Shown here: positions 1 through 64,000 of the stretch, one piece after another
Layout: each line of letters begins with the position of its first letter
Numbering within the stretch: the stretch's first letter is position 1
From: Rhodopirellula sp. SM50
GTDB lineage: Bacteria; Planctomycetota; Planctomycetia; Pirellulales; Pirellulaceae
Assembly (NCBI RefSeq): GCF_002289565.1
Contig: NZ_NTFY01000002.1
Span: forward strand, 43,413-107,412
Length of the DNA: 64,000 nucleotides
Reading direction: 5' to 3'
Program-made: the position numbers and the translations under genes
The notes under the pieces: model-generated
Told to the model about the DNA's origin: nothing
Databases searched by the model: none
Seen by the model: only the letters and a program-made list of their open reading frames with translations

Positions 1-2021
1 CGCAAAACGTCGGCCCGATCTTGGAAATGGTGACCGAGCGTTACCTGCTGCGCAGCGAAGCGGAATGGATCGCCCGCGGTGAAGCAATGTCGATTCTCGA
101 TGAAGTCGTCGCGGCGATCGAGTCGGGCGACATTCGCAAGATCGGCCAAGCCACCACTCGCAATTTCAAAGGCCCGTTGCAGACCATCATTCCCTGGGCG
201 ACCAACCGTTTCACCGATCGACTGATCGACGCCTGTCGTGACCAATACGGCGACCAGTTCTGGGGCTTTGTCATGCTGGGCGGCATGTCCGGCGGCGGCA
301 TGGGGTTCCTGTTTGATCCGTCGATCAAAGCGGAGGCGAGCGATTGGCTTCAATCGAAGATGATCGAGGTCAAAACACAGTTGCAGACCGCGTTGCCATT
401 CGCCATGGACCCGGTCGTTTATGATTTTTCGATCAACGATCATGGCACCTGGGCGGAACTGCGAACCGGCGACGATGCGATCATGCCCGACCGCTATTAT
501 CAATTGGTCCTGCCCGGACTGCTGCGAACGGCCCCGCGTGATTTGTCACCCAACCGACGATCGGAACTGCAGTCGATCGCGCGGCGCTGCGCCGAAGGAC
601 AGGTCGCAACGACCGCCTCTTCGAAACTGTTGCAAAGCGTCCTCCCCCACGACGAATCCAAACAGCGATCCGGTGGCTCCTTGCACGAACTGTTGCACGC
701 GATCGGGTTCGACGCCGAACAACACGAACAAATCCGTGCCGATCTGAAAAACGGACGCATCGGATTGGCACAGAATCGACTCTCGCCCAGCACCACGATT
801 CGCGACGTCGGCCCGGAGCACGTCACCGATGTCCGTCAAGGCTGCTCGGCGAAAGACATCCAAGCAGGGAAACGGGCGATCGCGGACGGACAGGTCGCGG
901 TTGTGACACTGGCGGCGGGCGTGGGAAGCCGCTGGACCGAAGGCGCCGGCGTCTGCAAGGCACTGCACCCCTTCAATCGGTTTGCCGGCCGCCATCGAAG
1001 TTTTCTGGAAGTCCACCTGGCTAAAACGCGTGCGACCACACGCTCGCTGGGCGGACGGATCCCACACGTCTTCACGACCAGCTATTTGACCGACGCCCCG
1101 ATCCGACAACACCTTCAGCAGAACGATGATTTCGGATTCGAGTCGGGTGTTGAAGTTTCCACCGGTAAGAGTGTCGGATTGCGAATGGTGCCGACCGTCC
1201 GCGATCTCCATTTTCTGTGGGAGGAAACCGCCAGCCAGGTCTTGGATCAACAGCAGCAAAAGGTTCGCGAGAGTGTTCGCGCGGCGCTGATGAATTGGGC
1301 CAAAGCGACCGGCGAAGCGAGTGACTATACCGACAACGTCCCCAACCAGTGTCTGCATCCGGTCGGTCACTGGTACGAGGTTCCCAACTTGCTGCGAAAC
1401 GGAATGCTGCATCAATTGTTGCAGGACCAACCGTCGCTTCGCTATCTGCTGCTTCACAACATCGACACGCTCGGTGCAAACGTCGACCCCGGGCTGCTGG
1501 GGATGCATCTGCGAAGCGGCGCCGAACTCAGTTTCGAAGTCATCCCCCGTCGCTTGGAAGACCGCGGCGGTGGCCTGGCGCTGGTTGCCGGCCGACCCCG
1601 ATTGGTCGAAGGGCTCGCGATGCCGGACGAACGCGTCGAATTCGAGTTATCGTATTACAACTCCATGACGACCTGGATCGATCTCGACAAGTTGCTGCAA
1701 ACGTTCGGACTGACGCGCGAGGATTTGGTCAATCAAACCAAGGTCGATGCGGCGGTTCGCAAGTTGGCAAAACGATTGCCCACCTACGTCACGCTGAAAG
1801 ATGTCAAAAAACGCTGGGGCCACGCTCAAGAGGACATCTACCCGGTGGCCCAGTTCGAAAAACTGTGGGGCGACATGACAGCACTGCCCGAAGTGGAGTG
1901 TCAGTTCATGGTTGTCCCCAAGCGTCGCGGACAACAGCTCAAGGAGCAGGCTCAGCTCGATCCATGGAAACGCGACGGTTCGGCTGACGCGATCAATGCG
2001 CTGTGTGATTGGAGCGATTGA
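1..2021 (+). CDS. Sugar kinase (GHMP-type) / UTP-sugar-1-phosphate nucleotidyltransferase fusion, 5' partial
   Basis: The reading frame is open to the left edge (codons from base 3), so the N-terminus lies outside the window. The TTG at 21 and ATG at 27 are internal codons. The first ~120 visible residues resemble the C-terminal half of a GHMP/fucokinase-type kinase, with a glycine-rich loop GGMSGGGMGF near residue 90. From about residue 290 a UDP-sugar pyrophosphorylase-like domain begins: the nucleotide loop LAAGVGSRW, then KAL-PF, a NIDTL metal/nucleotide motif near residue 485, and a PRR-x-EDRGG stretch. The inferred role is phosphorylation of a free sugar followed by nucleotidyl transfer, giving an NDP-sugar in the cytoplasm. 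The order is kinase then transferase, the reverse of Bacteroides FKP. The sugar cannot be named. A perfect palindrome follows the stop. Confidence 0.72.
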   Translation, partial: QNVGPILEMVTERYLLRSEAEWIARGEAMSILDEVVAAIESGDIRKIGQATTRNFKGPLQTIIPWATNRFTDRLIDACRDQYGDQFWGFVMLGGMSGGGMGFLFDPSIKAEASDWLQSKMIEVKTQLQTALPFAMDPVVYDFSINDHGTWAELRTGDDAIMPDRYYQLVLPGLLRTAPRDLSPNRRSELQSIARRCAEGQVATTASSKLLQSVLPHDESKQRSGGSLHELLHAIGFDAEQHEQIRADLKNGRIGLAQNRLSPSTTIRDVGPEHVTDVRQGCSAKDIQAGKRAIADGQVAVVTLAAGVGSRWTEGAGVCKALHPFNRFAGRHRSFLEVHLAKTRATTRSLGGRIPHVFTTSYLTDAPIRQHLQQNDDFGFESGVEVSTGKSVGLRMVPTVRDLHFLWEETASQVLDQQQQKVRESVRAALMNWAKATGEASDYTDNVPNQCLHPVGHWYEVPNLLRNGMLHQLLQDQPSLRYLLLHNIDTLGANVDPGLLGMHLRSGAELSFEVIPRRLEDRGGGLALVAGRPRLVEGLAMPDERVEFELSYYNSMTTWIDLDKLLQTFGLTREDLVNQTKVDAAVRKLAKRLPTYVTLKDVKKRWGHAQEDIYPVAQFEKLWGDMTALPEVECQFMVVPKRRGQQLKEQAQLDPWKRDGSADAINALCDWSD

Positions 2022-2025
2022 GGTT

Positions 2026-2098
2026 TTAGCGGCAGGGCGCGAGCCCTCCGGTCTGTTGGTGAAGATGAGGAACCGGAGGGCTCGCGCCCTGCCGCTAA
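2026..2098. repeat. Family A dispersed palindrome, perfect 27-bp inverted repeat
   Basis: The arms 2026-2052 and 2072-2098 are exact reverse complements of 27 bases around a 19-base loop. They start 5 bases after the stop of the upstream gene. The core word is GCGAGCCCTCCGG. Related copies lie at 34451-34640, 46839-46912, 52695-52771 and, more loosely, 54009-54190. A stem this strong just after a stop could act as a transcript-end or processing hairpin, but there is no T-run. Confidence 0.9.
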
Positions 2099-2159
2099 CC
2101 AATGCGACACCGTATTGCCCATCATTCTGCCAAACCTTCTCTTCATCGTTTTGCCCCCT

Positions 2160-2666
2160 TCACGCCGACGGCCCACCAGCCACCCCCATCGACCGATTCC
2201 AACCCGCGATCCAGGCTCGGACGCGTCGGGCGAATTCCGGGGGTGTTGCCCCGACGGTTTGCAGCAGAGTCTGCTTGCCGTCAAGCACCATCGGATCGAG
2301 CGTCGCGTCAATTTGTTGCAAGTGGTCAGAAAGCCGTTGTAGAATTGCGGCTTCATCGTCTTCGCCGATCGGTTCGGTCACCAGCCGTAACCGTTCGACG
2401 GATCGATTGATGGATTCGTGTGGCTGACGCAGGCGGACCAGCTTTCCGTTTTCTGCTTTCAAACGACACGAATCGATGAAGACGCGTCGCAGCCGGCAAG
2501 ACTCATCGAATTGAAACACCGGATCTTGGTCCCAATACAGACTCAGCTGCCCTTGGGATCGGAACCCGATCACGACTTCGGCTCGGTCCACCCACAGCCT
2601 GCCGCGAACCGGCATTGCGGTCCCATCGCGGAGCAAGTCTTCACGGTCGTCGGTTTGCTTTGCCAT
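2160..2666 (-). CDS. Conserved-looking hypothetical protein, 168 aa
   Basis: This frame gives a soluble protein without signal peptide or membrane segment. The N-terminal half is rich in beta-type residues (RGRLWVDRAEVVIGF, then LSLYWDQDPVFQFD). The C-terminal half is helical and charged, with a pattern of RL, EP and DD pairs. I do not recognise a family. The start at 2666 lies only 13 bases from the start of the divergent gene at 2680, so the two share one short promoter/RBS segment and probably a role. Codon composition resembles the neighbours and argues for a real gene, but no ribosome site is obvious. Confidence 0.6.
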   Translation of the reverse strand: MAKQTDDREDLLRDGTAMPVRGRLWVDRAEVVIGFRSQGQLSLYWDQDPVFQFDESCRLRRVFIDSCRLKAENGKLVRLRQPHESINRSVERLRLVTEPIGEDDEAAILQRLSDHLQQIDATLDPMVLDGKQTLLQTVGATPPEFARRVRAWIAGWNRSMGVAGGPSA

Positions 2667-2679
2667 CAGGAGCGAGAGA

Positions 2680-3246
2680 ATGACGAATCAAATTCAGATG
2701 CAGCCGACGTTTCGTATTCGGCTTCCTTGGGAACGCGAGGAGGCCAAACAACGGCTTCGCCGTGCGATTCAATCAGACGAACTGTCGCCCCACGCCGAAT
2801 CGGCCGGTTGGGTGATCGATTTCCAGATCGAATCGACAGACAAGCGGTTCTGGTCGCCTCATCTATCGGTCCAATTGAACTGTATGGACGAGCCGCAGTC
2901 TAGCGAGGCATTTTGTCGATTTTCGCCACGGCCCGAAATCTGGACGATGGTGATGGCGATTTACCTGGTCGCGGCCTGCTGTTTCTTCGGCGCGCTGATC
3001 TTCGGATTCGTGCAGTGGTCGATGGGCAATCCGCCCTGGTCGCTGGTCGTGGTGCCGCTCTCGATCGCCGTGATCGCCGGGTTGCATCTGGCCAGCCTGA
3101 TCGGTCAGGGGTGGAGCCGTGACCAGATGGACCTGCTTCGCGCCCGCTGGGACCGCACGCTGGAACTGGCGCGAGACCCGACGGTCGTTGGGTGTCAAAG
3201 GAGAGAGTCAGCGAATCCGGTATCCCGAAGGGATTACAGCGAGTAG
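2680..3246 (+). CDS. Hypothetical protein with two membrane segments, 188 aa
   Basis: The ATG at 2680 is preceded by AGGAG about 6-10 bases upstream, which supports this start. Residues 1-85 are soluble. Two hydrophobic spans follow at about residues 90-112 (IWTMVMAIYLVAACCFFGALIF) and 122-147 (WSLVVVPLSIAVIAGLHLASLI). A basic helical tail follows. I know no family. The last ~18 codons (from about 3190) run into a dispersed palindromic repeat (3200-3275), so the present C-terminus is probably repeat-derived. A different frame past the repeat (to 3404) also looks protein-like, so the ancestral protein may have been longer. Confidence 0.65.
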   Translation: MTNQIQMQPTFRIRLPWEREEAKQRLRRAIQSDELSPHAESAGWVIDFQIESTDKRFWSPHLSVQLNCMDEPQSSEAFCRFSPRPEIWTMVMAIYLVAACCFFGALIFGFVQWSMGNPPWSLVVVPLSIAVIAGLHLASLIGQGWSRDQMDLLRARWDRTLELARDPTVVGCQRRESANPVSRRDYSE

Positions 3247-3313
3247 CCGGAGGTCAGCGCAGCGCAACCTCCGGGCAGGCCGTCGCGAAGTTCTTCTCGA
3301 CCCCGGCGGGGTC
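3208..3313. repeat. Family G palindromic repeat at the end of the 2680 gene
   Basis: The segment holds three adjacent inverted repeats: ATCCCGAAGGGAT around 3220-3235, the near-perfect palindrome 3247-3274 (CCGGAGGT ... ACCTCCGG arms), and GACCCC-GGC-GGGGTC at 3299-3313. The first two are joined and read as one mobile intergenic repeat unit. The coding frame of the 2680 gene terminates inside it. Confidence 0.7.
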
Positions 3314-3422
3314 GCAGCGAATCGATTCGCCGGTGGCGGCGCAGTTCGCCTTGCTGAACGAATTGATCGGGATGCTTGCACGCGGGACAACCGGCCGGGT
3401 CTGAGGGCTCGGGCGTGATCCG

Positions 3423-3998
3423 CTACGCCCGTTCGGCTTGCTCATGCATGATCGTCAGCAGCCGATCGATCATCGTGCTCTCCTTGTGAGAAACCTTGCC
3501 CACTCCCAGATGCCCGCCGGACGCTTTGGCAACCGTGATCATTTGCTTCTCGGTCAAATGGATCAATCGATTCGCGGCGTTGCGTGACATCTTTTTCAGA
3601 ATCCCGTGCGTGTACCGTTTCCAAGCATCGATGCCCAATCCCGGCGGCTGTTTTTGCAACCACGTTTCCAGCACCAGCCATGCGGTGGAGTCTTCGCGAA
3701 TCCCCAGCGTGGCGGCCTGCGACTGAATCACCTCGCGTTCTTCCGAGTCGGCGTGGTCTTCGGCCCACGCGACCAACACCAGCGGGATGAATCGCAGGCA
3801 GATCAATTCGTCGGCAGTGATCCCCAACTTGGAAAGCTCGTCGATCAATTGGGGGTCTTCGACACCGGTGCTGCGAACCAATGTGGCGCGCGACGCCTCC
3901 GAGCCGGCTTCGGCGTGGAGTCGCTGGACGATCCTGGCCTCCAACTCGGCGAAGTAGTGGGCCGCTTGTGACGTCGTGGTCGCTGGCTTGTCACTCAT
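3423..3998 (-). CDS. TerB-like helical-domain protein, 191 aa
   Basis: I chose the ATG at 3998 (MSDKPATTTSQ) because residues encoded further upstream look non-coding; the frame itself extends to 4337. The protein is all helical and soluble. Its middle (about residues 60-100: LIC-RFIPLVLVAWAEDHADSEEREVIQSQA) matches the look of TerB/DjlA-type domains, where an acidic D/E-rich turn follows a hydrophobic helix and binds metal. The C-terminus (GKVSHKESTMIDRLL) is charged. The role is unknown; TerB-like proteins are often membrane-associated stress or metal sensors. It precedes divergently the universal stress protein pair at 4355, fitting a stress context, but that link is inference. Confidence 0.6.
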   Translation of the reverse strand: MSDKPATTTSQAAHYFAELEARIVQRLHAEAGSEASRATLVRSTGVEDPQLIDELSKLGITADELICLRFIPLVLVAWAEDHADSEEREVIQSQAATLGIREDSTAWLVLETWLQKQPPGLGIDAWKRYTHGILKKMSRNAANRLIHLTEKQMITVAKASGGHLGVGKVSHKESTMIDRLLTIMHEQAERA

Positions 3999-4354
3999 GA
4001 TGGCTCTCGATTCAACTCGTTGGCGGGGGAGGAAGACGTCGATCATACGTTCGCGGCAAGCGGCCTGTCGTTGGAATCGATGTCCCGAAATCAACGTGTG
4101 ATGCTCTCCGCCCGAAGGTGCAACTGGAGGGCCAAACCGGGGTGGCAGGATGGTTTTACCCGTGTGATTGGAACGCGTTGTCATGATGTCACACATCGGC
4201 ACACGCCCGACTGAGACAAATAGCACACTGCGGGCGATTTCGCGCGCTCGATGGAAATTCAAATGATCGAGGGGGCCGATCTGACTGTCGTCGCACGTTC
4301 TGGCATTCGATTTGCTTGACTGCTGGTTGATCACCACCCTGGAGAATTTTTGCT
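3999..4354. other. Intergenic region between divergent TerB-like and stress protein genes
   Basis: These 356 bases contain no convincing gene. Open codons upstream of the TerB-like start continue to 4337 but look non-coding. The segment must hold the promoters for both divergent genes. A GGAG ribosome site lies at 4341-4344 for the downstream gene. No clear operator was recognised. Confidence 0.5.
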
Positions 4355-5248
4355 ATGCATAATGTCTTACTTGCCATCGACGGATCGACCCCTTCGATCG
4401 AAGCCGCCAAACTGCTCGCCCACCTTCCCCATCCGGACAGCTTGGACCTGACGGTGTTGAGTGTCGTTCAACGCCCTTTCATTCACAGCAGCTACGCGAC
4501 GGGCGAATTGCTGGAGAAGGCGTTTGAGCGTGACAAAGCGTTTGCCAACGAGACGTTCAGGCAGGTGGCAGAGATGTTCGAGGGGGCCAACGTCACGATC
4601 AATCATGCGATGCGTGAAGGTCCGGTCGGTGAATCCATCGTCGAGCTTGCCGGATCGCAGAAGCGGGATTTGGTGGTCGTCGGTGCCAAGGGGCATTCGC
4701 AAATCACGCGTTTGTTGTTGGGCAGCGTCAGCGATCACGTCGCCACCCACGCCCCCTGCAGCACGTTGGTGGTTCGTCCCACGGGGCTGCATGAAACGGC
4801 ACGTCCGATCCGAGTCTGCTTGGCGTACGAGAGCAGTGACTCGGCGTCCTTGGCGTTGGAAGAGATCGCGGAAGTCCCTTGGAAAACGGGAACCGATTTT
4901 CATCTGCTGACGGTCGAAACCTATCTTTCGGATTTCATCGGTCAACGCATCGCGGACGAAGGCATTGAGATTTCGTCGCACTACCTCGAAGGTCTCTCCG
5001 ACGCCAAAGCGCGACTGGCCGACGTGGCCCCGCACGCCAAAACGCACCTGGTCAAAGGGGATCATATCGGCGAAAGCATCGTCACCTTTGCCGAAGACAA
5101 CGCCATCGACTTGCTGATTGTCGGCGAGACGCCGCGGAGCGCGGTGAACCGATTCCTGTTGGGCAGCACGTCGCGGTATGTCTTGCGTCACGCACCTTGC
5201 AGCGTCTGGGTGACGCGCAACCGAGCGGTCAAACACATGGACTCTTAA
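4355..5248 (+). CDS. Universal stress protein, tandem UspA domains, 297 aa
   Basis: Two UspA folds lie in tandem (about residues 1-147 and 150-290). Domain 1 starts with NVLLAIDGS and ends with the ATP-loop signature VVGAKGHSQITRLLLGS, i.e. G-x2-G-x9-GS, so it probably binds ATP. Domain 2 has a variant loop (VGETPRSAVNRFLLGS) in which the second glycine is lost, so nucleotide binding there may be weakened. The ATG at 4355 has GGAG upstream. It is followed after 32 bases by a second double-Usp gene, so the two are likely co-transcribed. The expected role is cytoplasmic survival under starvation or stress. Confidence 0.93.
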   Translation: MHNVLLAIDGSTPSIEAAKLLAHLPHPDSLDLTVLSVVQRPFIHSSYATGELLEKAFERDKAFANETFRQVAEMFEGANVTINHAMREGPVGESIVELAGSQKRDLVVVGAKGHSQITRLLLGSVSDHVATHAPCSTLVVRPTGLHETARPIRVCLAYESSDSASLALEEIAEVPWKTGTDFHLLTVETYLSDFIGQRIADEGIEISSHYLEGLSDAKARLADVAPHAKTHLVKGDHIGESIVTFAEDNAIDLLIVGETPRSAVNRFLLGSTSRYVLRHAPCSVWVTRNRAVKHMDS

Positions 5249-5280
5249 ACCACACCACCACCTCTCTGGAGCGTGAGACG

Positions 5281-6240
5281 ATGAAAGTCTTGCTAGCGAC
5301 CGATTGTTCTCAGCAGGCGGCAGCGGCCGCGAAATTTCTGCGCTCGCTGAAATTCACCGAGCCGATGAGCTTGACGATCATCACCGCGCTCGGCGACCCC
5401 TACGGGTCAAGCCCGGAGTCGACGCAGCATTGGTTCCCCGAACTGCTTCGACAAGAACGTGCGCGGGCGGAAGTGCATCAAGCCGACATGGCAAAGTTAT
5501 TGCGTGAGCGTTGCACACGTATCGATACGATCTGTCGTCCGGGACATCCGGTCAAAGTCGTCTTGGGCGAAGCCAAGGATTTGGACTGTGATCTGATCGT
5601 CATCGGTGCCCGCGGCCACTCGTTCTTCGGCCGTCTGTTGATCGGCAGCGTCTCCGATAGCATCGCCACGCACGCCAAATCCTCGGTGCTGGTCGTCCGC
5701 CCGCCGGAAGAGGAGGATGACAAACGCGACGCCGATGCGGCCAAGGCCAATCGAATCCTGATCGGTTACGACAGCTCGAAAGCGTCTCGCGATGCCGTCG
5801 AAGAGATCCTGGCACTCGATTGGCAGGCCGACACCGAGGTCGAATTGCTAAGCGTGGCTCCGATCTACGATTATCTGCTCGGCAACGGCTTGTCGACGGC
5901 CGCGATCGCCAACGAAGAGGAGATTTTCAAGGAGATGAAACAGGGAGGCGATCAGATGAAGGAACGCTTGAGCAAAAAATTGCCCAAGACCCAATCGGTG
6001 ATCATTCATGACCAGCGGGTCGGAGACGCGATCGCCGATCTGGCCGAAAGAAGTGATTCCGATCTCGTCGTCGTCGGTGACTCCGGCCACAGCTTGCTGG
6101 ACGACTTCCTGCTCGGCAGCACCACGAAATATGTGTTGCGTCATGCCCCCTGTAGCGTCTGGATCTCCAGGCACCACCGCACCAACCCCGATCCAGACAC
6201 GACCGCGGCCGACGCGGTTTCCAACGGGACTTCAGAATGA
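5281..6240 (+). CDS. Universal stress protein, tandem UspA domains, 319 aa
   Basis: The ATG at 5281 (MKVLLATDCS) with GGAGCGTGAGACG directly upstream is the start; in-frame codons back to 5197 overlap the previous gene and are not used. Both Usp domains keep the ATP-loop pattern: VIGARGHSFFGRLLIGS near residue 110 and VVGDSGHSLLDDFLLGS near residue 268. The linker after domain 1 is acidic (EEEDDKRDADA). It is a paralogue of the gene at 4355 and probably shares its transcript. The last 9 bases overlap the end of the convergent LuxR gene, so transcription of the two genes collides at their 3' ends. Confidence 0.93.
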   Translation: MKVLLATDCSQQAAAAAKFLRSLKFTEPMSLTIITALGDPYGSSPESTQHWFPELLRQERARAEVHQADMAKLLRERCTRIDTICRPGHPVKVVLGEAKDLDCDLIVIGARGHSFFGRLLIGSVSDSIATHAKSSVLVVRPPEEEDDKRDADAAKANRILIGYDSSKASRDAVEEILALDWQADTEVELLSVAPIYDYLLGNGLSTAAIANEEEIFKEMKQGGDQMKERLSKKLPKTQSVIIHDQRVGDAIADLAERSDSDLVVVGDSGHSLLDDFLLGSTTKYVLRHAPCSVWISRHHRTNPDPDTTAADAVSNGTSE

Positions 6241-6750
6241 GATCGATTGCAGCGGAGCCTCAGTGGGGTGACAGTAACGGGCGGCAAAGCCCGTGAGTGA
6301 TTCGACACTGGGCAGCGCCAGTTTTTGTCGCGCCCGTCTCAAGTGCGTGTGAACGGTGCTCGCGCTGACGTCCAAACGTTCGGCGATTTCACGGGTCGGG
6401 CAGCCCAACGCCAACAGTCCCAAAACCTCTCGCTCGCGATCGGTTAGCGCCTTCAGTTCGCTCGGGATCAACACCGACAACACGCACACGGCGACCTCCG
6501 GACGGTCCAGCGGCCACAACCATTCGCGTGAATGTTGACCGCGTTTGTTCTCCAGCTCAAGCGTCGCCTTCTCACCCAGTGTGACGACCTTGGCAAACGC
6601 CGACTTAGCCCGCTCGGTCGATTCACCGGTCAAGTGCTTCCAGGCCAAATCACCGGGTTTCCAGGACGGCTTTCGATCGCTACGCCAAATCACGTGGCCT
6701 CGCCAGTCGCAGATCGTGACATTTATTCCATCCAGCATCACATCAGACAT
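6232..6750 (-). CDS. LuxR-family transcriptional regulator with PAS-like sensor half, 172 aa
   Basis: The C-terminal part (about residues 98-150) is a classic LuxR/GerE helix-turn-helix: LTDREREVLGLLALGCPTREIAERL followed by the recognition helix SASTVHTHLRRARQKL. The N-terminal ~95 residues (ITICDWRGHVIWRSD ... WLWPLDRPEVAVCVL) look like a small PAS-type domain. There is no receiver domain, so it is not a standard response regulator. It ends inside the last codons of the stress protein gene, convergently, so it may regulate the stress genes, though this is inference. The ATG at 6750 is the natural start. Confidence 0.85.
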   Translation of the reverse strand: MSDVMLDGINVTICDWRGHVIWRSDRKPSWKPGDLAWKHLTGESTERAKSAFAKVVTLGEKATLELENKRGQHSREWLWPLDRPEVAVCVLSVLIPSELKALTDREREVLGLLALGCPTREIAERLDVSASTVHTHLRRARQKLALPSVESLTGFAARYCHPTEAPLQSISF

Positions 6751-7151
6751 TAAGAATCGCCATCATTTTGCTCGTATTGCGATGTTTCACGGTGCCCAAC
6801 TCGCGTACAACTTGGCCTTCATGATTCGGACGTTGTTCGTCGAAAATCCACCTCCAGGCGAGACCGGGGCAATCTCGCCGGGAGGCTTCGAAGCAATGCC
6901 GGACATAATGGATCTACTCCATTGCGGCTTTTCGATGCGGCGAGTTCTGGTCAGATCCACGCCATGGTGAACAATGGCGTTCCGATCGTCATCGTTGTAC
7001 GTGTTGTAACATCGTCGCCGATGGGGTTGGCCGCCAATTCACCAGTTCCTGATCGACCGCTGCGGTAGAAAAAGCTTCACCGCCGTGCCGGCTCGCGATA
7101 CAGGTTGGCCACGCTGTTTTGACAACCTCGTCCGTCAATCACTGCCCTCCA
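6751..7151. other. Intergenic region, 401 bases, one strong hairpin
   Basis: I see no gene here. A two-part hairpin lies at 6851-6885: outer arms CCTCC/GGAGG and inner arms GGCGAGA/TCTCGCC around a 9-base loop. There is no T-run, so it is not a canonical terminator. The region separates the LuxR gene start (its promoter must lie just right of 6750) from the 3' end of the ExbD-like operon. Confidence 0.5.
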
Positions 7152-8045
7152 TCACTGCACATACGCCTCGGCTGCATATTGATTGCTCAATCGCGTGCTG
7201 CTGTCACACGGCAGCGTACGATAGGTGTACCCGGCCGCCTTGACCGCGTCTTTGACCGGATTGAATTCTGAAAACGAATCATCCCAAACGGCGATCAACA
7301 CATGAAATTGTCCGGGCTTGAATTCGGCCTTCAGACGCGTGGCCAAGTCGGACAGCGATTGCGAGGTCACCGGCGATCCGCGGTGTGGCTTCGGCGTCAC
7401 ACGCGTCAACGAGCGACTGTGCTGTAGCACAAAGAAATCGTCGCGATTGACGCCTTCGCTGGGTCCGGTTTGTAACAGGTACCAACGCCCGTACCGCAGC
7501 AACACGACCGCTTCATCGGTCATGCTACGGCTCAAGGGGCGGAATTCGACGGACCGTTCGGACTGGGTGCGGATCGCGCTGGCGGTGGCCGCTTGGTCGG
7601 CGATCTGTCGCTGCACGTCAGCGATTTGTTGTTCCAGTTCGGACTGGTTCGCCAACTGATCCCGCAGCGCCTGCTGTTGTGCTTCCTTCAGGTGATCGGT
7701 CCGGCCGGCGTGGCGGCGTGCCAGCGAGAGCGTCTGCTCGAGGGATCGCAACCGATCCGATTTGGCCAGTACGTCGCCGTCGGGGTCCAGTTGTCGCATG
7801 ATTTCTTGCTGAGCCTGGATCGCGGCGGCGGCCTGCCGGACCTTTGCCTCCACCAGTACCGCACTGACCGGCACAGGCCGCTCGTCGACTGCGTCGTCCG
7901 GTTCCGCCGGCGCGGTCCCTCGGGCGATGATCAACAACGCCGCCAGGAGCGTCAAAAACATCACGCCCCCGAACACATTCGACACCGTGTCCAGTAACAG
8001 TTCCAGCGAATCATCGTCGTTGTTGTTCGTCCTCCGCCGGCTCAT
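7152..8045 (-). CDS. ExbD/MotB-like second subunit with coiled coil, 297 aa
   Basis: There is a single N-terminal membrane span (about residues 14-42: SLELLLDTVSNVFGGVMFLTLLAALLIIA). An Asp at its start (LLLDTVSN) occupies the position of the proton-carrying Asp of ExbD/TolR. A long Gln/Ala-rich coiled coil follows (about residues 65-160), then a ~130-residue C-terminal domain (WYLLQTGPSEGVN ... VLIAVWDDSFSEFN). The start overlaps the stop of the preceding ExbD-like gene as ATGA, so translation is coupled. It is the last gene of the operon. The expected place is the inner membrane with the domain in the periplasm, as a stator partner of the ExbB-like channel. The exact task is unknown. Confidence 0.75.
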   Translation of the reverse strand: MSRRRTNNNDDDSLELLLDTVSNVFGGVMFLTLLAALLIIARGTAPAEPDDAVDERPVPVSAVLVEAKVRQAAAAIQAQQEIMRQLDPDGDVLAKSDRLRSLEQTLSLARRHAGRTDHLKEAQQQALRDQLANQSELEQQIADVQRQIADQAATASAIRTQSERSVEFRPLSRSMTDEAVVLLRYGRWYLLQTGPSEGVNRDDFFVLQHSRSLTRVTPKPHRGSPVTSQSLSDLATRLKAEFKPGQFHVLIAVWDDSFSEFNPVKDAVKAAGYTYRTLPCDSSTRLSNQYAAEAYVQ

Positions 8046-8935
8046 CGTGCGTCTCCTTCGATACTGTCGCCTTCGATACTGTCCCCTTCGATCGGCACGT
8101 CGCCCTGAACCGTGATCTCGGAATCTTCGTCCAACAACTCTAACGCCAGATTGAATCCGGCCTGACGAAAATCAGACAACAAGACGGCACCGGCACCGGC
8201 CACCGAGGGACGCAGCACCAGGATGATCGATCGCGTTTGAGTCTTCTCTCCTAACACGTCACTGATTTGGGCAACCGTCTGCATCGGGATCTGCTTGCGG
8301 TCGTATGACACGGTGGTCACGTCGGTGGGTTGAAGCACATCGAACAGTTCCGCGTAGGTGTCGCGCAAATCGACGACCCACATCGGACGCGTGGGGCTTG
8401 CGGTGGTCTTGAATGCGACCAGTTTGCCACTGCGGTGGAGCACTTGCTCTTGTTTGAGCGACTCCAACTTTTCCCGAAGTCGCTCCCGCAACTCAAGAAT
8501 CTCTTTGCGCTGCTGGCTCATCTGCTGTGACGCCACCTGCTGCTGCAACTTCTCGGCCTGTGCCTTCGTCTCGTCGGCCTGACGAACCAGCTCGGCGAGT
8601 TCCGATTGAGCGGCCTGGATGTCACCGTCCAGGTCGCGAGCGGTTGCATCGAGTCGTTCCTGGTTTTCGCGACGCAGTTGTTTTAACTGTTGTTCCAGCT
8701 GTTCCAAATCCTGGAAGGGATCTTCAATCGCCTCGTCCGGCGGCCGCGTGGGCACAGCGGCTTTGGAGGCATCGTCGGCCAGCTTTTCCTGCAGTTCAGC
8801 CGCTTGGGTCGCCAATCGTAGACTCAACTGCACCACCAACAGCAACAAAATAAACAACATCACACCGGCGACACCGGTGATGATGTCTTGAAAGGCAAAC
8901 AGGTTGACGGTCTGCTCGCGTCGTCGCCGTCTCAT
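8042..8935 (-). CDS. ExbD/TolR-like subunit with coiled coil, 297 aa
   Basis: An N-terminal basic stretch (MRRRRREQ) is followed by one membrane span, FAFQDIITGVAGVMLFILLLLV, at about residues 13-35. Its Asp (FQDIIT) matches the conserved proton-relay Asp in ExbD/TolR. Residues 40-150 are a charged coiled coil. The C-terminal domain (about 160-290) contains LVAFKTT, VLRPSVAGAGAVLLSDFRQAGFNLALE, a beta-alpha pattern like the peptidoglycan- or partner-binding domains of ExbD. It lies 6 bases after the ExbB-like gene and overlaps the next gene by 4 bases. The GDSIEGD repeat at the C-terminus comes from a small tandem duplication. Confidence 0.78.
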   Translation of the reverse strand: MRRRRREQTVNLFAFQDIITGVAGVMLFILLLLVVQLSLRLATQAAELQEKLADDASKAAVPTRPPDEAIEDPFQDLEQLEQQLKQLRRENQERLDATARDLDGDIQAAQSELAELVRQADETKAQAEKLQQQVASQQMSQQRKEILELRERLREKLESLKQEQVLHRSGKLVAFKTTASPTRPMWVVDLRDTYAELFDVLQPTDVTTVSYDRKQIPMQTVAQISDVLGEKTQTRSIILVLRPSVAGAGAVLLSDFRQAGFNLALELLDEDSEITVQGDVPIEGDSIEGDSIEGDAR

Positions 8936-8941
8936 CGTGCA

Positions 8942-9934
8942 TCACTCCAACACAATGGGCCCATCGATCACAACCGCGTCCGCTTCGCCTTCCTGGATCA
9001 CTTCGACCGGTGCAAAACCCGTTTCATCGTCTTGAATCGATCCAGATGCGGCCGGTTGTGGTTTCGTTTCGGTCGTCCCATCGCTCGCGTCGGTATGTGC
9101 GATCCGGCTCAGCACTTCGCGCTGACAGTACTCCGTGCATTCATCAAGAAACTCTTCTTCTTGTTTTTTCTGAAACGTCATGGTCATCTGGACCAACAAC
9201 GCCGCCATCAGGGCCAGCAGTGTCGTTTCAAAGGCTGTCGCCAGTCCGCCCGTCACACCTTGAAGCGCACCGATCAATTTCGACGGGTCTTCGGTCTGGC
9301 TGAGCACCCGGCCGAATCCGCCGATCGCGATCGACAGCCCCGAAACCGTCCCGATGAAACCGAGGATCGGAATCGCCCAGACCAACCCGCGAATCAGATT
9401 GAAACTGGTTTCCATCACCGATTCGTCGTGCTCGGATTGCGTCCGCAAGATCTCGCCCAGATCGACCACACGGCTCAGGTTCCGTGCATTGGACAAACCG
9501 ACTTCGATTCGATGCAGCAGCACAAACCGTTTGGGATCGTCACAGACCTCGTACAAGCGATGCAACACTTCGCTCACCCGGTCGACCGACAAGACAAAAT
9601 CGATTTGGTCCGGCATCACGCGCAGCCGTAGCGCCTTTTGTTGCAGCTTCAGTTTGGCGCGTTTGAACCACAGGATCAGCATCGACCAGACGGAAAAAAA
9701 GACGATCACCGGCGGCGTCCAACCGCGTCGAATGAACATGTCCACGATCGGGTTGGAACCGATCGCGACGAACGATCCGAACAGGGCCACCGTGATCGCC
9801 GCGGCGATCAGCGCGGGCAACACGCTGCCCACACGCGTGTAACGTGCGCCCGCAAAACCGAAACGGCGTTCGATGTCACGTCGCATCCAAACGAGTCGAT
9901 CGTTGCTGACCGGCGATGCATCCACCTTGTTCAT
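8942..9934 (-). CDS. MotA/TolQ/ExbB proton channel family protein, 330 aa
   Basis: The ATG at 9934 overlaps the upstream stop as ATGA, which fixes the start; more upstream codons belong to the previous gene. Two N-terminal membrane spans (about residues 30-52 and 65-85) precede a cytoplasmic helical stretch. The family signature follows at about residues 195-270: LVWAIPILGFIGTVSGLSIAIGGF and GGLATAFETTLLALMAALLVQM, with the conserved T and GT-G features lining the ion path. It should form a pentameric inner-membrane channel that powers the two ExbD-like proteins encoded next to it. The C-terminal ~60 residues are acidic and Pro-rich. Confidence 0.88.
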   Translation of the reverse strand: MNKVDASPVSNDRLVWMRRDIERRFGFAGARYTRVGSVLPALIAAAITVALFGSFVAIGSNPIVDMFIRRGWTPPVIVFFSVWSMLILWFKRAKLKLQQKALRLRVMPDQIDFVLSVDRVSEVLHRLYEVCDDPKRFVLLHRIEVGLSNARNLSRVVDLGEILRTQSEHDESVMETSFNLIRGLVWAIPILGFIGTVSGLSIAIGGFGRVLSQTEDPSKLIGALQGVTGGLATAFETTLLALMAALLVQMTMTFQKKQEEEFLDECTEYCQREVLSRIAHTDASDGTTETKPQPAASGSIQDDETGFAPVEVIQEGEADAVVIDGPIVLE

Positions 9935-12003
9935 TTCCGGGTTGTTGAGGGAGTTGATGCGGTAGAGCGTGGTGAGACGACACACAGGATCGCGCCGCAC
10001 TGCTGGGCGTCCGGATCGGTCACCCGGAGTGCCATTGATGTCTGCAGCGCGCCGATGTCGACGCGTTTCGTCTGTCCGGTTTGCGAATCGACCGGAAAAA
10101 CAACCAGCGGATCGGAGTCGGCCGGCTCACGGAGGACCGCTTCGTAGTTTTCGCCGTCCAGGGACACCCAACCGATCCAACGCGGTGCCGGCGGACGAGG
10201 GCTGCGGAATGCTTTGAATTCGGCGAGCATCCGTTCGACGCGATTGTTCCAGTCGTCCACACCTTCGAGCAGCCGTCTTGCTTGAGTCACTTTCACCAGG
10301 CGATCCACGTCTTCGGGGTCAGACACCAACCAGTTGGTGTCCCAGTCGAAATCAGATGCTTGCAAGGAATCAAGCCAATCACCAAAAGCCAGCTTGATTG
10401 GGATGCTTCCCTGGACGGCAATCTCCAACACGCGTCGCATCCAAATCAGTCGATAGATCGGATCAAATTCCGGCTCGCTCTGAAACGTTCGCAACTCGCT
10501 GATCAAACGATACGCGACGGGAGTGAAGTCGGTCACCGAGACATCGGTGACGCTGGGCGCCATCTTGGCGGCGAATTGGCTGTGGCCCGACAATGCAACC
10601 TTGGGCAGCACTTCCTCACGAAACCGCAAGCCGAAGTTTTGGGTTTCACGCTCCAGCGCGGGATTCAACAAGACCGAAACCAGGTGCGCCCGCGGCGACT
10701 TTCGATCCGGCGCCTGTTCCGAATAGAACACACGGCCGCCGGGATCGGGATAGACATAGATGCGATTGACCAGCGGTGACCGAAACGCCTCACGCAGTTC
10801 TTTGATCGCCTCGTCACAGCCGGCAAGGGTTTGATACGTCGCCCGCCATCGGGTCGCCGGAACGGACAGCGGATGCTCAGGCTCCAGCGATTCGGCGTGC
10901 TCAAGAGTCGCCAACCAGGCTGTCGCCATCTCAGCATCGGCCGATTGCGGCTGTTGATAGGCGGGATGGCTCAGCACATCGATCCAGGCCAGCGTGGCAT
11001 CGATGGCGTCGGCACTCGGGGCGTCTCGCTGCAACCGTTGGGCTAACGCGTCTCGGGGCCAATCGTCGACAAACTGCTCGATCGCTCGCGTGTAACGCTG
11101 CGTGTTTCCCACCGATCGCGTGATCGCCTGGACGAGCTTGTCGCGATCGGTCTGCTTCCTTTCCTGCTGGGCGGACGCGGCGAGCATTTTGGCTGCCTGT
11201 TTGGCTGCTTCGCTCAGTTCCGGATTGCCCAATTGATGGTCGGCGGCGAACCGCCCCAATTCTTGTTGCAACTCAAACCGTCGTGCCGCCCGCGCGTCGT
11301 CATCAAGCTCCTCGGATTCGACACGTAGGAACCGCTCGACCTTGTCTTGCAGAGTCTCAAAGGCATGCGTTTGATCGTTCGCGCGGGCGGCTTCTCGTTG
11401 CAACCGTTGCTCTTCCACTTTGGCAAGCATTTCGCTGGCGAATTGCAACTCCTCATCGCTGCGCGCCAACGTGTTCAATCGTTTGACGTCTTCGGCATCG
11501 ATGTCGGTCGCGGAAGAAGATCGCATCTGACCGGCCAAACGTTTGAATTCAGCCTTACGTTCGGCTTCGCGGGCGATCGCCTGGTCGACCATTTCACGGC
11601 CGCGGACGAACGCGGGTTCGGATCGCGTGTCCTCGTCAAGCTGATCGAGAAAGTCGGATGCTTCGTCCCAGGATTCCGCCGCAACCAATCTATCAAACTC
11701 GGCCTCGTGATCGACCAGCGTTCGCATGTGGTCCAGAGTGGTCAAGCCGAATGCGCCGACGACGGTCGCAAACAGGCACACCACACAGGCGACGGCGAAC
11801 ATCAGCCGACGCCGTTCCAGCATCCGTTCGGCCTGAACGTATTCTTCGGCGCGGTACCGCAACAGTGGCGAGAACGTCTCGCCTGACTGTTCGGCCGCCG
11901 CTTCCGCCGCCGCCAAAGCTTCGGAAACCTCTTCGCGCGACGCACCGGTTTCCAGTGCGCGTTGCAGGCGATGAAGGACGGGGTCGACGTTTCGCTGAAT
12001 CAA
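9931..12003 (-). CDS. Large coiled-coil membrane protein of the ExbB operon, 690 aa, unknown function
   Basis: I recognise no family. One membrane span is at about residues 67-90 (LMFAVACVVCLFATVVGAFGLTTL), after a helical cytoplasmic head. Residues 95-330 are strongly charged and helical with long Glu/Arg/Ala coiled-coil character. The C-terminal 350 residues look globular (IYVYPDPGGRVFYSEQAPD; WIGWVSLDGENYEAVL near residue 595). The start is a TTG at 12003 without a clear ribosome site, so the true start is not certain. The gene is translationally coupled to the ExbB-like gene (ATGA) and follows the lipoprotein gene. It may be the large periplasmic effector moved by the ExbB/ExbD-like motor; that is inference. 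Confidence 0.7.
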   Translation of the reverse strand: MIQRNVDPVLHRLQRALETGASREEVSEALAAAEAAAEQSGETFSPLLRYRAEEYVQAERMLERRRLMFAVACVVCLFATVVGAFGLTTLDHMRTLVDHEAEFDRLVAAESWDEASDFLDQLDEDTRSEPAFVRGREMVDQAIAREAERKAEFKRLAGQMRSSSATDIDAEDVKRLNTLARSDEELQFASEMLAKVEEQRLQREAARANDQTHAFETLQDKVERFLRVESEELDDDARAARRFELQQELGRFAADHQLGNPELSEAAKQAAKMLAASAQQERKQTDRDKLVQAITRSVGNTQRYTRAIEQFVDDWPRDALAQRLQRDAPSADAIDATLAWIDVLSHPAYQQPQSADAEMATAWLATLEHAESLEPEHPLSVPATRWRATYQTLAGCDEAIKELREAFRSPLVNRIYVYPDPGGRVFYSEQAPDRKSPRAHLVSVLLNPALERETQNFGLRFREEVLPKVALSGHSQFAAKMAPSVTDVSVTDFTPVAYRLISELRTFQSEPEFDPIYRLIWMRRVLEIAVQGSIPIKLAFGDWLDSLQASDFDWDTNWLVSDPEDVDRLVKVTQARRLLEGVDDWNNRVERMLAEFKAFRSPRPPAPRWIGWVSLDGENYEAVLREPADSDPLVVFPVDSQTGQTKRVDIGALQTSMALRVTDPDAQQCGAILCVVSPRSTASTPSTTRK

Positions 12004-12061
12004 AAGGGCACCGCTGGCTTGGAAGACAAGACCAACCGCAGCGCGATCACGCTGCGTTGGC

Positions 12062-12598
12062 TCACTGAATCTCGATGAGGTCCCGCTCCAAGCTTAATTC
12101 GCTGTTGGTCCGCCCGGTACTCCCTTCCAGCCGTTCGAGTAAAGCTTCCAGCTCTTTTCGCATTTGCCGGACCTCCGCATTGGTCACGCTCGAGCCGGTC
12201 GAGGCGACTTGACCTTCGTCCTCCACAACAGACTCGGGTGATCCCGCCGTCGATCCGCCGGCCGGATCTCCCCGCAGGCCGGCCAGTTCGGTTTCCAAGT
12301 CAAAATCTTTGCCCGGCGGCGGCATCAATCGTGCGGCGTCCAACGCCTGCTCGAGCGCCGCTTGCGATTGCCCCCAACGACGATTGGACTGGGCTTGCTC
12401 GAGCAATTCCTTGGCCGCATCGACCCGGTCTCGCCAATTCATCTCGCCCGACTCGTCGCGGAACGCCAATTCCTCCTCTCGATCGGCGACCGCCTGGGCC
12501 TGACGCTTTTGAGCCGATGCAGGAGACGAAGCCGGTGGCGGGAAACAGCCACAGCAAACCAACAGACAGCAAATCACAACGTACGTTTTCTTCATCAC
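12062..12598 (-). CDS. Lipoprotein with coiled coil, 178 aa
   Basis: The N-terminus MMKKTYVVICCLLVCCGCF is a lipoprotein signal peptide, with lipobox near VCCGC and mature Cys at about residue 18. The mature part is charged: a helical stretch at residues 30-85 (EEELAFRDESGEMNWRDRVDAAKELLEQAQ) and a C-terminal helix (NAEVRQMRKELEALLERLEGS) separated by a Gly/Ser/Pro-rich linker. It lies 7 bases after the redoxin gene and 58 bases before the 690-aa gene, in the same transcript. It may be a membrane-anchored partner of the ExbB/ExbD-like complex. No enzymatic motif is seen. Confidence 0.72.
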   Translation of the reverse strand: MMKKTYVVICCLLVCCGCFPPPASSPASAQKRQAQAVADREEELAFRDESGEMNWRDRVDAAKELLEQAQSNRRWGQSQAALEQALDAARLMPPPGKDFDLETELAGLRGDPAGGSTAGSPESVVEDEGQVASTGSSVTNAEVRQMRKELEALLERLEGSTGRTNSELSLERDLIEIQ

Positions 12599-12605
12599 CG
12601 TTCAC

Positions 12606-13781
12606 CTATTCCAGATACGTTTCTTTCATTTCGGCCAGCAACGCGTCAAGCAATTCCGCTTCGCCGATCATCCCATTGTGGCGAAAGACGATCTTACCGC
12701 CCGGCGCGACCAACACGGTGTGTGGCTCGGGCCCCTCCCACTGTGGATCCAATGCCGCGATCAACGCATCAACATCCGGGTCGGTGAACAGATAATTGTT
12801 TGACGTTCGGCCTTCGGATTCCAGCGAGGGTTTCAAACGCGCCGGCAGTGCAGCTCGGTTTGCCGACAGAAAGGCGAGTACACGGTCGCGGTTTTTAGGC
12901 AGATCGGTGCTGATGGTGATCAATTCAAATTTTCGCAATCCCATCCGCCGCGAGACACGCGTCAGCCCTGGAAACTCTTCGACACACGGCGCACACGTCG
13001 TGGACCAGACATTGAACAATCGATACTTGTCAGTGTTGTTTTCGACCAACTTGGCCAACCCCGCCGCGTCGATCTCGTCCAGCGTCACGTCCGCCGCTTG
13101 CCACCGCGTCTCGTCCTCTTCCACGTTGACGATCTTTTCACGCCACTTGGTCGAACAACCGAACGGTTTGGTCACCGGGACAGGCACGGGTTTGTCATTC
13201 AAGAGCGCGAGAACGGCGTCACGTGTTTCGCGCGACTTGACCGTCGCAGGGTCTGGATAGCGGGAGTTGTCCAGCCGCCCCTTGTATCGCAACTTTCGAT
13301 CGGAATCAAAAACGAAAACATGGGGCGTTGCCAAACAGCCATAGCTCTTCGCCGTCGCTTGTGTGGCCCCGTCGTACAGATACGGAAACGTGAATCCGTG
13401 TTCTTTCGCATAGGGCGTCATGTCTTCGAAACTGTCGTCGTACTTGGAATAGCCCAATTCGTCGGGCCGCAGCCCGTCGCCGGAGTTGGGATTGATCGCA
13501 ACAACCCTCACGCCCCGGCCGTCGACCTCGCGAACCAATTCCATGAAACGCGGATCGTGAGCGTGGCAAACGGGGCAATGGTTGGACGTGAAGTAAACGA
13601 TCAACACCTTTCCGTCACGAAAATCGTTCAAGGTCCAATCACGCCCATCGATCCCCGGCAATTTGAAGTCCGGTGCCGCATCGCCGATTTCCAGGGTTTG
13701 CAGACCGGGAGGGAAATCGGCCCCGCCGGACAATGAGGGAACACAGCACAGGGCCAACAACACGAGTAAAACTTTGGGCAT
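12606..13781 (-). CDS. Exported double thioredoxin-fold protein (AhpC/TSA-redoxin type), 391 aa
   Basis: The ATG at 13781 gives a clean signal peptide (MPKVLLVLLALCCVPSLSGG). Domain 1 (about residues 30-200) is a peroxiredoxin/TlpA-like fold with FTSNHCPVCH (Cys69, Cys72) and the downstream TPHVFVFD motif containing the cis-proline. Domain 2 (about residues 235-390) repeats the fold with NVWSTTCAPCVEEFP near residues 260-268. Both CxxC pairs are intact, so both domains could be redox active outside the cytoplasm. It is the first gene of the operon leading to the ExbB/ExbD-like genes. It may act as a disulfide reductant for envelope proteins, or signal redox state; the operon link is inferred from spacing (7 bases to the lipoprotein). 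Confidence 0.82.
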   Translation of the reverse strand: MPKVLLVLLALCCVPSLSGGADFPPGLQTLEIGDAAPDFKLPGIDGRDWTLNDFRDGKVLIVYFTSNHCPVCHAHDPRFMELVREVDGRGVRVVAINPNSGDGLRPDELGYSKYDDSFEDMTPYAKEHGFTFPYLYDGATQATAKSYGCLATPHVFVFDSDRKLRYKGRLDNSRYPDPATVKSRETRDAVLALLNDKPVPVPVTKPFGCSTKWREKIVNVEEDETRWQAADVTLDEIDAAGLAKLVENNTDKYRLFNVWSTTCAPCVEEFPGLTRVSRRMGLRKFELITISTDLPKNRDRVLAFLSANRAALPARLKPSLESEGRTSNNYLFTDPDVDALIAALDPQWEGPEPHTVLVAPGGKIVFRHNGMIGEAELLDALLAEMKETYLE

Positions 13782-14175
13782 CACGATCACTCTGGGGGGA
13801 AGTGGCGATAACGATTCGGTCTCCGGTGCACCTGATTGTAGCGAAACTCGCCGGGCATTTTGCGGTCCCTCGTTGATCACACCTAAACAAAGAGCGGTGA
13901 ATTGGTGAGATCGCGGGATTGACGATCAACGTGAGCTCTAAAAGATCAACGCCGAAACGCAGCCCCCCTCGGCTCCACTCGATTTCAGCACCTTTTTAGC
14001 GGAAACGCGTGTTCATCGTGGCCACTGCGGAAGTCAGTCGACTGATGTTTCGCGTTTTGGCACGACGTGTGCGATGCAGTGAACTCCGCCAACGCAATGT
14101 CGCATCTCGATGATGTTCATTGAGACGACTTGTGTGTACCAAGCCGGGGCGCAAAACCAGAGAGGAGAACCGGTC
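13782..14175. other. Intergenic region between divergent redoxin and DUF5658-like genes
   Basis: These 394 bases hold no supported gene. They must carry the promoters of the redoxin/ExbB operon (leftward) and of the small membrane protein (rightward). I saw a repeated GATCAACG word around 13922 and 13950. No operator is recognised. Confidence 0.45.
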
Positions 14176-14541
14176 GTGACATCATGCCAAACAATCAGTT
14201 GTCCTACTCGCGCCGAGCAATTCTTTACGACTCGTCGCGGGAAACGCGTTGGCCTGTTTGCACTTGTCTTGGCCATGCTGAACTGGTTCGATCTCGAGAT
14301 GACGTTGATGGCCTATCACGCAGGCATCCTTCATGAAGCAAACCCCATCGCCGACTGGGTCTTGAACTTTCATGGTCCCATCGGACTGCGCGTCTTTAAA
14401 GTCGCTTTGGTCGCAAGTTCGGTTTCGGCTTTTTTAATCGGACGGCAACTTGCGCTGACCGAAGCCGGTTGTATCGGTGCGAGCGTGATCTACCTGGGCG
14501 TCGCAATCGCATGGCTAAACTATCCGCTGTTTTATCTTTGA
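14176..14541 (+). CDS. Small DUF5658-like membrane protein, 121 aa
   Basis: I chose the GTG at 14176 because the strong site AGAGGAGAAC lies just before it; an in-frame ATG at 14110 lacks one. After a basic N-terminus there are three to four membrane spans (LFALVLAMLNWFDLEMTLMAYHAG, IGLRVFKVALVASSVSAFLIG, CIGASVIYLGVAIAWLNYPLFYL). The motif LNWFDLEMTLMAYHAGILHEANPIADW matches the DUF5658 pattern: an N-x-x-D helix, then EANP. The function of the family is unknown. It is a single gene between the redoxin operon and the AST operon, whose convergent 3' end lies 12 bases away. Confidence 0.72.
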   Translation: MTSCQTISCPTRAEQFFTTRRGKRVGLFALVLAMLNWFDLEMTLMAYHAGILHEANPIADWVLNFHGPIGLRVFKVALVASSVSAFLIGRQLALTEAGCIGASVIYLGVAIAWLNYPLFYL

Positions 14542-14553
14542 ACCGAACGACGA

Positions 14554-15903
14554 TTACACTTGGAAGTCGTAGATCGTTCCCAAACGCAGCAGATCGGTCA
14601 GTTCATCTAACGCTTGATAAGACTCCTTCATCAAATCAGGATCGGCCAAGTCGGCCGCGGTGAGAGATTCTCGGTAGTGCCGATCGATCCAGTTTTCCAA
14701 CTGCGCCACAAGTTCGTCGGTCAATAAAACGCCCGATGCGACCGATGCCAGTTCATCAGGCGTCAAAACGACCCGCAGCCGCAAGCACGCCGGGCCTCCG
14801 CCGTTGTCCATGCTCTCTCTCAGATCGACGAACTCGACTCGGTCAAAGGTTTTGTCCTCGACCAACTCGCCCAGCAAGGCGTTCACGCCGGCATGTTGTC
14901 GACAATCCTCCGGGGCGACTAAAACGGTCTCGCCAGTTTCCGTCGTGACGATCTGGCTGTTAAACAGGTACGTTGCAACGGCATCGTCCAGGCTGACGCG
15001 TTGCTCGGGAACCTGGACGACTCGGATCGCGTCGTTGGTCGCCCGCCGCAAGTCTTCGATGACTCGCGCCGGTTGCTCAAACGCTTGGTCGTGGCAAAAC
15101 AGCAGTTGACGATGTCCCACCGCGATGACATCGTTGTGGAACACCCCCGCGTCGATGGCGTGTGGGTTTTGTTTTGCAAAGACAACTCGGTCTGGATCGA
15201 GACGATGAAGTCGGGCGATCGCCTCACCGGCCGCTTTCGATTGGCGGGCCACAAACCGTTTCGGTCCCGCCCCGTCATCGCCGCGGGAATCGGCTCCGTA
15301 CACAAACAGCTGCACGCCGGGTACGTCGAACGAGTTACAGAATCGCGTGTGATTGGCGGCGCCTTCGTCGCCCATGTCTGTCGAACTGGGGACCGCATCG
15401 TGGTGCACGAAGAATCGCGGATCGGGAAAGATGCGTTTGAGAAGCATCGCCGTCACGTCGGTTTCGCTCGCACGGTGCAGACTGGTGACCAAATTGGCCG
15501 GGGTGAAGTGGACGCGGCGGTCGTCGGCATCGGCCGACGGACAAACCGTTGCCGCGTTGGCCGTCCACATACCGGAACTGGACATCGCGGTCGCAAGTAA
15601 ATGGGGGGATTGCTGCTGTGCCGTTGCCAACACCGTTACGTCGTCACCGGAAAATCCCAACCGTCGCAACAGGCCCAGATTCGGCCGCGGTTGCGGAGGC
15701 AGAACCGCCTGCGGAACCCCCAGCGAACGCAACCGCACCATCTTGGCGAGCCCCTGGCGGGCGGCTGCGCGAGGATGGCTTGGTTCACGGCGGTGCGACC
15801 ACGAAGCAAGGTTCCCCGGAGCGAGGCCGGCATAGTTGTGTGTCGGTCCGATCAGACCATCGAAGTTGACTTCGGCGGCGGTGGGGGCAGTCGTGATGGT
15901 CAA
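14554..15903 (-). CDS. astB: N-succinylarginine dihydrolase, 449 aa
   Basis: This enzyme hydrolyses N2-succinylarginine to N2-succinylornithine plus two NH3 and CO2, the second step of the arginine succinyltransferase pathway. The family N-terminus EVNFDGLIGPTHNYAGL is present. The active-site regions follow: HHDAVPSSTDMGDEGAANHTR (near residue 170), QNPHAIDAGVFHNDVIAV (near 245) and ESMDNGGGPACLRLRV with the nucleophilic Cys near residue 365. The start is a TTG at 15903, two bases after the astD stop; the only ATG there is out of frame. The resulting length (449) fits the usual ~445. It is cytoplasmic and translationally coupled to astD. Confidence 0.93.
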   Translation of the reverse strand: MTITTAPTAAEVNFDGLIGPTHNYAGLAPGNLASWSHRREPSHPRAAARQGLAKMVRLRSLGVPQAVLPPQPRPNLGLLRRLGFSGDDVTVLATAQQQSPHLLATAMSSSGMWTANAATVCPSADADDRRVHFTPANLVTSLHRASETDVTAMLLKRIFPDPRFFVHHDAVPSSTDMGDEGAANHTRFCNSFDVPGVQLFVYGADSRGDDGAGPKRFVARQSKAAGEAIARLHRLDPDRVVFAKQNPHAIDAGVFHNDVIAVGHRQLLFCHDQAFEQPARVIEDLRRATNDAIRVVQVPEQRVSLDDAVATYLFNSQIVTTETGETVLVAPEDCRQHAGVNALLGELVEDKTFDRVEFVDLRESMDNGGGPACLRLRVVLTPDELASVASGVLLTDELVAQLENWIDRHYRESLTAADLADPDLMKESYQALDELTDLLRLGTIYDFQV

Positions 15904-15904
15904 C

Positions 15905-17353
15905 TCATTGCCCCGCGATCTCAATTCCCGGCATGGTCGTCGCGGGCATCGACAACGATTCCGATTCCAGCATCGCCGCTGCGTCGCTGCAGTAATCGGC
16001 CGCGAAGTAACCACTCGGGCGATGATTACCCGACGCACCCAAACCGCCAAACGGCAGGCGACCGCTGGCACCGATCGTCGCTTGGTTCCAATTGACAACC
16101 CCTGCACGAATGAATTTTCGAAACCGATCGAACAACTCGCGATCATCGGAAAGCAGCGAGGCAGATAATCCATACGCCGTGCGATTCGCTTCTTTAATCG
16201 CCGCATCAAAATCAGCGACACGGACGACCTGAAGCAGCGGCCCAAAAACCTCTTCATCGATCCGTTCGGGCATGGCCGTCACGTCAATCAATCCGGGGCG
16301 AATCAGCGCCGGATTGCGGGGATCACGTTCCGCCGCGACAAGCTCCACTGCGCCACCGCGCAGCCATTCGTCCTGGGCACTGAGCACCCGGTCGGCGGCA
16401 AGGCTCGAGATCAACGGCCCCATGAACGGTTCCGGATCATCGTCAGGCAATCCCACACGCAAGGTCCGGCAATGCGCGGTGAGCCGCTCCAATATCGGTT
16501 CCGTGTCGGCGTCGTCCACCAACACCAACCGCCGCGCGCATGTGCAGCGTTGGCCGGCGGTGACAAACGCCGAAACGGCAGTCAGATACGCCGCGGCGTC
16601 GAGATCTTTGGCTCGATGAACCACCATCGGATTGTTGCCGCCCATCTCCAACGCCAACAATACCTGGGGGCGGCCGGCCAATAACCGATGGATCGCGCAG
16701 CCGGCGGAGTAGCTGCCGGTGAACAGGACACCGTCGACTGCTTGCGACACCAGCGTGGCGCCGACCTTGCCGTCTCCCTGAACGGTCTGCAGCACGCCCG
16801 GCGGCAACCCGGCCGCTTGCCAAAGCTGGACCAGCAATTCTCCCGTGCCCGGCGTCATTTCGCTGGGCTTGAACACGACCGTGTTCCCCGCGATCAACGC
16901 CGGAACGATGTGACCGTTGGGTAAGTGCGCAGGAAAATTAAACGGGCCGAGCACGGCCATGACACCGACGCCACGATAGCCCACACGTCCGATGCCCTGC
17001 GGCAGATCGATCTGTTGCGTCCCACTCCGCTCCCGATAGGCGTCGATGGCCAACTTGACTTTTGCCGGAATCAGCTTCGCCTCACCGACGGCTTCCCAAT
17101 GGGGTTTACCGGTTTCGCGACTGATCTGTTGCGTGATCTGGCCCTGGCGCTGGATCGCCGCGTCGGCAAATCGTTCCGCCACAGCGATCCGTTCCTCCAC
17201 CGGGCTGGTCTGCCACGACGTCAGCGCTGCCCGTGCGTTGGAGACGGCATCGGCCACCTGCGTCTCAGTCGACGCGGTTGCTTCCCAAACCACTTCATCG
17301 GTTCCCGGAAAGCAGGCCACCAGGGGCGGCGTTGACTCCGATGACGCTGTCAT
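15905..17353 (-). CDS. astD: N-succinylglutamate 5-semialdehyde dehydrogenase, 482 aa
   Basis: An NAD-dependent aldehyde dehydrogenase that oxidises N-succinylglutamate semialdehyde, step 4 of the AST pathway. ALDH hallmarks are visible: GPFNFPAHLPNGHIVPALIAGNTVVFKPSE (near residue 135-165), FTGSYSAG (coenzyme loop), the general base in LALEMGGNNPMVV (near 240) and the catalytic Cys in TAGQRCTCARR (near 275). The AstD-specific length and the presence of astA and astB on either side support the substrate assignment. Its ATG overlaps the astA stop (ATGA at 17350-17353). Confidence 0.93.
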   Translation of the reverse strand: MTASSESTPPLVACFPGTDEVVWEATASTETQVADAVSNARAALTSWQTSPVEERIAVAERFADAAIQRQGQITQQISRETGKPHWEAVGEAKLIPAKVKLAIDAYRERSGTQQIDLPQGIGRVGYRGVGVMAVLGPFNFPAHLPNGHIVPALIAGNTVVFKPSEMTPGTGELLVQLWQAAGLPPGVLQTVQGDGKVGATLVSQAVDGVLFTGSYSAGCAIHRLLAGRPQVLLALEMGGNNPMVVHRAKDLDAAAYLTAVSAFVTAGQRCTCARRLVLVDDADTEPILERLTAHCRTLRVGLPDDDPEPFMGPLISSLAADRVLSAQDEWLRGGAVELVAAERDPRNPALIRPGLIDVTAMPERIDEEVFGPLLQVVRVADFDAAIKEANRTAYGLSASLLSDDRELFDRFRKFIRAGVVNWNQATIGASGRLPFGGLGASGNHRPSGYFAADYCSDAAAMLESESLSMPATTMPGIEIAGQ

Positions 17354-18399
17354 GATGGTTTCCTTTCGTTAGACGGCTCGCCGCTCCAGAAAGCTTTGGC
17401 CGTTCCCTTCAACGGCGAGACGATCAGCGGATCACCCACCGAAACGCCCAGGCTTTCGGCATCGTGTGGTTGCATTTGTAGTCCATCGGTTGACCGCCGC
17501 GTCGCACAACCGATGCACCGAAAGGGACCGTCGGCTGTCGCCACCAGGGTGTCCATGACGGCATCCTGGTTCTCGTTGAACAGGCCCAACAGCCCAACCT
17601 GACTCGATTCAACAATCGTCCGAATCGCCTTGCGATCGCATCGAATGCACGGCCCGCCGTCAAAAATGTCGACCATTTGAGCCTCGTGGAAGCCTTCGGA
17701 TTCGAGCAACCGCAGGGCGGGCTCGGTGTCGGTGTGCACTTTTCCGATCACCTCACGTGCCTGCTCGGGAAGCAGCGGCACATAGATCGGATGCGTCGGC
17801 ATCAGCTCCGCGATGAACCGTTTGTCTCGAAAGGACAACGTGTCGGCGATCGGAAAATCGACCTGAAAAAAAGGCCGGCCGACGGCGTCCCAAAACGGGG
17901 AGCGCCCGTCCTTATCGATCACGCCCCTCATTTCCGCGATCACCTGCCGATCGTATCGCTCGGGGTCTCGGGCGATCAGCATGAACCGCGACAGCGACAA
18001 CACTCGGCCTTTCCCGCCACCGCGAAATTGGGGATGCAAAAACAACGTCCCCAGCTCGGTCGGCCCGTCAAAGATCTTGGCCAAGTGCAAGGTGTCGACT
18101 TCGGTGCGAACGTTCAACGCCTCCGATCGATGGATGCTGCGTTCCAATCGAAACGCATAAAACGGTTCCCCTTTGGCGGAATCACCGACGTGGGTGAACA
18201 ATCCCGCGGTCCCGATCACGCGATGCTCGGCACCTTCGACCCACACCAACAACGGCGATTGGCCACACTCGGATTCTTCAATCCGCTTGGCCAGTCGTTC
18301 GCGATCCGGTGTCAAGGTGGTCAACCCAAACGTCGACCGGCCGGCCAAATCGAACAGGGCATCCAGGTCTGCCGGCCGCACGAGCCGGATGTAGTGCAT
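17350..18399 (-). CDS. astA: Arginine N-succinyltransferase, 349 aa
   Basis: Transfers succinyl from succinyl-CoA to arginine, the entry step of AST catabolism. The sequence shows AstA family features: an N-terminal GNAT-like start (YIRLVRPADLDALFDLA), TELGTLFLHPQFRGGGKGRVLSLSRFMLIA (CoA-binding region near residue 120-145), FWDAVGRPFFQVDF (near 175) and GGPCIRCDRKAIRTI (near 255). AGGAAAC precedes the ATG at 18399. It is the first gene of astA-astD-astB. The usual astC (aminotransferase) and astE (desuccinylase) are not in the window. Confidence 0.93.
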   Translation of the reverse strand: MHYIRLVRPADLDALFDLAGRSTFGLTTLTPDRERLAKRIEESECGQSPLLVWVEGAEHRVIGTAGLFTHVGDSAKGEPFYAFRLERSIHRSEALNVRTEVDTLHLAKIFDGPTELGTLFLHPQFRGGGKGRVLSLSRFMLIARDPERYDRQVIAEMRGVIDKDGRSPFWDAVGRPFFQVDFPIADTLSFRDKRFIAELMPTHPIYVPLLPEQAREVIGKVHTDTEPALRLLESEGFHEAQMVDIFDGGPCIRCDRKAIRTIVESSQVGLLGLFNENQDAVMDTLVATADGPFRCIGCATRRSTDGLQMQPHDAESLGVSVGDPLIVSPLKGTAKAFWSGEPSNERKPS

Positions 18400-18518
18400 T
18401 GATGAGTTTCCTAAAAAGTAGGGATGTCATGCACAGTATGTCTTACGTCCTCGCTGCCATTGTATCCAGATCAACACGATCGGTCCAAATCGAGCGTGTC
18501 GCAATCGATCGACGGCGG

Positions 18519-19979
18519 CTAAGCCAGCAACTCCTTCACCACGTGTCCATGCACGTCGGTCAGCCGATAATCACGCCCCTGGAATCGATACGTTAACCGT
18601 TCGTGGTCGAAGCCCAATTGGTGCAGAATCGTGGCTTGCAGGTCGTGCACGTGCACGGGGTTTTCGGCAACACCAAAACCCAACTCGTCACTCTGACCAT
18701 ACTCGAATCCGCCCTTCACTCCCCCGCCGGCCATCCACATCGTGAACACATCGGGGTAGTGATCACGCCCCAGAATTTTGCTTTTCGCCGTTCGACCCTC
18801 GCGAAACGGCGTCCGACCGAATTCACCGCCCCAAACGATCAGGGTGTCCTGCAACAGGCCGCGTTGTTTGAGATCGCGGATCAACGCCGCGATCGGCTTG
18901 TCCATCGTCGCGCACTTATTGGTCAGGCCGTCGGTCAGTCCCGTGCCGGCCTGTGTGCCGTGGAAGTCCCAGCCCCAATCGAACAATTGCACAAACCGCA
19001 CTCCCGATTCGACCAACCGCCGCGCGAGCAAACAATTGTTGGCCAGACTCGACGCGCCCGGCGTCGCACCGTATTCATCGAGTGTCTTTTGTGACTCGGC
19101 CGAAATGTCCATCACCTCCGGGACCGAGGTTTGCATCCGGAAGGCCAGTTCGTATTGCGAGATCCGCGTCAACGTTTCCGGGTGTCCCATCTGTTCGGCT
19201 TGCATCTGATTCAAATCCGCCAACGCATCGAGCGTCGCACGCCGCGTCGCGCGGCTCATCCCCGGTGGGTCCGACGAATAGAGCACCGGGTCCCCCTTGG
19301 ATCGACACTGCACCCCTTGATAAACCGAGGGCAAAAACCCGCTGCCGAACGAGTTCTTGCCGCCGTTGGGTTGGACGCCGCTGGAGATCAACACGACAAA
19401 CCCGGGCAGGTTTTCGTTTTCGCTTCCCAATCCGTACGTGATCCAAGATCCCATCGAGGGACGTCCGCTACGCGGCGAACCGGTGTAAACCAACAACTCC
19501 GCCGGCGCGTGATTGAATTGATCGGTGTGCATCGAATGCACCACACACATCTCGTCGGCGACTTCGTGGAAATGCGGAATCGCATCGGACATCCACATGC
19601 CCGATTGACCGACGCGCTGCCACGCGCGTGGCGATCCCATCAACTTCGGCGTCCCGGACGTAAACGCAAATTCACGACCGGCCAGAAACTCGTCGGGGCA
19701 ATCCTGGTCGCTGCGTTTGACCAGTTCGCTCTTGTAATCAAACAAGTCCAGGTTCGGCGGCGAACCGGTCATGTGCAGATAGATCACCCGTTTGGCCTTG
19801 GGCGCAAAATGGGGCGATCGACTGGCAAGTGGATCACTCGCCCGTCTGACCGCTGACTCGCCGGCGACACCGTCCCCCGCCAGCAACGACGCCAAAGCCA
19901 TCGAGCCGATCCCGGCAGTGGATTGCTGTAAGAAATGCCGGCGGGTGCGCGTTTGAAGGAATGAGACTCGGGGGTCCAT
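18519..19979 (-). CDS. DUF1501 family exported protein, 486 aa
   Basis: The N-terminus [24 protein letters not shown] is a Tat-type signal with a twin-arginine. The body has DUF1501 landmarks: [53 protein letters not shown], a [10 protein letters not shown] motif (near 385) and [21 protein letters not shown] (near 415). These resemble alkaline-phosphatase-fold sulfatase relatives that bind metal through D/H residues. It lies directly downstream of the large PSCyt1/DUF1553 gene, the usual planctomycete pairing, so the two probably work together in the periplasm or outside on an unknown substrate. Confidence 0.92.
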
Positions 19980-20085
19980 GGCGATCTAGAGGTTGCTGGG
20001 GGCTTGAAAGGATCATCAATCACCCTCCCTCGCAGGGAGGGTCGAGCGAAGCGAGGGGCGGCCGAATCAGCGAGATCGATTCTGT

Positions 20086-23000
20086 TTATCGTTTCATCAA
20101 CAGTTCGTCCAAATTCAATATCACATTGGCGACCACCGTCCAGGCAGCGTATTCGGCCGGGTCGGCATCGTCGGGCAGGGCGCCGATCGGATCGGTCGCC
20201 ATCTTCATCGCATCTTCGGTCGATTCGCGATAGGTCTCGGTCGCGGCGATCACGAGTTGTTCCAGACGCTCGATCTCCGCAGCACTGGGCGGCCGAATCA
20301 ATGCGGTCTCAAAGGCGTACTGGATTCTTCCTGCGGCCGAGTCCGCCTCGCGGATCATGTTTCGCGCAAACGACTGGGCCGCTTCGACATAGACCGGATC
20401 GTTCATCGTGACCAAAGCCTGGAGCGGGGTGTTGGTTCGAATCCGACGGACGGTGCAAACCTCTCGGTTGGGCGCGTCGAACTGGGCCATCGACGGATAG
20501 GGGCTGCTGCGGCGCCACGTCGTGTACACCCCACGCCGATAGCGGTCTTCACCCTTGCTGGTCTTCCAATCGGTGGCCGATCCGAACGCAGCTTTCAATC
20601 CCAACTCGGGTTGCGGCGGATTGACCGGCGGACCGAATCGCTTGTCGCTCAACAGCCCGCTGACGAACAATGCCTGATCGCGGACCATCTCTGCCGAGAC
20701 GCGGAATCTTGGTCCCCGTGCAAGCATTCGGTTGGCCGGATCGGCGGCGATCAATTCCGGCGTTGTCACGCTGCTTTGCCGATAGGTCGCGGACATCACC
20801 ATCGACTTGATCAATCGTTTGATGTCCCATCCGCTGTCGCGAAACTCGACCGCCATCCAATCCAACAGACGCGGGTGGGAGGGCAATTCACCTTGTGACC
20901 CAAACTCCTCGCTGGTCTCGACGAGACCAACGCCGAACAACTGTTCCCAATGTCGATTGACGATCACCCGTGGCGTCAACGGGTTTTCCGGATCAACCAA
21001 CCAGTGCGCCAAATCAAGACGGCTAGGGTTGTCGGCATGGGCGATCGGGTGGAACGCCCCCGGCGTGCCCTCGTGGACCACGTCGCCGGTGCTTTGGTAA
21101 TTGCCCCGCAGCTGCACCTTGGTGACGCGACGCTTGTCAGCGGGCAGCTCCTTCATCACCGGAACGCTGGTCATCGGCTTCATCTTGCCCAGTTCGTCGC
21201 GCGCCGCCTGCAACTCATCACGCCACGGTTGAAGCACCGGTGCAATGTCACGGAAATACGCTTTAACTTGCGATGCCTCGTTTTCGTTCCACCGATCGTT
21301 GCTCTTGGCGATGATGCGGCGAATCGGGATCGGCAACGTCGCCCAGCGGGTCAGGTTCACGTCTGAACTGACGGAGAAGCGAAAGTGATCGATCAAATGA
21401 CGCGGGTGTTCCGATTCTTGTGCGATCGAAACGGTCAGCACGCCCTCGGCCGCCGGGGTCGGTGCATCGAGCGACACGGTCAATTGGTGGGCCCGCCCGA
21501 GCTGGGGCGCGATGGCCCAGCCCGTCTTGGGACCGCCAGGCGTTTGCAGGACTGCCGTTGCGGGAAATCCACTTTGTTCGTGATCGGCCGATGCATGGCT
21601 GAACGAGACCGTTCGAACACCCGATGGGGACAGGGCATGTTTGGCTTTGGCCGGGGTCTCGGGTTTGCTCGTCCAGACGACGTCTCGCTCTTTGTCCAAC
21701 AGTGTCACCGTGAATCCGCTCAACCGTTCGACGATTGCCGCGCCTCCGTCGGTGCGATTCCACAGAACCAGGTTGTCGATCGGCATCGCTTTGCCCAAAT
21801 CAATTTCAACCCAGGGATCTTGTTCACCGTTGGTGTGCTGGACCGAACCCTTGTTGTAGTCCCCTGCGGTATTGCCGTCGTTGACACGCTCCGGGCCGGC
21901 ATCGGCGTAGGTAGAACTCTGAGTCGCCTTGCCATGCGGCGCGACGTTTTCGCCTTCGCTGAACACTTCGATCTCCGCGAGATGCAAAAACCGTGACTTC
22001 CCTGGCAAATCGACCCGAACGAATCGGGCTTGAACCGGAGCGAGTGGCTGGGGCGTCCAGGTCGCGCGAAGCTGGGTGATCACGAAGTTTCGTTTCTGTG
22101 ACGGTGACGTTTCCAGGCGCAGGCCCGTGATGGGTTCGTCCGAGGTGGGAATTTGGATCTGATACGTGTCCGTTTCCTGCTCGTCTGCGGCGGCCTGGAT
22201 CCATCCGTCGTCGGTCTTCTTCAGCTGGCGTTTGGAGTCGATCGAGGCGACGTCGGCGATTCGCCACTTTGGCGGCGAAGCAAACTGGGCCAACCACTGT
22301 TCACGTTCCTGGTCGACTCGATCCGAGGGGGCGGCCAGTTTGGCCTGGAGTGATTCGATGCGTGCGGACAATTCGACTTTGCGGCGTTTTTGATCGTCAC
22401 TCCAGACTTCCAGCAGCGGGCTTTCGTTGCGTTTGTCCGTATCTTCGGTGCTGTTAAAGAAGGCGAAGAATTGAAAGTATTCGTCTTGCGTGATCGGATC
22501 GTACTTGTGGGTGTGGCACTGGGCGCAGGCCATGGTCGTGCCCATCCAAACGGCCATCGTCGTGTTGACCCGGTCGACCACCGCGACGTTGCGAAATTCT
22601 TCGTCATTGGTGCCGCCTTCGTTGTTGGTCAACGTGTTTCGATGAAAGGCTGTGGCGATCAGTTGCTCGTCGGTGGGATTGGGCAGCAAGTCACCGGCAA
22701 TCTGCTCGATCGTGAATTGATCAAACGGCATGTTGTCGTTGATCGCTTGGATCACGTAGTCGCGGTAGGCCCAGATGGTGCGTGGCGGATCATCGGCGTA
22801 ACCTGCCGAGTCGGCGTAGCGGGCCAGGTCCAGCCAGACCCGGGCCCAACGTTCTCCGAATGCCGGGCTGGCGAGCAATGAATCCACGTAGATCTCGTAC
22901 GCATCGGCGCGATCGTCCTCGGCAAACGCTCGGGCTCGTTCAAAGCTCGGCGGCAAGCCCGTCAGGTCGATCGCGACGCGTCGGGCCAGCGTCAAACGGT

Positions 23001-23523
23001 CGGCTGGGGGCGAGGGATGCAAACCTTCGGCATCCATCCGTGCCAGCGTGAAATGATCGATCGGACCGATCGGCCAGGCCGGGTCGGACACTTCCGGAAG
23101 CGGCGGTCGGAGAGGGATCTCGTAGGACCAGTGTTTGGCGTAACGTCCGCCTTGTTCGATCCACGTTCGCAGCAAAGCGACTTCGGCGTGCGTCAGCGGA
23201 TCGCCTTTTCCCGACGGCGGCATCACCATGTCTTCGTCGTCGCTGGTCACCCGGGAGATCAGTTCACTGGCCTCCGGGTTACCGGGCACCACAGCCGCGT
23301 AACCGCCCAGGTCCTCATGAGCCCCTTCGGCGGTATCCAACCGCAATCCCGCAGCCCGCTCCGCTTCGTCGGGGCCATGGCACGTGACGCAACGATTGAA
23401 CAGCAGCGGCCGAACCTCACGATTGAAATCAATCGCGGTTTCCCCTGCCGGTGCGAAGGCCGGGGCGATGGATGAAACCAAGGCGTAAAGCAGGGAAACC
23501 GAAAAAACGCGTGTCAGTCGCAT
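20086..23523 (-). CDS. PSCyt1/DUF1549/DUF1553 protein with discoidin-like insert, 1145 aa
   Basis: I chose the ATG at 23523 (MRLTRVFSVSLLYALVSS, signal peptide) over the longer open frame. A planctomycete-type cytochrome motif, FNRCVTCHG with CxxCH at residues 45-49, is near the N-terminus. DUF1549 follows (about residues 130-330, with WARVWLDLARYADSAGYADD). A middle insert around residues 520-640 looks like an F5/8 type C (discoidin) carbohydrate-binding fold (RVNDGNTAGDYN ... WVEIDLGKAMPIDNLVLWNRTD). DUF1553 makes up the C-terminal ~300 residues (RVIVNRHWEQLFGVGLVET). It is exported. The partner DUF1501 gene follows after 106 bases. Confidence 0.92.
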   Translation of the reverse strand: MRLTRVFSVSLLYALVSSIAPAFAPAGETAIDFNREVRPLLFNRCVTCHGPDEAERAAGLRLDTAEGAHEDLGGYAAVVPGNPEASELISRVTSDDEDMVMPPSGKGDPLTHAEVALLRTWIEQGGRYAKHWSYEIPLRPPLPEVSDPAWPIGPIDHFTLARMDAEGLHPSPPADRLTLARRVAIDLTGLPPSFERARAFAEDDRADAYEIYVDSLLASPAFGERWARVWLDLARYADSAGYADDPPRTIWAYRDYVIQAINDNMPFDQFTIEQIAGDLLPNPTDEQLIATAFHRNTLTNNEGGTNDEEFRNVAVVDRVNTTMAVWMGTTMACAQCHTHKYDPITQDEYFQFFAFFNSTEDTDKRNESPLLEVWSDDQKRRKVELSARIESLQAKLAAPSDRVDQEREQWLAQFASPPKWRIADVASIDSKRQLKKTDDGWIQAAADEQETDTYQIQIPTSDEPITGLRLETSPSQKRNFVITQLRATWTPQPLAPVQARFVRVDLPGKSRFLHLAEIEVFSEGENVAPHGKATQSSTYADAGPERVNDGNTAGDYNKGSVQHTNGEQDPWVEIDLGKAMPIDNLVLWNRTDGGAAIVERLSGFTVTLLDKERDVVWTSKPETPAKAKHALSPSGVRTVSFSHASADHEQSGFPATAVLQTPGGPKTGWAIAPQLGRAHQLTVSLDAPTPAAEGVLTVSIAQESEHPRHLIDHFRFSVSSDVNLTRWATLPIPIRRIIAKSNDRWNENEASQVKAYFRDIAPVLQPWRDELQAARDELGKMKPMTSVPVMKELPADKRRVTKVQLRGNYQSTGDVVHEGTPGAFHPIAHADNPSRLDLAHWLVDPENPLTPRVIVNRHWEQLFGVGLVETSEEFGSQGELPSHPRLLDWMAVEFRDSGWDIKRLIKSMVMSATYRQSSVTTPELIAADPANRMLARGPRFRVSAEMVRDQALFVSGLLSDKRFGPPVNPPQPELGLKAAFGSATDWKTSKGEDRYRRGVYTTWRRSSPYPSMAQFDAPNREVCTVRRIRTNTPLQALVTMNDPVYVEAAQSFARNMIREADSAAGRIQYAFETALIRPPSAAEIERLEQLVIAATETYRESTEDAMKMATDPIGALPDDADPAEYAAWTVVANVILNLDELLMKR

Positions 23524-23813
23524 AGGTGGGAACGTTGAACGTTTGGAGGGGCGGTGGGCATCATTAGTATACCCGAAACACAAGTCGACTCCCGAATCCC
23601 GGACCGCACAAAATTCCGCCCGCCGGAATCGCGCCGCTCCGCAGGCCGCCGTCCCCCGAAGCCGGTCCCCCGAAGCCGGTCGCCCGTCAGCCGCCCGTCC
23701 CCTCCCCCTTCTGCCAATCCGCTTCGAGTCGGCGTGTCACTGGATTCAAATCACAGCCAGAATCAGTCCCGAGCCCACCCACGTCCGCGCCCCCCAATCG
23801 ACCTCAACCACCC

Positions 23814-23918
23814 GGGGACACGGCACCAAGCGACACGGGGACACGGCACCAAGTCACACAACTACACAGCGACACGGGGACACGGCACCAAGTCACACAA
23901 CTACACGGGGACAGAGCA
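23814..23918 (+). repeat. REP array, forward orientation (family C), four copies
   Basis: GGGGACACGGCACCAAG occurs at 23814-23830, 23837-23853 and 23876-23892, with a diverged copy (GGGGACAGAGCA) at 23907. Between copies lie short variants of CGACAC and TCACACAACTACAC. The same word occurs in reverse complement downstream of the transposase at 25240-25600 and again forward at 26103-26132. Confidence 0.92.
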
Positions 23919-24032
23919 TTTCGATTCAATCCAAAGCTATCAAACTTGAAAAATTGTCTCTGATCTGAGCTGAAATTTGGTGCAGCGAAGGTTGACTGAT
24001 GGATCGGTTTGCGTTGCAATGGCAGGTCGTGG

Positions 24033-24057
24033 GAGTCGCACGGAGCGACTCGTTTTT
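24033..24057 (+). terminator. Hairpin followed by T-run, terminator-like
   Basis: GAGTCGC (24033-24039) pairs perfectly with GCGACTC (24045-24051) across a 5-base loop. A G and five T residues follow. The form is that of a Rho-independent terminator on the plus strand, but there is no plus-strand gene upstream, so it may instead be part of another repeat family. Confidence 0.45.
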
Positions 24058-24132
24058 GGGCTACGCAATTTGAAGAAGATGCACTTCAAACCGTAGCAAC
24101 GTCTAGAAACGAGTCTCTTTGATGAGGATGCG

Positions 24133-25239
24133 ATGTCACGTTCCAACCGCGGCGACAAGATTGACCCTCGCGAGGTCCAAATCGTTCACACCATCAGTCG
24201 CACCACACGGGCTTGCCGGTTATTCGGCGACGATCCGCTGACCGGCAAAAACTGCGACCATCGCAAGGGTTGGATTGAAGCGTTGATCGAGCATTTCGCT
24301 GGCCAATTTGCCATCGACGTTCTGGCGTATTCGGTCCTCTCCAGTCATCACCATCAGATGCTTCGTTCGCGCCCCGACATCGTCCAGACTTGGAACGACA
24401 CCGAAGTGGCACGACGCTGGCTGATGATTTGCCCCAAACGCACAGACGATCGCGGCAACCCCTTGCCGCCGTCGGAGTCCGAACTCAATACCATCCGAAA
24501 TTGTCCGATCCGGCTTGAGCAGATACGTCTTCGGCTTAGTGATGTTTCCTGGTGGATGCGTCTCATGAACCAACGCGTTGCCCAGCGAGCCAATCGGGAA
24601 GATGGCTCCGGCGGCCGATTCTTCGAAGACCGCTTCAAGGGGATTCCGGTGATTGATGATGAGTCCGTGTTGGCTTGTGCCGTCTACGTGGATTTGAATT
24701 GGATTCGAGCTTGCATGGCCGAAACGTTGGAGCTGAGCGATCACACGTCGGCTCAGCGTCGAATCGAAGCGATCACGGCGGAAACGCAAGCCCCGGCGTC
24801 TAACCCTACCTCGGCACCTGACGACCCGTCGGAGGCCGCGGACAGGTGTGTCCGGCCGCTTGCAGATTCGTTTCTTGCGCCGGTTGATCTGAATGAAGCG
24901 ATTGAGTTGCCCGGCCCCCAACCGAGCCCATGTGATACACGCTGCAGCGACAAGGGGTTCCTACCGATCAGTGCTGCAGAATACCTCGAGCTACTTGACT
25001 GGTCGGCGCGACAATCGGCGGCCGGCAAACCCGGACGCACCCCTGACAATCTCCCGCCAATTCTAATTCGGCTCGGTTTATCGCCGACAGTCTGGCTGGA
25101 ACTTGTGGCCAACTTTGATGATCTGTTTACCACAATGGCCGGATTACCGGAGAACATCGATCAGCGACGTGGCAAACAAACCGGTCGCCGGTTTCACGTC
25201 CAGAAGCGGACACGTGAGCTGTTCGCACAAGCGGCCTAG
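24133..25239 (+). CDS. REP-associated tyrosine transposase (Y1/HUH type), 368 aa
   Basis: The HUH motif is SSHHHQML (His72-His74), and the RAYT signature is GGRFFEDRFKGIPVIDDESVLACAVYVDLNWIRACMA. The Tyr at 185 lies in the YVDLNWIRA helix, the position of the catalytic tyrosine in RAYT proteins. A ~60-residue insertion separates HUH from the WWMRLMNQRVAQRANRE block, and a ~150-residue C-terminal extension is unlike short RAYTs (~150-230 aa). It is flanked by inverted arrays of one repeat word, the arrangement called a REPtron. The predicted activity is single-strand DNA cleavage and rejoining at the REP sequences. No terminal transposon ends are seen. Confidence 0.88.
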   Translation: MSRSNRGDKIDPREVQIVHTISRTTRACRLFGDDPLTGKNCDHRKGWIEALIEHFAGQFAIDVLAYSVLSSHHHQMLRSRPDIVQTWNDTEVARRWLMICPKRTDDRGNPLPPSESELNTIRNCPIRLEQIRLRLSDVSWWMRLMNQRVAQRANREDGSGGRFFEDRFKGIPVIDDESVLACAVYVDLNWIRACMAETLELSDHTSAQRRIEAITAETQAPASNPTSAPDDPSEAADRCVRPLADSFLAPVDLNEAIELPGPQPSPCDTRCSDKGFLPISAAEYLELLDWSARQSAAGKPGRTPDNLPPILIRLGLSPTVWLELVANFDDLFTTMAGLPENIDQRRGKQTGRRFHVQKRTRELFAQAA

Positions 25240-25457
25240 ATTGAACAAGCTCCATCGATCTGGTTTGTTCTTGCATCAATGGCTTCGCAAGATCGCGGCG
25301 TGATCGCTGCGGTGATGAAGTGTCTCGGTATGCGGAACCGCCGACGTAGGCAGTACGACGTCGCCTGCCGTGTTGACGTCGGATCGAAAACTGCGGCTGA
25401 CAATCCCGCGCCGCAGCAAGTGCCGCAACGATCGAATCTCTCCGGTGAAGAATGTGC

Positions 25458-25600
25458 GCCGTGTCCCCGAACGTCGTGTCGTGGAGAATGGATGCCGTGT
25501 CCCCGATCATTGGATTGGTGCCGTGTCCCCGAGCTTGGGGTTGATGCCGTGTCCCTGGGCGTTGCTGATGCCGTGTCCCCGGGGGTTGTGTCCCTGGGGG
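25458..25600 (-). repeat. REP array, reverse orientation (family C), five to six copies
   Basis: The reverse complement word (T)GCCGTGTCCCC occurs at 25458-25468, 25493-25504, 25519-25530, 25545-25556 (with one change) and 25569-25580, plus a partial copy near 25587. The spacing is about 25-35 bases. The orientation is opposite to the array upstream of the transposase, so the gene is bracketed by inverted arrays. The gap 25240-25702 contains nothing else that I can support. Confidence 0.92.
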
Positions 25601-25702
25601 TTGTTGGGGGCGGGCGTTTTTTGCTTTCCCGGCTGGTAGACGTTAGACTCGGGCGGTTTAGACCTGCGATTTTCTTTTTCTTTTCAACGGAAGGGCCGAT
25701 TG

Positions 25703-26080
25703 ATGGGCGTTCGATTCAGTGAAGTCGACTTGGCGACTCGAAACGATAGCAACGTGATTCACTTGCATGTCAGCGGCACGATGAACCACGAAGATTACGA
25801 AATCTTCGGGCCCGACATCGAGCAGGTCATTCAAAAACATGGCAAGATTCGCGTGCTGCTGGAATTGGATGACTTCCACGGCTGGACGGCTCGAGCGCTG
25901 TGGGATGACATCAAGTTCGACATCCAGCACTTTCGCGACATCGAGCGAATCGCCATGGTCGGTGACAGCACTTGGGAAAAGTGGATGGCCATTTTCTGCA
26001 AACCCTTCACCGCCGCCACCATCAAGTACTTTGACGCCAGCGACATCGATGCCGCTTGGGATTGGATCTCCGAGAAATAA
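25703..26080 (+). CDS. SpoIIAA-like (STAS-related) protein, 125 aa
   Basis: I chose the ATG at 25703 with GGAAGGG upstream; the TTG just before is less likely. The protein matches the SpoIIAA-like family: IHLHVSGTMNHEDYEIFGPDIEQVIQKHGKIRVLLELDDFHGWTARALWDDIKFDIQHF, then RIAMVGDSTWEKWM and the terminal DAAWDWI. These small cytoplasmic proteins have a STAS-like fold. Family members are found alone in many bacteria, with unclear lipid- or protein-binding roles. It lies between the reverse REP array and a third REP pair, so it is embedded in the repeat region but does not itself look mobile. Confidence 0.88.
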   Translation: MGVRFSEVDLATRNDSNVIHLHVSGTMNHEDYEIFGPDIEQVIQKHGKIRVLLELDDFHGWTARALWDDIKFDIQHFRDIERIAMVGDSTWEKWMAIFCKPFTAATIKYFDASDIDAAWDWISEK

Positions 26081-26102
26081 ACTGCCCCCAAGAGTCCCAC
26101 CC

Positions 26103-26132
26103 GGGGACACGGCACACCCGGGGACACGGCAC
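26103..26132 (+). repeat. Two further forward REP words (family C)
   Basis: GGGGACACGGCAC occurs at 26103-26115 and 26120-26132 in direct orientation, 17 bases apart, just after the SpoIIAA-like stop. The word matches the arrays on both sides of the transposase. Confidence 0.9.
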
Positions 26133-26219
26133 ACCTCGTTTCGCTATTGGAACACGAAAGAGTGTCGCTCAACGGAAAACGCCACCCGGTTTGGTCCGCA
26201 TACGGCGCGGCGGCGGGCG

Positions 26220-27698
26220 TCATGGCAACACGCTGCTGGTGGCGACAGCAACCGCCGCGTGGCTTCTTGTTTTCTGTTGCAAATTTTCTCGTGATCCCGT
26301 TGTCGCGTCAGCGGTTGTGAGACGCAGGCGTGTCAGTTCTTTGGCGGCGTGGTAGCGTGATGCGACGCCGGGCTGCGGTACCAAACCACCACCGAGAATC
26401 AGCAGCGTCAACAGCAGCACCGCGATCCGTTCCGCGGGACGGGCGTGCATCGGAACCTGGGTTGGAGTCGCATGACCGGTGAAGATGCGGAAGTAGGCCG
26501 AGAGCACCGTGATGCCGCACAGTGCCGCCGCGATCACGACCATCGTTCCGACCAGCGGGTAGATATCCACTGCACCTTCGATCAGCAATTCCATGCCGAC
26601 GAAGCCGACCGTCGCGGGAAAGCCGATCGCAGCCAGCCCGGTCAGCAGGAAGAAACCCGCCAGCATCGGCATCTGGTGATACAAGCCGTGGTAATCGGCC
26701 AACGCAACCCGCGAGATCCGCGCTTCGATACAGCGGAGCGTGATCCCGAACCCGGTCAACGACAGTCCCACGGACAACCACAGGCACAGCGCACCGGTCA
26801 GTCCGATCGGGGTGACCAGTTCCAGTCCCGCCAGCACCAGCGAAGATTGGCTGAGCAACAAAAAGCAAAACATCCGCCGGGCTTCTGGTTGAATCAAAGC
26901 CATCGATCCCGCATAGACGGCCGTCACCAACGAGAGCACGGCAATACTTTGCAGCGCCCATGACGGCGCGATCGGCAACACCAGCCGCATCACGGCATAG
27001 GCGCCGACCAGCGGCGTGGAAAATAGAATCGCGGTTCCGAAGGTCGCCTTTTCAAACAGATCGGTCATCCACAAATGAAACGGGAACACGCCGCTGCGAA
27101 ACAGTGCCGCGGCCGTCAACAGCGCACCAGGAATCAGCACCGCCGTACTGTTCACCTCAATCACGCTGAGCCAGCCATAGCCGACCAGCAGCAGCGCCGC
27201 AAAGACGGCCATGTGCAACACATAAAGACGCGTGCACCGCTGCCGGTTCCGCAACTCCAAATACGGTGGAATCGTCGCCGCGATCAGCAACACGATCAGT
27301 GTCCAAGAGCTGCGACAGCTGAACGTTGCCAACACAAGCGTCTCGGAGACCAACGCGAGTTTCAGCGAGAACCGTGGCGCTTTGGTGCGCAGCGTCGACA
27401 TCACCGTGACCAGAAAGATCAACGCGGCGAGCGGCAATTGAAACGCGCTGAGTTCGTCGACGACAAAAACGTCTCGATCGAACATCCAATCGATAAACGG
27501 CCAATGGTCGTGCGCTTCGAACGTCCCGATCAAGACAAAATCGATCAGTTCGCCGAGCGTCAATGCGAGCGTCACCGTACAAATCGCGATGGCGTGTCGC
27601 AAGAGATTGTCGCGGTTGCCGAGCAAATGAATCCAAACCGCCCCGAACAAGGGGACCAGTATCGAAACTTCAATCCAGGGAAAGTGAAACTCGGGCAT
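26220..27698 (-). CDS. NuoM-like proton-antiporter-type membrane protein of the DAB locus, 492 aa
   Basis: About 14 membrane spans and the proton_antipo_M pattern (FPFHLWMTDLFEKATFGTAILFSTPLVGAYAVMRL near residue 215-250; YHGLYHQMPMLAGFFLLTGLAAIGFPATVGFVGMELLIEGA near 345-385) place it with NuoM/NuoN/MrpD subunits. It lacks complex I neighbours. It is the last gene downstream of DabA and a NuoL-like gene, so it is probably a second membrane subunit of the inorganic carbon pump, giving a coupling path for H+ or Na+. The last ~30 residues (TTGSRENLQQKTRSHAAVAVATSS) look non-conserved. Confidence 0.82.
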   Translation of the reverse strand: MPEFHFPWIEVSILVPLFGAVWIHLLGNRDNLLRHAIAICTVTLALTLGELIDFVLIGTFEAHDHWPFIDWMFDRDVFVVDELSAFQLPLAALIFLVTVMSTLRTKAPRFSLKLALVSETLVLATFSCRSSWTLIVLLIAATIPPYLELRNRQRCTRLYVLHMAVFAALLLVGYGWLSVIEVNSTAVLIPGALLTAAALFRSGVFPFHLWMTDLFEKATFGTAILFSTPLVGAYAVMRLVLPIAPSWALQSIAVLSLVTAVYAGSMALIQPEARRMFCFLLLSQSSLVLAGLELVTPIGLTGALCLWLSVGLSLTGFGITLRCIEARISRVALADYHGLYHQMPMLAGFFLLTGLAAIGFPATVGFVGMELLIEGAVDIYPLVGTMVVIAAALCGITVLSAYFRIFTGHATPTQVPMHARPAERIAVLLLTLLILGGGLVPQPGVASRYHAAKELTRLRLTTADATTGSRENLQQKTRSHAAVAVATSSVLP

Positions 27699-27744
27699 CG
27701 TGGGCGTTGCGGGGGTAAGTGATCAAATCGTGGACGGTGGTGCG

Positions 27745-29139
27745 TTAAGCCGCGGACTTTAAATCTTCGGGGTGTAATTCAGCCTGGTCGGATTCACGCG
27801 ACGCTTCATTGGACAACGCATCGGTGACCTGTCGTTCCACCGAATCGCACCAACGGAACACCCGCACGAATGGCTGGACAATCCACTTGTCCAAAGCGAT
27901 GTCCATGAATCCTCGCTCGAATCCAAACCGGTAGCACCAACGCTGCATGCGTGGCGGCAAGAAGCCGGCTCCCACCCAGGCATCACGCGGCAATCGCATG
28001 CCCATCTTGTTTTCCAAATCGCTGTAGTCCCTGAGCAACGTCGGGGCACGCAACAATTGCATCGTCCGCAGGCTCGCGTGTCCGATGATGTGGATCAGTG
28101 CCAGATACTTCAGCCCCAATCCGATCTCCACGACGATGATTCCGACCTGGGTCAGCGAGGCGTAGGCGAGCGAAACCTTGACATCGTTTTGCACGCGTGA
28201 CATGACCGCGCCGCAAATCGCCGAAACGACCCCGAGACTGATGACCATCACCTGCAAGGTCAACGAGGCTTCGAGGATCGGACTGAGTCTAAGCAGTAAG
28301 AACGCGCCCAGGTGAACGGACAAGGCGCCGTAGAAAATGGCACTCGAGGGTGTCGGGCCTTCCATCGCTCGGGGCAGCCAACCGCTGAACGGAAACAGGG
28401 CCGATTTACCGGCCGCCGCGACCAACAGCAGCGACCCGACCATCAAGGCCTGGCTGGACGTGATCGCGGCCGTTCCTTCGGGCCAAACCCCGCTGCTCAT
28501 CAGCCCGCCGAAATCGCCTTCGCCGGTCATGTGATGCATCGTGATCGCGGCGATCAAAAACGCGGCGTCGCTGAGGCGATAGATCGACCACACCCGTTGA
28601 CCATTGCGCACCGGATTGGTCCGTTCGTGAAAATAGGCCACCAGCAGCGCGGACGACAGGCCGACCATTTCCCAGCCGACAAACAACGTTTCGATCGTAC
28701 TGGCCAACGAAGACAGCACCATGCCACAAAAGAACATCGCGTAGTACAGAAAGAAACGTCCATACCCTTCCTCGCGATGCAAGTAGCGGCGTGTGAAGGC
28801 ACCCACGACACCACACAGCACGCAGGAGAGCATCAAGAAAGGAATACTGAGGCGATCGAAAACGAACTTCAAATGAAATTGAAACTGCTCCTCGGGTATC
28901 GTCACCCAGTTACCCAACTCGATCGGCACATAGCGAATGTCCGTTGCGAGCATGATCAACAAGATGGCAACGGCGGGCAGCAACGAAAACAGCACGGCCG
29001 CCTGCGTGAGGCGTGCGATCGACGTCTCGCTCAAGGGACGATTGACGAGTGTCGATAGCCCGAGAATCGCCAACAACACGATCGGGCTGCAAACGACCGC
29101 TGTGCCGAGGACGTGAAAGAGCAGATGAAGGGGAGTCAT
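27745..29139 (-). CDS. dabB: NuoL-like DabB-type membrane subunit, 464 aa
   Basis: The NuoL-type core is visible: [77 protein letters not shown] (the loop with conserved Glu near residue 150) and [40 protein letters not shown] (the Lys/Pro channel motif near 240-280). It follows dabA and precedes a NuoM-like gene on the same strand. In characterised DAB systems DabB is a single NuoL-like protein that forms a complex with DabA for energy-coupled CO2 hydration or bicarbonate accumulation. Here the NuoL half is short (~460 versus ~550 residues), with a soluble C-terminal tail. Confidence 0.85.
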
Positions 29140-29177
29140 GATGAAGGGTTCATATTGAATTCAAGGTGCGAGCCGCA

Positions 29178-29282
29178 GTGGCGTAAGCTTCCAGCTTGCG
29201 AAAAGTGGCGTAAGCTTCCAGCTTGCGAAAAGTGGCGTAAGCTTCTAGCTTGCGAAAAGTGGCGTAAGCTTCTAGCTTGCGA
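29178..29282. repeat. Tandem repeat, 27-bp unit, four copies, between dabA and dabB
   Basis: The unit begins GTGGCGTAAGCTTCCAGCTT and ends GCGAAAA. The copies lie at 29178-29204, 29205-29231, 29232-29258 and 29259-29282 (the last truncated). Copies 1-2 carry TTCC and copies 3-4 TTCT, so an ordered duplication is likely. There are no spacers, so it is not CRISPR. It sits in the 203-base gap between the dabA stop and the dabB start. Confidence 0.95.
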
Positions 29283-29342
29283 TGGCCGGGGTGTCTCAAG
29301 ATGGCAAGCAGGATGCTTACCCCACGCTTAAATCGGCACATC

Positions 29343-32300
29343 TCACAAGTGCTCCTCGATCGACGCATAGCCCAGGTGATCGCGTTGGCCGCGGTACCAA
29401 TCGGCCGATGACGCGACAACCGGCAACTCGCTCGACTCCGGGGTGTAGCGTTGATACGCCCCGTTGCGGTACCGCATGATCGTCGAGGTCTCGGGGTCGA
29501 TCAGCGCAATCTGAACCCAATTTCCCTTGATCAAGCGTTCGATACCCGGGTTCTCGACAATGATCTTGTCCATTTTTTCCGGCGAGGTTTCGATGACGAA
29601 CAGGATTCGCATCGGCTCGTGGATTTCAACCATCTGTTGAGACAATCCCGGCCGCAGATCGCTGGCGGCTCCGGTCATCACGCCGATCATTGACGCCACA
29701 TTGTGGGGCAACTTCGATCCGCAGCCGTAGCCTTCGACATCGACGGTGGAAAAGTAGTATTCCAGACTGATGCCCGCACAAACCGGGATCGCCGCTTGCA
29801 GAATCCGGGTCAGCACGCTGACGTTTTCGTCGTCCACCGCCGGATCGTATTCTGTCAAGAACACGCGACGATCCATGAACAGGCCACGGGTCCAGTCACG
29901 ACGTCCGACGGTGACCACCGCATTGGTCGCGTGGTTGTATTCTGGACGAGCCTGAGACAAATCTTCCGCCCGCTCTTCGACATGCTCGAGCGCTTCTTCG
30001 GTGGTCAGATCCAACGGCGCGGATTCGAATCGCCGAGCCCGTTCGTGGGCATTTCGGGCGCGCGTCTCGTTGACGCTTGTTTCAATGCGACGAAACAGCG
30101 AACGGTGCGTCCGTAGCAACAGATCCAGATCGTAGTACTCCACGTCATCATTGCAGGTGTTATGAAACGCACCCACAAAACGCACGTCATCGGGCAAGTC
30201 GACACCGCGTCCGGAGATCAATCGTCGGACGCGGGGATCGTTGGCCATCATGGCAAAGGCTCGTGCGTTGGGACCGCCACGTCCGCCGCTGCAGGCGCCA
30301 CAGTTGTAAGCGGATTCATGGGGATTGTTCAGACTACCGCTGCCGTGGCCGAAGAAGACGATGATCGGGGGAAAGTTGTCGACCATCCCGATGTCTTGCA
30401 AGATGCGGATCACGATCCCCGCCATCTCGTCCAAGCTGTAACCGAGCGAATCGGGTTCGGGTCCGGGTGCTGCGGCGGTCCGTTCCAGATGCAACTCGGT
30501 CGCGGGCGGTTTAACAAAGGACCCCATCGTTTCGCGAATTTTGGAAGTCAGCCGCGGAGCCAAGATCCGTGCCACCATCGGAAATGTCGCCAACGCCCCA
30601 AAAACCCCGGTCACCCAGCCACCGATCATGGTCCGCGAATGGGCGTGAACTTGATGGGTGAACCAACCGATGCGGCGGCGTCGTTCCGCCCGTTTTGCGC
30701 TGACGTGCCTGGCCGAGAACAGGGGTTCTTCGCGGACGAAATGCTGGGGCGTTAAGATCGCCGGACAGAGCGCCCGGTAATGGGCGTGGTCGACGCCCTG
30801 GTAATACATGGCGACTGCGAAGAATCCGGCGGCCGAGGCCGTCACACTTTCCGGATCGACTTCTTCCAGGTGTCGGCGGAACGATTCTTCCCGATCATCG
30901 ATGCAAAAGATCGCCGCATACGCGGGCTTGCCCGACTTGGTGTCTCGACGTTTCTGGCGGCGGCGAGCCGAATGGATGGCGATCGCATCGAGCGTGGCAT
31001 TGCGATAGTGTCTTTCATAGGCGGCGTGCAGGACGCGACGCCGTTGGACCGAGTCGAACGTTTCGATTTCACGAATCAGACACGCCCATTGCCCGGGCGT
31101 CATGTGGACCAGTTGTTCGGGAGTCCAACCGCCTGCCTGAGCGAGTTGGAAGATCGTGTACGTCCGCTCGTCGGTCGACGGTCCCCGTTTGACGCCCAGC
31201 CGGCTTTCGGCGATCCGACGAATCTCTCGACAATCACGCGTCCGGTAATGTCGTTCGCCAAAGTCAGCGATCGCATAGCGTTCGAGCATCAAGCGAACTG
31301 CCAAGTATTCGTTCAACGTTCCGCCGCGAACGGGGTGCTGCAGAAACGGAGTATTCGTCTCCATTTGCCAGATCATGCCCGCCCAGCCTCGCAGGGCCAA
31401 CAGCGTCGATGCGATCTTCTCTTCGGCCTCTTCCGGGGCGATACCCAACGCATCGAGCGAGTGCTGGATCGAGACGAGCGGGTCGAACGGTTCGGACTGG
31501 ATCGCTTTCAATTCGCCGGCAATCCCGTTCATCCAGTTCGGCGTAACCGCCAACGATCCCTGGTACAACCGTGCAAACGCTTGCGCGAATCCGAGTCCTC
31601 GATCGGGCAACGCCCAATCGGAAAATCCTTGGTCGAGAAAGGCGCCGCAGAAACGAATCAGCACTTCGTTGACACTGACGTCGATGTCTTCACCGGAAAC
31701 CTCCCACAACACGTCACGTAACCGGATCGGATCGCGCCGTTCAAATTCGGGCAGTCCGGCGGATTTGACGCCGTCGCGTGAAATCTGCCACAGCAGTTCC
31801 AGCGTGAAGGCTTCCCACTGGGCGTCGGACCACCATTGAATCGACTGGCGACCTGAACGATCGACCGTCGACAAAACGACATCGGGCAATCGCGCCTCCG
31901 AGTCGCCTCCGTCACGTTCCGCGGCTTGCCCGGTCAGGTCCAGATGACGCATCACCCAATGGCGGGTCTTTCCCACCATCTGTTCGGCACGCGGTGGCGA
32001 AACCTCGGCGCGAAACCGGGTCAGCAAATCCGATTCGGCCAGCAACCATTTCAGCTCCGCCTCGGGGGCCGAATGCAGCGTCATCTGCAGCATGGCCAAG
32101 CGAAGGGTGTAGCGTGTCCCGAAACTGGCGACCAATTCATCAGCTTCCTCATCCAGGTCATCCATCAAGACTTGTCGCAGATCCTCCGCTGAGATCCGCC
32201 CGCGAGCCAGTTCGCTCCGATAGCGTTGTTCCGGCCAGTAAGGCTGACAACCGTAACGCCGTCCCCCTTCGATCACCGCCTGTTCAAAAGGCATGTCCTC

Positions 32301-32498
32301 GAAGGAATGCAACGTGTTGTGGTGGACGAAGACCGAGATGGGTCCTTGGGAAGGCAAGAAGTGAGTCGCGTGTTCGATCGCCGTTTGCAGCTTGGCGTGT
32401 TGATCCGCGGCGGGCCGAACGCTGGCTTCGGTGGTGGGAATGACGGCGGAGGTTGCATCTTGCATGGCTGCGACGGCTGGTTCGAGCAAAGTGATCAC
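29343..32498 (-). CDS. dabA: DabA (DUF2309/UPF0753) inorganic carbon uptake protein, 1051 aa
   Basis: The protein has a beta-carbonic-anhydrase-like zinc site. FCIDDREES gives Cys (about residue 531) with Asp two further on. VVFFGHGSGSLNNPHES gives His (about 716), and YNCGACSGGRGG gives Cys exactly 15 residues after that His. This matches the C-x-D ... H-x14-C ligand spacing known for Halothiobacillus DabA. The length of ~1050 fits the long DabA class. The start is GTG at 32498, inside a GTGATCAC palindrome; an ATG at 32465 is an alternative. It is predicted to hydrate CO2 unidirectionally at the inner membrane with the DabB partners, supplying bicarbonate for anaplerosis. Confidence 0.92.
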   Translation of the reverse strand: MITLLEPAVAAMQDATSAVIPTTEASVRPAADQHAKLQTAIEHATHFLPSQGPISVFVHHNTLHSFEDMPFEQAVIEGGRRYGCQPYWPEQRYRSELARGRISAEDLRQVLMDDLDEEADELVASFGTRYTLRLAMLQMTLHSAPEAELKWLLAESDLLTRFRAEVSPPRAEQMVGKTRHWVMRHLDLTGQAAERDGGDSEARLPDVVLSTVDRSGRQSIQWWSDAQWEAFTLELLWQISRDGVKSAGLPEFERRDPIRLRDVLWEVSGEDIDVSVNEVLIRFCGAFLDQGFSDWALPDRGLGFAQAFARLYQGSLAVTPNWMNGIAGELKAIQSEPFDPLVSIQHSLDALGIAPEEAEEKIASTLLALRGWAGMIWQMETNTPFLQHPVRGGTLNEYLAVRLMLERYAIADFGERHYRTRDCREIRRIAESRLGVKRGPSTDERTYTIFQLAQAGGWTPEQLVHMTPGQWACLIREIETFDSVQRRRVLHAAYERHYRNATLDAIAIHSARRRQKRRDTKSGKPAYAAIFCIDDREESFRRHLEEVDPESVTASAAGFFAVAMYYQGVDHAHYRALCPAILTPQHFVREEPLFSARHVSAKRAERRRRIGWFTHQVHAHSRTMIGGWVTGVFGALATFPMVARILAPRLTSKIRETMGSFVKPPATELHLERTAAAPGPEPDSLGYSLDEMAGIVIRILQDIGMVDNFPPIIVFFGHGSGSLNNPHESAYNCGACSGGRGGPNARAFAMMANDPRVRRLISGRGVDLPDDVRFVGAFHNTCNDDVEYYDLDLLLRTHRSLFRRIETSVNETRARNAHERARRFESAPLDLTTEEALEHVEERAEDLSQARPEYNHATNAVVTVGRRDWTRGLFMDRRVFLTEYDPAVDDENVSVLTRILQAAIPVCAGISLEYYFSTVDVEGYGCGSKLPHNVASMIGVMTGAASDLRPGLSQQMVEIHEPMRILFVIETSPEKMDKIIVENPGIERLIKGNWVQIALIDPETSTIMRYRNGAYQRYTPESSELPVVASSADWYRGQRDHLGYASIEEHL

Positions 32499-32524
32499 AT
32501 CTGAATGTCACGCGCTGTGATCAC
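32491..32524. promoter_or_regulatory. Paired GTGATCAC palindromes at the dabA start, candidate operator
   Basis: The self-complementary octamer GTGATCAC occurs at 32491-32498 and 32517-32524, 26 bases apart. GTCACGCGCTGTGA lies between them. The first copy overlaps the dabA GTG start. The spacing is about 2.5 turns of DNA. It could be a regulator site, but no specific regulator can be named. Confidence 0.35.
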
Positions 32525-33014
32525 GTGTTGACGTCATCCGTTGGGCACAATTCGTACCAAACCCATCGAGCCCTTGGCGGCCTGGGGCCCGGATTGCCGT
32601 TCATGCCGTCCAATCACCGGACATTCGGGCAACTTTCGGAGAAGAAAAAAATACGATGGCAGGATGATCTGAAGCCTGGCGTCGCGGCGTCCCCAGCCTT
32701 AAATCCGAGCAGGTGCACTGCATTGCACTGCAGTGCAAAACTTTGCACAGTCCGTACGGGGAGGGGCTAAGAATCCACAGGTGCGCGCAGCGCGTGGATG
32801 TCCGCGTCGCTTGCTCCACTGCCTGCGGCGGAGGGCTGGTCCAGCATCGCGTCGACAGAGAGTCCTGGCGCCCCCCCCCACACGCACCGGTTAGTGAGTC
32901 TCGAAAAAATCTCCAACCGGAAACGCATCTGATGATGAAAGAGCGCGACGGCGGATAAACTCGTGACGCGCGAGTATTCTTCATCCAACGGAACCTTTCT
33001 CACAACAACACGCG
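32499..33014. other. Divergent intergenic region between dabA and the histidine kinase, with perfect 16-bp palindrome
   Basis: 516 bases without a supported gene. A perfect palindrome TTGCACTGCAGTGCAA is at 32723-32738, flanked by further TGCACTGCA/TTTGCAC words over 32713-32748. This region should carry the promoters of dabA (leftward) and of the sensor kinase (rightward). Open frames on both strands here are short and overlap each other. Confidence 0.55.
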
Positions 33015-34385
33015 ATGTTTGACTCTCATGACGGGCGGGGGATTCGTCGATTCGCATTTGGGCTGGCACTGCTGAGTCTGACGGCGGTCTCGGTCACCGC
33101 CTGGATCTTGTCCAATGTCCGTCGCGAACAGGAGATCGTGGCGCGTTTGATACAACACTTGCCCGAGAGCGACCTGCAGGTGGCCAAGGAACTCTCCGGC
33201 GATTTGAACCTTCAAAGCAGCCTGTCGTTCCTGCTGGTATTAAATATCGTCGCAACCGCGATCGCATTCGCGCTGGTCGTGCGCGGTTACTTGAGCAGCG
33301 AACGAACGCTCCGCGACGTGCGGGTGCTTTCGGCGGACATCTTGGCCAGCATGGATGTGGGTGTCATCACCACGGACAAGAACGCGGTCATCACCAGCAC
33401 CAACCCCAGCAGTCGTGAGCTGATCGGATTGAACGGTGATGGCGTTGGCACCCGGTTGTCCGAGATCGATCCGCAGCACGCCTTGTTGGACGAGATCTGC
33501 GAGGAAATCACGACCTACCATCAACCGATTCGCGATCGAGACTACTGCGTCCATCGCAACGGTCATCCATCGACCCTGCGCGCCGGGTGCACGATGCTCC
33601 ACAATCGACACGACGAGCAAATCGGCATGGTGATTCACGTTCGAGATGTCACCGAGAAAACGCTGATGGAAGAACGGCTCCGCAGGATGGAGCGTTACAT
33701 GGGTCTGGGATCACTCGCGGCCGGTTTGCAACACGAAATCAAGAACCCGCTGAGCGCCCTGTCGTTGCACATCCAACTGTTGTGTGAACGACTGGACCAG
33801 GAGAGCGATGATGCGGAAGTCGCCGAGTTGCTGGACATCTTGAACACGGAAGTCAGACGCATCAATGACGTGCTCGATGGTTTCCGCAACTATGCCTCCG
33901 TCGCCGAGCTCGGCCGCGTGCCGGTTGACGTGACGTTCCTGGTCGAAAAATTGATCCGACTGCTTCGCCCCCAAGCGGAACACCAGAACGTCAAACTGGT
34001 GGTCGATCTGCCGTCGGAGATGGTCGGGATGATCCAAGCCGATTCGGCGCGTTTGGAACAGGTCTTCTTGAACCTGGCGATCAATGCGCTCGCGGCGATG
34101 CCCGATGGCGGCACACTGCGCTTTGAAATCGCCTGCGAAAATGGCGAGGTCAAGATTGCCGTGAGCGACACCGGAACCGGCATCCCCGCGGAGATCCAGG
34201 ACCAGGTCTTTGATCCCTATTTCACGACCCGCAACGAAGGCACCGGAATGGGCCTCGCCTTGTGCGACAAAATCATTCGCCAACACGACGGCAGCATCGA
34301 TTTTCAGTCCAACGGTCAAGGCACCGTGTTCACCGTGGTTCTGCCTGTCGGGACGGTGGAAATCAGGGGAGAGATGGCAGAATGA
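33015..34385 (+). CDS. NtrB-like PAS-sensor histidine kinase, 456 aa
   Basis: Two N-terminal membrane spans (about residues 12-32 and 70-92) bracket a short ~35-residue periplasmic loop. A PAS domain follows (about residues 105-215, DVGVITTDKNAVITSTNPSSRELIG). HisKA has the H-box GLQHEIKNPLSAL with phospho-acceptor His240. The HATPase_c domain shows NLAINALAAMPDGG, DTGTGIP and GTGMGLAL, so it is catalytically complete. The membrane topology is NtrB/AtoS-like. No response regulator is found next to it, so it is an orphan in this window. It is transcribed divergently from the carbon-uptake operon 516 bases away, but a functional link is only a guess. Confidence 0.92.
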   Translation: MFDSHDGRGIRRFAFGLALLSLTAVSVTAWILSNVRREQEIVARLIQHLPESDLQVAKELSGDLNLQSSLSFLLVLNIVATAIAFALVVRGYLSSERTLRDVRVLSADILASMDVGVITTDKNAVITSTNPSSRELIGLNGDGVGTRLSEIDPQHALLDEICEEITTYHQPIRDRDYCVHRNGHPSTLRAGCTMLHNRHDEQIGMVIHVRDVTEKTLMEERLRRMERYMGLGSLAAGLQHEIKNPLSALSLHIQLLCERLDQESDDAEVAELLDILNTEVRRINDVLDGFRNYASVAELGRVPVDVTFLVEKLIRLLRPQAEHQNVKLVVDLPSEMVGMIQADSARLEQVFLNLAINALAAMPDGGTLRFEIACENGEVKIAVSDTGTGIPAEIQDQVFDPYFTTRNEGTGMGLALCDKIIRQHDGSIDFQSNGQGTVFTVVLPVGTVEIRGEMAE

Positions 34386-34450
34386 TTCGGGGCAGAATGA
34401 TGGGAACGCATGGGCTAGCATCCAATGCCATCTACTCTGGCTCTGAAGGT

Positions 34451-34640
34451 GTTAGCGGAACGGCGCGAGCGGGCTGTCGATTTTGTGAGCCGCGACGCGT
34501 AAGCGGCCGGGCACTGCGACGCTGCCCGAGGCCTTACGGCCAGCGGCTCACCATTGACTCAGCAGATCCCGACTCAATCGACAGTCCGCAAGCCGTCCGG
34601 TGTCAGCGAAAGACCGGAGGGTTCGCGCCCTACCGCTAAC
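34451..34640. repeat. Composite family A element with nested insert, 190 bp
   Basis: The outer ends are family A arms (GTTAGCGGAACGGCGCGAGC and, at the right, CCGGAGGGTTCGCGCCCTAC). Between them lies a ~110-bp nested palindromic unit (GTGAGCCGCGACGCGTAAGC ... GGCCTTACGGCCAGCGGCTC). Nearly the same unit occurs at 54031-54140. The gap 34386-34752 holds this element and the upstream region of the next gene; no coding sequence was seen. Confidence 0.8.
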
Positions 34641-34752
34641 AAAAACACCCCGCTTGGCGGCAAAGTAGCAGGCATTGGGGTCGCGTCGTGCTGGTATAGT
34701 GTTCGGCAGCTCAACCCGTGTTTCCTTTCGTCATTCAAGCGAGATCTGCGAC

Positions 34753-37683
34753 GTGAATCCCCGGTGCTCCTTCGCCCCCACGAATTTTGTCCGCTCCGTC
34801 GCGCCGCTGCTCGTCATCGGCTGGCTGACCTGCTGCTGCCAAGCCGATGATTTTCCGCCCGTGTTCAACAACGAGGCAAGCTCCGACGCCAGCCCGATGC
34901 CCGCTGCCGAAGCCGCCGCCACGATGACCCTGCCCGAAGGGTTCCGGGCGACGGTTTACGCCAGCGAACCCGAGGTCCGCAACCCGATCGCGATGGCTTG
35001 GGACGACCATGGCCGCATGTGGGTGGCGGAGAACTACACCTATTCCGATCGCACCCAACACTTTGATCTTTCGCTGCGTGACCGGGTAATCATTTTGGAT
35101 GACCGCGACGGCGACGGGCACGCGGAATCACGCAAGGTGTTCACCGACAACGTCCAAATGCTGACCAGTGTCGAAATCGGTCGTGGCGGCGTTTGGTTGA
35201 TGTGCCCACCGCAGTTGCTGTTCATCCCCGATGCCGATGGTGACGATGTCCCCGACGGATCACCCGAAGTCGTCTTGGACGGTTTCACGGTCTCGCAAAG
35301 CAACTACCACAACTTTGCCAACGGACTCCGCTGGGGTCCCGACGGTTGGCTGTATGGGCGTTGCGGCCATTCCTGTCCCGGAAACTTGGGCGTTCCGGGG
35401 ACGCCGCAAGATCGACGGATTCCGATCGATGGCGGCATGTGGCGTTATCACCCGCAGCGAAAGACCGTCGAAGTGCTGAACCATGGCACGGTCAATCCCT
35501 GGGGTTCGGACTGGGACGCCAACGGCGAACTGTTTTTTATCAACACCGTGATCGGTCACCTCTGGCATTCGATCCCCGGCGCCCACTTCATCGAGTCGTT
35601 CGGCGAGAGCCCGAACCCGTTGGTATTCGAGCGGATGGACATGATCGCCGATCACTACCACTATGACCGCTCGGGTTCTTGGACGAAAAGCCGCGACGGA
35701 GCGGCCGATGAACTCGGTGGCGGTCATGCCCACATCGGGATGATGATTTATCAATCCGACCGATGGCCGCAGCAATACCGCGACAAGTTGTTCACCTTGA
35801 ACATGCACGGTTTGCGGGCCAACGTCGAAACGATCAAGCGTCACGGCGCCGGATACCTGGCCACTCACGAACCCGATTTTTTGATTTCCAAAGATCCGTT
35901 CTTCCGCGGCATCGAAATCAGCGTCGGCCCCGATGGTGATGTCTATGTGCTCGACTGGAGTGACACCGGTGAATGCCACGATCACACCGGCGTGCACCGA
36001 ACCAGCGGACGTGTTTACAAGATCAGCTATGACGCCGGCAACAAACCGACTCGCCGTTTCACCAAACCGGCTTGCTTGGCCGGTGACGGCGAATTGCCCC
36101 AGCTTTGGCGTGATTACCAAGCGGGAAAAACGACGCCGGCACAGTTGCGAAGCCTGCTCAGTGACCCCGATGAACACGTCCGTGTCTGGGCGATTCGGCT
36201 GCTGACCGACCACTGGCCGCTGGACACGTTTTTGGGACCGCAACCCGATGTCACCTATCCCGACGATCCGGAGACGCTGGCGGCGTTGAAACAGACCGCG
36301 CAGCGAGACGCGTCCGGCTTGGTGCACCTGACCCTGGCGTCGACGCTGCAGCGTTTGCCCGTCGATGATCGAGCATCGATTGCCGCCGAACTGGTCGCTC
36401 AACCGCAGTTTGCTGACGATCGCGATTTGCCGATGATGGTCTGGTTCGGTTTGATGCCGCTGGTCGACCAAGACCCCGCGGCACTGGCGAGCGTGGCGGC
36501 AAGCTGTCACTGGCCCGACACATTGCGTTGGATCACGCGGGGATTGGCGACGCGGGTCGAAACAATGCCCGAGCCCCTCGACGATTTGTTGACCGCCTCG
36601 CTGAAGATGCCGGCGGCGTTGCAGGCGAGCGTTCTCGGCGGCATGGCGGAGGCCTATCGCGGCTGGCTGAAAGTCCCCATGCCTGAGACCTGGCCAACCC
36701 TCGCCCAAAGCCGAGCGGCGCGAGCCAACCCGGATACCGTTCGAGAACTAAACCTACTGTTCGGTGACGGCCGAGCCCTCGATGAATTGCGTGACATCGT
36801 GAAGTCGTCCAAGGTTGCATTGCAGATCCGGCAATCGGCGCTAGAGAGTTTGATCGGTGCGCGGCCGGACGACTTGCGCGAGATCTGTGAATCGCTGCTG
36901 GATCAACGCGAATTGAACGCGACGGCCGCCCAAGGCTTGTCGCGGTTCGACGATCCCGCCGTCGGCGAAAAACTGGCCAAGATGTATCGTCGGTTTCATG
37001 TCAATGATCGCCCCGAGTTGATTGAGATTCTGGTTTCCCGCCCCAGTTTCGCGGCGGCGTTGCTGGATCGGATCGACGCCCAGAAAGACCCGATTCCTCG
37101 CAGCGACATCAGCGCCTTCCACGCCCGCCAAATCCTGGGGCTCGGTGACGATGTCTTGCGGGAAAAACTGACCGAATCCTGGGGCGCACTGCGTGATTCT
37201 CCCGCGGATCGTCGCGAGAAAATCGCGGCCGTGAAGGCCCAGCTTTCCGGCGATGTTCTGTCCGAAGCTGATCTGTCAGCGGGACGTGCGTTGTTCAAGA
37301 AGACATGCTCGCAATGCCACATGCTGTTCGGTGACGGAGAGAAGATCGGCCCCGACCTGACGGGCGCCCAACGATCCAGCCTGGACTACCTACTGGAAAA
37401 CATCCTCGATCCCAGTGCGGTGGTCGGCAAAGACTATCGCATGACGATCGTGTTGATGGAGGATGGTCGGGTGTTAAACGGCTTAGTCGTTTCGAGGAAC
37501 GACAAAACGATGGTCATTCAAACCCAATCCCGCAAAGAAACCATCCCCATCGGTTCGATCGAAAACGTCAAAGAAACGACTCTCTCGCCGATGCCCGACG
37601 GGTTGCTGACGACCTTGACCGAATCACAAATCCGTGACCTGATCGGTTACCTGATGTCTCCAACGCAGGTCGCGATGGAGTGA
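34753..37683 (+). CDS. PVC-type heme-binding CxxCH protein with HEAT repeats, 976 aa
   Basis: The GTG at 34753 gives a clean export signal (NPRCSFAPTNFVRSVAPLLVIGWLTCCC). A TTG 78 bases upstream in frame would not. The N-terminal ~400 residues form a beta-propeller of the sugar/sorbosone-dehydrogenase type (AMAWDDHGRMWVAENYTY, ISVGPDGDVYVLDWSD). Residues ~450-800 are helical HEAT-like repeats. The C-terminus is the PVC heme-binding domain with CSQCH at about residues 852-856, then GPDLTGAQR and DPSAVVGKDYR. It is exported and probably acts in extracytoplasmic electron transfer or sugar oxidation. It is a paralogue of the next gene. Confidence 0.92.
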   Translation: MNPRCSFAPTNFVRSVAPLLVIGWLTCCCQADDFPPVFNNEASSDASPMPAAEAAATMTLPEGFRATVYASEPEVRNPIAMAWDDHGRMWVAENYTYSDRTQHFDLSLRDRVIILDDRDGDGHAESRKVFTDNVQMLTSVEIGRGGVWLMCPPQLLFIPDADGDDVPDGSPEVVLDGFTVSQSNYHNFANGLRWGPDGWLYGRCGHSCPGNLGVPGTPQDRRIPIDGGMWRYHPQRKTVEVLNHGTVNPWGSDWDANGELFFINTVIGHLWHSIPGAHFIESFGESPNPLVFERMDMIADHYHYDRSGSWTKSRDGAADELGGGHAHIGMMIYQSDRWPQQYRDKLFTLNMHGLRANVETIKRHGAGYLATHEPDFLISKDPFFRGIEISVGPDGDVYVLDWSDTGECHDHTGVHRTSGRVYKISYDAGNKPTRRFTKPACLAGDGELPQLWRDYQAGKTTPAQLRSLLSDPDEHVRVWAIRLLTDHWPLDTFLGPQPDVTYPDDPETLAALKQTAQRDASGLVHLTLASTLQRLPVDDRASIAAELVAQPQFADDRDLPMMVWFGLMPLVDQDPAALASVAASCHWPDTLRWITRGLATRVETMPEPLDDLLTASLKMPAALQASVLGGMAEAYRGWLKVPMPETWPTLAQSRAARANPDTVRELNLLFGDGRALDELRDIVKSSKVALQIRQSALESLIGARPDDLREICESLLDQRELNATAAQGLSRFDDPAVGEKLAKMYRRFHVNDRPELIEILVSRPSFAAALLDRIDAQKDPIPRSDISAFHARQILGLGDDVLREKLTESWGALRDSPADRREKIAAVKAQLSGDVLSEADLSAGRALFKKTCSQCHMLFGDGEKIGPDLTGAQRSSLDYLLENILDPSAVVGKDYRMTIVLMEDGRVLNGLVVSRNDKTMVIQTQSRKETIPIGSIENVKETTLSPMPDGLLTTLTESQIRDLIGYLMSPTQVAME

Positions 37684-38072
37684 GTTGGTCAAAAAATGAG
37701 TTGGTCAACAAATGGGAGCCTTCAGGATGGAGACTTGGTTCTGAGTACTTGACTTCATTTTTTGACCAATCAATTTTTTGACCACATCCTGCTCTCCAGC
37801 GCCGATGTTCGCCAACCCGAACGCCCGCAACATCAAATCCGCCGTGGTTTCACGGGTCAATCCGGCTCCGTGAACGGCGCGACATTCAGGGGTGACCAAG
37901 CCCGCGGAAAAAAGGTGTTGACTTGGGAACATCCAGATTGCGGTGGTTAGTAGAATACTGGATCTGTGGTGTTCTCGGTGACGGCATTCAATGCATGCAA
38001 TCACTGTCGAAAGCGAGAGCCTCGTGAATGGGTCGATCCGTTTTTCTGTTTTAGTTTTGACTTGAGTGATGA
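37684..38072. repeat. Inverted repeat (TTGGTCAAAAAATGA class) and gene-free gap
   Basis: The word TGGTCAAAAAATGA at 37686-37699 is matched exactly by its reverse complement at 37755-37768. A second degraded pair (TGGTCAACAAATGG; TCAATTTTTTGACCA) overlaps the set, so the hairpin is nested. The rest of the 389 bases has no supported gene. A minus-strand frame at 37705-38157 reads as protein only in part and is not accepted. Confidence 0.7.
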
Positions 38073-41033
38073 ATGATGCGTTTTGCGATGACTCTTGCGG
38101 CTTTGTTAGTTGCTTCTGCGGTCCAATCGGCCGAGCAGGACAAGGCGAAATCTGCACTTGAGGCGATCGAGAGTAATCGCGGCGGGCGGCATTGGGTCGA
38201 ACAGGAAACGGCGCCTCCGAAGTCGCCGGCGGATTCGCTCAACGCGATTCAAATTGAACCGGGCTATGAAATTTCTCTGTTCGCGGCCGAGCCACTCGTT
38301 CGCGATCCCGTCGCGATCTGTTTCGACCGCCACGGGGACATGTACGTCGTTGAATACGGCGACTATCCGATCGGCCCCGAAGACGGCGGCGATCCGCTGT
38401 CAAAGATCGTGATGCTGGAAGACAGTGACGGTGACGGCGTTGCCGACCGCAGACACGTTTTCGCCGACAAACTGGATTTTGCCCACAGCATGATGGCTTA
38501 CAGGGGAGGCTTGCTGGTCGGTGCGAAAACGAAAGTCTTGTTCCTCAAGGACACCGACGGAGACCACGTCGCCGATGTCCGTGAAACCTTGTTCGAAGGA
38601 TTCACCCCCGCGCATCCCCAGATGCAAATCGGCAACCCACGTTGGGGCATCGATAACTGGGTGTACTTGAATTACGGTCCCGGAAAAGTGACTTCGAAAA
38701 CGGATCCGGATTCAGCCGTCGCGCTGCCGCGCAAAGACTTTCGCTTCCATCCCCAGACGATGGAATTTGAAGCCGATAGCGGGATGGGCCAGTTTGGCAA
38801 CACCGTCGACCGTTGGGGCCATCGGTTTTATTGCACCAACCGAAACCCGATCATCACGACCTTTCTGGCACCGAACGTCTTGGCGCGAAACCCGTTTCAT
38901 CTCGTCAGTGCCCCCTACTACGACGTCGCTCCTTCGGGCGGACAATCACAAGTCTTCCCGCTGGTTGCGATGAAAAGCAACTATCTGTCTCACGCGGGCA
39001 CCCATACCTCGGCGTGCGGCACCACCGCGTACACCGGCGACCTGGGAAGCGAATCGTTTCGCAACAGCGTGTTTGTTTGCGAACCGATCGGCCACTTGGT
39101 GACACGGTCGATCGTGGACACCGCTTCTCTGAAATTCACAGCGAAACGTGCGCAACAGAAAAGCGATTTTGTGGCCTCGACCGACACCTGGTTCCGGCCA
39201 TCCAGCCTGGCCACCGGTCCCGACGGTGCGCTGTACCTGGCAGATATGTATCGCTTGTGGGTGGAACACCCGAAATTCCTGCCGCCGGAAATCGCGGCGA
39301 AGCTGGATTGGCGGGCCGGCGATGATCGCGGCAGGATCTACCGAATCGTTCCGGCCGGTTCGGTCACACGTCCATTCACTCCGCCGCAATCAGATGCCGA
39401 TTGTGTCGACTTGTTGGCCGACGGCAACGGCTGGCGCCAGTTCCTCGGTCAACGGCTGTTGGTCGAGCAGCAAGCGAATGATCAGGCGGCTCGAGTGCGC
39501 AGCCTGCTGACGTCAGATTCACCGACGGCACGTTTGCACGCCCTTTGGACGCTCGACGGGTTATCGGCCTTAAAACCATCCGACATCCAGCAGATGTGCT
39601 CCGACGGGAACGTTCATTGCCGTGTCGCGGCGGCGAGGTTGGCGGGCGACATGACCGATGATGACGCCGTTCAAGACGCTCTGATCTCGCTTGCGGGCGA
39701 CTCCAGCCCCCGCGTCCGTTTTCAAGTCGCCTTGTCGCTCGCCGCCAACCATTCTCAACAGGCCACCGCGACGTTGACTCAACTGGCGCGACGTGATGGG
39801 CACGACAGCGGCTTTGCCGACGGATTACTGACGTCACTCCAGCAGCGCAGCGGCGCGGTGTTGGTCGGGTTGATCGCCGACGGTTCGTTTCGCGAGCAAG
39901 GGAACGCCGGCAAGTTGGATTTGGTCCGAAAACTGGCCGCGATCGTCGGCGCCCGTGGCGATCAGGCAGAATTGAAAACGGTTTTTGAGTTGCTCGGCAG
40001 CGACGGTGACGAAAATTGGTGGCGTGCCGCGGCGATCGCCGGGATCGGTGACGGACTGCCGCGTTACCGTGGTGAGCGGGGGCGGATGACGTTGCCAAGT
40101 TTGATCGCGAAGCCGCCTGCAGAGCTGAGCGATTCCATCGTCGCACTCAAAGCGGTGTTTGATCGCAGCGGAGACATTGCGTTGGATCCCGAACAAGCCG
40201 TCGCGGATCGCGTCGCGGCGATCGAGTTGATGGCCTATCAACCGTTTGACGCCGCTGCGAAAATGTTTGCGGAGTTGCTCTCGAGCGAGCAGCCGGTGCA
40301 AATCCAATCGGCCTGTCTGGAGGCGCTGCAACGCAGCGGCTCGGTAGGGGCTGCGCAGATCGTTTTGGATCGGTGGCCAGAGCTCGGGCCGTCGGTCCGC
40401 GGCACCGCCATCGCGTTCTTGCTGCGTCGGACCGAATCGACCCGTCTGACCCTTGATGCGATGAGCGAGGGAAAAATGAATCCATCGGCGCTCGGCATCG
40501 ACCAACGGGTACGATTGCTCAAACACTCCGATGAAGCGTTGCGGGATCAAGCGACAAAGTTGTTTGGCGGAGTCGTTTCGCCGAACCGCCAGAAAGTGGC
40601 AAAGGATTATGAGAGCGCATTGGCGATGACTGCCGACGCCGCGCACGGCAAACAAGTCTTCACGCGGGTCTGCGCCAGTTGTCACCGGATCAGCGGCGAA
40701 GGCCATGAGACGGGTCCCGATTTGACCGACGTCCGCAATCGTTCCAAACCTGCATTGCTGTACGACATTTTGGATCCCAACGCCAAAGTCGAACCGCGTT
40801 TCACGTCGTATTCGATTTTGACGGCCGAGGGCTCGGTGTTCACGGGACTGATCGAATCGGAAACCAGTGAAGCGGTGATCTTGAAGATGGCCGAGGGTAA
40901 AACCAAAGCGATCGGCAGGGCCGAGATTGACCAAATGAAAGCGAGTGACGTGTCGTTGATGCCCGAAGGAATCGAGAAAGACATCACGCCCCAGCAGATG
41001 GCTGATTTGTTGGCGTATTTGAAGGACCGTTAA
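38073..41033 (+). CDS. PVC-type heme-binding CxxCH protein with HEAT repeats, 986 aa
   Basis: The signal peptide is MMRFAMTLAALLVASAVQSAEQ. The N-terminal propeller has EPGYEISLFAAEPLVRDPVAICFDRHGDMYVVEYGDYP. The middle ~400 residues are HEAT-like. The C-terminal heme domain has CASCHRISGEGHETGPDLTDVRNRS, with CxxCH at residues 867-871, and IEKDITPQQMADLLAYLKD at the end. The domain order is the same as in the protein encoded at 34753, so the two are tandem paralogues separated by a 389-base repeat-bearing gap. They probably act in the periplasm in oxidising sugars or related polyols. The electron acceptor is unknown. Confidence 0.92.
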   Translation: MMRFAMTLAALLVASAVQSAEQDKAKSALEAIESNRGGRHWVEQETAPPKSPADSLNAIQIEPGYEISLFAAEPLVRDPVAICFDRHGDMYVVEYGDYPIGPEDGGDPLSKIVMLEDSDGDGVADRRHVFADKLDFAHSMMAYRGGLLVGAKTKVLFLKDTDGDHVADVRETLFEGFTPAHPQMQIGNPRWGIDNWVYLNYGPGKVTSKTDPDSAVALPRKDFRFHPQTMEFEADSGMGQFGNTVDRWGHRFYCTNRNPIITTFLAPNVLARNPFHLVSAPYYDVAPSGGQSQVFPLVAMKSNYLSHAGTHTSACGTTAYTGDLGSESFRNSVFVCEPIGHLVTRSIVDTASLKFTAKRAQQKSDFVASTDTWFRPSSLATGPDGALYLADMYRLWVEHPKFLPPEIAAKLDWRAGDDRGRIYRIVPAGSVTRPFTPPQSDADCVDLLADGNGWRQFLGQRLLVEQQANDQAARVRSLLTSDSPTARLHALWTLDGLSALKPSDIQQMCSDGNVHCRVAAARLAGDMTDDDAVQDALISLAGDSSPRVRFQVALSLAANHSQQATATLTQLARRDGHDSGFADGLLTSLQQRSGAVLVGLIADGSFREQGNAGKLDLVRKLAAIVGARGDQAELKTVFELLGSDGDENWWRAAAIAGIGDGLPRYRGERGRMTLPSLIAKPPAELSDSIVALKAVFDRSGDIALDPEQAVADRVAAIELMAYQPFDAAAKMFAELLSSEQPVQIQSACLEALQRSGSVGAAQIVLDRWPELGPSVRGTAIAFLLRRTESTRLTLDAMSEGKMNPSALGIDQRVRLLKHSDEALRDQATKLFGGVVSPNRQKVAKDYESALAMTADAAHGKQVFTRVCASCHRISGEGHETGPDLTDVRNRSKPALLYDILDPNAKVEPRFTSYSILTAEGSVFTGLIESETSEAVILKMAEGKTKAIGRAEIDQMKASDVSLMPEGIEKDITPQQMADLLAYLKDR

Positions 41034-41070
41034 TCAATGATCAAAATCCCTGTGGGACAGGCTTCCAGCT

Positions 41071-41212
41071 AGGCTCTGTCCCTAAAGTCCTGCGAGCGAA
41101 AAGGGGGTCAGGAGTCAATAGTGCGAAGCACCCGTAGGGCCGTTCCGGCTATTGACTCCTGACCCCGTTTTCGCGGTTTACTGGCGGTGAACGTCGTTTA
41201 GGGACGGAGCCT
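41071..41212. repeat. Nested ~140-bp palindrome (family D) ending in a stop codon
   Basis: The outer arms are 41071-41086 and 41197-41212 (16 bp, one mismatch). The inner perfect arms are GGGGTCAGGAGTCAATAG at 41104-41121 and its reverse complement at 41149-41166. The right outer arm reaches into the stop codon (41211-41213) of the permease gene on the minus strand. GGGGTCAGG resembles the GGGGACACGG heads of the REP arrays, so this may be another RAYT-type target. Confidence 0.85.
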
Positions 41213-42344
41213 ACGCTTGCCGCAACGCGTTGACGATCGGGACGCTGGCGGCCTGAATCGCCGGCGCGATTCCGGCGGCCAAGCCCACGACCACCGAAAC
41301 CAGCGTGCCGGTGATGGCCAACGCAATCGACGGCTGAAATGAAATCGCGGCGCCTTCGGCACCGATGGCGAAGCCGCCGATTTCGAGCGCCGCCAGCGCC
41401 AACAGCGTTCCGCTGATGCCTCCGACGACGCATAAGATCGTGCTTTCGGCCAACACCAAACGCATCGCCCGCAGCGGTCGGACGCCGATCGTTTGCAGCA
41501 CCGCGTATTCCTTGATGCGGTCTTGAACGCTCATCACGGTCGTGGTGGCAACGAGTGACAGCACCAAGCCGACACAGGCGTATCCGAGCCAATGGGCAAA
41601 GCCGATCAAGTCGACTAGGTCCGAGAGTGTGCTGGCCTGAAACGCCCCTTTGCGTCGTGTCCGCGTGGCAACGGGGCCGGATCGCAACACGGCATCGATT
41701 TCGCTGGCAACACGATCCGGATCGGCGTCGTCGGTCAACAAAACTTCGTGCTGCGTGACCAGTCCCGCCGCATCCAGTCCGCGTGTGTATTGCAGAAATG
41801 CCAAGCTGGTGTAGATCAGGTTTTCTTCCGAGGGCACCGATGATTCAAAGATGCCAGTGACGTTGACCGAAATCTCTCCGATCGAAAACTGGTCCCCTCT
41901 CTTGAGCCCGCGTCGCTGGGCAACGTTGCGGCCGACGATCGCGGCGTCACGCTGGGATGTAAAGGTCTGCCAATCGCCATCGGTCAACGTCAGGGGCCTC
42001 GTTCTCCGGATCTGTTCCGGGTCCGCTCCTTGGAAAACAACGATGTCCAAACTAGCGCGGCAGTTGTTCGTCCAAACCTGAATCGGCATCACCTCCCGTA
42101 CGCCGGGAAGCTCTTTGATCTTTCGCGAGTAGTCTTCCGGCAATCGGCTGCTGGTCGGACAAAACCGACTCTCTTGGAACACAATCAGGCTGCGATCGGC
42201 GTCCGCTCCCGTCGTCAGCCGATGCAAGCCTTCTTGCACCGAACCGACAAAGCAGAAAACGAACATGGCCACCGCCGCACCGGTCACGGTCAGCAACGTT
42301 CGTGTGCGGTGACGCCAGAGGGTTTTGAGAACGTAAGTGATCAT
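41211..42344 (-). CDS. ABC transporter permease, FtsX/MacB-like, 377 aa
   Basis: The layout is one N-terminal membrane span ([20 protein letters not shown]), a ~210-residue periplasmic domain ([26 protein letters not shown]), and three C-terminal spans (near 255-280, 305-330 and 345-372), typical of FtsX/LolCE/MacB permeases. The motif [13 protein letters not shown] matches the family N-terminus. It is the last gene in the minus-strand efflux operon, 308 bases after the ATPase gene; that gap is filled by repeats. Together with a second permease at 45497 it probably forms a heterodimeric complex driven by the shared ATPase. Confidence 0.88.
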
Positions 42345-42652
42345 GGTTTAATTTGGCGTGAAACGGAAATTGAGGCGCGGCCATTCCGCCTGTCACCCGG
42401 AATTCCACTGACTTGATTGGGCTCGCTGGAGAGGTAGGAAGATTTTGGAGGTAGGAAGATTGCCCATGTCGAATTGACGGTGCATTTCACTCTTTTCTTA
42501 CCTCCGAAATCTTCTTACCGGAGTTTTCACTGGGGACACACGGTCCGGCAGGCTCTGCCTGGCGACAGTCGCAAGGTCGGTGGCGGAGCCACACCGGTAT
42601 TGCGTTCCAAGGCGGAGCCCTGGAACGAGGGCAATTGAGGCGAGGGCAAGGT
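42345..42652. repeat. Repeat-filled gap between permease and ATPase genes
   Basis: Two direct copies of GAGGTAGGAAGATT (42431-42444, 42448-42461) face an inverted partner (CTTACCTCC ... AATCTTCTTACC, 42497-42519). A family B copy follows (42533-42630, words GGCTCTGCCTGG and AAGGCGGAGCC). No gene fits. The insert has pushed apart two genes that would otherwise be adjacent in the operon. Confidence 0.75.
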
Positions 42653-43384
42653 CTAACCGAACTGCTTGATCATCTCGTCGCCCTCCGCGTTTCTCGTGGG
42701 TGTTGTTCCGTTGCGTTCTAAAAACTTTCCGCGATCGAGCACCAACTGTCTGGATGCGATCGCGGCGACATCACTGTCGTGGGTGACCATCAGCAGCGTG
42801 ATATCGAGTTCTTTGTTCAATCGTTGCAGCAGCGTTTGCACCTGCTCGCTGGTTTCCGTGTCCAGGCTACCGGTCGGCTCGTCGGCCACGACGACTTGCG
42901 GGTGTGCCACGATCGCACGGGCGATGCCGACGCGCTGCTCTTGCCCGCCGGAAAGTTGGCGTGGGTAATGATCGGCTCGATCGCTCAGCCCGACCGCCTC
43001 CAATGCCAACTCGACACGCTGCCGACGCTGGGAAGCTGTCAGCTTCAACAACAGCGTGGGAAGTTCCACGTTCTCGTAAGCGGTCAGGACGGGAATCAAG
43101 TTATGCGTCTGGAAGATGTAACCGAGGTTCGCCGCCCGCCAATCCGCCAATTTGCTTCGCGACAGCTTCGTCACTTCGGTTCCGGCAACGGTGATCGTGC
43201 CCGAATCGGGACGGTCGATGCCGCTGACCAGATTCAGCAACGTGCTCTTGCCCGTGCCGCTGGGCCCCATCAACGAGACAAACTCTCCCGCGTCGATGTC
43301 CAGATCGATGTGGTCCAGCGGTGTGATCGTTTCGTCGCCCTTGCGAAAACTTTTACTTACGCCACGCAGTTCTACCAATGCCAT
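42653..43384 (-). CDS. ABC transporter ATP-binding protein, MacB/LolD-like, 243 aa
   Basis: The motifs are Walker [10 protein letters not shown] (near residue 40), Q-loop TFQTHN (near 90), signature LSGGQEQR (near 140) and Walker [10 protein letters not shown] (near 160). The sequence is closest to the LolD/MacB type that powers mechanotransmission by FtsX-like permeases. It starts one base after the adaptor stop, so it is co-transcribed. The final 25 residues ([23 protein letters not shown]) extend past the usual end. Confidence 0.93.
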
Positions 43385-44944
43385 TTAATTGATCCCCATG
43401 TTTTGATCGTCGCCTGTCACGCGAACGGAGCTGTCTTGTTTCACCCGATCCAAGCCGCTGGTGATCAGTTTGTCGGTCACGTTCAGTCCCGACTTGATTT
43501 CTACCAATCCATCACCGCTCGCCCCGCCGGGTTCCACGGGCCGCCGTCGCGCGATTTCGTCGGCGTCCACGATCCAGACGAACGCCCCCGAGTCACCCGA
43601 TCGTACGAGCCGACTGGGGACAAACATGCGTTCGCGTTCGGTCGCCTCATTTTTCGGATTTTGAATTGCCGGCGCCAGGAAGGTCGCCGTGACCAGCATT
43701 TCGGGACTGACCGTCGGCGGCGGTTGGATCAATTCCACTTTGACTTCCAATGTATTTTTTTGAATATTGGCGGAGCTGGTCGTTTGCAGCACGCGACCTT
43801 GGATGACGTCTGCCGAGGAGGCCGTTTCGATCTGAACAGGCTGCCCCCGCGTGACCATGGGGACATCTTCCAAGCGGACATCGGCGCGGACTTGCAAGCG
43901 ATCCGGGTTGTACATCTCGATCACCGTACTCGAGCTCTGGCCGGCGTTTGAAGCGAGCCCCATCACGCGAGTCCCCGGTGCCGCGACCAGGCGTAGCACC
44001 CGTCCGTCCATCGGTGCCCGAACGACGTTTCGCCGCAGTGCCAGTTCGGCCTGTCGCAATTGCAATTCAGCTTCATCCCGCAACGCCTCGGCCGATTGCA
44101 CCTTGGCTTCGGCCTCATGCACTTGTCGCGTTTCCTCCACCAGTAATTCGAGTTGTCGCTTGAGCGCGGAGACTTTTTTGTGGAGTGCATCGGCTTCACG
44201 CTGCAGATTCGGCCCGCGTTGCTGCAGTTCTTGCAGCGTCGCCAGCGAAGCGGCATGGTCGCTTTCGGCACGCGCGATGATCCTGCCGGAGATCGCGCCC
44301 TTGGCCGACCGCTTTCCTTCCATGCTGCTGAGCGTGTAATCGACATTCGCTTCGGCAGCTTGGATCAGAAACGGCAGCTTGGCCAGTTCCGTTTGAGCTT
44401 TGGCCAGCATGCTTTGCGCGTCGGCCAATTGCACCTGCAAATGAACGGGGTTTTCGAAGCGGATTCGGGCGGCGTCGCGTTCGGCGATGGCCCGTTTTAA
44501 TTCGCCTTGCCGAATCGCCAGCAAGTTTTTTGCCTGCTGGACATTCAGTTCTGCGTCGATCGAAATCAACTTGGCGATCGCTTCGTCTTTCTTGACATGC
44601 TGTCCCGCGACCACCAGCAATTCTTCGATCACACCCGGGGCCAACGCGGCCACGCTGATCGCGGTGGGCCGGGGCTCGATCCATCCGGGCGCTTGGAACA
44701 ATGTCGTACCGGCTTGTTGAACCTCCGCTCGCTTGACGACCACCGGCACGACCGTGACCGCGGGCCGAGGCATCAGCCCCCGGCCCGCGGCGGCGGCCAG
44801 CAGGGCAATGAACCCGCACAAGATGCCGATCGGCAAAACGTACCGAGTCAACCAACGCTTGCGGCGCGGCTTCGTCGGCGTCGCGTCTTCCCGAGGCGAT
44901 CGGTCGAGTGCCAGTTGGCTGAGGTCGAGCGGAGTGTTCGCCAT
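43385..44944 (-). CDS. HlyD/RND-type membrane fusion adaptor, 519 aa
   Basis: It has a cytoplasmic head, one membrane span at about residues 34-55 (YVLPIGILCGFIALLAAAAG), then biotinyl-lipoyl halves (PGVIEELLVVAGQHVKKDEAIAKL at 105-130; VVRAPMDGRVLRLVAAPGTRV near 310). These flank a long coiled coil (residues 135-300, many Gln, Glu and Arg). The C-terminal beta-barrel includes VTATFLAP. The architecture matches DevB/MacA-like adaptors that join an inner-membrane ABC pump to the outer membrane. It lies between the Cys-rich lipoprotein and ATPase genes with 1-2 base gaps. Confidence 0.9.
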   Translation of the reverse strand: MANTPLDLSQLALDRSPREDATPTKPRRKRWLTRYVLPIGILCGFIALLAAAAGRGLMPRPAVTVVPVVVKRAEVQQAGTTLFQAPGWIEPRPTAISVAALAPGVIEELLVVAGQHVKKDEAIAKLISIDAELNVQQAKNLLAIRQGELKRAIAERDAARIRFENPVHLQVQLADAQSMLAKAQTELAKLPFLIQAAEANVDYTLSSMEGKRSAKGAISGRIIARAESDHAASLATLQELQQRGPNLQREADALHKKVSALKRQLELLVEETRQVHEAEAKVQSAEALRDEAELQLRQAELALRRNVVRAPMDGRVLRLVAAPGTRVMGLASNAGQSSSTVIEMYNPDRLQVRADVRLEDVPMVTRGQPVQIETASSADVIQGRVLQTTSSANIQKNTLEVKVELIQPPPTVSPEMLVTATFLAPAIQNPKNEATERERMFVPSRLVRSGDSGAFVWIVDADEIARRRPVEPGGASGDGLVEIKSGLNVTDKLITSGLDRVKQDSSVRVTGDDQNMGIN

Positions 44945-44946
44945 GA

Positions 44947-45474
44947 CTACTTGCCCGGTCGCACGAAGACTTGATTGGCCGCAACCGTCAGATTGCCTTG
45001 GTCGTCACGCTGGGCTTTGCCGGTGACGACGACGGTGGACAATTCCTTGACGCCGAGAAACTCACGCGCATCTTGGGCAACCGGTTTGCCGGCGTCGTCG
45101 ACGATCTTGACGGTCGCAATGTTATCCTTGACCGCATCCGTTTGGCAGCAGTAATCCCACGGCGTCGGGCAGCCTTCGTCGTCGGCACAGTAAGGCACTT
45201 TGGGGTCAACGATAGTAAACGCGGCCAAGCCTTCGACGAACGGTTCGCTCGATCCGCCGACCAAGCCGACCAAGGTGACTTGCTGGCCATCTTCGGTCGT
45301 CTCGCGGGCTTGGCCGACCGGCATCGCCCCTTCGGGCTCGCTTTCGGCGGCGTACGGCGACGCTGCCGCGGTCGTGACGTCTTGGCTCGGATCCGACGCG
45401 ACGTCCGCCCTGTCGCTGCATCCGGATGCGATCAAAAGCAACGCGGCCAGACCGAAGTTAAAAAACGTCTTCAT
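44947..45474 (-). CDS. Cys-rich lipoprotein of the ABC efflux operon, 175 aa
   Basis: I chose the ATG at 45474 because GGAG lies seven bases upstream; the TTG at 45480 is not needed. The signal peptide is [19 protein letters not shown] with a lipobox, the lipidated Cys near residue 19. The mature protein has a distinctive cluster [16 protein letters not shown] (four Cys over 16 residues, near 100) and then an OB-like beta stretch ([17 protein letters not shown]). The cluster could bind a metal or form disulfides. It is embedded 2 bases before the adaptor gene, so it probably serves the pump as a periplasmic subunit. Family unknown. Confidence 0.82.
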
Positions 45475-45496
45475 TCTCAATCTCCTTGGTAAACTT

Positions 45497-46651
45497 CTAA
45501 ACTGCTTTCAAACTCGTTGCGACTTGCAATCGCAACGCTTTCAGCGCCGGGGGCAACGCGCCCAAGACGCCCAGTAACAATCCGACGCCGCAACCGATCA
45601 AGATTGCGACGCTGTCGATGCGCAACGTGAACGCACCCATCGTGAAACGCACGGCCATGCCGTTGATCATTGTCAACGCGATCACACCCGAGAGCAGCGA
45701 TCCGGATGCCGCCAACAAGACGGCTTCCTGGATCAGGCTGACCAAGATCGCACGTCGACGAAATCCGATCGCTTGCAGCGTGGCGATTTCACGAACCCGT
45801 CCGGCCACCGCGCCATACATCATGTTCAATCCCGCAAAGACCCCCGCGCCGGACACCAGGACGACAACAAACCAGGCCAGCAATCGAACGGGTTTGTAGT
45901 GCTGTTGCAGGGTTGCGTAGTAATCGGTCTCGCGACTCGCACGCAGTTCCAAATCGGTGCGTTCTTTACAGAACAACTTGACTTCCGCCGGCGAACTGCC
46001 CGGTGACAAGAGCATCGCCGCAAGACTCAAATCCTGTCGCTTGGTCGCCGTTTGCAAGTCGCCCAGATTGCACCAGATCTCCGACTCGTACGCCGCACCG
46101 CCGGCGGCGAAGCGACCGCTAATCGTCCACGACCGGCCTTCAAACTCAATGGTTTGACCGACCGCCATCGCTTCTTCCGAGCTGCCCAGTTTTGCCGCCG
46201 CCAACCGCCCCACCATCACTTCACCCGCACCCGGCCAGTCGCCGTCGGTCAACTTGACCGATCGGCGGACCAGCGGTGCGGCCAGGGTGACACCACGAAC
46301 CAACCCCAGACCACCGTCGGCCGATTTGTTTTTGACCCGAGTCCCCAGATACAACTCCGGCGAAACATGTGCCACGCCGAACCGCTTCACCGTCCCTTGC
46401 AAACTGGCGGTCAACAACGACGGTGTCCGAGCGGCGATCGAAGAGTTTTCAATGTTCTCTTCGGAGTTCACCGAATAGACCAAGACAACGTCCGGGTCAC
46501 CGCTGACGGACAGTGATTGCTCCATGCCGCGAATGAAACCCACGACGACGAAGACCAACATCACCACCGTCGCCAAGGCAACGAGCGTCAATGCCGTCCG
46601 CACCGGCCGTCGAGCCAGGTTGCGAACACCGTATTCCCAGGGAAGTAACAT
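45497..46651 (-). CDS. ABC transporter permease, FtsX/MacB-like, 384 aa
   Basis: I chose the ATG at 46651 ([19 protein letters not shown]), the usual start of planctomycete FtsX-type permeases, rather than the in-frame ATG at 46687. There is one N-terminal span (near 20-42), a ~210-residue periplasmic domain, and three C-terminal spans (near 255-280, 305-330 and 350-375). It is the first gene of the operon and a distant paralogue of the permease at 41211. The operon order is permease, lipoprotein, adaptor, ATPase, permease. Confidence 0.9.
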
Positions 46652-47149
46652 CAAACGACAACTCAAACCTTGTATTCGGTTGGTCACGCTGTGCGTGACG
46701 ATTGGCTACATTTGTCAAGACTTGTTCCCAGGCTCTGCCTGGGAACACACTGTCTTGGAGGCTCTGCCTCCCCGGACCGCAGGCGGAGCCGGCGCTGAAT
46801 TGCGTTCCCAGGCGGAGCCCTACGCCGTGAACGACTCCTTAGCGGTAGGGCGCGAGCCCTCCGGTGTGTTGGCAAAGATGCGCAAGCCGGAGGGCTTGCG
46901 CCCTGCCGCTAAAACCTCGTCAAACACAGGAAATAAATCGTTCACGGCGTAGGGCTCTGCCTGGGAACACACGGTCTTGGAGGCTCTGCCTCCCCGGACC
47001 GCCGGCGGAGCCGGCGCTGAATTGCGTTCCCAGGCGGAGCCTGGGAACGAGTCGCGACATGACATTTAGCGATAGACCAACCACTACGCAGCTGGCATGC
47101 ACAGCATGCCCTACGCGGCTACGCGGCGCCCCGTCCTGCCGCATCATCA
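46652..47149. repeat. Nested repeat island B-A-B between permease and sulfatase genes
   Basis: Two family B copies (46724-46820 and 46945-47052) sit in inverted and direct relation around a family A palindrome (46839-46912). The joint word CCTACGCCGTGAACGA lies at the inner side of the left copy, and its reverse complement begins the right copy. A small palindrome GGCATGC-ACA-GCATGCC follows near 47093-47109. No coding sequence was seen in the 498 bases. Confidence 0.85.
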
Positions 47150-48706
47150 CTACGAGGCGGGACGACTGCGTCCCTGCTCGATCAGGTCATCTAGCTGCTT
47201 CTTCAGTCGCTCGGCGACGTCCGGGTGCTGGTCGATCACGTTAGACGTTTCGGCGGGATCGTCGTCCAGATTGAACAGTTGAAACGGCGGCACGCTGGTG
47301 TTGGCCAACTGGGTCTCGACCACCACGTTGCGAGCCGTCTTTTTTCCATAGCGATGCAGTTTCCATTGGCCGGCCCGCATTCCGTAGGTGCCGGCGGCGC
47401 CGTTGTCCTGTTGAACCAGGTGGTCGCGGCCCTGCGCTCCGTCTGTTCCGAGCAGCGCGTCGATCACATTAAAACTGTCCAAGAAGAAATCGTTCGGAAG
47501 CGACTGTTCGGTCAGCGCCGCCAGACTTGCCGCCAAGTCGATCGTGCAAACGACTTCATCGCTGACACCGGGTTTGATGCGGCCTTTCCAACGCGTGATA
47601 AACGGCGTTCGCGTCCCGCCTTCGTAGACGCTGTACTTGCCACCTGAATACTGACCGGCGGCGCGGTGATCGCCGATCTTTTCGATCGCACCGTCCTTGT
47701 AGCCGTCGTCCAGTACCGGGCCGTTGTCACTGCAGAACACGACCAATGTGTTTTCGGCCAGATTCAATCGGTCCAGCGTCTTCATGACTTCGCCGACGCA
47801 CCAATCGAGTTCGATGATCGCATCGCCGCGGAACCCCAGTGATGTCTTGCCTTGAAACCGTTCGTGCGGCATCCGTGGAACATGAATGTCGTGTGACGAA
47901 AAGAACAGAAAGAACGGTTCGTCCTGATGTTGCTCGATGAATTCGACGGACTTCTCCACCCACTTGTCGGCCAGGTCTTCGTCGCGGAAACGTGCGGCGT
48001 GTCCACCGGTGTAGAAACCGATTCGGCTGATGCCATTGTGGATCGTCGAGTTGTGCCCGTGCGACCAATCCATTTTCAGTGTGTCGCGATGCGTCAGGCC
48101 GGTGGGATGATCGGGGCTCGGCTTGGTGCGCCCCACCCATAGTGGGTCGGCCGGATCCAGATTGGGAACCCGATGATCGTGGACATACACCTGGGGCACA
48201 CGGTCGTTGGTCGTCGGCAACAGGAAACAGGTGTCAAAGCCGATTTCCAGCGGTCCCGGTTTCAACTGGCCATTCCAATCCGGCCCGTCTTCTCCACCGA
48301 GTCCGAGGTGCCATTTGCCGATTACGGCCGTGGCGTAGCCGGCGCGTTGCAACAGCGACGCAACCGTATCGGTTCCCGGTTTGATGATCGCCGGCGCGTT
48401 GGGCGGTGCAATGCCCGTGCGTTCACCGCGAAACGCATAGGTACCGGTTAATAACGAATAGCGTGTCGGCGTGCACGTCGACGCTGAGCAGTAGCCGCTG
48501 GTAAACCGCAGCCCTTCGGCACTCAACCGGTCAATGTTTGGTGTCGTCAACGACGTCGCGCCATAACACGAAACATCTCCGTAGCCGAGATCGTCCGCCA
48601 TGATCACGATCACATTGGGTTTTTCGCCGACCGCCGGCTGGACGAATCCGGCGGGGATGGCAAACACCATCAGCATCGTCAACAGCGGCAACAACTTGAT
48701 TCGCAT
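47150..48706 (-). CDS. Cys-type sulfatase (arylsulfatase family), exported, 518 aa
   Basis: The ATG at 48706 gives a signal peptide (MRIKLLPLLTMLMVFAIPAG). The metal and active-site layout is complete: Asp38-Asp39 in ADDLGYGD, formylglycine-precursor motif CTPTR with Cys78, GKWHLGLGG (near 130), SSHDIHVP (near 260) and FCSDNGP (near 325). It is predicted to hydrolyse a sulfate ester in the periplasm or outside. Activation needs a formylglycine-generating enzyme or anaerobic maturase; neither is in the window. The AraC gene 422 bases upstream on the other strand may control it. Confidence 0.92.
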   Translation of the reverse strand: MRIKLLPLLTMLMVFAIPAGFVQPAVGEKPNVIVIMADDLGYGDVSCYGATSLTTPNIDRLSAEGLRFTSGYCSASTCTPTRYSLLTGTYAFRGERTGIAPPNAPAIIKPGTDTVASLLQRAGYATAVIGKWHLGLGGEDGPDWNGQLKPGPLEIGFDTCFLLPTTNDRVPQVYVHDHRVPNLDPADPLWVGRTKPSPDHPTGLTHRDTLKMDWSHGHNSTIHNGISRIGFYTGGHAARFRDEDLADKWVEKSVEFIEQHQDEPFFLFFSSHDIHVPRMPHERFQGKTSLGFRGDAIIELDWCVGEVMKTLDRLNLAENTLVVFCSDNGPVLDDGYKDGAIEKIGDHRAAGQYSGGKYSVYEGGTRTPFITRWKGRIKPGVSDEVVCTIDLAASLAALTEQSLPNDFFLDSFNVIDALLGTDGAQGRDHLVQQDNGAAGTYGMRAGQWKLHRYGKKTARNVVVETQLANTSVPPFQLFNLDDDPAETSNVIDQHPDVAERLKKQLDDLIEQGRSRPAS

Positions 48707-49128
48707 TGTGGTACTCGTGGGAGAATGAGTCATCGATGAGATTTCATTTCGCGGAAGTCCTTCGCTGGGAACTTCGCGGGGGACTTCACCGGCCATCAGT
48801 AACCGGTGTCTTGTTCGGTCTGATGAATCCGCCGCCCCCAATGTGGCTGGAGGCGTGGCCATGTTGGAGGATGTAACAGTGTACCCAATCATCAGGCTGG
48901 CTGTCGGGGACGGTGCAAATTCTGCTCGTGAAAAACCGGCGACATGACCACAGCGGTTCGCGGTCTCACTCGTTGCGGTCGGTTGCCCCACGGCACGATC
49001 TTGGCAATGCGCCAAAAAACGACGCGAAACGCTGTAACAGTTGTAGCCGCCAATCCGTGTCTAGAGAAACCGGCGAAGGATCGCCGGCTGTCATCCGTTT
49101 CAGCGCCGCCCATGGGACCCCTCATCTG
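48707..49128. other. Divergent region between sulfatase and AraC regulator
   Basis: 422 bases with no supported gene. Both promoters must lie here. I saw the word TACACTG on the minus strand near 48872-48883 as a possible -10 for the sulfatase, without a matching -35. No operator is recognised. Confidence 0.4.
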
Positions 49129-50136
49129 ATGTTGCCGAGCCACACTCTCGTCACCGCATTGCTGGACCGACTGTATCTACCGCTCTGGGCTGCCAGACAG
49201 ATGAAGTTGGAAGCCGATACGGGACTCGACGTGCCAGCTGGACTGGTTTGCATGTATGTCATCACCCGCGGCTGCGCATGGCTCAAGCTGCTTGACGAGG
49301 ATCAACCTCCGATACGCTTGGCCGATGGAGACCATGTCATACTGACCCGCCGTCAGCCCCATCAAGTGGTCACGCAACCGACAAGCTCCAGTCACCCCAT
49401 CGCGGATTGGCTGGCGGGAGCGTATGAGAGAGACAGCGACCCTGAAAACAGCGACTCTGGAAATGACGCCGCGCGAGTGTGCCTGCTTCACGGACAATTT
49501 CAACCACAGCAACTGCATTTCAACCCGTTGGAAATTGGGTTGCCAAACGTCATCCATCTAAACCATCATCAGCACCAACAACTCCGCTCGTGCCTTCCCC
49601 TACTACAGATCATTCGATCCGAGGAAGTGTCTGGTGAGCTTGGTTGGGAATTGACGGTACGACGATTGGCACAGCTCGTGTTCTACAAGACGTTGGGCGT
49701 CGCGCTGACCCTGGAGACGACGCAAGGCACCGACACTGCGCGACCGCCGGATTTAGCCACCACACGACTCGCCGCGATCGTCGATCCGATCGTCGGCCCC
49801 GTGTTGAACGCGATCACCGATCGGCCGGGAGCCCCCTGGACGGTGCCGTCGATGGCAAAAAGCGTTCGCGTCTCCAAAAGCCATTTCTCGGAACGTTTTC
49901 GAACCCTTGTTGGCAAACCACCGCTGCAGTATCTGACTGAAATTCGCATGCAGAAAGCGTGTTGCCTGCTTCGAGAAAGCGCTCTCGAAATCAGCAACAT
50001 CGCAGCGCTGGTCGGCTATGAATCGGCATCCTCCTTCAGCAACGCATTTAAACGTCACTGTGGATGCACTCCGGCGAACTACCGAAAATCAGGTTGTCTC
50101 GGTTCGAAGCCATCCCCCGAACCGACAGTCTGCTGA
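49129..50136 (+). CDS. AraC-family regulator with cupin-type sensor domain, 335 aa
   Basis: The start at 49129 (MLPSHTLVTALLDRL) agrees with the beginning of the AraC/cupin_6 family; in-frame codons upstream are not family-like. The N-terminal ~200 residues form the cupin_6 sensor (LADGDHVILTRRQPHQV). The C-terminal domain (about 225-315) has the double HTH: PSMAKSVRVSKSHFSERFRTLVGKPPLQYLTEIRM, then ISNIAALVGYESASSFSNAFKRHCGCTPANYRK. It is divergent from the sulfatase, so it may induce it in response to a small molecule bound to the cupin. Confidence 0.9.
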   Translation: MLPSHTLVTALLDRLYLPLWAARQMKLEADTGLDVPAGLVCMYVITRGCAWLKLLDEDQPPIRLADGDHVILTRRQPHQVVTQPTSSSHPIADWLAGAYERDSDPENSDSGNDAARVCLLHGQFQPQQLHFNPLEIGLPNVIHLNHHQHQQLRSCLPLLQIIRSEEVSGELGWELTVRRLAQLVFYKTLGVALTLETTQGTDTARPPDLATTRLAAIVDPIVGPVLNAITDRPGAPWTVPSMAKSVRVSKSHFSERFRTLVGKPPLQYLTEIRMQKACCLLRESALEISNIAALVGYESASSFSNAFKRHCGCTPANYRKSGCLGSKPSPEPTVC

Positions 50137-50147
50137 CCGATTGCGAT

Positions 50148-51380
50148 CTATTGGTTCAGCTGTTGATCAACGGTTTCGCTGGCCGCGCGTGTACCGAGCG
50201 CCCCCCAAAGTCCGTAGGGGCTCGGAGCGCCGGGAATCGATGGCGCAACGCTACTGGTGCTTTGGTAGTTCACGTAAATCGTTTGCGCGTGGGGGTTGCC
50301 CGCTTCGATCGAATCGGTGATGAAGATCACGGCACCATCACCCATCAAGGCATGCACGCCACCTTGGTGACGACTGCTGGGCGGGATGATGCCCGGCGAA
50401 TTGATCCCGCTTCGTAGACAGATCTCACGGTTGGGCGGCGTGATCGTCGTGACCTGCGACCAAAACGGATAGCCCATCGCCCATTTAAACCCTCGTCCGT
50501 TTTCGGCCCCGGTGATCAAATTAGGCGCCGCGGGATCCCAAAACCGTGGTCGGTCAGGATTCACAAACTGCTGACAATAGCTGGGGTCGTCATAGACATT
50601 GATCACGTTCTGAGATTTCGCCGTGGTGATCACCTGTCGATCGCCGAGATCGGTCGCGATCTCCGCTGCCGCAATCGTATTGGACAAACCATCCAGTACG
50701 TCGCGAAACTTCATGTCCTTGCGTGGCACAAAAAATCCGCGCAGCGATTCGCGGGCGCGTTGGGCGCGGCCGTTGTTGGCGACAAACTTGCGTTTGTTCG
50801 CATCGAAATTCAACAACCCGACATTGGATTGATGAATCGAATCGCCCGTTGAAGCGGCATAGTTGGTGCGCCCCTGAGCCGGAAAACCGACACCCGGATC
50901 GGACGGACAACGCAGCGTCGGAATCTCCGTCAGCCACGGCGGGTACATCGCCGTGTTGTGGTTCCCCAGCCCCATGTTGGGGACCGGCCCCATTGAGTTG
51001 TAAACGTCGTTGGTCGTCGTCGGGTCGCCGTCGGAATCGAGCGGATTTCGAATTTGGTCCCAGAGCGACTGCTGCTCCATGAACGACGTCAATCCGACAA
51101 AGATGCTCAACTGCATCGCGTTGTTGCTAGTCACCGGAACCGCGTTGCCGGTGTTGGTTGCCGAATCCGTGCCACCCATCAACATCGGAAGCTGTTTGTA
51201 AGCTGAATGGTAATTGTGAAGTGCTAAACCGATTTGTTTGAAATTATTGCTGCAACTCATTCGTCGCGCCGCTTCACGAGCCGCTTGGACTGCCGGCAAC
51301 AGCAACCCTACCATGATGCCAATGATGGCAATCACGACCAAAAGTTCGACAAGTGTGAATCCAGATTGCTTTCGTGTCAT
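50148..51380 (-). CDS. DUF1559 family pseudopilin-like protein, 410 aa
   Basis: The N-terminus is a prepilin-type signal: [34 protein letters not shown] with the Gly-Phe cleavage site. The rest is the DUF1559 domain ([25 protein letters not shown] at 40-65; a C-terminal [22 protein letters not shown]). I chose the ATG at 51380 (MTRKQSGFT). A longer start at 51425 overlaps the upstream lipoprotein stop as ATGA and remains possible. Planctomycetes have many such proteins, with unknown surface roles. Confidence 0.88.
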
Positions 51381-51421
51381 TTGTGCACTTCCATAAGAGA
51401 AAAGAGGGTTGGGGCCGTCGC

Positions 51422-51592
51422 TCATTCCGCTTCAATTTCTGGCGGTTCGGCGTTCGCGATCTCAGGGTTGTCGGCCAAGTAGTCACTCAGCTCACCGGCA
51501 TCTGGTGCCCCCTCCGGTTTACCGCAACCACCGACAACAGAAAGACAGAAGAGCAAGGTCAGAAGACCGCCCCATGCTTGGATGAACTTCAC
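51422..51592 (-). CDS. Small lipoprotein coupled to the DUF1559 gene, 56 aa
   Basis: A GTG start at 51592 opens a 56-codon frame ending at 51422. Residues 1-23 ([23 protein letters not shown]) are a lipoprotein signal with lipobox VVGGC, Cys at residue 23. The mature 34 residues are acidic ([19 protein letters not shown] ... EIEAE). The stop overlaps a candidate start of the DUF1559 gene. Such tiny lipoproteins next to DUF1559 genes are a pattern I know from this phylum. The gene is short, so it is easily missed. Confidence 0.75.
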
Positions 51593-51767
51593 GCGATTTC
51601 GCCTCGATAGAAGGAGCTATTTGGGACCAGTCCATTAAAGGACCGAAACCCAAAAAAGTTCTTCGCGAGTTTGTCCAGATCGCTGTCGAAATTGTCCACC
51701 GGATCGGAAAGAGTCCGATCGGTTGAATGCCAGAAGGCAATAAAGAGGTGCCGTGATCGACGTTCAA

Positions 51768-52508
51768 TCAACTCCGGTCGGCACGCCCCTGCCGGCTCAG
51801 CCACTGCGACTTTCCGATGCCGTGCATCTTGCCGGATTCATCTTCCTTGGCCGTCACGCCCAACACGATGTCAAAGTTCACGGCAAGCTCACCGAGCGTT
51901 GAGTCTTGGAGCGGTGCGAAGTCTGCCAGCACGGTTCCGCGAGACTTCGGATCGATGCCCTGGAACAGTCGATCACGGGCGTTCCCCGGATGACCTTTGA
52001 CGTACAACTGCGTCGTGAGAATCCGCTTACCACCCTGGCTGATCCCGAAATGGATGTGCGGGGTTCGCCCCGGATAGGGGACAGGCTTGATCGTACGAAA
52101 GTAATAGTGGCCTTTCGAATCAGTCAGGAACCGGCCATACCCTTGAAAGTTCGTGTCCTGGTTTTCCCGATTCGTCTTGTCACCGGTGTGGAGGTACACC
52201 GCGTTATGGTCGACCTGCCAGATTTCGACAAACGCGTTGCGGACCGGATTGCCTTTGCTATCCAAAACGCGACCGCTCAGGTGTGTGATCTCACCGACGG
52301 CCGGGGTGATCGAGTCGTTGATCACCAGCAGATCGTTGTCGGTATCGAGCGGCATCTTGTTGGGATAAAACGGGCCTTCGGTTTGAGGCGGCGTCTCTAT
52401 CAGCTCCGCAAACAGACCTGGCGTCGTCAGCGCCGTGGCCCCCAATGCCATACCACCACGAAGGATTCCACGCCGCCGCCATCTCGCTGCACTTTGATTC
52501 ATGACCAT
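51768..52508 (-). CDS. Exported intradiol ring-cleavage dioxygenase, 246 aa
   Basis: The family pattern of non-heme Fe(III) intradiol dioxygenases is present: PQTEGPFYP, VEIWQVDHNAVYLHTGD, a tyrosine in QGYGRFLTDSKGHYYFRTIKP and the double His in YPGRTPHIHFGI. The ligand set would be two Tyr and two His. The N-terminus (RWRRRGILRGGMALGATALTTPG) is a Tat-like signal, so this one is exported, unlike cytoplasmic catechol dioxygenases. I chose the ATG at 52508; longer frames to 52586 exist. The likely substrate is a catechol-type aromatic; a specific substrate cannot be named. Confidence 0.87.
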   Translation of the reverse strand: MVMNQSAARWRRRGILRGGMALGATALTTPGLFAELIETPPQTEGPFYPNKMPLDTDNDLLVINDSITPAVGEITHLSGRVLDSKGNPVRNAFVEIWQVDHNAVYLHTGDKTNRENQDTNFQGYGRFLTDSKGHYYFRTIKPVPYPGRTPHIHFGISQGGKRILTTQLYVKGHPGNARDRLFQGIDPKSRGTVLADFAPLQDSTLGELAVNFDIVLGVTAKEDESGKMHGIGKSQWLSRQGRADRS

Positions 52509-52839
52509 TCTTTTCTTCTGCACAGGTTGGATCCCACGGGATTTCGATTCGAATGAAGACGTCTCCATTAAAACGTCTTTTGCCACGCCAAGTTCCGCAG
52601 AAAGTCAGACTTTCGGCGCTGACGTCATTGTACAGCGTGCCCGTAGGCCTGGCCCCAATGCCAGCTTTTTTGATGCCAAGCGGGGTGTATTTTGTTAGCG
52701 GTAGGGCGCGAGCCCTCCGGTTTTTGGCGGTGTTTTTGAAACGCCACCGGACGGCTCGCGCCGTTCCGCTACCTCCATCGGCGCACTCCGTGGTGAATCT
52801 GCCGCGTCGGGGCGAACCCTGTGACACCCCGTCGAGTCG
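52509..52839. repeat. Gap with family A repeat (52695-52771)
   Basis: The arms 52695-52720 and 52747-52771 are imperfect inverted repeats of the family A type (GCGAGCCCTCCGG; CCGGACGGCTCGCG). The surrounding sequence (331 bases) has no supported gene. It separates the dioxygenase start from the 3' end of the peptidase gene. Confidence 0.75.
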
Positions 52840-53976
52840 TCAATCCGGATCGGGCAACTCACAGATATTCCGCAGCAGTCGCAGCATCGCGTCGATGCTC
52901 GTTTTCTCTGCCGTTTCCGATGCGGTGTGATACGACGTCGTGGGCAATTGCAACGTCGTCCCGCGGACCACGCCATCGGTTGCGGCGATGATGCGTCCCA
53001 GTTCCGTGCGGCCGATCGAGAGTGGCTTTTCACGCTCCAAATTCAACAGTTCGACGTAGCGATCTTTGAAGCGATGACGAATCTTCAAACGATCGCAGAT
53101 CGCGACCAGTTTGTCGGTCAGCGGTTCGTCGAAGGTCGCCATCGAGTCTCGATTGCGGAGCACGACGTCCTGCTTGGCGACTTCGTCCAAGGTTGGGAAG
53201 GGACTGGTGTCCAAAACAATCAGCCGGTCGGTGCGAAGATCATGTCGTTGAAACCACTCCACGGCAAACCGCCAACTGCGTCCGGCTTCTTCACCTGCGG
53301 TGAACAATGCCGTTCCCTTGAACCCCGAGCGGATCAATTCGATCAGCATCGCGACGGAAACCACATTGTCCAGCTGAGCCGAGACAAAGTTTTGATCGAC
53401 ACGCAATCGATCGAGAAACGAAACGGGAAAGCCGGGTTGCAAAAATTCCAGTCCGTCGAGTTCAAAGATCAAGTTGCGTCGTCGCGGGCAGACGTAAGAA
53501 CGTGTGATCTGGCCTTGGCCGCAATAGGTTCCGGCATAGGGCGTGTGAGCCTGGACACGCTGGCCATCAAAACGCCCGGCGATCAACTCCATGAACTGTT
53601 CCGATACCGAGTCGCCCGTCAATTCACCGCGGTTGCCCGCGATGAACGCGGCGTACTGAAACTCATTCGGCCCGGTACACAGCAATCCGTGTCGGTCGAT
53701 ATGTGCCGACAGATAGACACTATCCGGCTCGGAGCCCTGGGCCACCAGCAGCCCGTGGTAGCGATCCACCTTGACCGGATACTCTTCAAGCTCCCGTCGC
53801 AGAACACGAAAAAACGCATCTTCCACGCCGACGACCGACGGTTCTCGGACCAAGGCCCGCAGCAGATGCAGGAATTCGTCGATGTTGGCAGAGGCGTCTT
53901 TCACCGAAAGTCTCTCGTAGAAGGCCTGTTTGAACCCACGCTCAGATTGCGGGTCGGTGAATGATAGATGCCACAT
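52840..53976 (-). CDS. M42/M20-like metallopeptidase, 378 aa
   Basis: The co-catalytic metal ligands of an M42/M20/M28-type aminopeptidase are visible in order: SAHIDRHG (His near residue 91), AQLDNVVS (bridging Asp near 200), FTAGEEAG (Glu-Glu near 227), IVLDTSPF (Asp near 255) and TSYHTASE (His near 355). No signal peptide, so it is cytoplasmic. The N-terminal ~30 residues (WHLSFTDPQSERGFKQAFYERL) are an extension. I see no operon partners; repeats lie on both sides. Substrate specificity is not readable. Confidence 0.78.
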   Translation of the reverse strand: MWHLSFTDPQSERGFKQAFYERLSVKDASANIDEFLHLLRALVREPSVVGVEDAFFRVLRRELEEYPVKVDRYHGLLVAQGSEPDSVYLSAHIDRHGLLCTGPNEFQYAAFIAGNRGELTGDSVSEQFMELIAGRFDGQRVQAHTPYAGTYCGQGQITRSYVCPRRRNLIFELDGLEFLQPGFPVSFLDRLRVDQNFVSAQLDNVVSVAMLIELIRSGFKGTALFTAGEEAGRSWRFAVEWFQRHDLRTDRLIVLDTSPFPTLDEVAKQDVVLRNRDSMATFDEPLTDKLVAICDRLKIRHRFKDRYVELLNLEREKPLSIGRTELGRIIAATDGVVRGTTLQLPTTSYHTASETAEKTSIDAMLRLLRNICELPDPD

Positions 53977-54008
53977 CGATGGTAACGGAAGGGTGCCCGC
54001 CGGTCTCG

Positions 54009-54190
54009 CCAGGCACCGGACGGCTCGCGGTCTGTCGGTTTTGTGAGCCGCGGGCGCGTAAGCGGCCGGGCACTGCGACGTTGCCCAAGGCCTTACTCAC
54101 CATGAACTCAGCAAAACCCGACTAAATCGACAGCCCGCTCGCGGCGTGCCGCCAACAACAGCGCCGCAGGGCTCGCGCCGCCTAAGTCGA
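54009..54190. repeat. Composite repeat, second copy of the 34451 nested element
   Basis: The core (about 54031-54140: TGTCGGTTTTGTGAGCCGCG then GCGTAAGCGGCCGGGCACTG and so on) is nearly identical to 34474-34575. The ends carry weaker family A words (ACCGGACGGCTCGCG; AGGGCTCGCGCCGCCTAAG). It lies between two convergence-free minus-strand genes. Confidence 0.75.
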
Positions 54191-54202
54191 GACGCTTGCG
54201 TT

Positions 54203-55564
54203 TTACGGGGTTCGGTCCACTTCGCCGGTCTGATCCGGCAAACTGGCCAGCACCGGGGTGTCCAACGACGCCGAACCCGGTCGGACGGCAACGGTTCTCA
54301 CTCCCATCTCATCCGAATCCACAATCAGCCGCGGCACCCGCAACAGCAGCCCCAACGCGATCAAACGACCGAGCGATGAGAGCCCGAACAACACCAGATA
54401 ACCGTGGAAGCTGAGGTCAAAATGGAACAGCACGGCGCCACCCAGCAGAGCTCCCATCACCCACGCGGTTGTATTGAGCAGGTTGTAAATCGTCAGCACA
54501 CTGGTGCGTTCTTCGACCGCAATCGATTCGAAAAACAATAGAAAAAAAGCGAGTTCATAGGCGGCCCAGAACACGCCGCTGGCCGCTTGGGCAAAAACCA
54601 ACCAGCCGTAGTGTTGCGAGACGACCCAACAGGCGCTGATCGGCACGATGCCGATGCTGCCGATCCAGAGCAGATTCTTGGCACCGGTCCGGCTGGCAAC
54701 CCGCCCCCAAAACGACAAGGAAACGACTTTTGCCAAAAACGCGATCGAAAACAGCCCCGTCAACTCGCCGTAGGAAAACTCAAGCTTGTTCAACATGAAC
54801 GGCGTAAAAAACGGCCCCGACATTTGCACCGCGGCCTGAATGGCAAACAGATAGACCAGCAACTTTCCACCGCTGCTCTCACGCAAATGATGAAAGACGC
54901 GTTTCCAGGGGATCGCGCGCATTCCCGGTGGCAACGGAACCGGCTCGCTCTGTTTGAGCAGCATCCAGGCCGAGACCAGCCGGCATCCCCCCGCCACGCC
55001 AAACAAGACGGTGAACGCGACGAGCCGTAAATCCAGTGCCGTGAACCCTTGCAGCAACACACCGCCGATCAGGAATCCGACGAACACACATCCCTGGGAA
55101 ACTCGCGTGCGATTGGCAAAATAACGGGCTCGGATCGGCCGGGGAACAATCGTGCCGATCCAGGTGTTCCAAGCCGGCCCGGTCGCCAATCCGGTTCCCC
55201 AATAGACCGACACCACCAAGATCAACATCACCGCATCAATCGCCCCGATCCATGCGGCAATCACCAGTGGCACGAACGTCAACGCTTGAAGAAATGCGCA
55301 AATGACGACCCAGCGTTTGTGCGACTGCAGAACCCGGATCGCCGTGGGGGACGTCAACTGCATCAGCCCCCCGGCGATCAACGGCAAACTGCTGACCATT
55401 CCAGCGGCCATTTCGCCCAAGCCGATCGCCAACGCGAACGCGGCAATGTAGGTCTCCCCGAACCCCACCATGCCGCCAAATGCCGCACCGTCAATCATGC
55501 TGGCACTCAAGTCACCGCGCAGGCGGCGCCTTTCGAGAGTTCCGTTCTCCGGCTGCGCTGTCAA
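54203..55564 (-). CDS. Major facilitator superfamily transporter, 453 aa
   Basis: About twelve membrane spans. The N-terminal motif GGMVGFGETYIAAFALAIGLGEMAAGMVSSLPLIAGGLMQL and the middle WNTWIGTIVPRPIRARYFANRTRVSQG (MFS loop 2/3 type, with RARYF) are family features. The start is TTG at 55564; the ATG at 55498 is the alternative. The substrate is unknown. The C-terminal ~40 residues are a soluble tail. Confidence 0.85.
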   Translation of the reverse strand: MTAQPENGTLERRRLRGDLSASMIDGAAFGGMVGFGETYIAAFALAIGLGEMAAGMVSSLPLIAGGLMQLTSPTAIRVLQSHKRWVVICAFLQALTFVPLVIAAWIGAIDAVMLILVVSVYWGTGLATGPAWNTWIGTIVPRPIRARYFANRTRVSQGCVFVGFLIGGVLLQGFTALDLRLVAFTVLFGVAGGCRLVSAWMLLKQSEPVPLPPGMRAIPWKRVFHHLRESSGGKLLVYLFAIQAAVQMSGPFFTPFMLNKLEFSYGELTGLFSIAFLAKVVSLSFWGRVASRTGAKNLLWIGSIGIVPISACWVVSQHYGWLVFAQAASGVFWAAYELAFFLLFFESIAVEERTSVLTIYNLLNTTAWVMGALLGGAVLFHFDLSFHGYLVLFGLSSLGRLIALGLLLRVPRLIVDSDEMGVRTVAVRPGSASLDTPVLASLPDQTGEVDRTP

Positions 55565-55740
55565 ACCATTCTCCGCGGTAGTCTTGCGTTGCGAACGTTG
55601 CGTATCGAGGTGCGTTGGTCGTTCGTTGTGCGACGTTATAGAGATCGTTGCCAGATCATCAACCCAGGTCCAGCCGACGGGCGTCGCTCCACAAACGGGG
55701 GGCAGCGCATCGGTTCGGCCTGTGTGGGCTCTGGACCCTC

Positions 55741-56460
55741 ATGGCCATTGGCAACGCAATGCAACGCATCCCGTTTTTTCCGCTATTGATCGCGGCCAGT
55801 TTGGCCGTGGGATGGTTCATTCCCTCGTTCTATGATTGGACCGGTTCCGACCAAAGTCGGCCATCGCCACTGATCCGACCGTTCGCCATCGGGATGCTCG
55901 TTTCGGTATCGATTTTTTCCTTGGCGCTTCCCTGGATGCCATCGCCATCGCCGCGGCACGCCAACGGTCCAGCGGCACCACCGCGATTCACGATTCGAAC
56001 CGTACTGATTGCCACGGCCGTCGTCGCCGTGCTGTTGGCTGCCGTCGCGAAGTTTCCGTTGGTCACCAGCGGCGGCGTGTACGCGATCGTCTGGTGTTGG
56101 GTCGTTTGGTCGCTGATGAAATGTCGGCAATCTCGTGTGCCGACCGCGGCGGTCTTGGCGTGTATGTACTTCCCGTTTGTGTGGATTGCGTCCCGGAATG
56201 GCCCGTCCGGGATCCTGGAAGCCCTGGTGGGAATGGCATTGGGATTGCCGGCGTTTTTCATCACCCTGATCGCCGGCCGTTTGAGCGGACAACACATCCA
56301 GGAACTAACGTGGCTGTCGATGCTGTTCACCGCGATCGAGTTGGCGATCGGACTGTGGGTCGTCCGGCTAGGTCCCAAAGTCACGATCGCCTATTGTCTG
56401 TGGGTGCTCGTGATTTCCATCTTCGGATCGTTTGTGCTCAATGCATTGGTGCGGATTTAG
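55741..56460 (+). CDS. Hypothetical integral membrane protein, 239 aa
   Basis: I chose the ATG at 55741; the open frame extends to 55648 but those codons look non-coding. Six or seven spans are visible (IPFFPLLIAASLAVGWFIPSF, GMLVSVSIFSLALPWM, TVLIATAVVAVLLAAVAK, GVYAIVWCWVVWSLMK, AAVLACMYFPFVWIA, ALVGMALGLPAFFITLIAG, MLFTAIELAIGLWVV, AYCLWVLVISIFGSFVLNAL). The segment TIRTVLIATAVVAVLLA is the kind of helix found in many planctomycete membrane proteins. No function is recognised. A BtuF-like gene follows after 108 bases. Confidence 0.68.
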   Translation: MAIGNAMQRIPFFPLLIAASLAVGWFIPSFYDWTGSDQSRPSPLIRPFAIGMLVSVSIFSLALPWMPSPSPRHANGPAAPPRFTIRTVLIATAVVAVLLAAVAKFPLVTSGGVYAIVWCWVVWSLMKCRQSRVPTAAVLACMYFPFVWIASRNGPSGILEALVGMALGLPAFFITLIAGRLSGQHIQELTWLSMLFTAIELAIGLWVVRLGPKVTIAYCLWVLVISIFGSFVLNALVRI

Positions 56461-56568
56461 GCATGCTGCCAATAGAAGCTCACGCTGGCTTGACGCTCGT
56501 CGGTCTGCAAAGATGATGGGACAGCCTCAACGGACCATCAAACCTCTCTCTCCAACGACCGATCCTGA

Positions 56569-57480
56569 ATGCGGATTGTCTCCCTGCTCCCCAGTGCCAC
56601 GGAAATCATTTGCGCGCTCGGTTTGCGTGATCAACTTGTCGGAGTCTCTCACGAATGCGACTATCCGTCGACGGTCTCCGGTCTGCCCAAGGTAACGCGG
56701 ACGACTGTGCCACACGACGCATCGAGCGGCGAAATTGACTCGCTGGTGCGTGAACAACTGCAGCGTCAACAGTCGCTCTACAGCCTGAATTCGCACCTGT
56801 TGCGTTCGCTCGATCCGGACTTGATCGTCACGCAGACGCTGTGCAATGTGTGTGCGGTTGCCGAGGGTGAAGTGAAGCAAGCATTGTGTACTCTCTCGGG
56901 TGACAGACAGGTCGTCCATTTAGAACCCACCTGTCTGGCCGACGTCCTCAAGAGTATCCGCAAGGTCGCCTTGGCGGCCCAGTGCGAACGGCAAGCGGAG
57001 GCCTACCTGGACCACTTGAATCAACGACTGAAGACAGTGCGAGAACGCTCCCAATCGATCGATCATCGGCCCAGCGTCATGTTATTGGAATGGATCGACC
57101 CGCCGTTTTGCGCTGGGCACTGGAACCCCGAGCTGGTGAAACTGGCCGGCGGCATGGGTATCATCGGCTCGGCGGGCGAGCGTTCGGTCGGCGTGAACTG
57201 GGATCGCGTCGTCTCGGCGGATCCCGAAGTGATGCTGATCGCTTGTTGTGGATTCGACGTCCAGCGAACGCTCCAAGATATTTCGCTTCTGCAATCGTTT
57301 CCGGGCTGGAGGTCGCTTCGCTGCGTGCGATCGGGACGTGTCTTCGTGGTCGACGGTTCGGCCTATTTCAATCGTCCCGGACCGCGTCTGGTGGATAGTC
57401 TTGAGATCCTGGCGCATACGCTGCATCCACAGGTTCATCCGCTGCCGGACGGACTACCCGCTGCATTTCGAATTTCCTGA
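56569..57480 (+). CDS. BtuF-like cobalamin-binding protein without signal peptide, 303 aa
   Basis: The start RIVSLLPSATEIICALGL and the pattern LVGVSHECDYP are those of the periplasmic-binding BtuF/FhuD family, as are LDPDLIVTQTLCNVCAV (near 85) and WNPELVKLAGG (near 190). In contrast to true BtuF there is no signal peptide: the frame begins directly with the fold, so it may be cytoplasmic. It probably binds a cobalamin or related corrinoid, but could bind a different tetrapyrrole or siderophore. No transporter genes are nearby. Confidence 0.83.
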   Translation: MRIVSLLPSATEIICALGLRDQLVGVSHECDYPSTVSGLPKVTRTTVPHDASSGEIDSLVREQLQRQQSLYSLNSHLLRSLDPDLIVTQTLCNVCAVAEGEVKQALCTLSGDRQVVHLEPTCLADVLKSIRKVALAAQCERQAEAYLDHLNQRLKTVRERSQSIDHRPSVMLLEWIDPPFCAGHWNPELVKLAGGMGIIGSAGERSVGVNWDRVVSADPEVMLIACCGFDVQRTLQDISLLQSFPGWRSLRCVRSGRVFVVDGSAYFNRPGPRLVDSLEILAHTLHPQVHPLPDGLPAAFRIS

Positions 57481-57743
57481 CAGTGCCCCCAAGTGCTTCA
57501 TACAGATTTATTTTTCGGGTTGCGTTTGTCGAGCGGGTCAAAGACATGTCAATCCAATCGTCGAGCGGAGTTTGAAGGGGTGCCAGCCTGCGGTCCCCCT
57601 GAGTGGCGATTGTAATCGAAACCGCCGATGCATCTTGACCGCGGCGCGGCGGCGATGAGAATCGATTATCCTGGCGCTGATCCACCGCGGTTGCCACCGT
57701 CGCAGCCGCCCATTTCCAATTCACCAGCCGTTCGAGAACCGAA

Positions 57744-58511
57744 GTGTCGCGAAACTTGATTGAACAAACGCTCGTCCATGGGACCCTCGTCTGCCTGTTT
57801 GCCGTCAGCGGATTTGCCGACGGCGGCAGCATTGATCCCTCCCAAGAGGCTTGGTACGCCAAATACAAGAGCCAGCAGAACGCCCCCAAACCGGAAGAAA
57901 TGCTACTGAACACCGATCCGGAGCCGGATTTGACCGAAGGCTTTCGCGATCTGTTCAATGGCAACGATCTGACTGGATGGTCTCCCAAAGGCGGGACTTG
58001 CAAATTCGAAGCCCAAGACGGCGTCCTGGTGGGAACCGTCGTGCCCGGATCGCCGAGCACCTACTTGAGCACCGACAAGAACGATTTCAAAGACTTTATT
58101 TTCACCTGCGAGATGAAATGGGAAGTCGATGGCAACTCAGGCGTCATGTTCCGGGCCCAGACCAAACCCGGCAAAAACGGTGAGACGGTGTTCGGCCCAC
58201 AAGCCGAAATGGAAGGGATCAGCGGAGACCGATTCTGGAACGGCGGCATCTACGGACAAAGCTGCGGCGGTTACTTCTATCCCGTCTGGTTGACTGAACA
58301 CAAGCAGGCCCGCGCCGCCCTGGATCGCGAAGGCTGGAACCGGTTGACGATCTCGGCCAAAGGCAACGTGATCAAGACTTGGGTCAACGGGGTCCCGGTC
58401 GCACACTGGGTCGACGACGGAACCTACGCGCAAGGTTTCTTCGGTTTGCAGATCCACAAAGGCGCCAAAGGCATCGTGCACTGGAAAGGCATTCGCGTCA
58501 AAGAGCTGTAG
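57744..58511 (+). CDS. DUF1080 (3-keto-disaccharide hydrolase type) exported protein, 255 aa
   Basis: The start is GTG 57744 and the signal peptide spans roughly residues 1-25. The DUF1080 fold is clear: FRDLFNGNDLTGWSPKGG (near 65), TCEMKWEVDGNSGVMFRAQ (near 120) and QGFFGLQIHKGAKGIVHWKGIRVKEL at the C-terminus. Such proteins are common in planctomycetes and bind or cleave glycans. It is a lone gene between the BtuF-like gene and the convergent HTTM gene. The 263-base gap upstream shows no other feature. Confidence 0.9.
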   Translation: MSRNLIEQTLVHGTLVCLFAVSGFADGGSIDPSQEAWYAKYKSQQNAPKPEEMLLNTDPEPDLTEGFRDLFNGNDLTGWSPKGGTCKFEAQDGVLVGTVVPGSPSTYLSTDKNDFKDFIFTCEMKWEVDGNSGVMFRAQTKPGKNGETVFGPQAEMEGISGDRFWNGGIYGQSCGGYFYPVWLTEHKQARAALDREGWNRLTISAKGNVIKTWVNGVPVAHWVDDGTYAQGFFGLQIHKGAKGIVHWKGIRVKEL

Positions 58512-58650
58512 GGAACGCACGGAGAAGATCTGGGAAAGGCACCCAGCCTGTCGACGCCGGGATGACAGCCTGGACGTTCCCTGGAAGCCTATCCCACTGC
58601 GACGTACCGAATCGATCGTCAGGTCATTGCCGCGTTTCTCTACGTCCTGT

Positions 58651-60186
58651 TCAAGGCGATTGCGCGGCCCGCTGCTGCTCGCCCAAGCGGTCGAACTCTG
58701 CTTCGGCTTCACTCGGCCGCATCGAGCGAAGCTCGCCGAACGTCGCCGGCAGTTCGGTCTGTTGCCACCACTGGTCAAACGGAACCCGCCACGGCTCCGG
58801 CGGCAACGGCCCTGGGTCTTGCGTCACCCAGTCGTCCGAAAACCAGCCCCGTTGGACCTGAGTCAAATCGATCGTCGGGTCGACCAGCGGTTGGGCGGGG
58901 CGCCCGTTGAGTGAGACGAGATGCAAGGCATAAACCTTGCACTCCGGCTGGCCCATCTGTGCGGCGAGGGATTGAAGTTTGAGCGCCGCCTGGCGAACCA
59001 GTTCAGGATCCCGCGGTGCGCGGATGAGTTGGTTCGGTGTCATCACGATTTTGGCCGGCACGATCAAATAGTCGTCGTCGGTTTGCATCTTGAACCACAG
59101 CAAACAGTCTTTGTGCCGCAGCATCATCCGCCAAGCAAATCGCTGGCCCCGCTCATTCCAGCTCGGGTTGCCGGGTAACACCCAAGGCCGAATCGGCAGC
59201 AGCAGCTGGATCACGACGTAAACAACCGCCAGCCGGATGGCGAAGCGGTGCACGCCAGAAACGGGAGGGTCCGGCTGAGCGGTTTCGTCACTGCTACCGC
59301 CCCCGCTGCTTCTCAGCACACCCCGGAACCGCTGGATCACCTGAGGGACAAACGAAACCGGAAAAAACACATACAGCGTCGCCAACATGAACCACGGAAA
59401 GACGCCGATTCGAAAGATGGTGGCATTGGTCAGGTGAAACATCAACGCCGCCACCACCGCCAACGGCCGTGTCTTGTTCCACATCAACGCCGGGACAATC
59501 GATAAATCAAACAGCAAACCTCCCCAGGCCATCACAAACGCTGCACCGGGTAACTGAAACAGCGCTCCGATCACCGGCGTGTCGACGCGCGCCTTGACGA
59601 ACAGGTCTGCCGGTTGGCCGGCCAGCCAATCGGAATCGAGCTTGGCGATTCCGCCGAACACATACGGCAGGGCGAGTTGAAATCGAACCAACCACCACTG
59701 CCACAGACGCATGATGGGATCGTCAACGCCCCGCCGGAACAGCAGGCGGTCCAGCGAGAGCGTGCGGCCGCAAGGCAAGAAACAGCACAGCAGCGCGGTG
59801 CAGGCGAGCAGGTAGTCGTGGTTGTTGTAGATCTGGCGTTCGACCAACAACACATACGTCATCGTGGCGGCCAGGACGGCGGCGCTGAAACGGGTGAGGA
59901 ACCCCAATGCGAACGCGATCGCCGCGCCGCGGGCGATCTGAAAATGCCACCAGATCCCTTCGCCCGGCCACAGATCCACCCACTCGAACCCGGCGTACTT
60001 GAACAACACCGTCGGCTGGACGAATAGAATCCGCCAGCGGTCGTCCGCCAAATAGTCGGTCGCCCAAAACCAAAAGGTCACGCCGAGGACCAAACGCAAA
60101 ACGGCCAGCGGACTCGCATCCACCGGCCGCATCCCATCGAGTTCACGAGGCGGTTGAGTCGACAAAGCACTAGTTGAGCAGCGCAT
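58651..60186 (-). CDS. HTTM-domain membrane protein, vitamin K-dependent gamma-carboxylase-like, 511 aa
   Basis: The N-terminal ~290 residues contain six or more membrane spans and HTTM features: LAVLRLVLGVTFWFWATDYL, YNNHDYLLACTALLCCFLPCGR (near 120), WLVRFQLALPYVFGGIAKLDSDWLAGQPADLF and VFPWFMLATLYVFFPVSF. The C-terminal domain (about 350-490) is soluble (RHKDCLLWFKMQTDDDYLIVP). I start at 60186, which overlaps the upstream gene by 17 bases; an internal ATG at 60132 is also possible. The substrate of bacterial HTTM proteins is not known. It is coupled to the Met-rich gene. Confidence 0.85.
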   Translation of the reverse strand: MRCSTSALSTQPPRELDGMRPVDASPLAVLRLVLGVTFWFWATDYLADDRWRILFVQPTVLFKYAGFEWVDLWPGEGIWWHFQIARGAAIAFALGFLTRFSAAVLAATMTYVLLVERQIYNNHDYLLACTALLCCFLPCGRTLSLDRLLFRRGVDDPIMRLWQWWLVRFQLALPYVFGGIAKLDSDWLAGQPADLFVKARVDTPVIGALFQLPGAAFVMAWGGLLFDLSIVPALMWNKTRPLAVVAALMFHLTNATIFRIGVFPWFMLATLYVFFPVSFVPQVIQRFRGVLRSSGGGSSDETAQPDPPVSGVHRFAIRLAVVYVVIQLLLPIRPWVLPGNPSWNERGQRFAWRMMLRHKDCLLWFKMQTDDDYLIVPAKIVMTPNQLIRAPRDPELVRQAALKLQSLAAQMGQPECKVYALHLVSLNGRPAQPLVDPTIDLTQVQRGWFSDDWVTQDPGPLPPEPWRVPFDQWWQQTELPATFGELRSMRPSEAEAEFDRLGEQQRAAQSP

Positions 60187-61924
60187 CCATATCGGCCGGC
60201 ACGGCTGCCGCCGGTGGTGCCGCCGGAGCGGGCTCACCTTCGGCAGGTGCTTCGCCGGCGGCGGGTGCTTCGGCGTCCGCAGCCGGATCGAGGGGATTAC
60301 CGAAACGGAAAACGGGAGCGTTGGTCGAGGCCCGCTTCGTAACGGATCTCCCTTCGGCAAGCGCTTCCAGCGTCGCGACCTGTTCCTCAAGTGCGGTGAC
60401 GTATTTCTTACGGGTGTCCAGCGTGTTGTCGTTCAATTGGCCGGTCACTTCAAACAGCGACGTCAGCCATTGTTTGGTCGCGGCCAGCGCGTCGGCGGGG
60501 GCCGAAGCCATCAAGCCGCCGGTCGCTTGGATCGATTCAACATCTTCGACGACTTTCCCTTGACCGGTGACTCCCATCAGCACTTGCTGCAGGACGTGGT
60601 TCAGTTTTTTCCGGCTTGCGACAATCTCGGCGGGCTGAGGTTTGGCAGCCAATGGACGCATTCCCATGCCCATGCCCATCCCCATCATGCTCATGTCCAT
60701 CGACTCGTCCATGCCTTCCATTTCCATCCCCTCCATCTCCATTTCCATTCCGTACATATCGTCCATCTCCATCATCGATTCGCCTCGCATGCCGAGGGCA
60801 GCGGCCGTTTTCTCGTTCGGATCTTTGGTCTCCTTCAAGAAGCTCTCCGGGGCGGCGGGTTGACGGACGCCTTGAGTGGTCGTGGTTTTGTCCAATTTGG
60901 CCAACCGCGCCAGTTCGGATTGGTAGGCGGCCAAAACGCGTTTGGACCATTGCTTCAACACCTCTTGGGTTTCCACGTCACCTTCGGGCATCTTGCCGGG
61001 AAGCCGGGCGATGGCGGCGGCGGAATGAAGCGCGATCAGATTCGGTTTGTTTTCGTCGGTGCTGATGCTGACGAATTGTTTGCCAATCGATGCGTCGGTA
61101 CTCATCTGGGTCAGAATGCTCACCGCGTAGCGCTGCAAGAAGGCATGTGCCAATTCGTCGCGCCCGGTGGGCGGATCTGACTCAAGTAACTGAGTCATCG
61201 ACTGGGTCAACTCGTCTTTGACGCCCGCAAGTGTCGCATCGTTGGACGGGGAGTAACGGACGTACCGTTCAATGCCCTGCAGCGCCGCAGCGCGGACTCC
61301 GTCGGAGTTGTTGGCATCGTCGTAGATCGATTTCAAATCCGTTAGCACGAACGAGTACGGTCGGGGGATGCCGCCGCGTTGCGCCGGGGGGCGCGCCAGT
61401 CTGGCGATGAATTGAATCGCATTGATCCGAGCGGCCGGCTGGTAATTCCCCATCGCGACCGGCTTGAGCCCGCCGTAGAGCCACCTCATGACATTGCCGG
61501 CACCAGGCGTCTGAGACCGAACCGCACTGTCCATCACCCCGCGAACGTGCCCCATCACGTCATTGATTTGATGCGTGGCGTCGGGCTGAGTGATCTTGGC
61601 CGGCACGTACTGCTGAAAGTACCGCTGCACGACGGCAATTTTATTCTGCGAAAAACCACTCAGATCGCGTGACGTCGCATAGGTTCTCGCTTCCCGTTGA
61701 ACCGTCGCCAAATTGTCGTCGATCAGGGGCTCGACATCGAGCACATCGTACTTGGCCGCTTGTCCCGATGCCGTCGCTGCGACGATCCCGGCGGCAGCCA
61801 GCGCGACGAACAATGCCAAAACACGGATCCCTAGCTGTTTTCGACGCAATTCGGTCTGCGGAACCGACACTGCGACCGCTCGACATGGGGCAGGGTTGAT
61901 GGTGGCACGTTGAGTTCGTGTCAT
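60170..61924 (-). CDS. Membrane-anchored protein with extreme Met-rich tract, 584 aa
   Basis: A single N-terminal span at about residues 33-53 (IRVLALFVALAAAGIVAATASGQ) precedes a helical repeat-like domain (residues 60-340). Around residues 378-422 is a tract made of Met, Glu, Gly, Asp (MMEMDDMYGMEMEMEGMEME ... MGMGMGMGM) with about 20 methionines in 45 residues. Another helical domain (430-545) and an Ala/Pro/Glu tail follow. No family is recognised. Met-rich segments bind copper or silver ions in some proteins; here this is only a guess. The stop lies inside the next (HTTM) gene start, so the two are co-expressed. Confidence 0.72.
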   Translation of the reverse strand: MTRTQRATINPAPCRAVAVSVPQTELRRKQLGIRVLALFVALAAAGIVAATASGQAAKYDVLDVEPLIDDNLATVQREARTYATSRDLSGFSQNKIAVVQRYFQQYVPAKITQPDATHQINDVMGHVRGVMDSAVRSQTPGAGNVMRWLYGGLKPVAMGNYQPAARINAIQFIARLARPPAQRGGIPRPYSFVLTDLKSIYDDANNSDGVRAAALQGIERYVRYSPSNDATLAGVKDELTQSMTQLLESDPPTGRDELAHAFLQRYAVSILTQMSTDASIGKQFVSISTDENKPNLIALHSAAAIARLPGKMPEGDVETQEVLKQWSKRVLAAYQSELARLAKLDKTTTTQGVRQPAAPESFLKETKDPNEKTAAALGMRGESMMEMDDMYGMEMEMEGMEMEGMDESMDMSMMGMGMGMGMRPLAAKPQPAEIVASRKKLNHVLQQVLMGVTGQGKVVEDVESIQATGGLMASAPADALAATKQWLTSLFEVTGQLNDNTLDTRKKYVTALEEQVATLEALAEGRSVTKRASTNAPVFRFGNPLDPAADAEAPAAGEAPAEGEPAPAAPPAAAVPADMDALLN

Positions 61925-62522
61925 GACGAATCCGTTGTTATGTGTTGAGCAGACGGTTGAGCAGACGGTGGCAGAAGAGAGGAAAAAGGTCGCGAGTCGA
62001 TGGGCATCCGGCCGAAGGCGAGTCTGCTTTTACTCCGCGACGCATCATTATCCTATGGTTAAACGAAGCTCGTCAAACAAAATTAGAGAGCAATTGCACC
62101 ATCGGATGCCAAATTTGGCGAATTTCACGGTTGCCGCCCAAAATGCAGTACCCCCTGCTCGATTTGAACGAGCGTTTCCAGGCGGAAAGCCTGACGTCCT
62201 AGGCCAAACTAGACGAAGGGGGCCATCTGGTGTCGCTAACTATAGTTGTTGCGGAAGATCTTGCCATCGGAGGTTGACGCACCCCCGTCTGCCGAGGTAA
62301 TTGCGTGCCATATCGCACCGGGTGCGCCAAAAAAGTTCGCTTTGCCGCATTCTGCCCCATTAATTGGCGCGCACTGTGCGGTTACTCTTCGTTAAACTGA
62401 AGCTTCGGTGGAGAAAGCGACGATGGTGATGTGGGACAGAGGGAGGAAAAACGACACACGCTACCAAGTTCATGAGAGGCTCTCTCCCCAACTCTTTTCT
62501 TTTTTCGAAGGTGGCGATCGAG
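61925..62522. other. Gap with a tRNA gene and no protein gene
   Basis: The only supported feature in these 598 bases is the minus-strand tRNA-Glu at 62149-62223. Open frames crossing it are not coding. A possible -10 for the tRNA (TATAGT on the minus strand at 62239-62244) lies 15 bases upstream of its 5' end. Confidence 0.6.
62149..62223 (-). tRNA. tRNA-Glu (anticodon TTC)
   Basis: The 75-base minus-strand sequence folds as a full cloverleaf. The acceptor is GCCCCCT/AGGGGGT (one G-U at the end). The D-arm GTCT/GGAC has an 11-base loop with GG. The anticodon stem TCAGG/CCTGG encloses loop CTTTCCG with anticodon TTC. The variable loop has 4 bases, and the T-arm GCTCG-TTCAAAT-CGAGC is perfect, discriminator A. 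CCA is not encoded. The TTCGTCTAG and AGGAC words match bacterial tRNA-Glu. Position 37 is C where A is usual. Confidence 0.86.
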
Positions 62523-62759
62523 ATGTCAACTCAATGGTTTTATATGGCGAGCGGCTGGATCCGAAAGGCTCGACGCATCGGCCCCATCTCTGAAGCCGAC
62601 CTGCTGAACCGAATCGACAAAGGACAAATTGATCCGTCGACACTTGTTCAGAGCAGTAAAACACGCAATAAGTGGATTCCGATGAATAAAGTCGGCCCGG
62701 CGATGGAACATTGGCGGCGCAGCCATCCCGAGGACTCCGGCAAAAAAGCGGCGCAGTAA
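62523..62759 (+). CDS. GYF-domain (GYF_2) protein, 78 aa
   Basis: I chose the ATG at 62523 (STQWFYMASGWIRKARRIGPISEADLLNRI). The pattern W-F-Y, GPISEADLLNRIDKGQIDPSTLVQ and KWIPMNKV is the GYF_2 domain, a small proline-peptide-binding fold. There is no membrane span, so it is a free domain, which is unusual because GYF_2 is mostly fused to membrane domains in this phylum. It lies alone between the tRNA region and the membrane protein at 62943. Confidence 0.82.
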   Translation: MSTQWFYMASGWIRKARRIGPISEADLLNRIDKGQIDPSTLVQSSKTRNKWIPMNKVGPAMEHWRRSHPEDSGKKAAQ

Positions 62760-62942
62760 CGTTTGCGTTCCCCGGCGAGCGGCTCGATGCCAACGACTGA
62801 GGCCTCGAAGGATTACATTGTCACCCAGGAGCCCGCGGCGTGCGCCGTCGACTCACTCGACAAACCGTTGGCAAGTCCCGCTCCAGTCTTGAGTTCTGAC
62901 AGAGGACTCTCGCGGTCCAGGTAATCACAGAGTTTCAGTTCC

Positions 62943-64000
62943 TTGGCCAGTCGCCCCCAACCCGCAGACTATGCCGCCATCGGCGTCGGACCGGTCCTGA
63001 TCTTTTTGATGATCAGCAGCCTGGCAAACTTCTTCGTCTCGCTGCTCTACGACGGCAACTTCTCCGATCGTGTTTTCTACCTGATCCTGATGTACACGAT
63101 GGGCTCGGTTGCGCTGGCCCGGATGGTCATCGAAGAGAGCCGAGCCTATTCGGCGGGCTACGCCATGGCGCTGGGCGCCGCCATGGTGTTTGTCATGACC
63201 GGCTTTGTCGGGTCGATGTTCTTTTCAATCGGACTGGTCGTCCTGATCGGCTACCTCGCCGACCGCATCGTCCACGACTGCACCGTGATCGACGAATCGG
63301 TCGACGCCAGCGGCGAAGGGCTGATCGATCGAGGATTGGACGAAGCGAGTGGCTTGTCTCGTCGAATCGCTGCGGACAACCCCGGCGAGCAGGCCCCCGC
63401 GTCGGAGAAGGAAAGACGGCGTCGAAAATCGCACCAGCCCGGACGCACCGTGTTCCTGCTCGCACTCGCCGCGCTGCCCCTGTTCGGGATCGGTCAGTTC
63501 ATGCTGCAGAACAGTCCGCAAGTCTGGGCGCGAGCACAGTTGATGCTGGGACTGTATTTGTTTTCAAGTCTTTCACTGTTGGTGACCACCAGCTTTCTAA
63601 ATCTCCGCCGTTACCTGCGACAACGCGACGTGGACATGCCCGGCGATGTCACGGTGGCCTGGCTCGCCGGCGGCGTCGCCCTGATCGCGGCACTGTTGAT
63701 GTTGGCGTTCCTGGCCCCCATGCCGGGTGCGGCGATCGCCAAATTTGAACTGCCGAAATTCTTGAAAACGGACCCCAAAACCGCCAGCAGTGCGGGCTGG
63801 GGAAAGGAAGCCGCCGAAAAATCGGACACCCCATCCGACGCAGAAACAAACCGCGACCGAGCGCCGAGCCAAAAAGATCAGAAGGGAGCCGGAGTCAATC
63901 AAAACCGCGCCAGTGGCAAGTCAGACGGCAAGAAATCCGGACAACAACAATCCGGACAACAACAATCCGGACAACAACAATCCGGACAACAACAATCCGG
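62943..64000 (+). CDS. Hypothetical membrane protein with SGQQQ tail, 3' partial
   Basis: A frame free of stops runs from TTG 62943 (after TAA at 62922) to the right edge, at least 352 codons, and continues outside. Membrane spans include VGPVLIFLMISSLANFFVSLLY, VFYLILMYTMGSVALARMV, GYAMALGAAMVFVMTGFVGSMFFSIGLVVLIGYL, TVFLLALAALPLFGIGQFM, LMLGLYLFSSLSLLVTTSFL and VTVAWLAGGVALIAALLMLAFLAP. A charged tail leads into repeated SGQQQ units. The exact start is unsure, as no ribosome site was seen; the ATG near 63009 is an alternative. Function unknown. Confidence 0.8.
   Translation, partial: MASRPQPADYAAIGVGPVLIFLMISSLANFFVSLLYDGNFSDRVFYLILMYTMGSVALARMVIEESRAYSAGYAMALGAAMVFVMTGFVGSMFFSIGLVVLIGYLADRIVHDCTVIDESVDASGEGLIDRGLDEASGLSRRIAADNPGEQAPASEKERRRRKSHQPGRTVFLLALAALPLFGIGQFMLQNSPQVWARAQLMLGLYLFSSLSLLVTTSFLNLRRYLRQRDVDMPGDVTVAWLAGGVALIAALLMLAFLAPMPGAAIAKFELPKFLKTDPKTASSAGWGKEAAEKSDTPSDAETNRDRAPSQKDQKGAGVNQNRASGKSDGKKSGQQQSGQQQSGQQQSGQQQS
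63936..64000 (+). repeat. 15-bp tandem repeat encoding SGQQQ, to window edge
   Basis: The unit TCCGGACAACAACAA repeats from about 63936 to the end of the window (about four copies visible), in frame with the 62943 gene. It codes a low-complexity linker. Confidence 0.88.

Follow-up and report, generated by a model that had tools for sequence, protein, structure and literature searches.

Locus architecture

The locus under study lies at positions 23814..26132 of the window, i.e. the stretch of 64,000 nucleotides of Rhodopirellula sp. SM50 that was analysed. It comprises a gene for a predicted DNA-nicking transposase, which is framed by outward-facing copies of a 13-letter word, GGGGACACGGCAC, and a SpoIIAA-like gene (PF11964) situated between the right-hand words and a third word cluster. 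The features are as follows:

23814..23826, + strand: left word 1, GGGGACACGGCAC, head away from the gene
23837..23849, + strand: left word 2, GGGGACACGGCAC
23876..23888, + strand: left word 3, GGGGACACGGCAC
23907..23919, + strand: innermost left word, divergent GGGGACAGAGCAT, 226 bp before the ATG
24133..25239, + strand: HUH/Tyr transposase gene, 368 aa
24346-24354 and 24685-24687, + strand: HUH codons and codon of Tyr185
25456..25468, - strand: right word 1, GGGGACACGGCGC
25492..25504, - strand: right word 2, GGGGACACGGCAT
25518..25530, - strand: right word 3, exact GGGGACACGGCAC
25544..25556, - strand: right word 4, AGGGACACGGCAT
25568..25580, - strand: right word 5, GGGGACACGGCAT
25588..25606, - strand: partial sixth word (remnant), GTGTCCCTGGG...
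26103..26132, + strand: third cluster, two exact words 17 bp apart (26103, 26120)

The first-pass annotation had described forward copies to the left of a RAYT gene, five to six reverse copies to its right and two forward copies after 26080. All three groups were recovered, namely three exact words and a divergent one on the left, five words and a partial sixth near 25588 on the right, and the exact words at 26103 and 26120. Among the right words only the third is identical to the exact 13-mer; the fourth starts with AGGG, and the rest deviate from it in one of the two final bases. The 17-nt arms at 23813-23829 and 25515-25531 are 100% complementary. In the 9.8-Mb genome (146 contigs) the exact word occurs in 8 copies, 6 of which lie within this 2.3-kb locus, while its backward reading occurs in 0 copies. 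The word arrays at the locus are not a product of chance.

The same element is present at the same site in the related genomes G004, G007 and G009, where the arrays differ in word number and spacer. The orthologous site in G004 comprises seven left words with a 23-bp unit, the spacer of which resembles the sequence just outside the array. The third cluster is absent at the corresponding place in G004 and G007, and in G009 no word was found in the 31 bp visible after the neighbouring gene. In the following, the transposase branch of the gene 24133..25239 is termed the window branch; C81, AGC, G012, G013 and G002 denote other branches.

The transposase

The protein carries HUH at residues 72-74 and the catalytic Tyr at 185, giving a HUH-Tyr spacing of 111, and shares 93% identity with an S. 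magnilauensis protein, the host being a Stieleria-like planctomycete. A TnpA-REP fold was predicted, with HUH and Tyr within such a fold, and this prediction agrees with the initial naming of a RAYT-type transposase. The length of 368 aa, which had been regarded as unusual, and the long HUH-Tyr spacing, which had been read as an insertion, are both listed for subclass 2.3 in the available text of PMC6006769. The gene is under purifying selection, with dN/dS values of 0.12, 0.17 and 0.12 in comparison to G004, G007 and G009.

At the motifs, the window protein showed YVDLNW instead of the usual Y---NP, and SHHH instead of NHxH; in alignment A1, 12 of 16 rows have YVDLNP if I/V and E/D changes are allowed. 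Searched as a whole sequence, it stayed below the cut-offs of Pfam and NCBIfam, and no Pfam domain was assigned. Among 62 aligned relatives, 38 matched Y1_Tnp and 56 matched REP_Tyr_transpos (E <= 0.01). A PDB sequence search with the window protein returned weak matches only (ISDra2 transposase, E 0.075). Ten alignment columns were constant within, but different between, three branches, and seven of these (63, 73, 75, 170, 172, 183 and 184) lie near the HUH/Tyr motifs in the sequence. Judged from the alignment, these seven are candidate word-reading positions, although branch-specific columns reflect phylogeny as much as specificity.

Orientation of the words around related genes

Words were counted as outward (heads away from the gene) or inward (heads towards the gene), with orthologues kept in the counts. 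The window branch showed 68 outward and 10 inward words, and the same tendency was found for G012 (12 and 1), the AGC branch (47 and 2), G013 (26 and 0) and a second subfamily with GGTGCCA (96 and 2). The C81 branch was nearly unoriented (56 and 48) and G002 showed 2 and 6; the orientations of these two branches count against the explanation favoured below. In 37 other planctomycete loci, GGGGACA was found 53 times outward and 7 times inward, compared to 10 occurrences of the backward form in all. For 39 more distant relatives, mostly proteobacterial, GGACACCCA showed 63 outward and 2 inward copies at 23 loci, while its backward form was not found in them. Outward words are accordingly present across much of the family in its wider sense.

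Correspondence of words and transposase branches

The own genome contains four further homologues of the window transposase. The homologue with 63% identity sits among GGGGACAGACCC, two with 38-39% identity are bracketed by GGTGCCACCCACC, and one showed no clear word. The suggestion that paralogues match other repeat words is supported by this; the repeated words at the paralogues examined were GGGGACAGACCC and GGTGCCACCCACC, and GGGGTCAGG had been proposed as an example.

All 14 of the 14 Stieleria genomes searched carry the gene, with 79 matches in total. For the comparison of flanks, the upstream flank of one gene was set against the reversed downstream flank of another, since little is expected to be common by descent in these except the terminal word. 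From 145 loci with a located gene, 118 unique loci with long enough flanks and a protein of at least 300 aa were retained, and 18 of these were further dropped as orthologues or twins. For the resulting 100 loci, ordered locus pairs have an 11-mer in common more often as protein identity increases:

Identity <40%: inverted 287/5870 (4.9%), direct 4.4%
Identity 40-50%: inverted 196/2394 (8.2%), direct 5.9%
Identity 50-60%: inverted 126/780 (16%), direct 8.1%
Identity 60-70%: inverted 291/606 (48%), direct 6.6%
Identity 70-85%: inverted 110/166 (66%), direct 13.3%
Identity >85%: inverted 58/84 (69%), direct 7.1%

The Mantel r was 0.44 for the inverted and 0.09 for the direct comparison, and 0 of 2000 permutations reached either value. 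A common 11-mer at the two ends of one and the same locus was found in only 50 of the 100 loci, and in 16 of the 100 in direct orientation.

Whole-genome counts were also considered. With up to 2 mismatches, GGGGACACGGCAC gave 284 matches in the own genome compared to 256 for the backward word. Since this count gave little signal, the degenerate branch word GGGGACANGGCAC was counted instead. In the own genome it showed a modest excess of 13 over 0 backward copies, and related words are present elsewhere in the genome. With both strands counted, the genomes for which the tree includes a window-branch gene contain 13 (G000, the own genome), 26 (G004), 36 (G005), 38 (G006), 23 (G007), 18 (G009) and 44 (G010) copies, and the other seven Stieleria genomes contain 1, 1, 1, 3, 2, 1 and 6, with 0-2 backward copies per genome. 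The word class is therefore rarer in the seven Stieleria genomes without this branch; equal commonness in genomes without the transposase, which had been named as a refutation, was not observed.

For GGGGACAGACCC, counts of 92 (G000), 175 (G004), 90 (G005), 84 (G006), 246 (G007) and 83 (G009) were determined in the genomes with the C81 branch, its presence in G009 being derived from a partial copy and its apparent twin, the locus L044, which the tree includes. Seven of the remaining genomes showed 0-9 copies. G012 showed 75 without a C81-branch gene, and its own left words are GGGGACAGACCT. The counts of GGGGACAGAGCA were 51 in G003, 138 in G008, 27 in G012 and 32 in G013, and 0-5 in all others. 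Among the latter are G001 and G011, with only 3 and 2 exact copies although AGC-type words flank their genes; these flank words are GAGCC, GAGCA and TAGCA variants. Altogether, the whole-genome counts, which include the copies beside the genes, mostly agree with the resident transposase branch. Since several branches are each accompanied by a word version of their own across related genomes, the enzyme likely recognises and spreads its word. In a literature search for the word strings, none of the matches listed was by its title on bacterial repeats, which does not prove absence from print.

Two further sites of the own genome may be mentioned. A transposase-free cluster (L031, C6:26022-26454) mixes the window-branch words GGGGACATGGCAC and GGGGACAGGGCAC with five GGGGACAGACCC, so that words of two branches occur at one site. 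At a second site (L034, C68:31500-39000), the words GGGGACACGTCAC and GGGGACACGATT occur in duplicate (3761, 3777, 4128 and 4144) to one side of a different, class-1-like Y1 transposase gene, which carries the motif YIRNQFEHH.

Dispersed arrays and inverted pairs

Tandem GGGGACA heads, 4-34 bases apart on one strand, were found 1036 times in the 14 genomes, while the backward pattern gave 34. In the 20 array loci and 12 further clusters that were examined, words often form tandem runs of one orientation with locus-specific spacers, the commonest steps being 17-23 bp. Orphan words were located 239 times inside and 149 times outside predicted ORFs, at an ORF coverage of 0.74 and with tandem repeats themselves producing spurious ORFs.

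In a survey of 146 genomes of the order, 15 contained the gene at E <= 1e-20. The median number of tandem pairs was 12 with and 1 without the gene, a difference with a Mann-Whitney p of 3.5e-6 that is not corrected for phylogeny, and at least 10 pairs were found in 10/15 genomes with and 9/131 without the gene. Gene-free exceptions with many pairs include G085 (128, control 95), G046 (105), G155 (36) and G029 (24), while the gene-bearing G141 showed 77 pairs at a high control of 31. In G046, which lacks the gene at E <= 1e-20, the tandem pairs are mostly GGGGACAGTCCCC among the places listed, with a conserved spacer, and probably represent another repeat family.

The growth of such arrays could also be independent of the enzyme, if one end word brought in by the element were multiplied, together with its flank, by replication slippage or unequal crossing-over. 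The tandem arrangement, the locus-specific spacers and the regular steps fit this explanation, and so does the variation in array length and spacer from one orthologous site to another. It is less easily reconciled with the concentration of tandem pairs on the word itself and with the many gene-free sites, and it leaves the outward inverted pairs at preferred spacings, described below, unexplained. We regard it as less likely than not, but for array growth alone it is a serious rival, and it is compatible with the other observations.

Considering all GGGGACA words in the loci examined, inverted pairs were only 39 outward and 26 inward. For window-branch words the numbers were 28 and 11, and the head-to-head pairs (BIMEs) for which a check had been proposed were thus found. 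Their recurring spacings between pattern starts were 22-23, 42, 47, 68-69, 75 and 89-91. Among loops of at least 20 nt, 18 of 23 hold GCTAGC, GCAAGC or GCTTGC, compared to an average of 0.97 for shuffled loops and 1/10 for control spacers, although this core was chosen after the loops were seen and some loops are related copies. GCTAGC or GCAAGC is common to the pairs at, for example, L254:714, L256:1017, L258:705 and L263:768. Near gene-bearing copies the core was present at 5 of 9 loci in varying places, and it was not found at the window copy. For two single words, folding did not exceed that of shuffled sequences (z of 0.29 and 0.72), whereas four tested inverted pairs fold in silico with z of -3.05 to -5.04.

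Gene copies at different sites and element ends

Several genomes contain similar copies at different sites: five in G005, four with identical proteins (97.5-98.8% DNA identity to L201), two in G004 (99.2%) and five in G013 (81-95% to L171). In four of the five G013 copies, the start is a word located 92-94 bp ahead of the ATG; here the mean identity is 79% on the inner side of the outermost word and 30% over the 60 bp beyond it. The right ends are not fixed. In two of the four comparisons with L201 homology ends 1-9 bp past the stop codon, while in the other two it runs 209-238 bp past it, and for the two G004 copies it ends 5 bp past it. In the near-identical second-subfamily copies L201-L203 (G005) and L191/L192 (G004), some comparisons show homology only as far as the stop codon, with words continuing further downstream in unrelated DNA.

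For the site of the own C3 copy, a gene match was found in 0 of 8 orthologous stretches, and G004 has a solo word. The comparison with G004 gave no clean insertion junction or target duplication at this site, since the right side in G004 carries other DNA. In the own copies L027 (C81) and L028 (C35), the two flanks match different G004 copies, one on the left and another on the right, which reflects either recombination between element copies or misassembly in the 146-contig genome.

These data also bear on the possibility that the words are older host repeats, e.g. sites of a host DNA-binding protein, beside which transposases merely insert. The solo word without a gene in G004, the right-hand words in DNA that is not common to the G005 and G004 copies and the frequency of words away from genes would all be expected in this case. 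Such a target preference cannot readily account for different transposase branches of one genome sitting among different words, for a tail spectrum that shifts with the resident branch across the 14 genomes, or for the innermost word keeping its distance from the ATG, which is 213-226 bp for the window branch (8 of 9 loci) and 92-94 bp for the G013 copies (4 of 5), and is therefore considered unlikely.

Proposed mechanism

The preferred reading, to which we assign a probability of roughly three quarters, is that of an HUH/Tyr transposase locus whose enzyme likely nicks and rejoins its 12-13-bp end word and would thereby copy the word into arrays and pairs. Its observed basis comprises the words, their orientation, the match to branches, the dispersed arrays, the in-silico hairpin pairs, the near-identical gene copies at different sites in related genomes and the purifying selection. 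Besides the C81 and G002 orientations, the points that speak against it are the GGGGACAGACCC count of G012, the few exact GGGGACAGAGCA in G001 and G011, the 11-mer common to both ends in only 50 of 100 loci, the pair-rich gene-free genomes and the high controls, the ratio of 39 to 26 for all GGGGACA pairs, the variable right ends, the lack of a clean insertion junction, the deviating motifs of the window protein and the choice of the loop core after inspection. The enzyme would act on the end word as single strands, and this would put the word into other parts of the genome, both as tandem arrays and as inverted pairs. The tail that follows the common GGGGACA head would be the recognition code, and the inverted word pair may represent the mobile unit, as the REPIN does for the RAYT. 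Arrays would lengthen through successive rounds of nicking and strand transfer at a single word, copying the word with its flank, and at times the enzyme would move its own gene. By this analogy, the locus would work like a REPtron built on linear words rather than palindromes. The wider generalisation, that an HUH family reads a linear, hairpin-free word by a tail code encoded in the protein and writes arrays capturing target pieces as well as self-complementary pairs, is put forward tentatively.

If true, this would be a REPIN-like system with a recognition rule unlike that of GTAG-guided REPs. Repeat-spreading HUH enzymes are known mainly via GTAG-headed palindromes, while here what appears to be a branch described as repeat-free has its own words, which change with the protein. 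As several branches with assigned words occur in one genus, the rule is directly testable by in-vitro swaps (GGGGACACGGCAC, GGGGACAGACCC and GGGGACAGAGCAC), and the Stieleria branches form a natural series for transposase/repeat coevolution. Arrays with target-derived spacers may moreover record past nicking events.

Comparison with known systems

The locus shares with REPtrons and REPINs the TnpA-REP fold and the cognate repeats both beside the gene and dispersed, as well as inverted hairpin doublets and ordered tandem clusters that include flanking sequence, as far as these are described in the available text of PMC3116915 and PMC8266576. Dispersed cognate repeats are present (GGGGACANGGCAC 13 vs 0 in the own genome, 18-44 in six related genomes), and an inverted hairpin doublet is present by anatomy only. 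Compared to the RAYTs with GTAG REPs in the text of Bertels and Rainey (2011, PMC3116915), the word is linear, 12-13 bp long and free of GTAG and of a palindrome. A classical REPtron, i.e. a RAYT with palindromic GTAG-headed REPs, is very improbable, since despite fold, inverted flanking repeats and dispersed copies the head is GGGG and single words stay unfolded. Of the REPtron layout assigned in the first-pass annotation, the bracketing by inverted word arrays stands, but strictly speaking the locus does not qualify as a REPtron, given that its word has no GT[AG]G head and does not fold alone. The HUH/Tyr catalytic core and the several near-identical copies in some genomes are reminiscent of IS200/IS605 elements (IS608, ISDra2); these have subterminal hairpins at both ends, and folding here covered two end words, which do not fold.

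The locus also resembles TIRtrons. GGGGWSAS has been reported at transposase ends (Di Nocera et al. 2013, PMC3733652, in the available text), and the GGGG head, from which a possibly new recognition rule had been derived, is consequently not new. In the same text, a Y1 transposase gene lies within inverted repeats having GGGGWSAS, some repeat families are dispersed as dimers or clusters, and the transposases of one genome can carry different TIRs. The window words contain GGGGACAC, outward 68 to 10 in the window branch. Planctomycetes are named in the text of PMC3733652 for GTAG and CGTC repeats only. According to the available text of PMC6006769, 20 of 26 published TIRYTs belong to subclass 2.1, whereas here long, subclass-2.3-like proteins carry the words. 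Subclass 2.1 TIRYTs possess one of three C-terminal HTH domains; for the window protein, Pfam was searched with the whole sequence and gave no domain. A further difference to TIRYTs is that the word tail is shown here to go with the protein branch, and that tandem arrays and hairpin pairs are described.

The likeness to subclass 2.3, as described in the available text of Quentin et al. (2018, PMC6006769), concerns length, spacing and motif: the median length is 325 aa compared to 368 aa here, the median HUH-Tyr spacing 110 compared to 111, and the Y-motif YVDLN(P), a C-terminal extension and several divergent copies per genome are common to both. The window protein differs by NW for NP and SHHH for NHYH. 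For subclass 2.3, no REP-like sequences were found according to that text, whereas outward words flank many of the relatives studied here. If these proteins belong to 2.3, the published repeat-free description needs correction. By anatomy, the locus is a TIRtron with a transposase close to TnpA-Y1 subclass 2.3. A TIRtron working like a REPtron is the account that we hold most likely, and we consider the branch-specific tail to be its new part.
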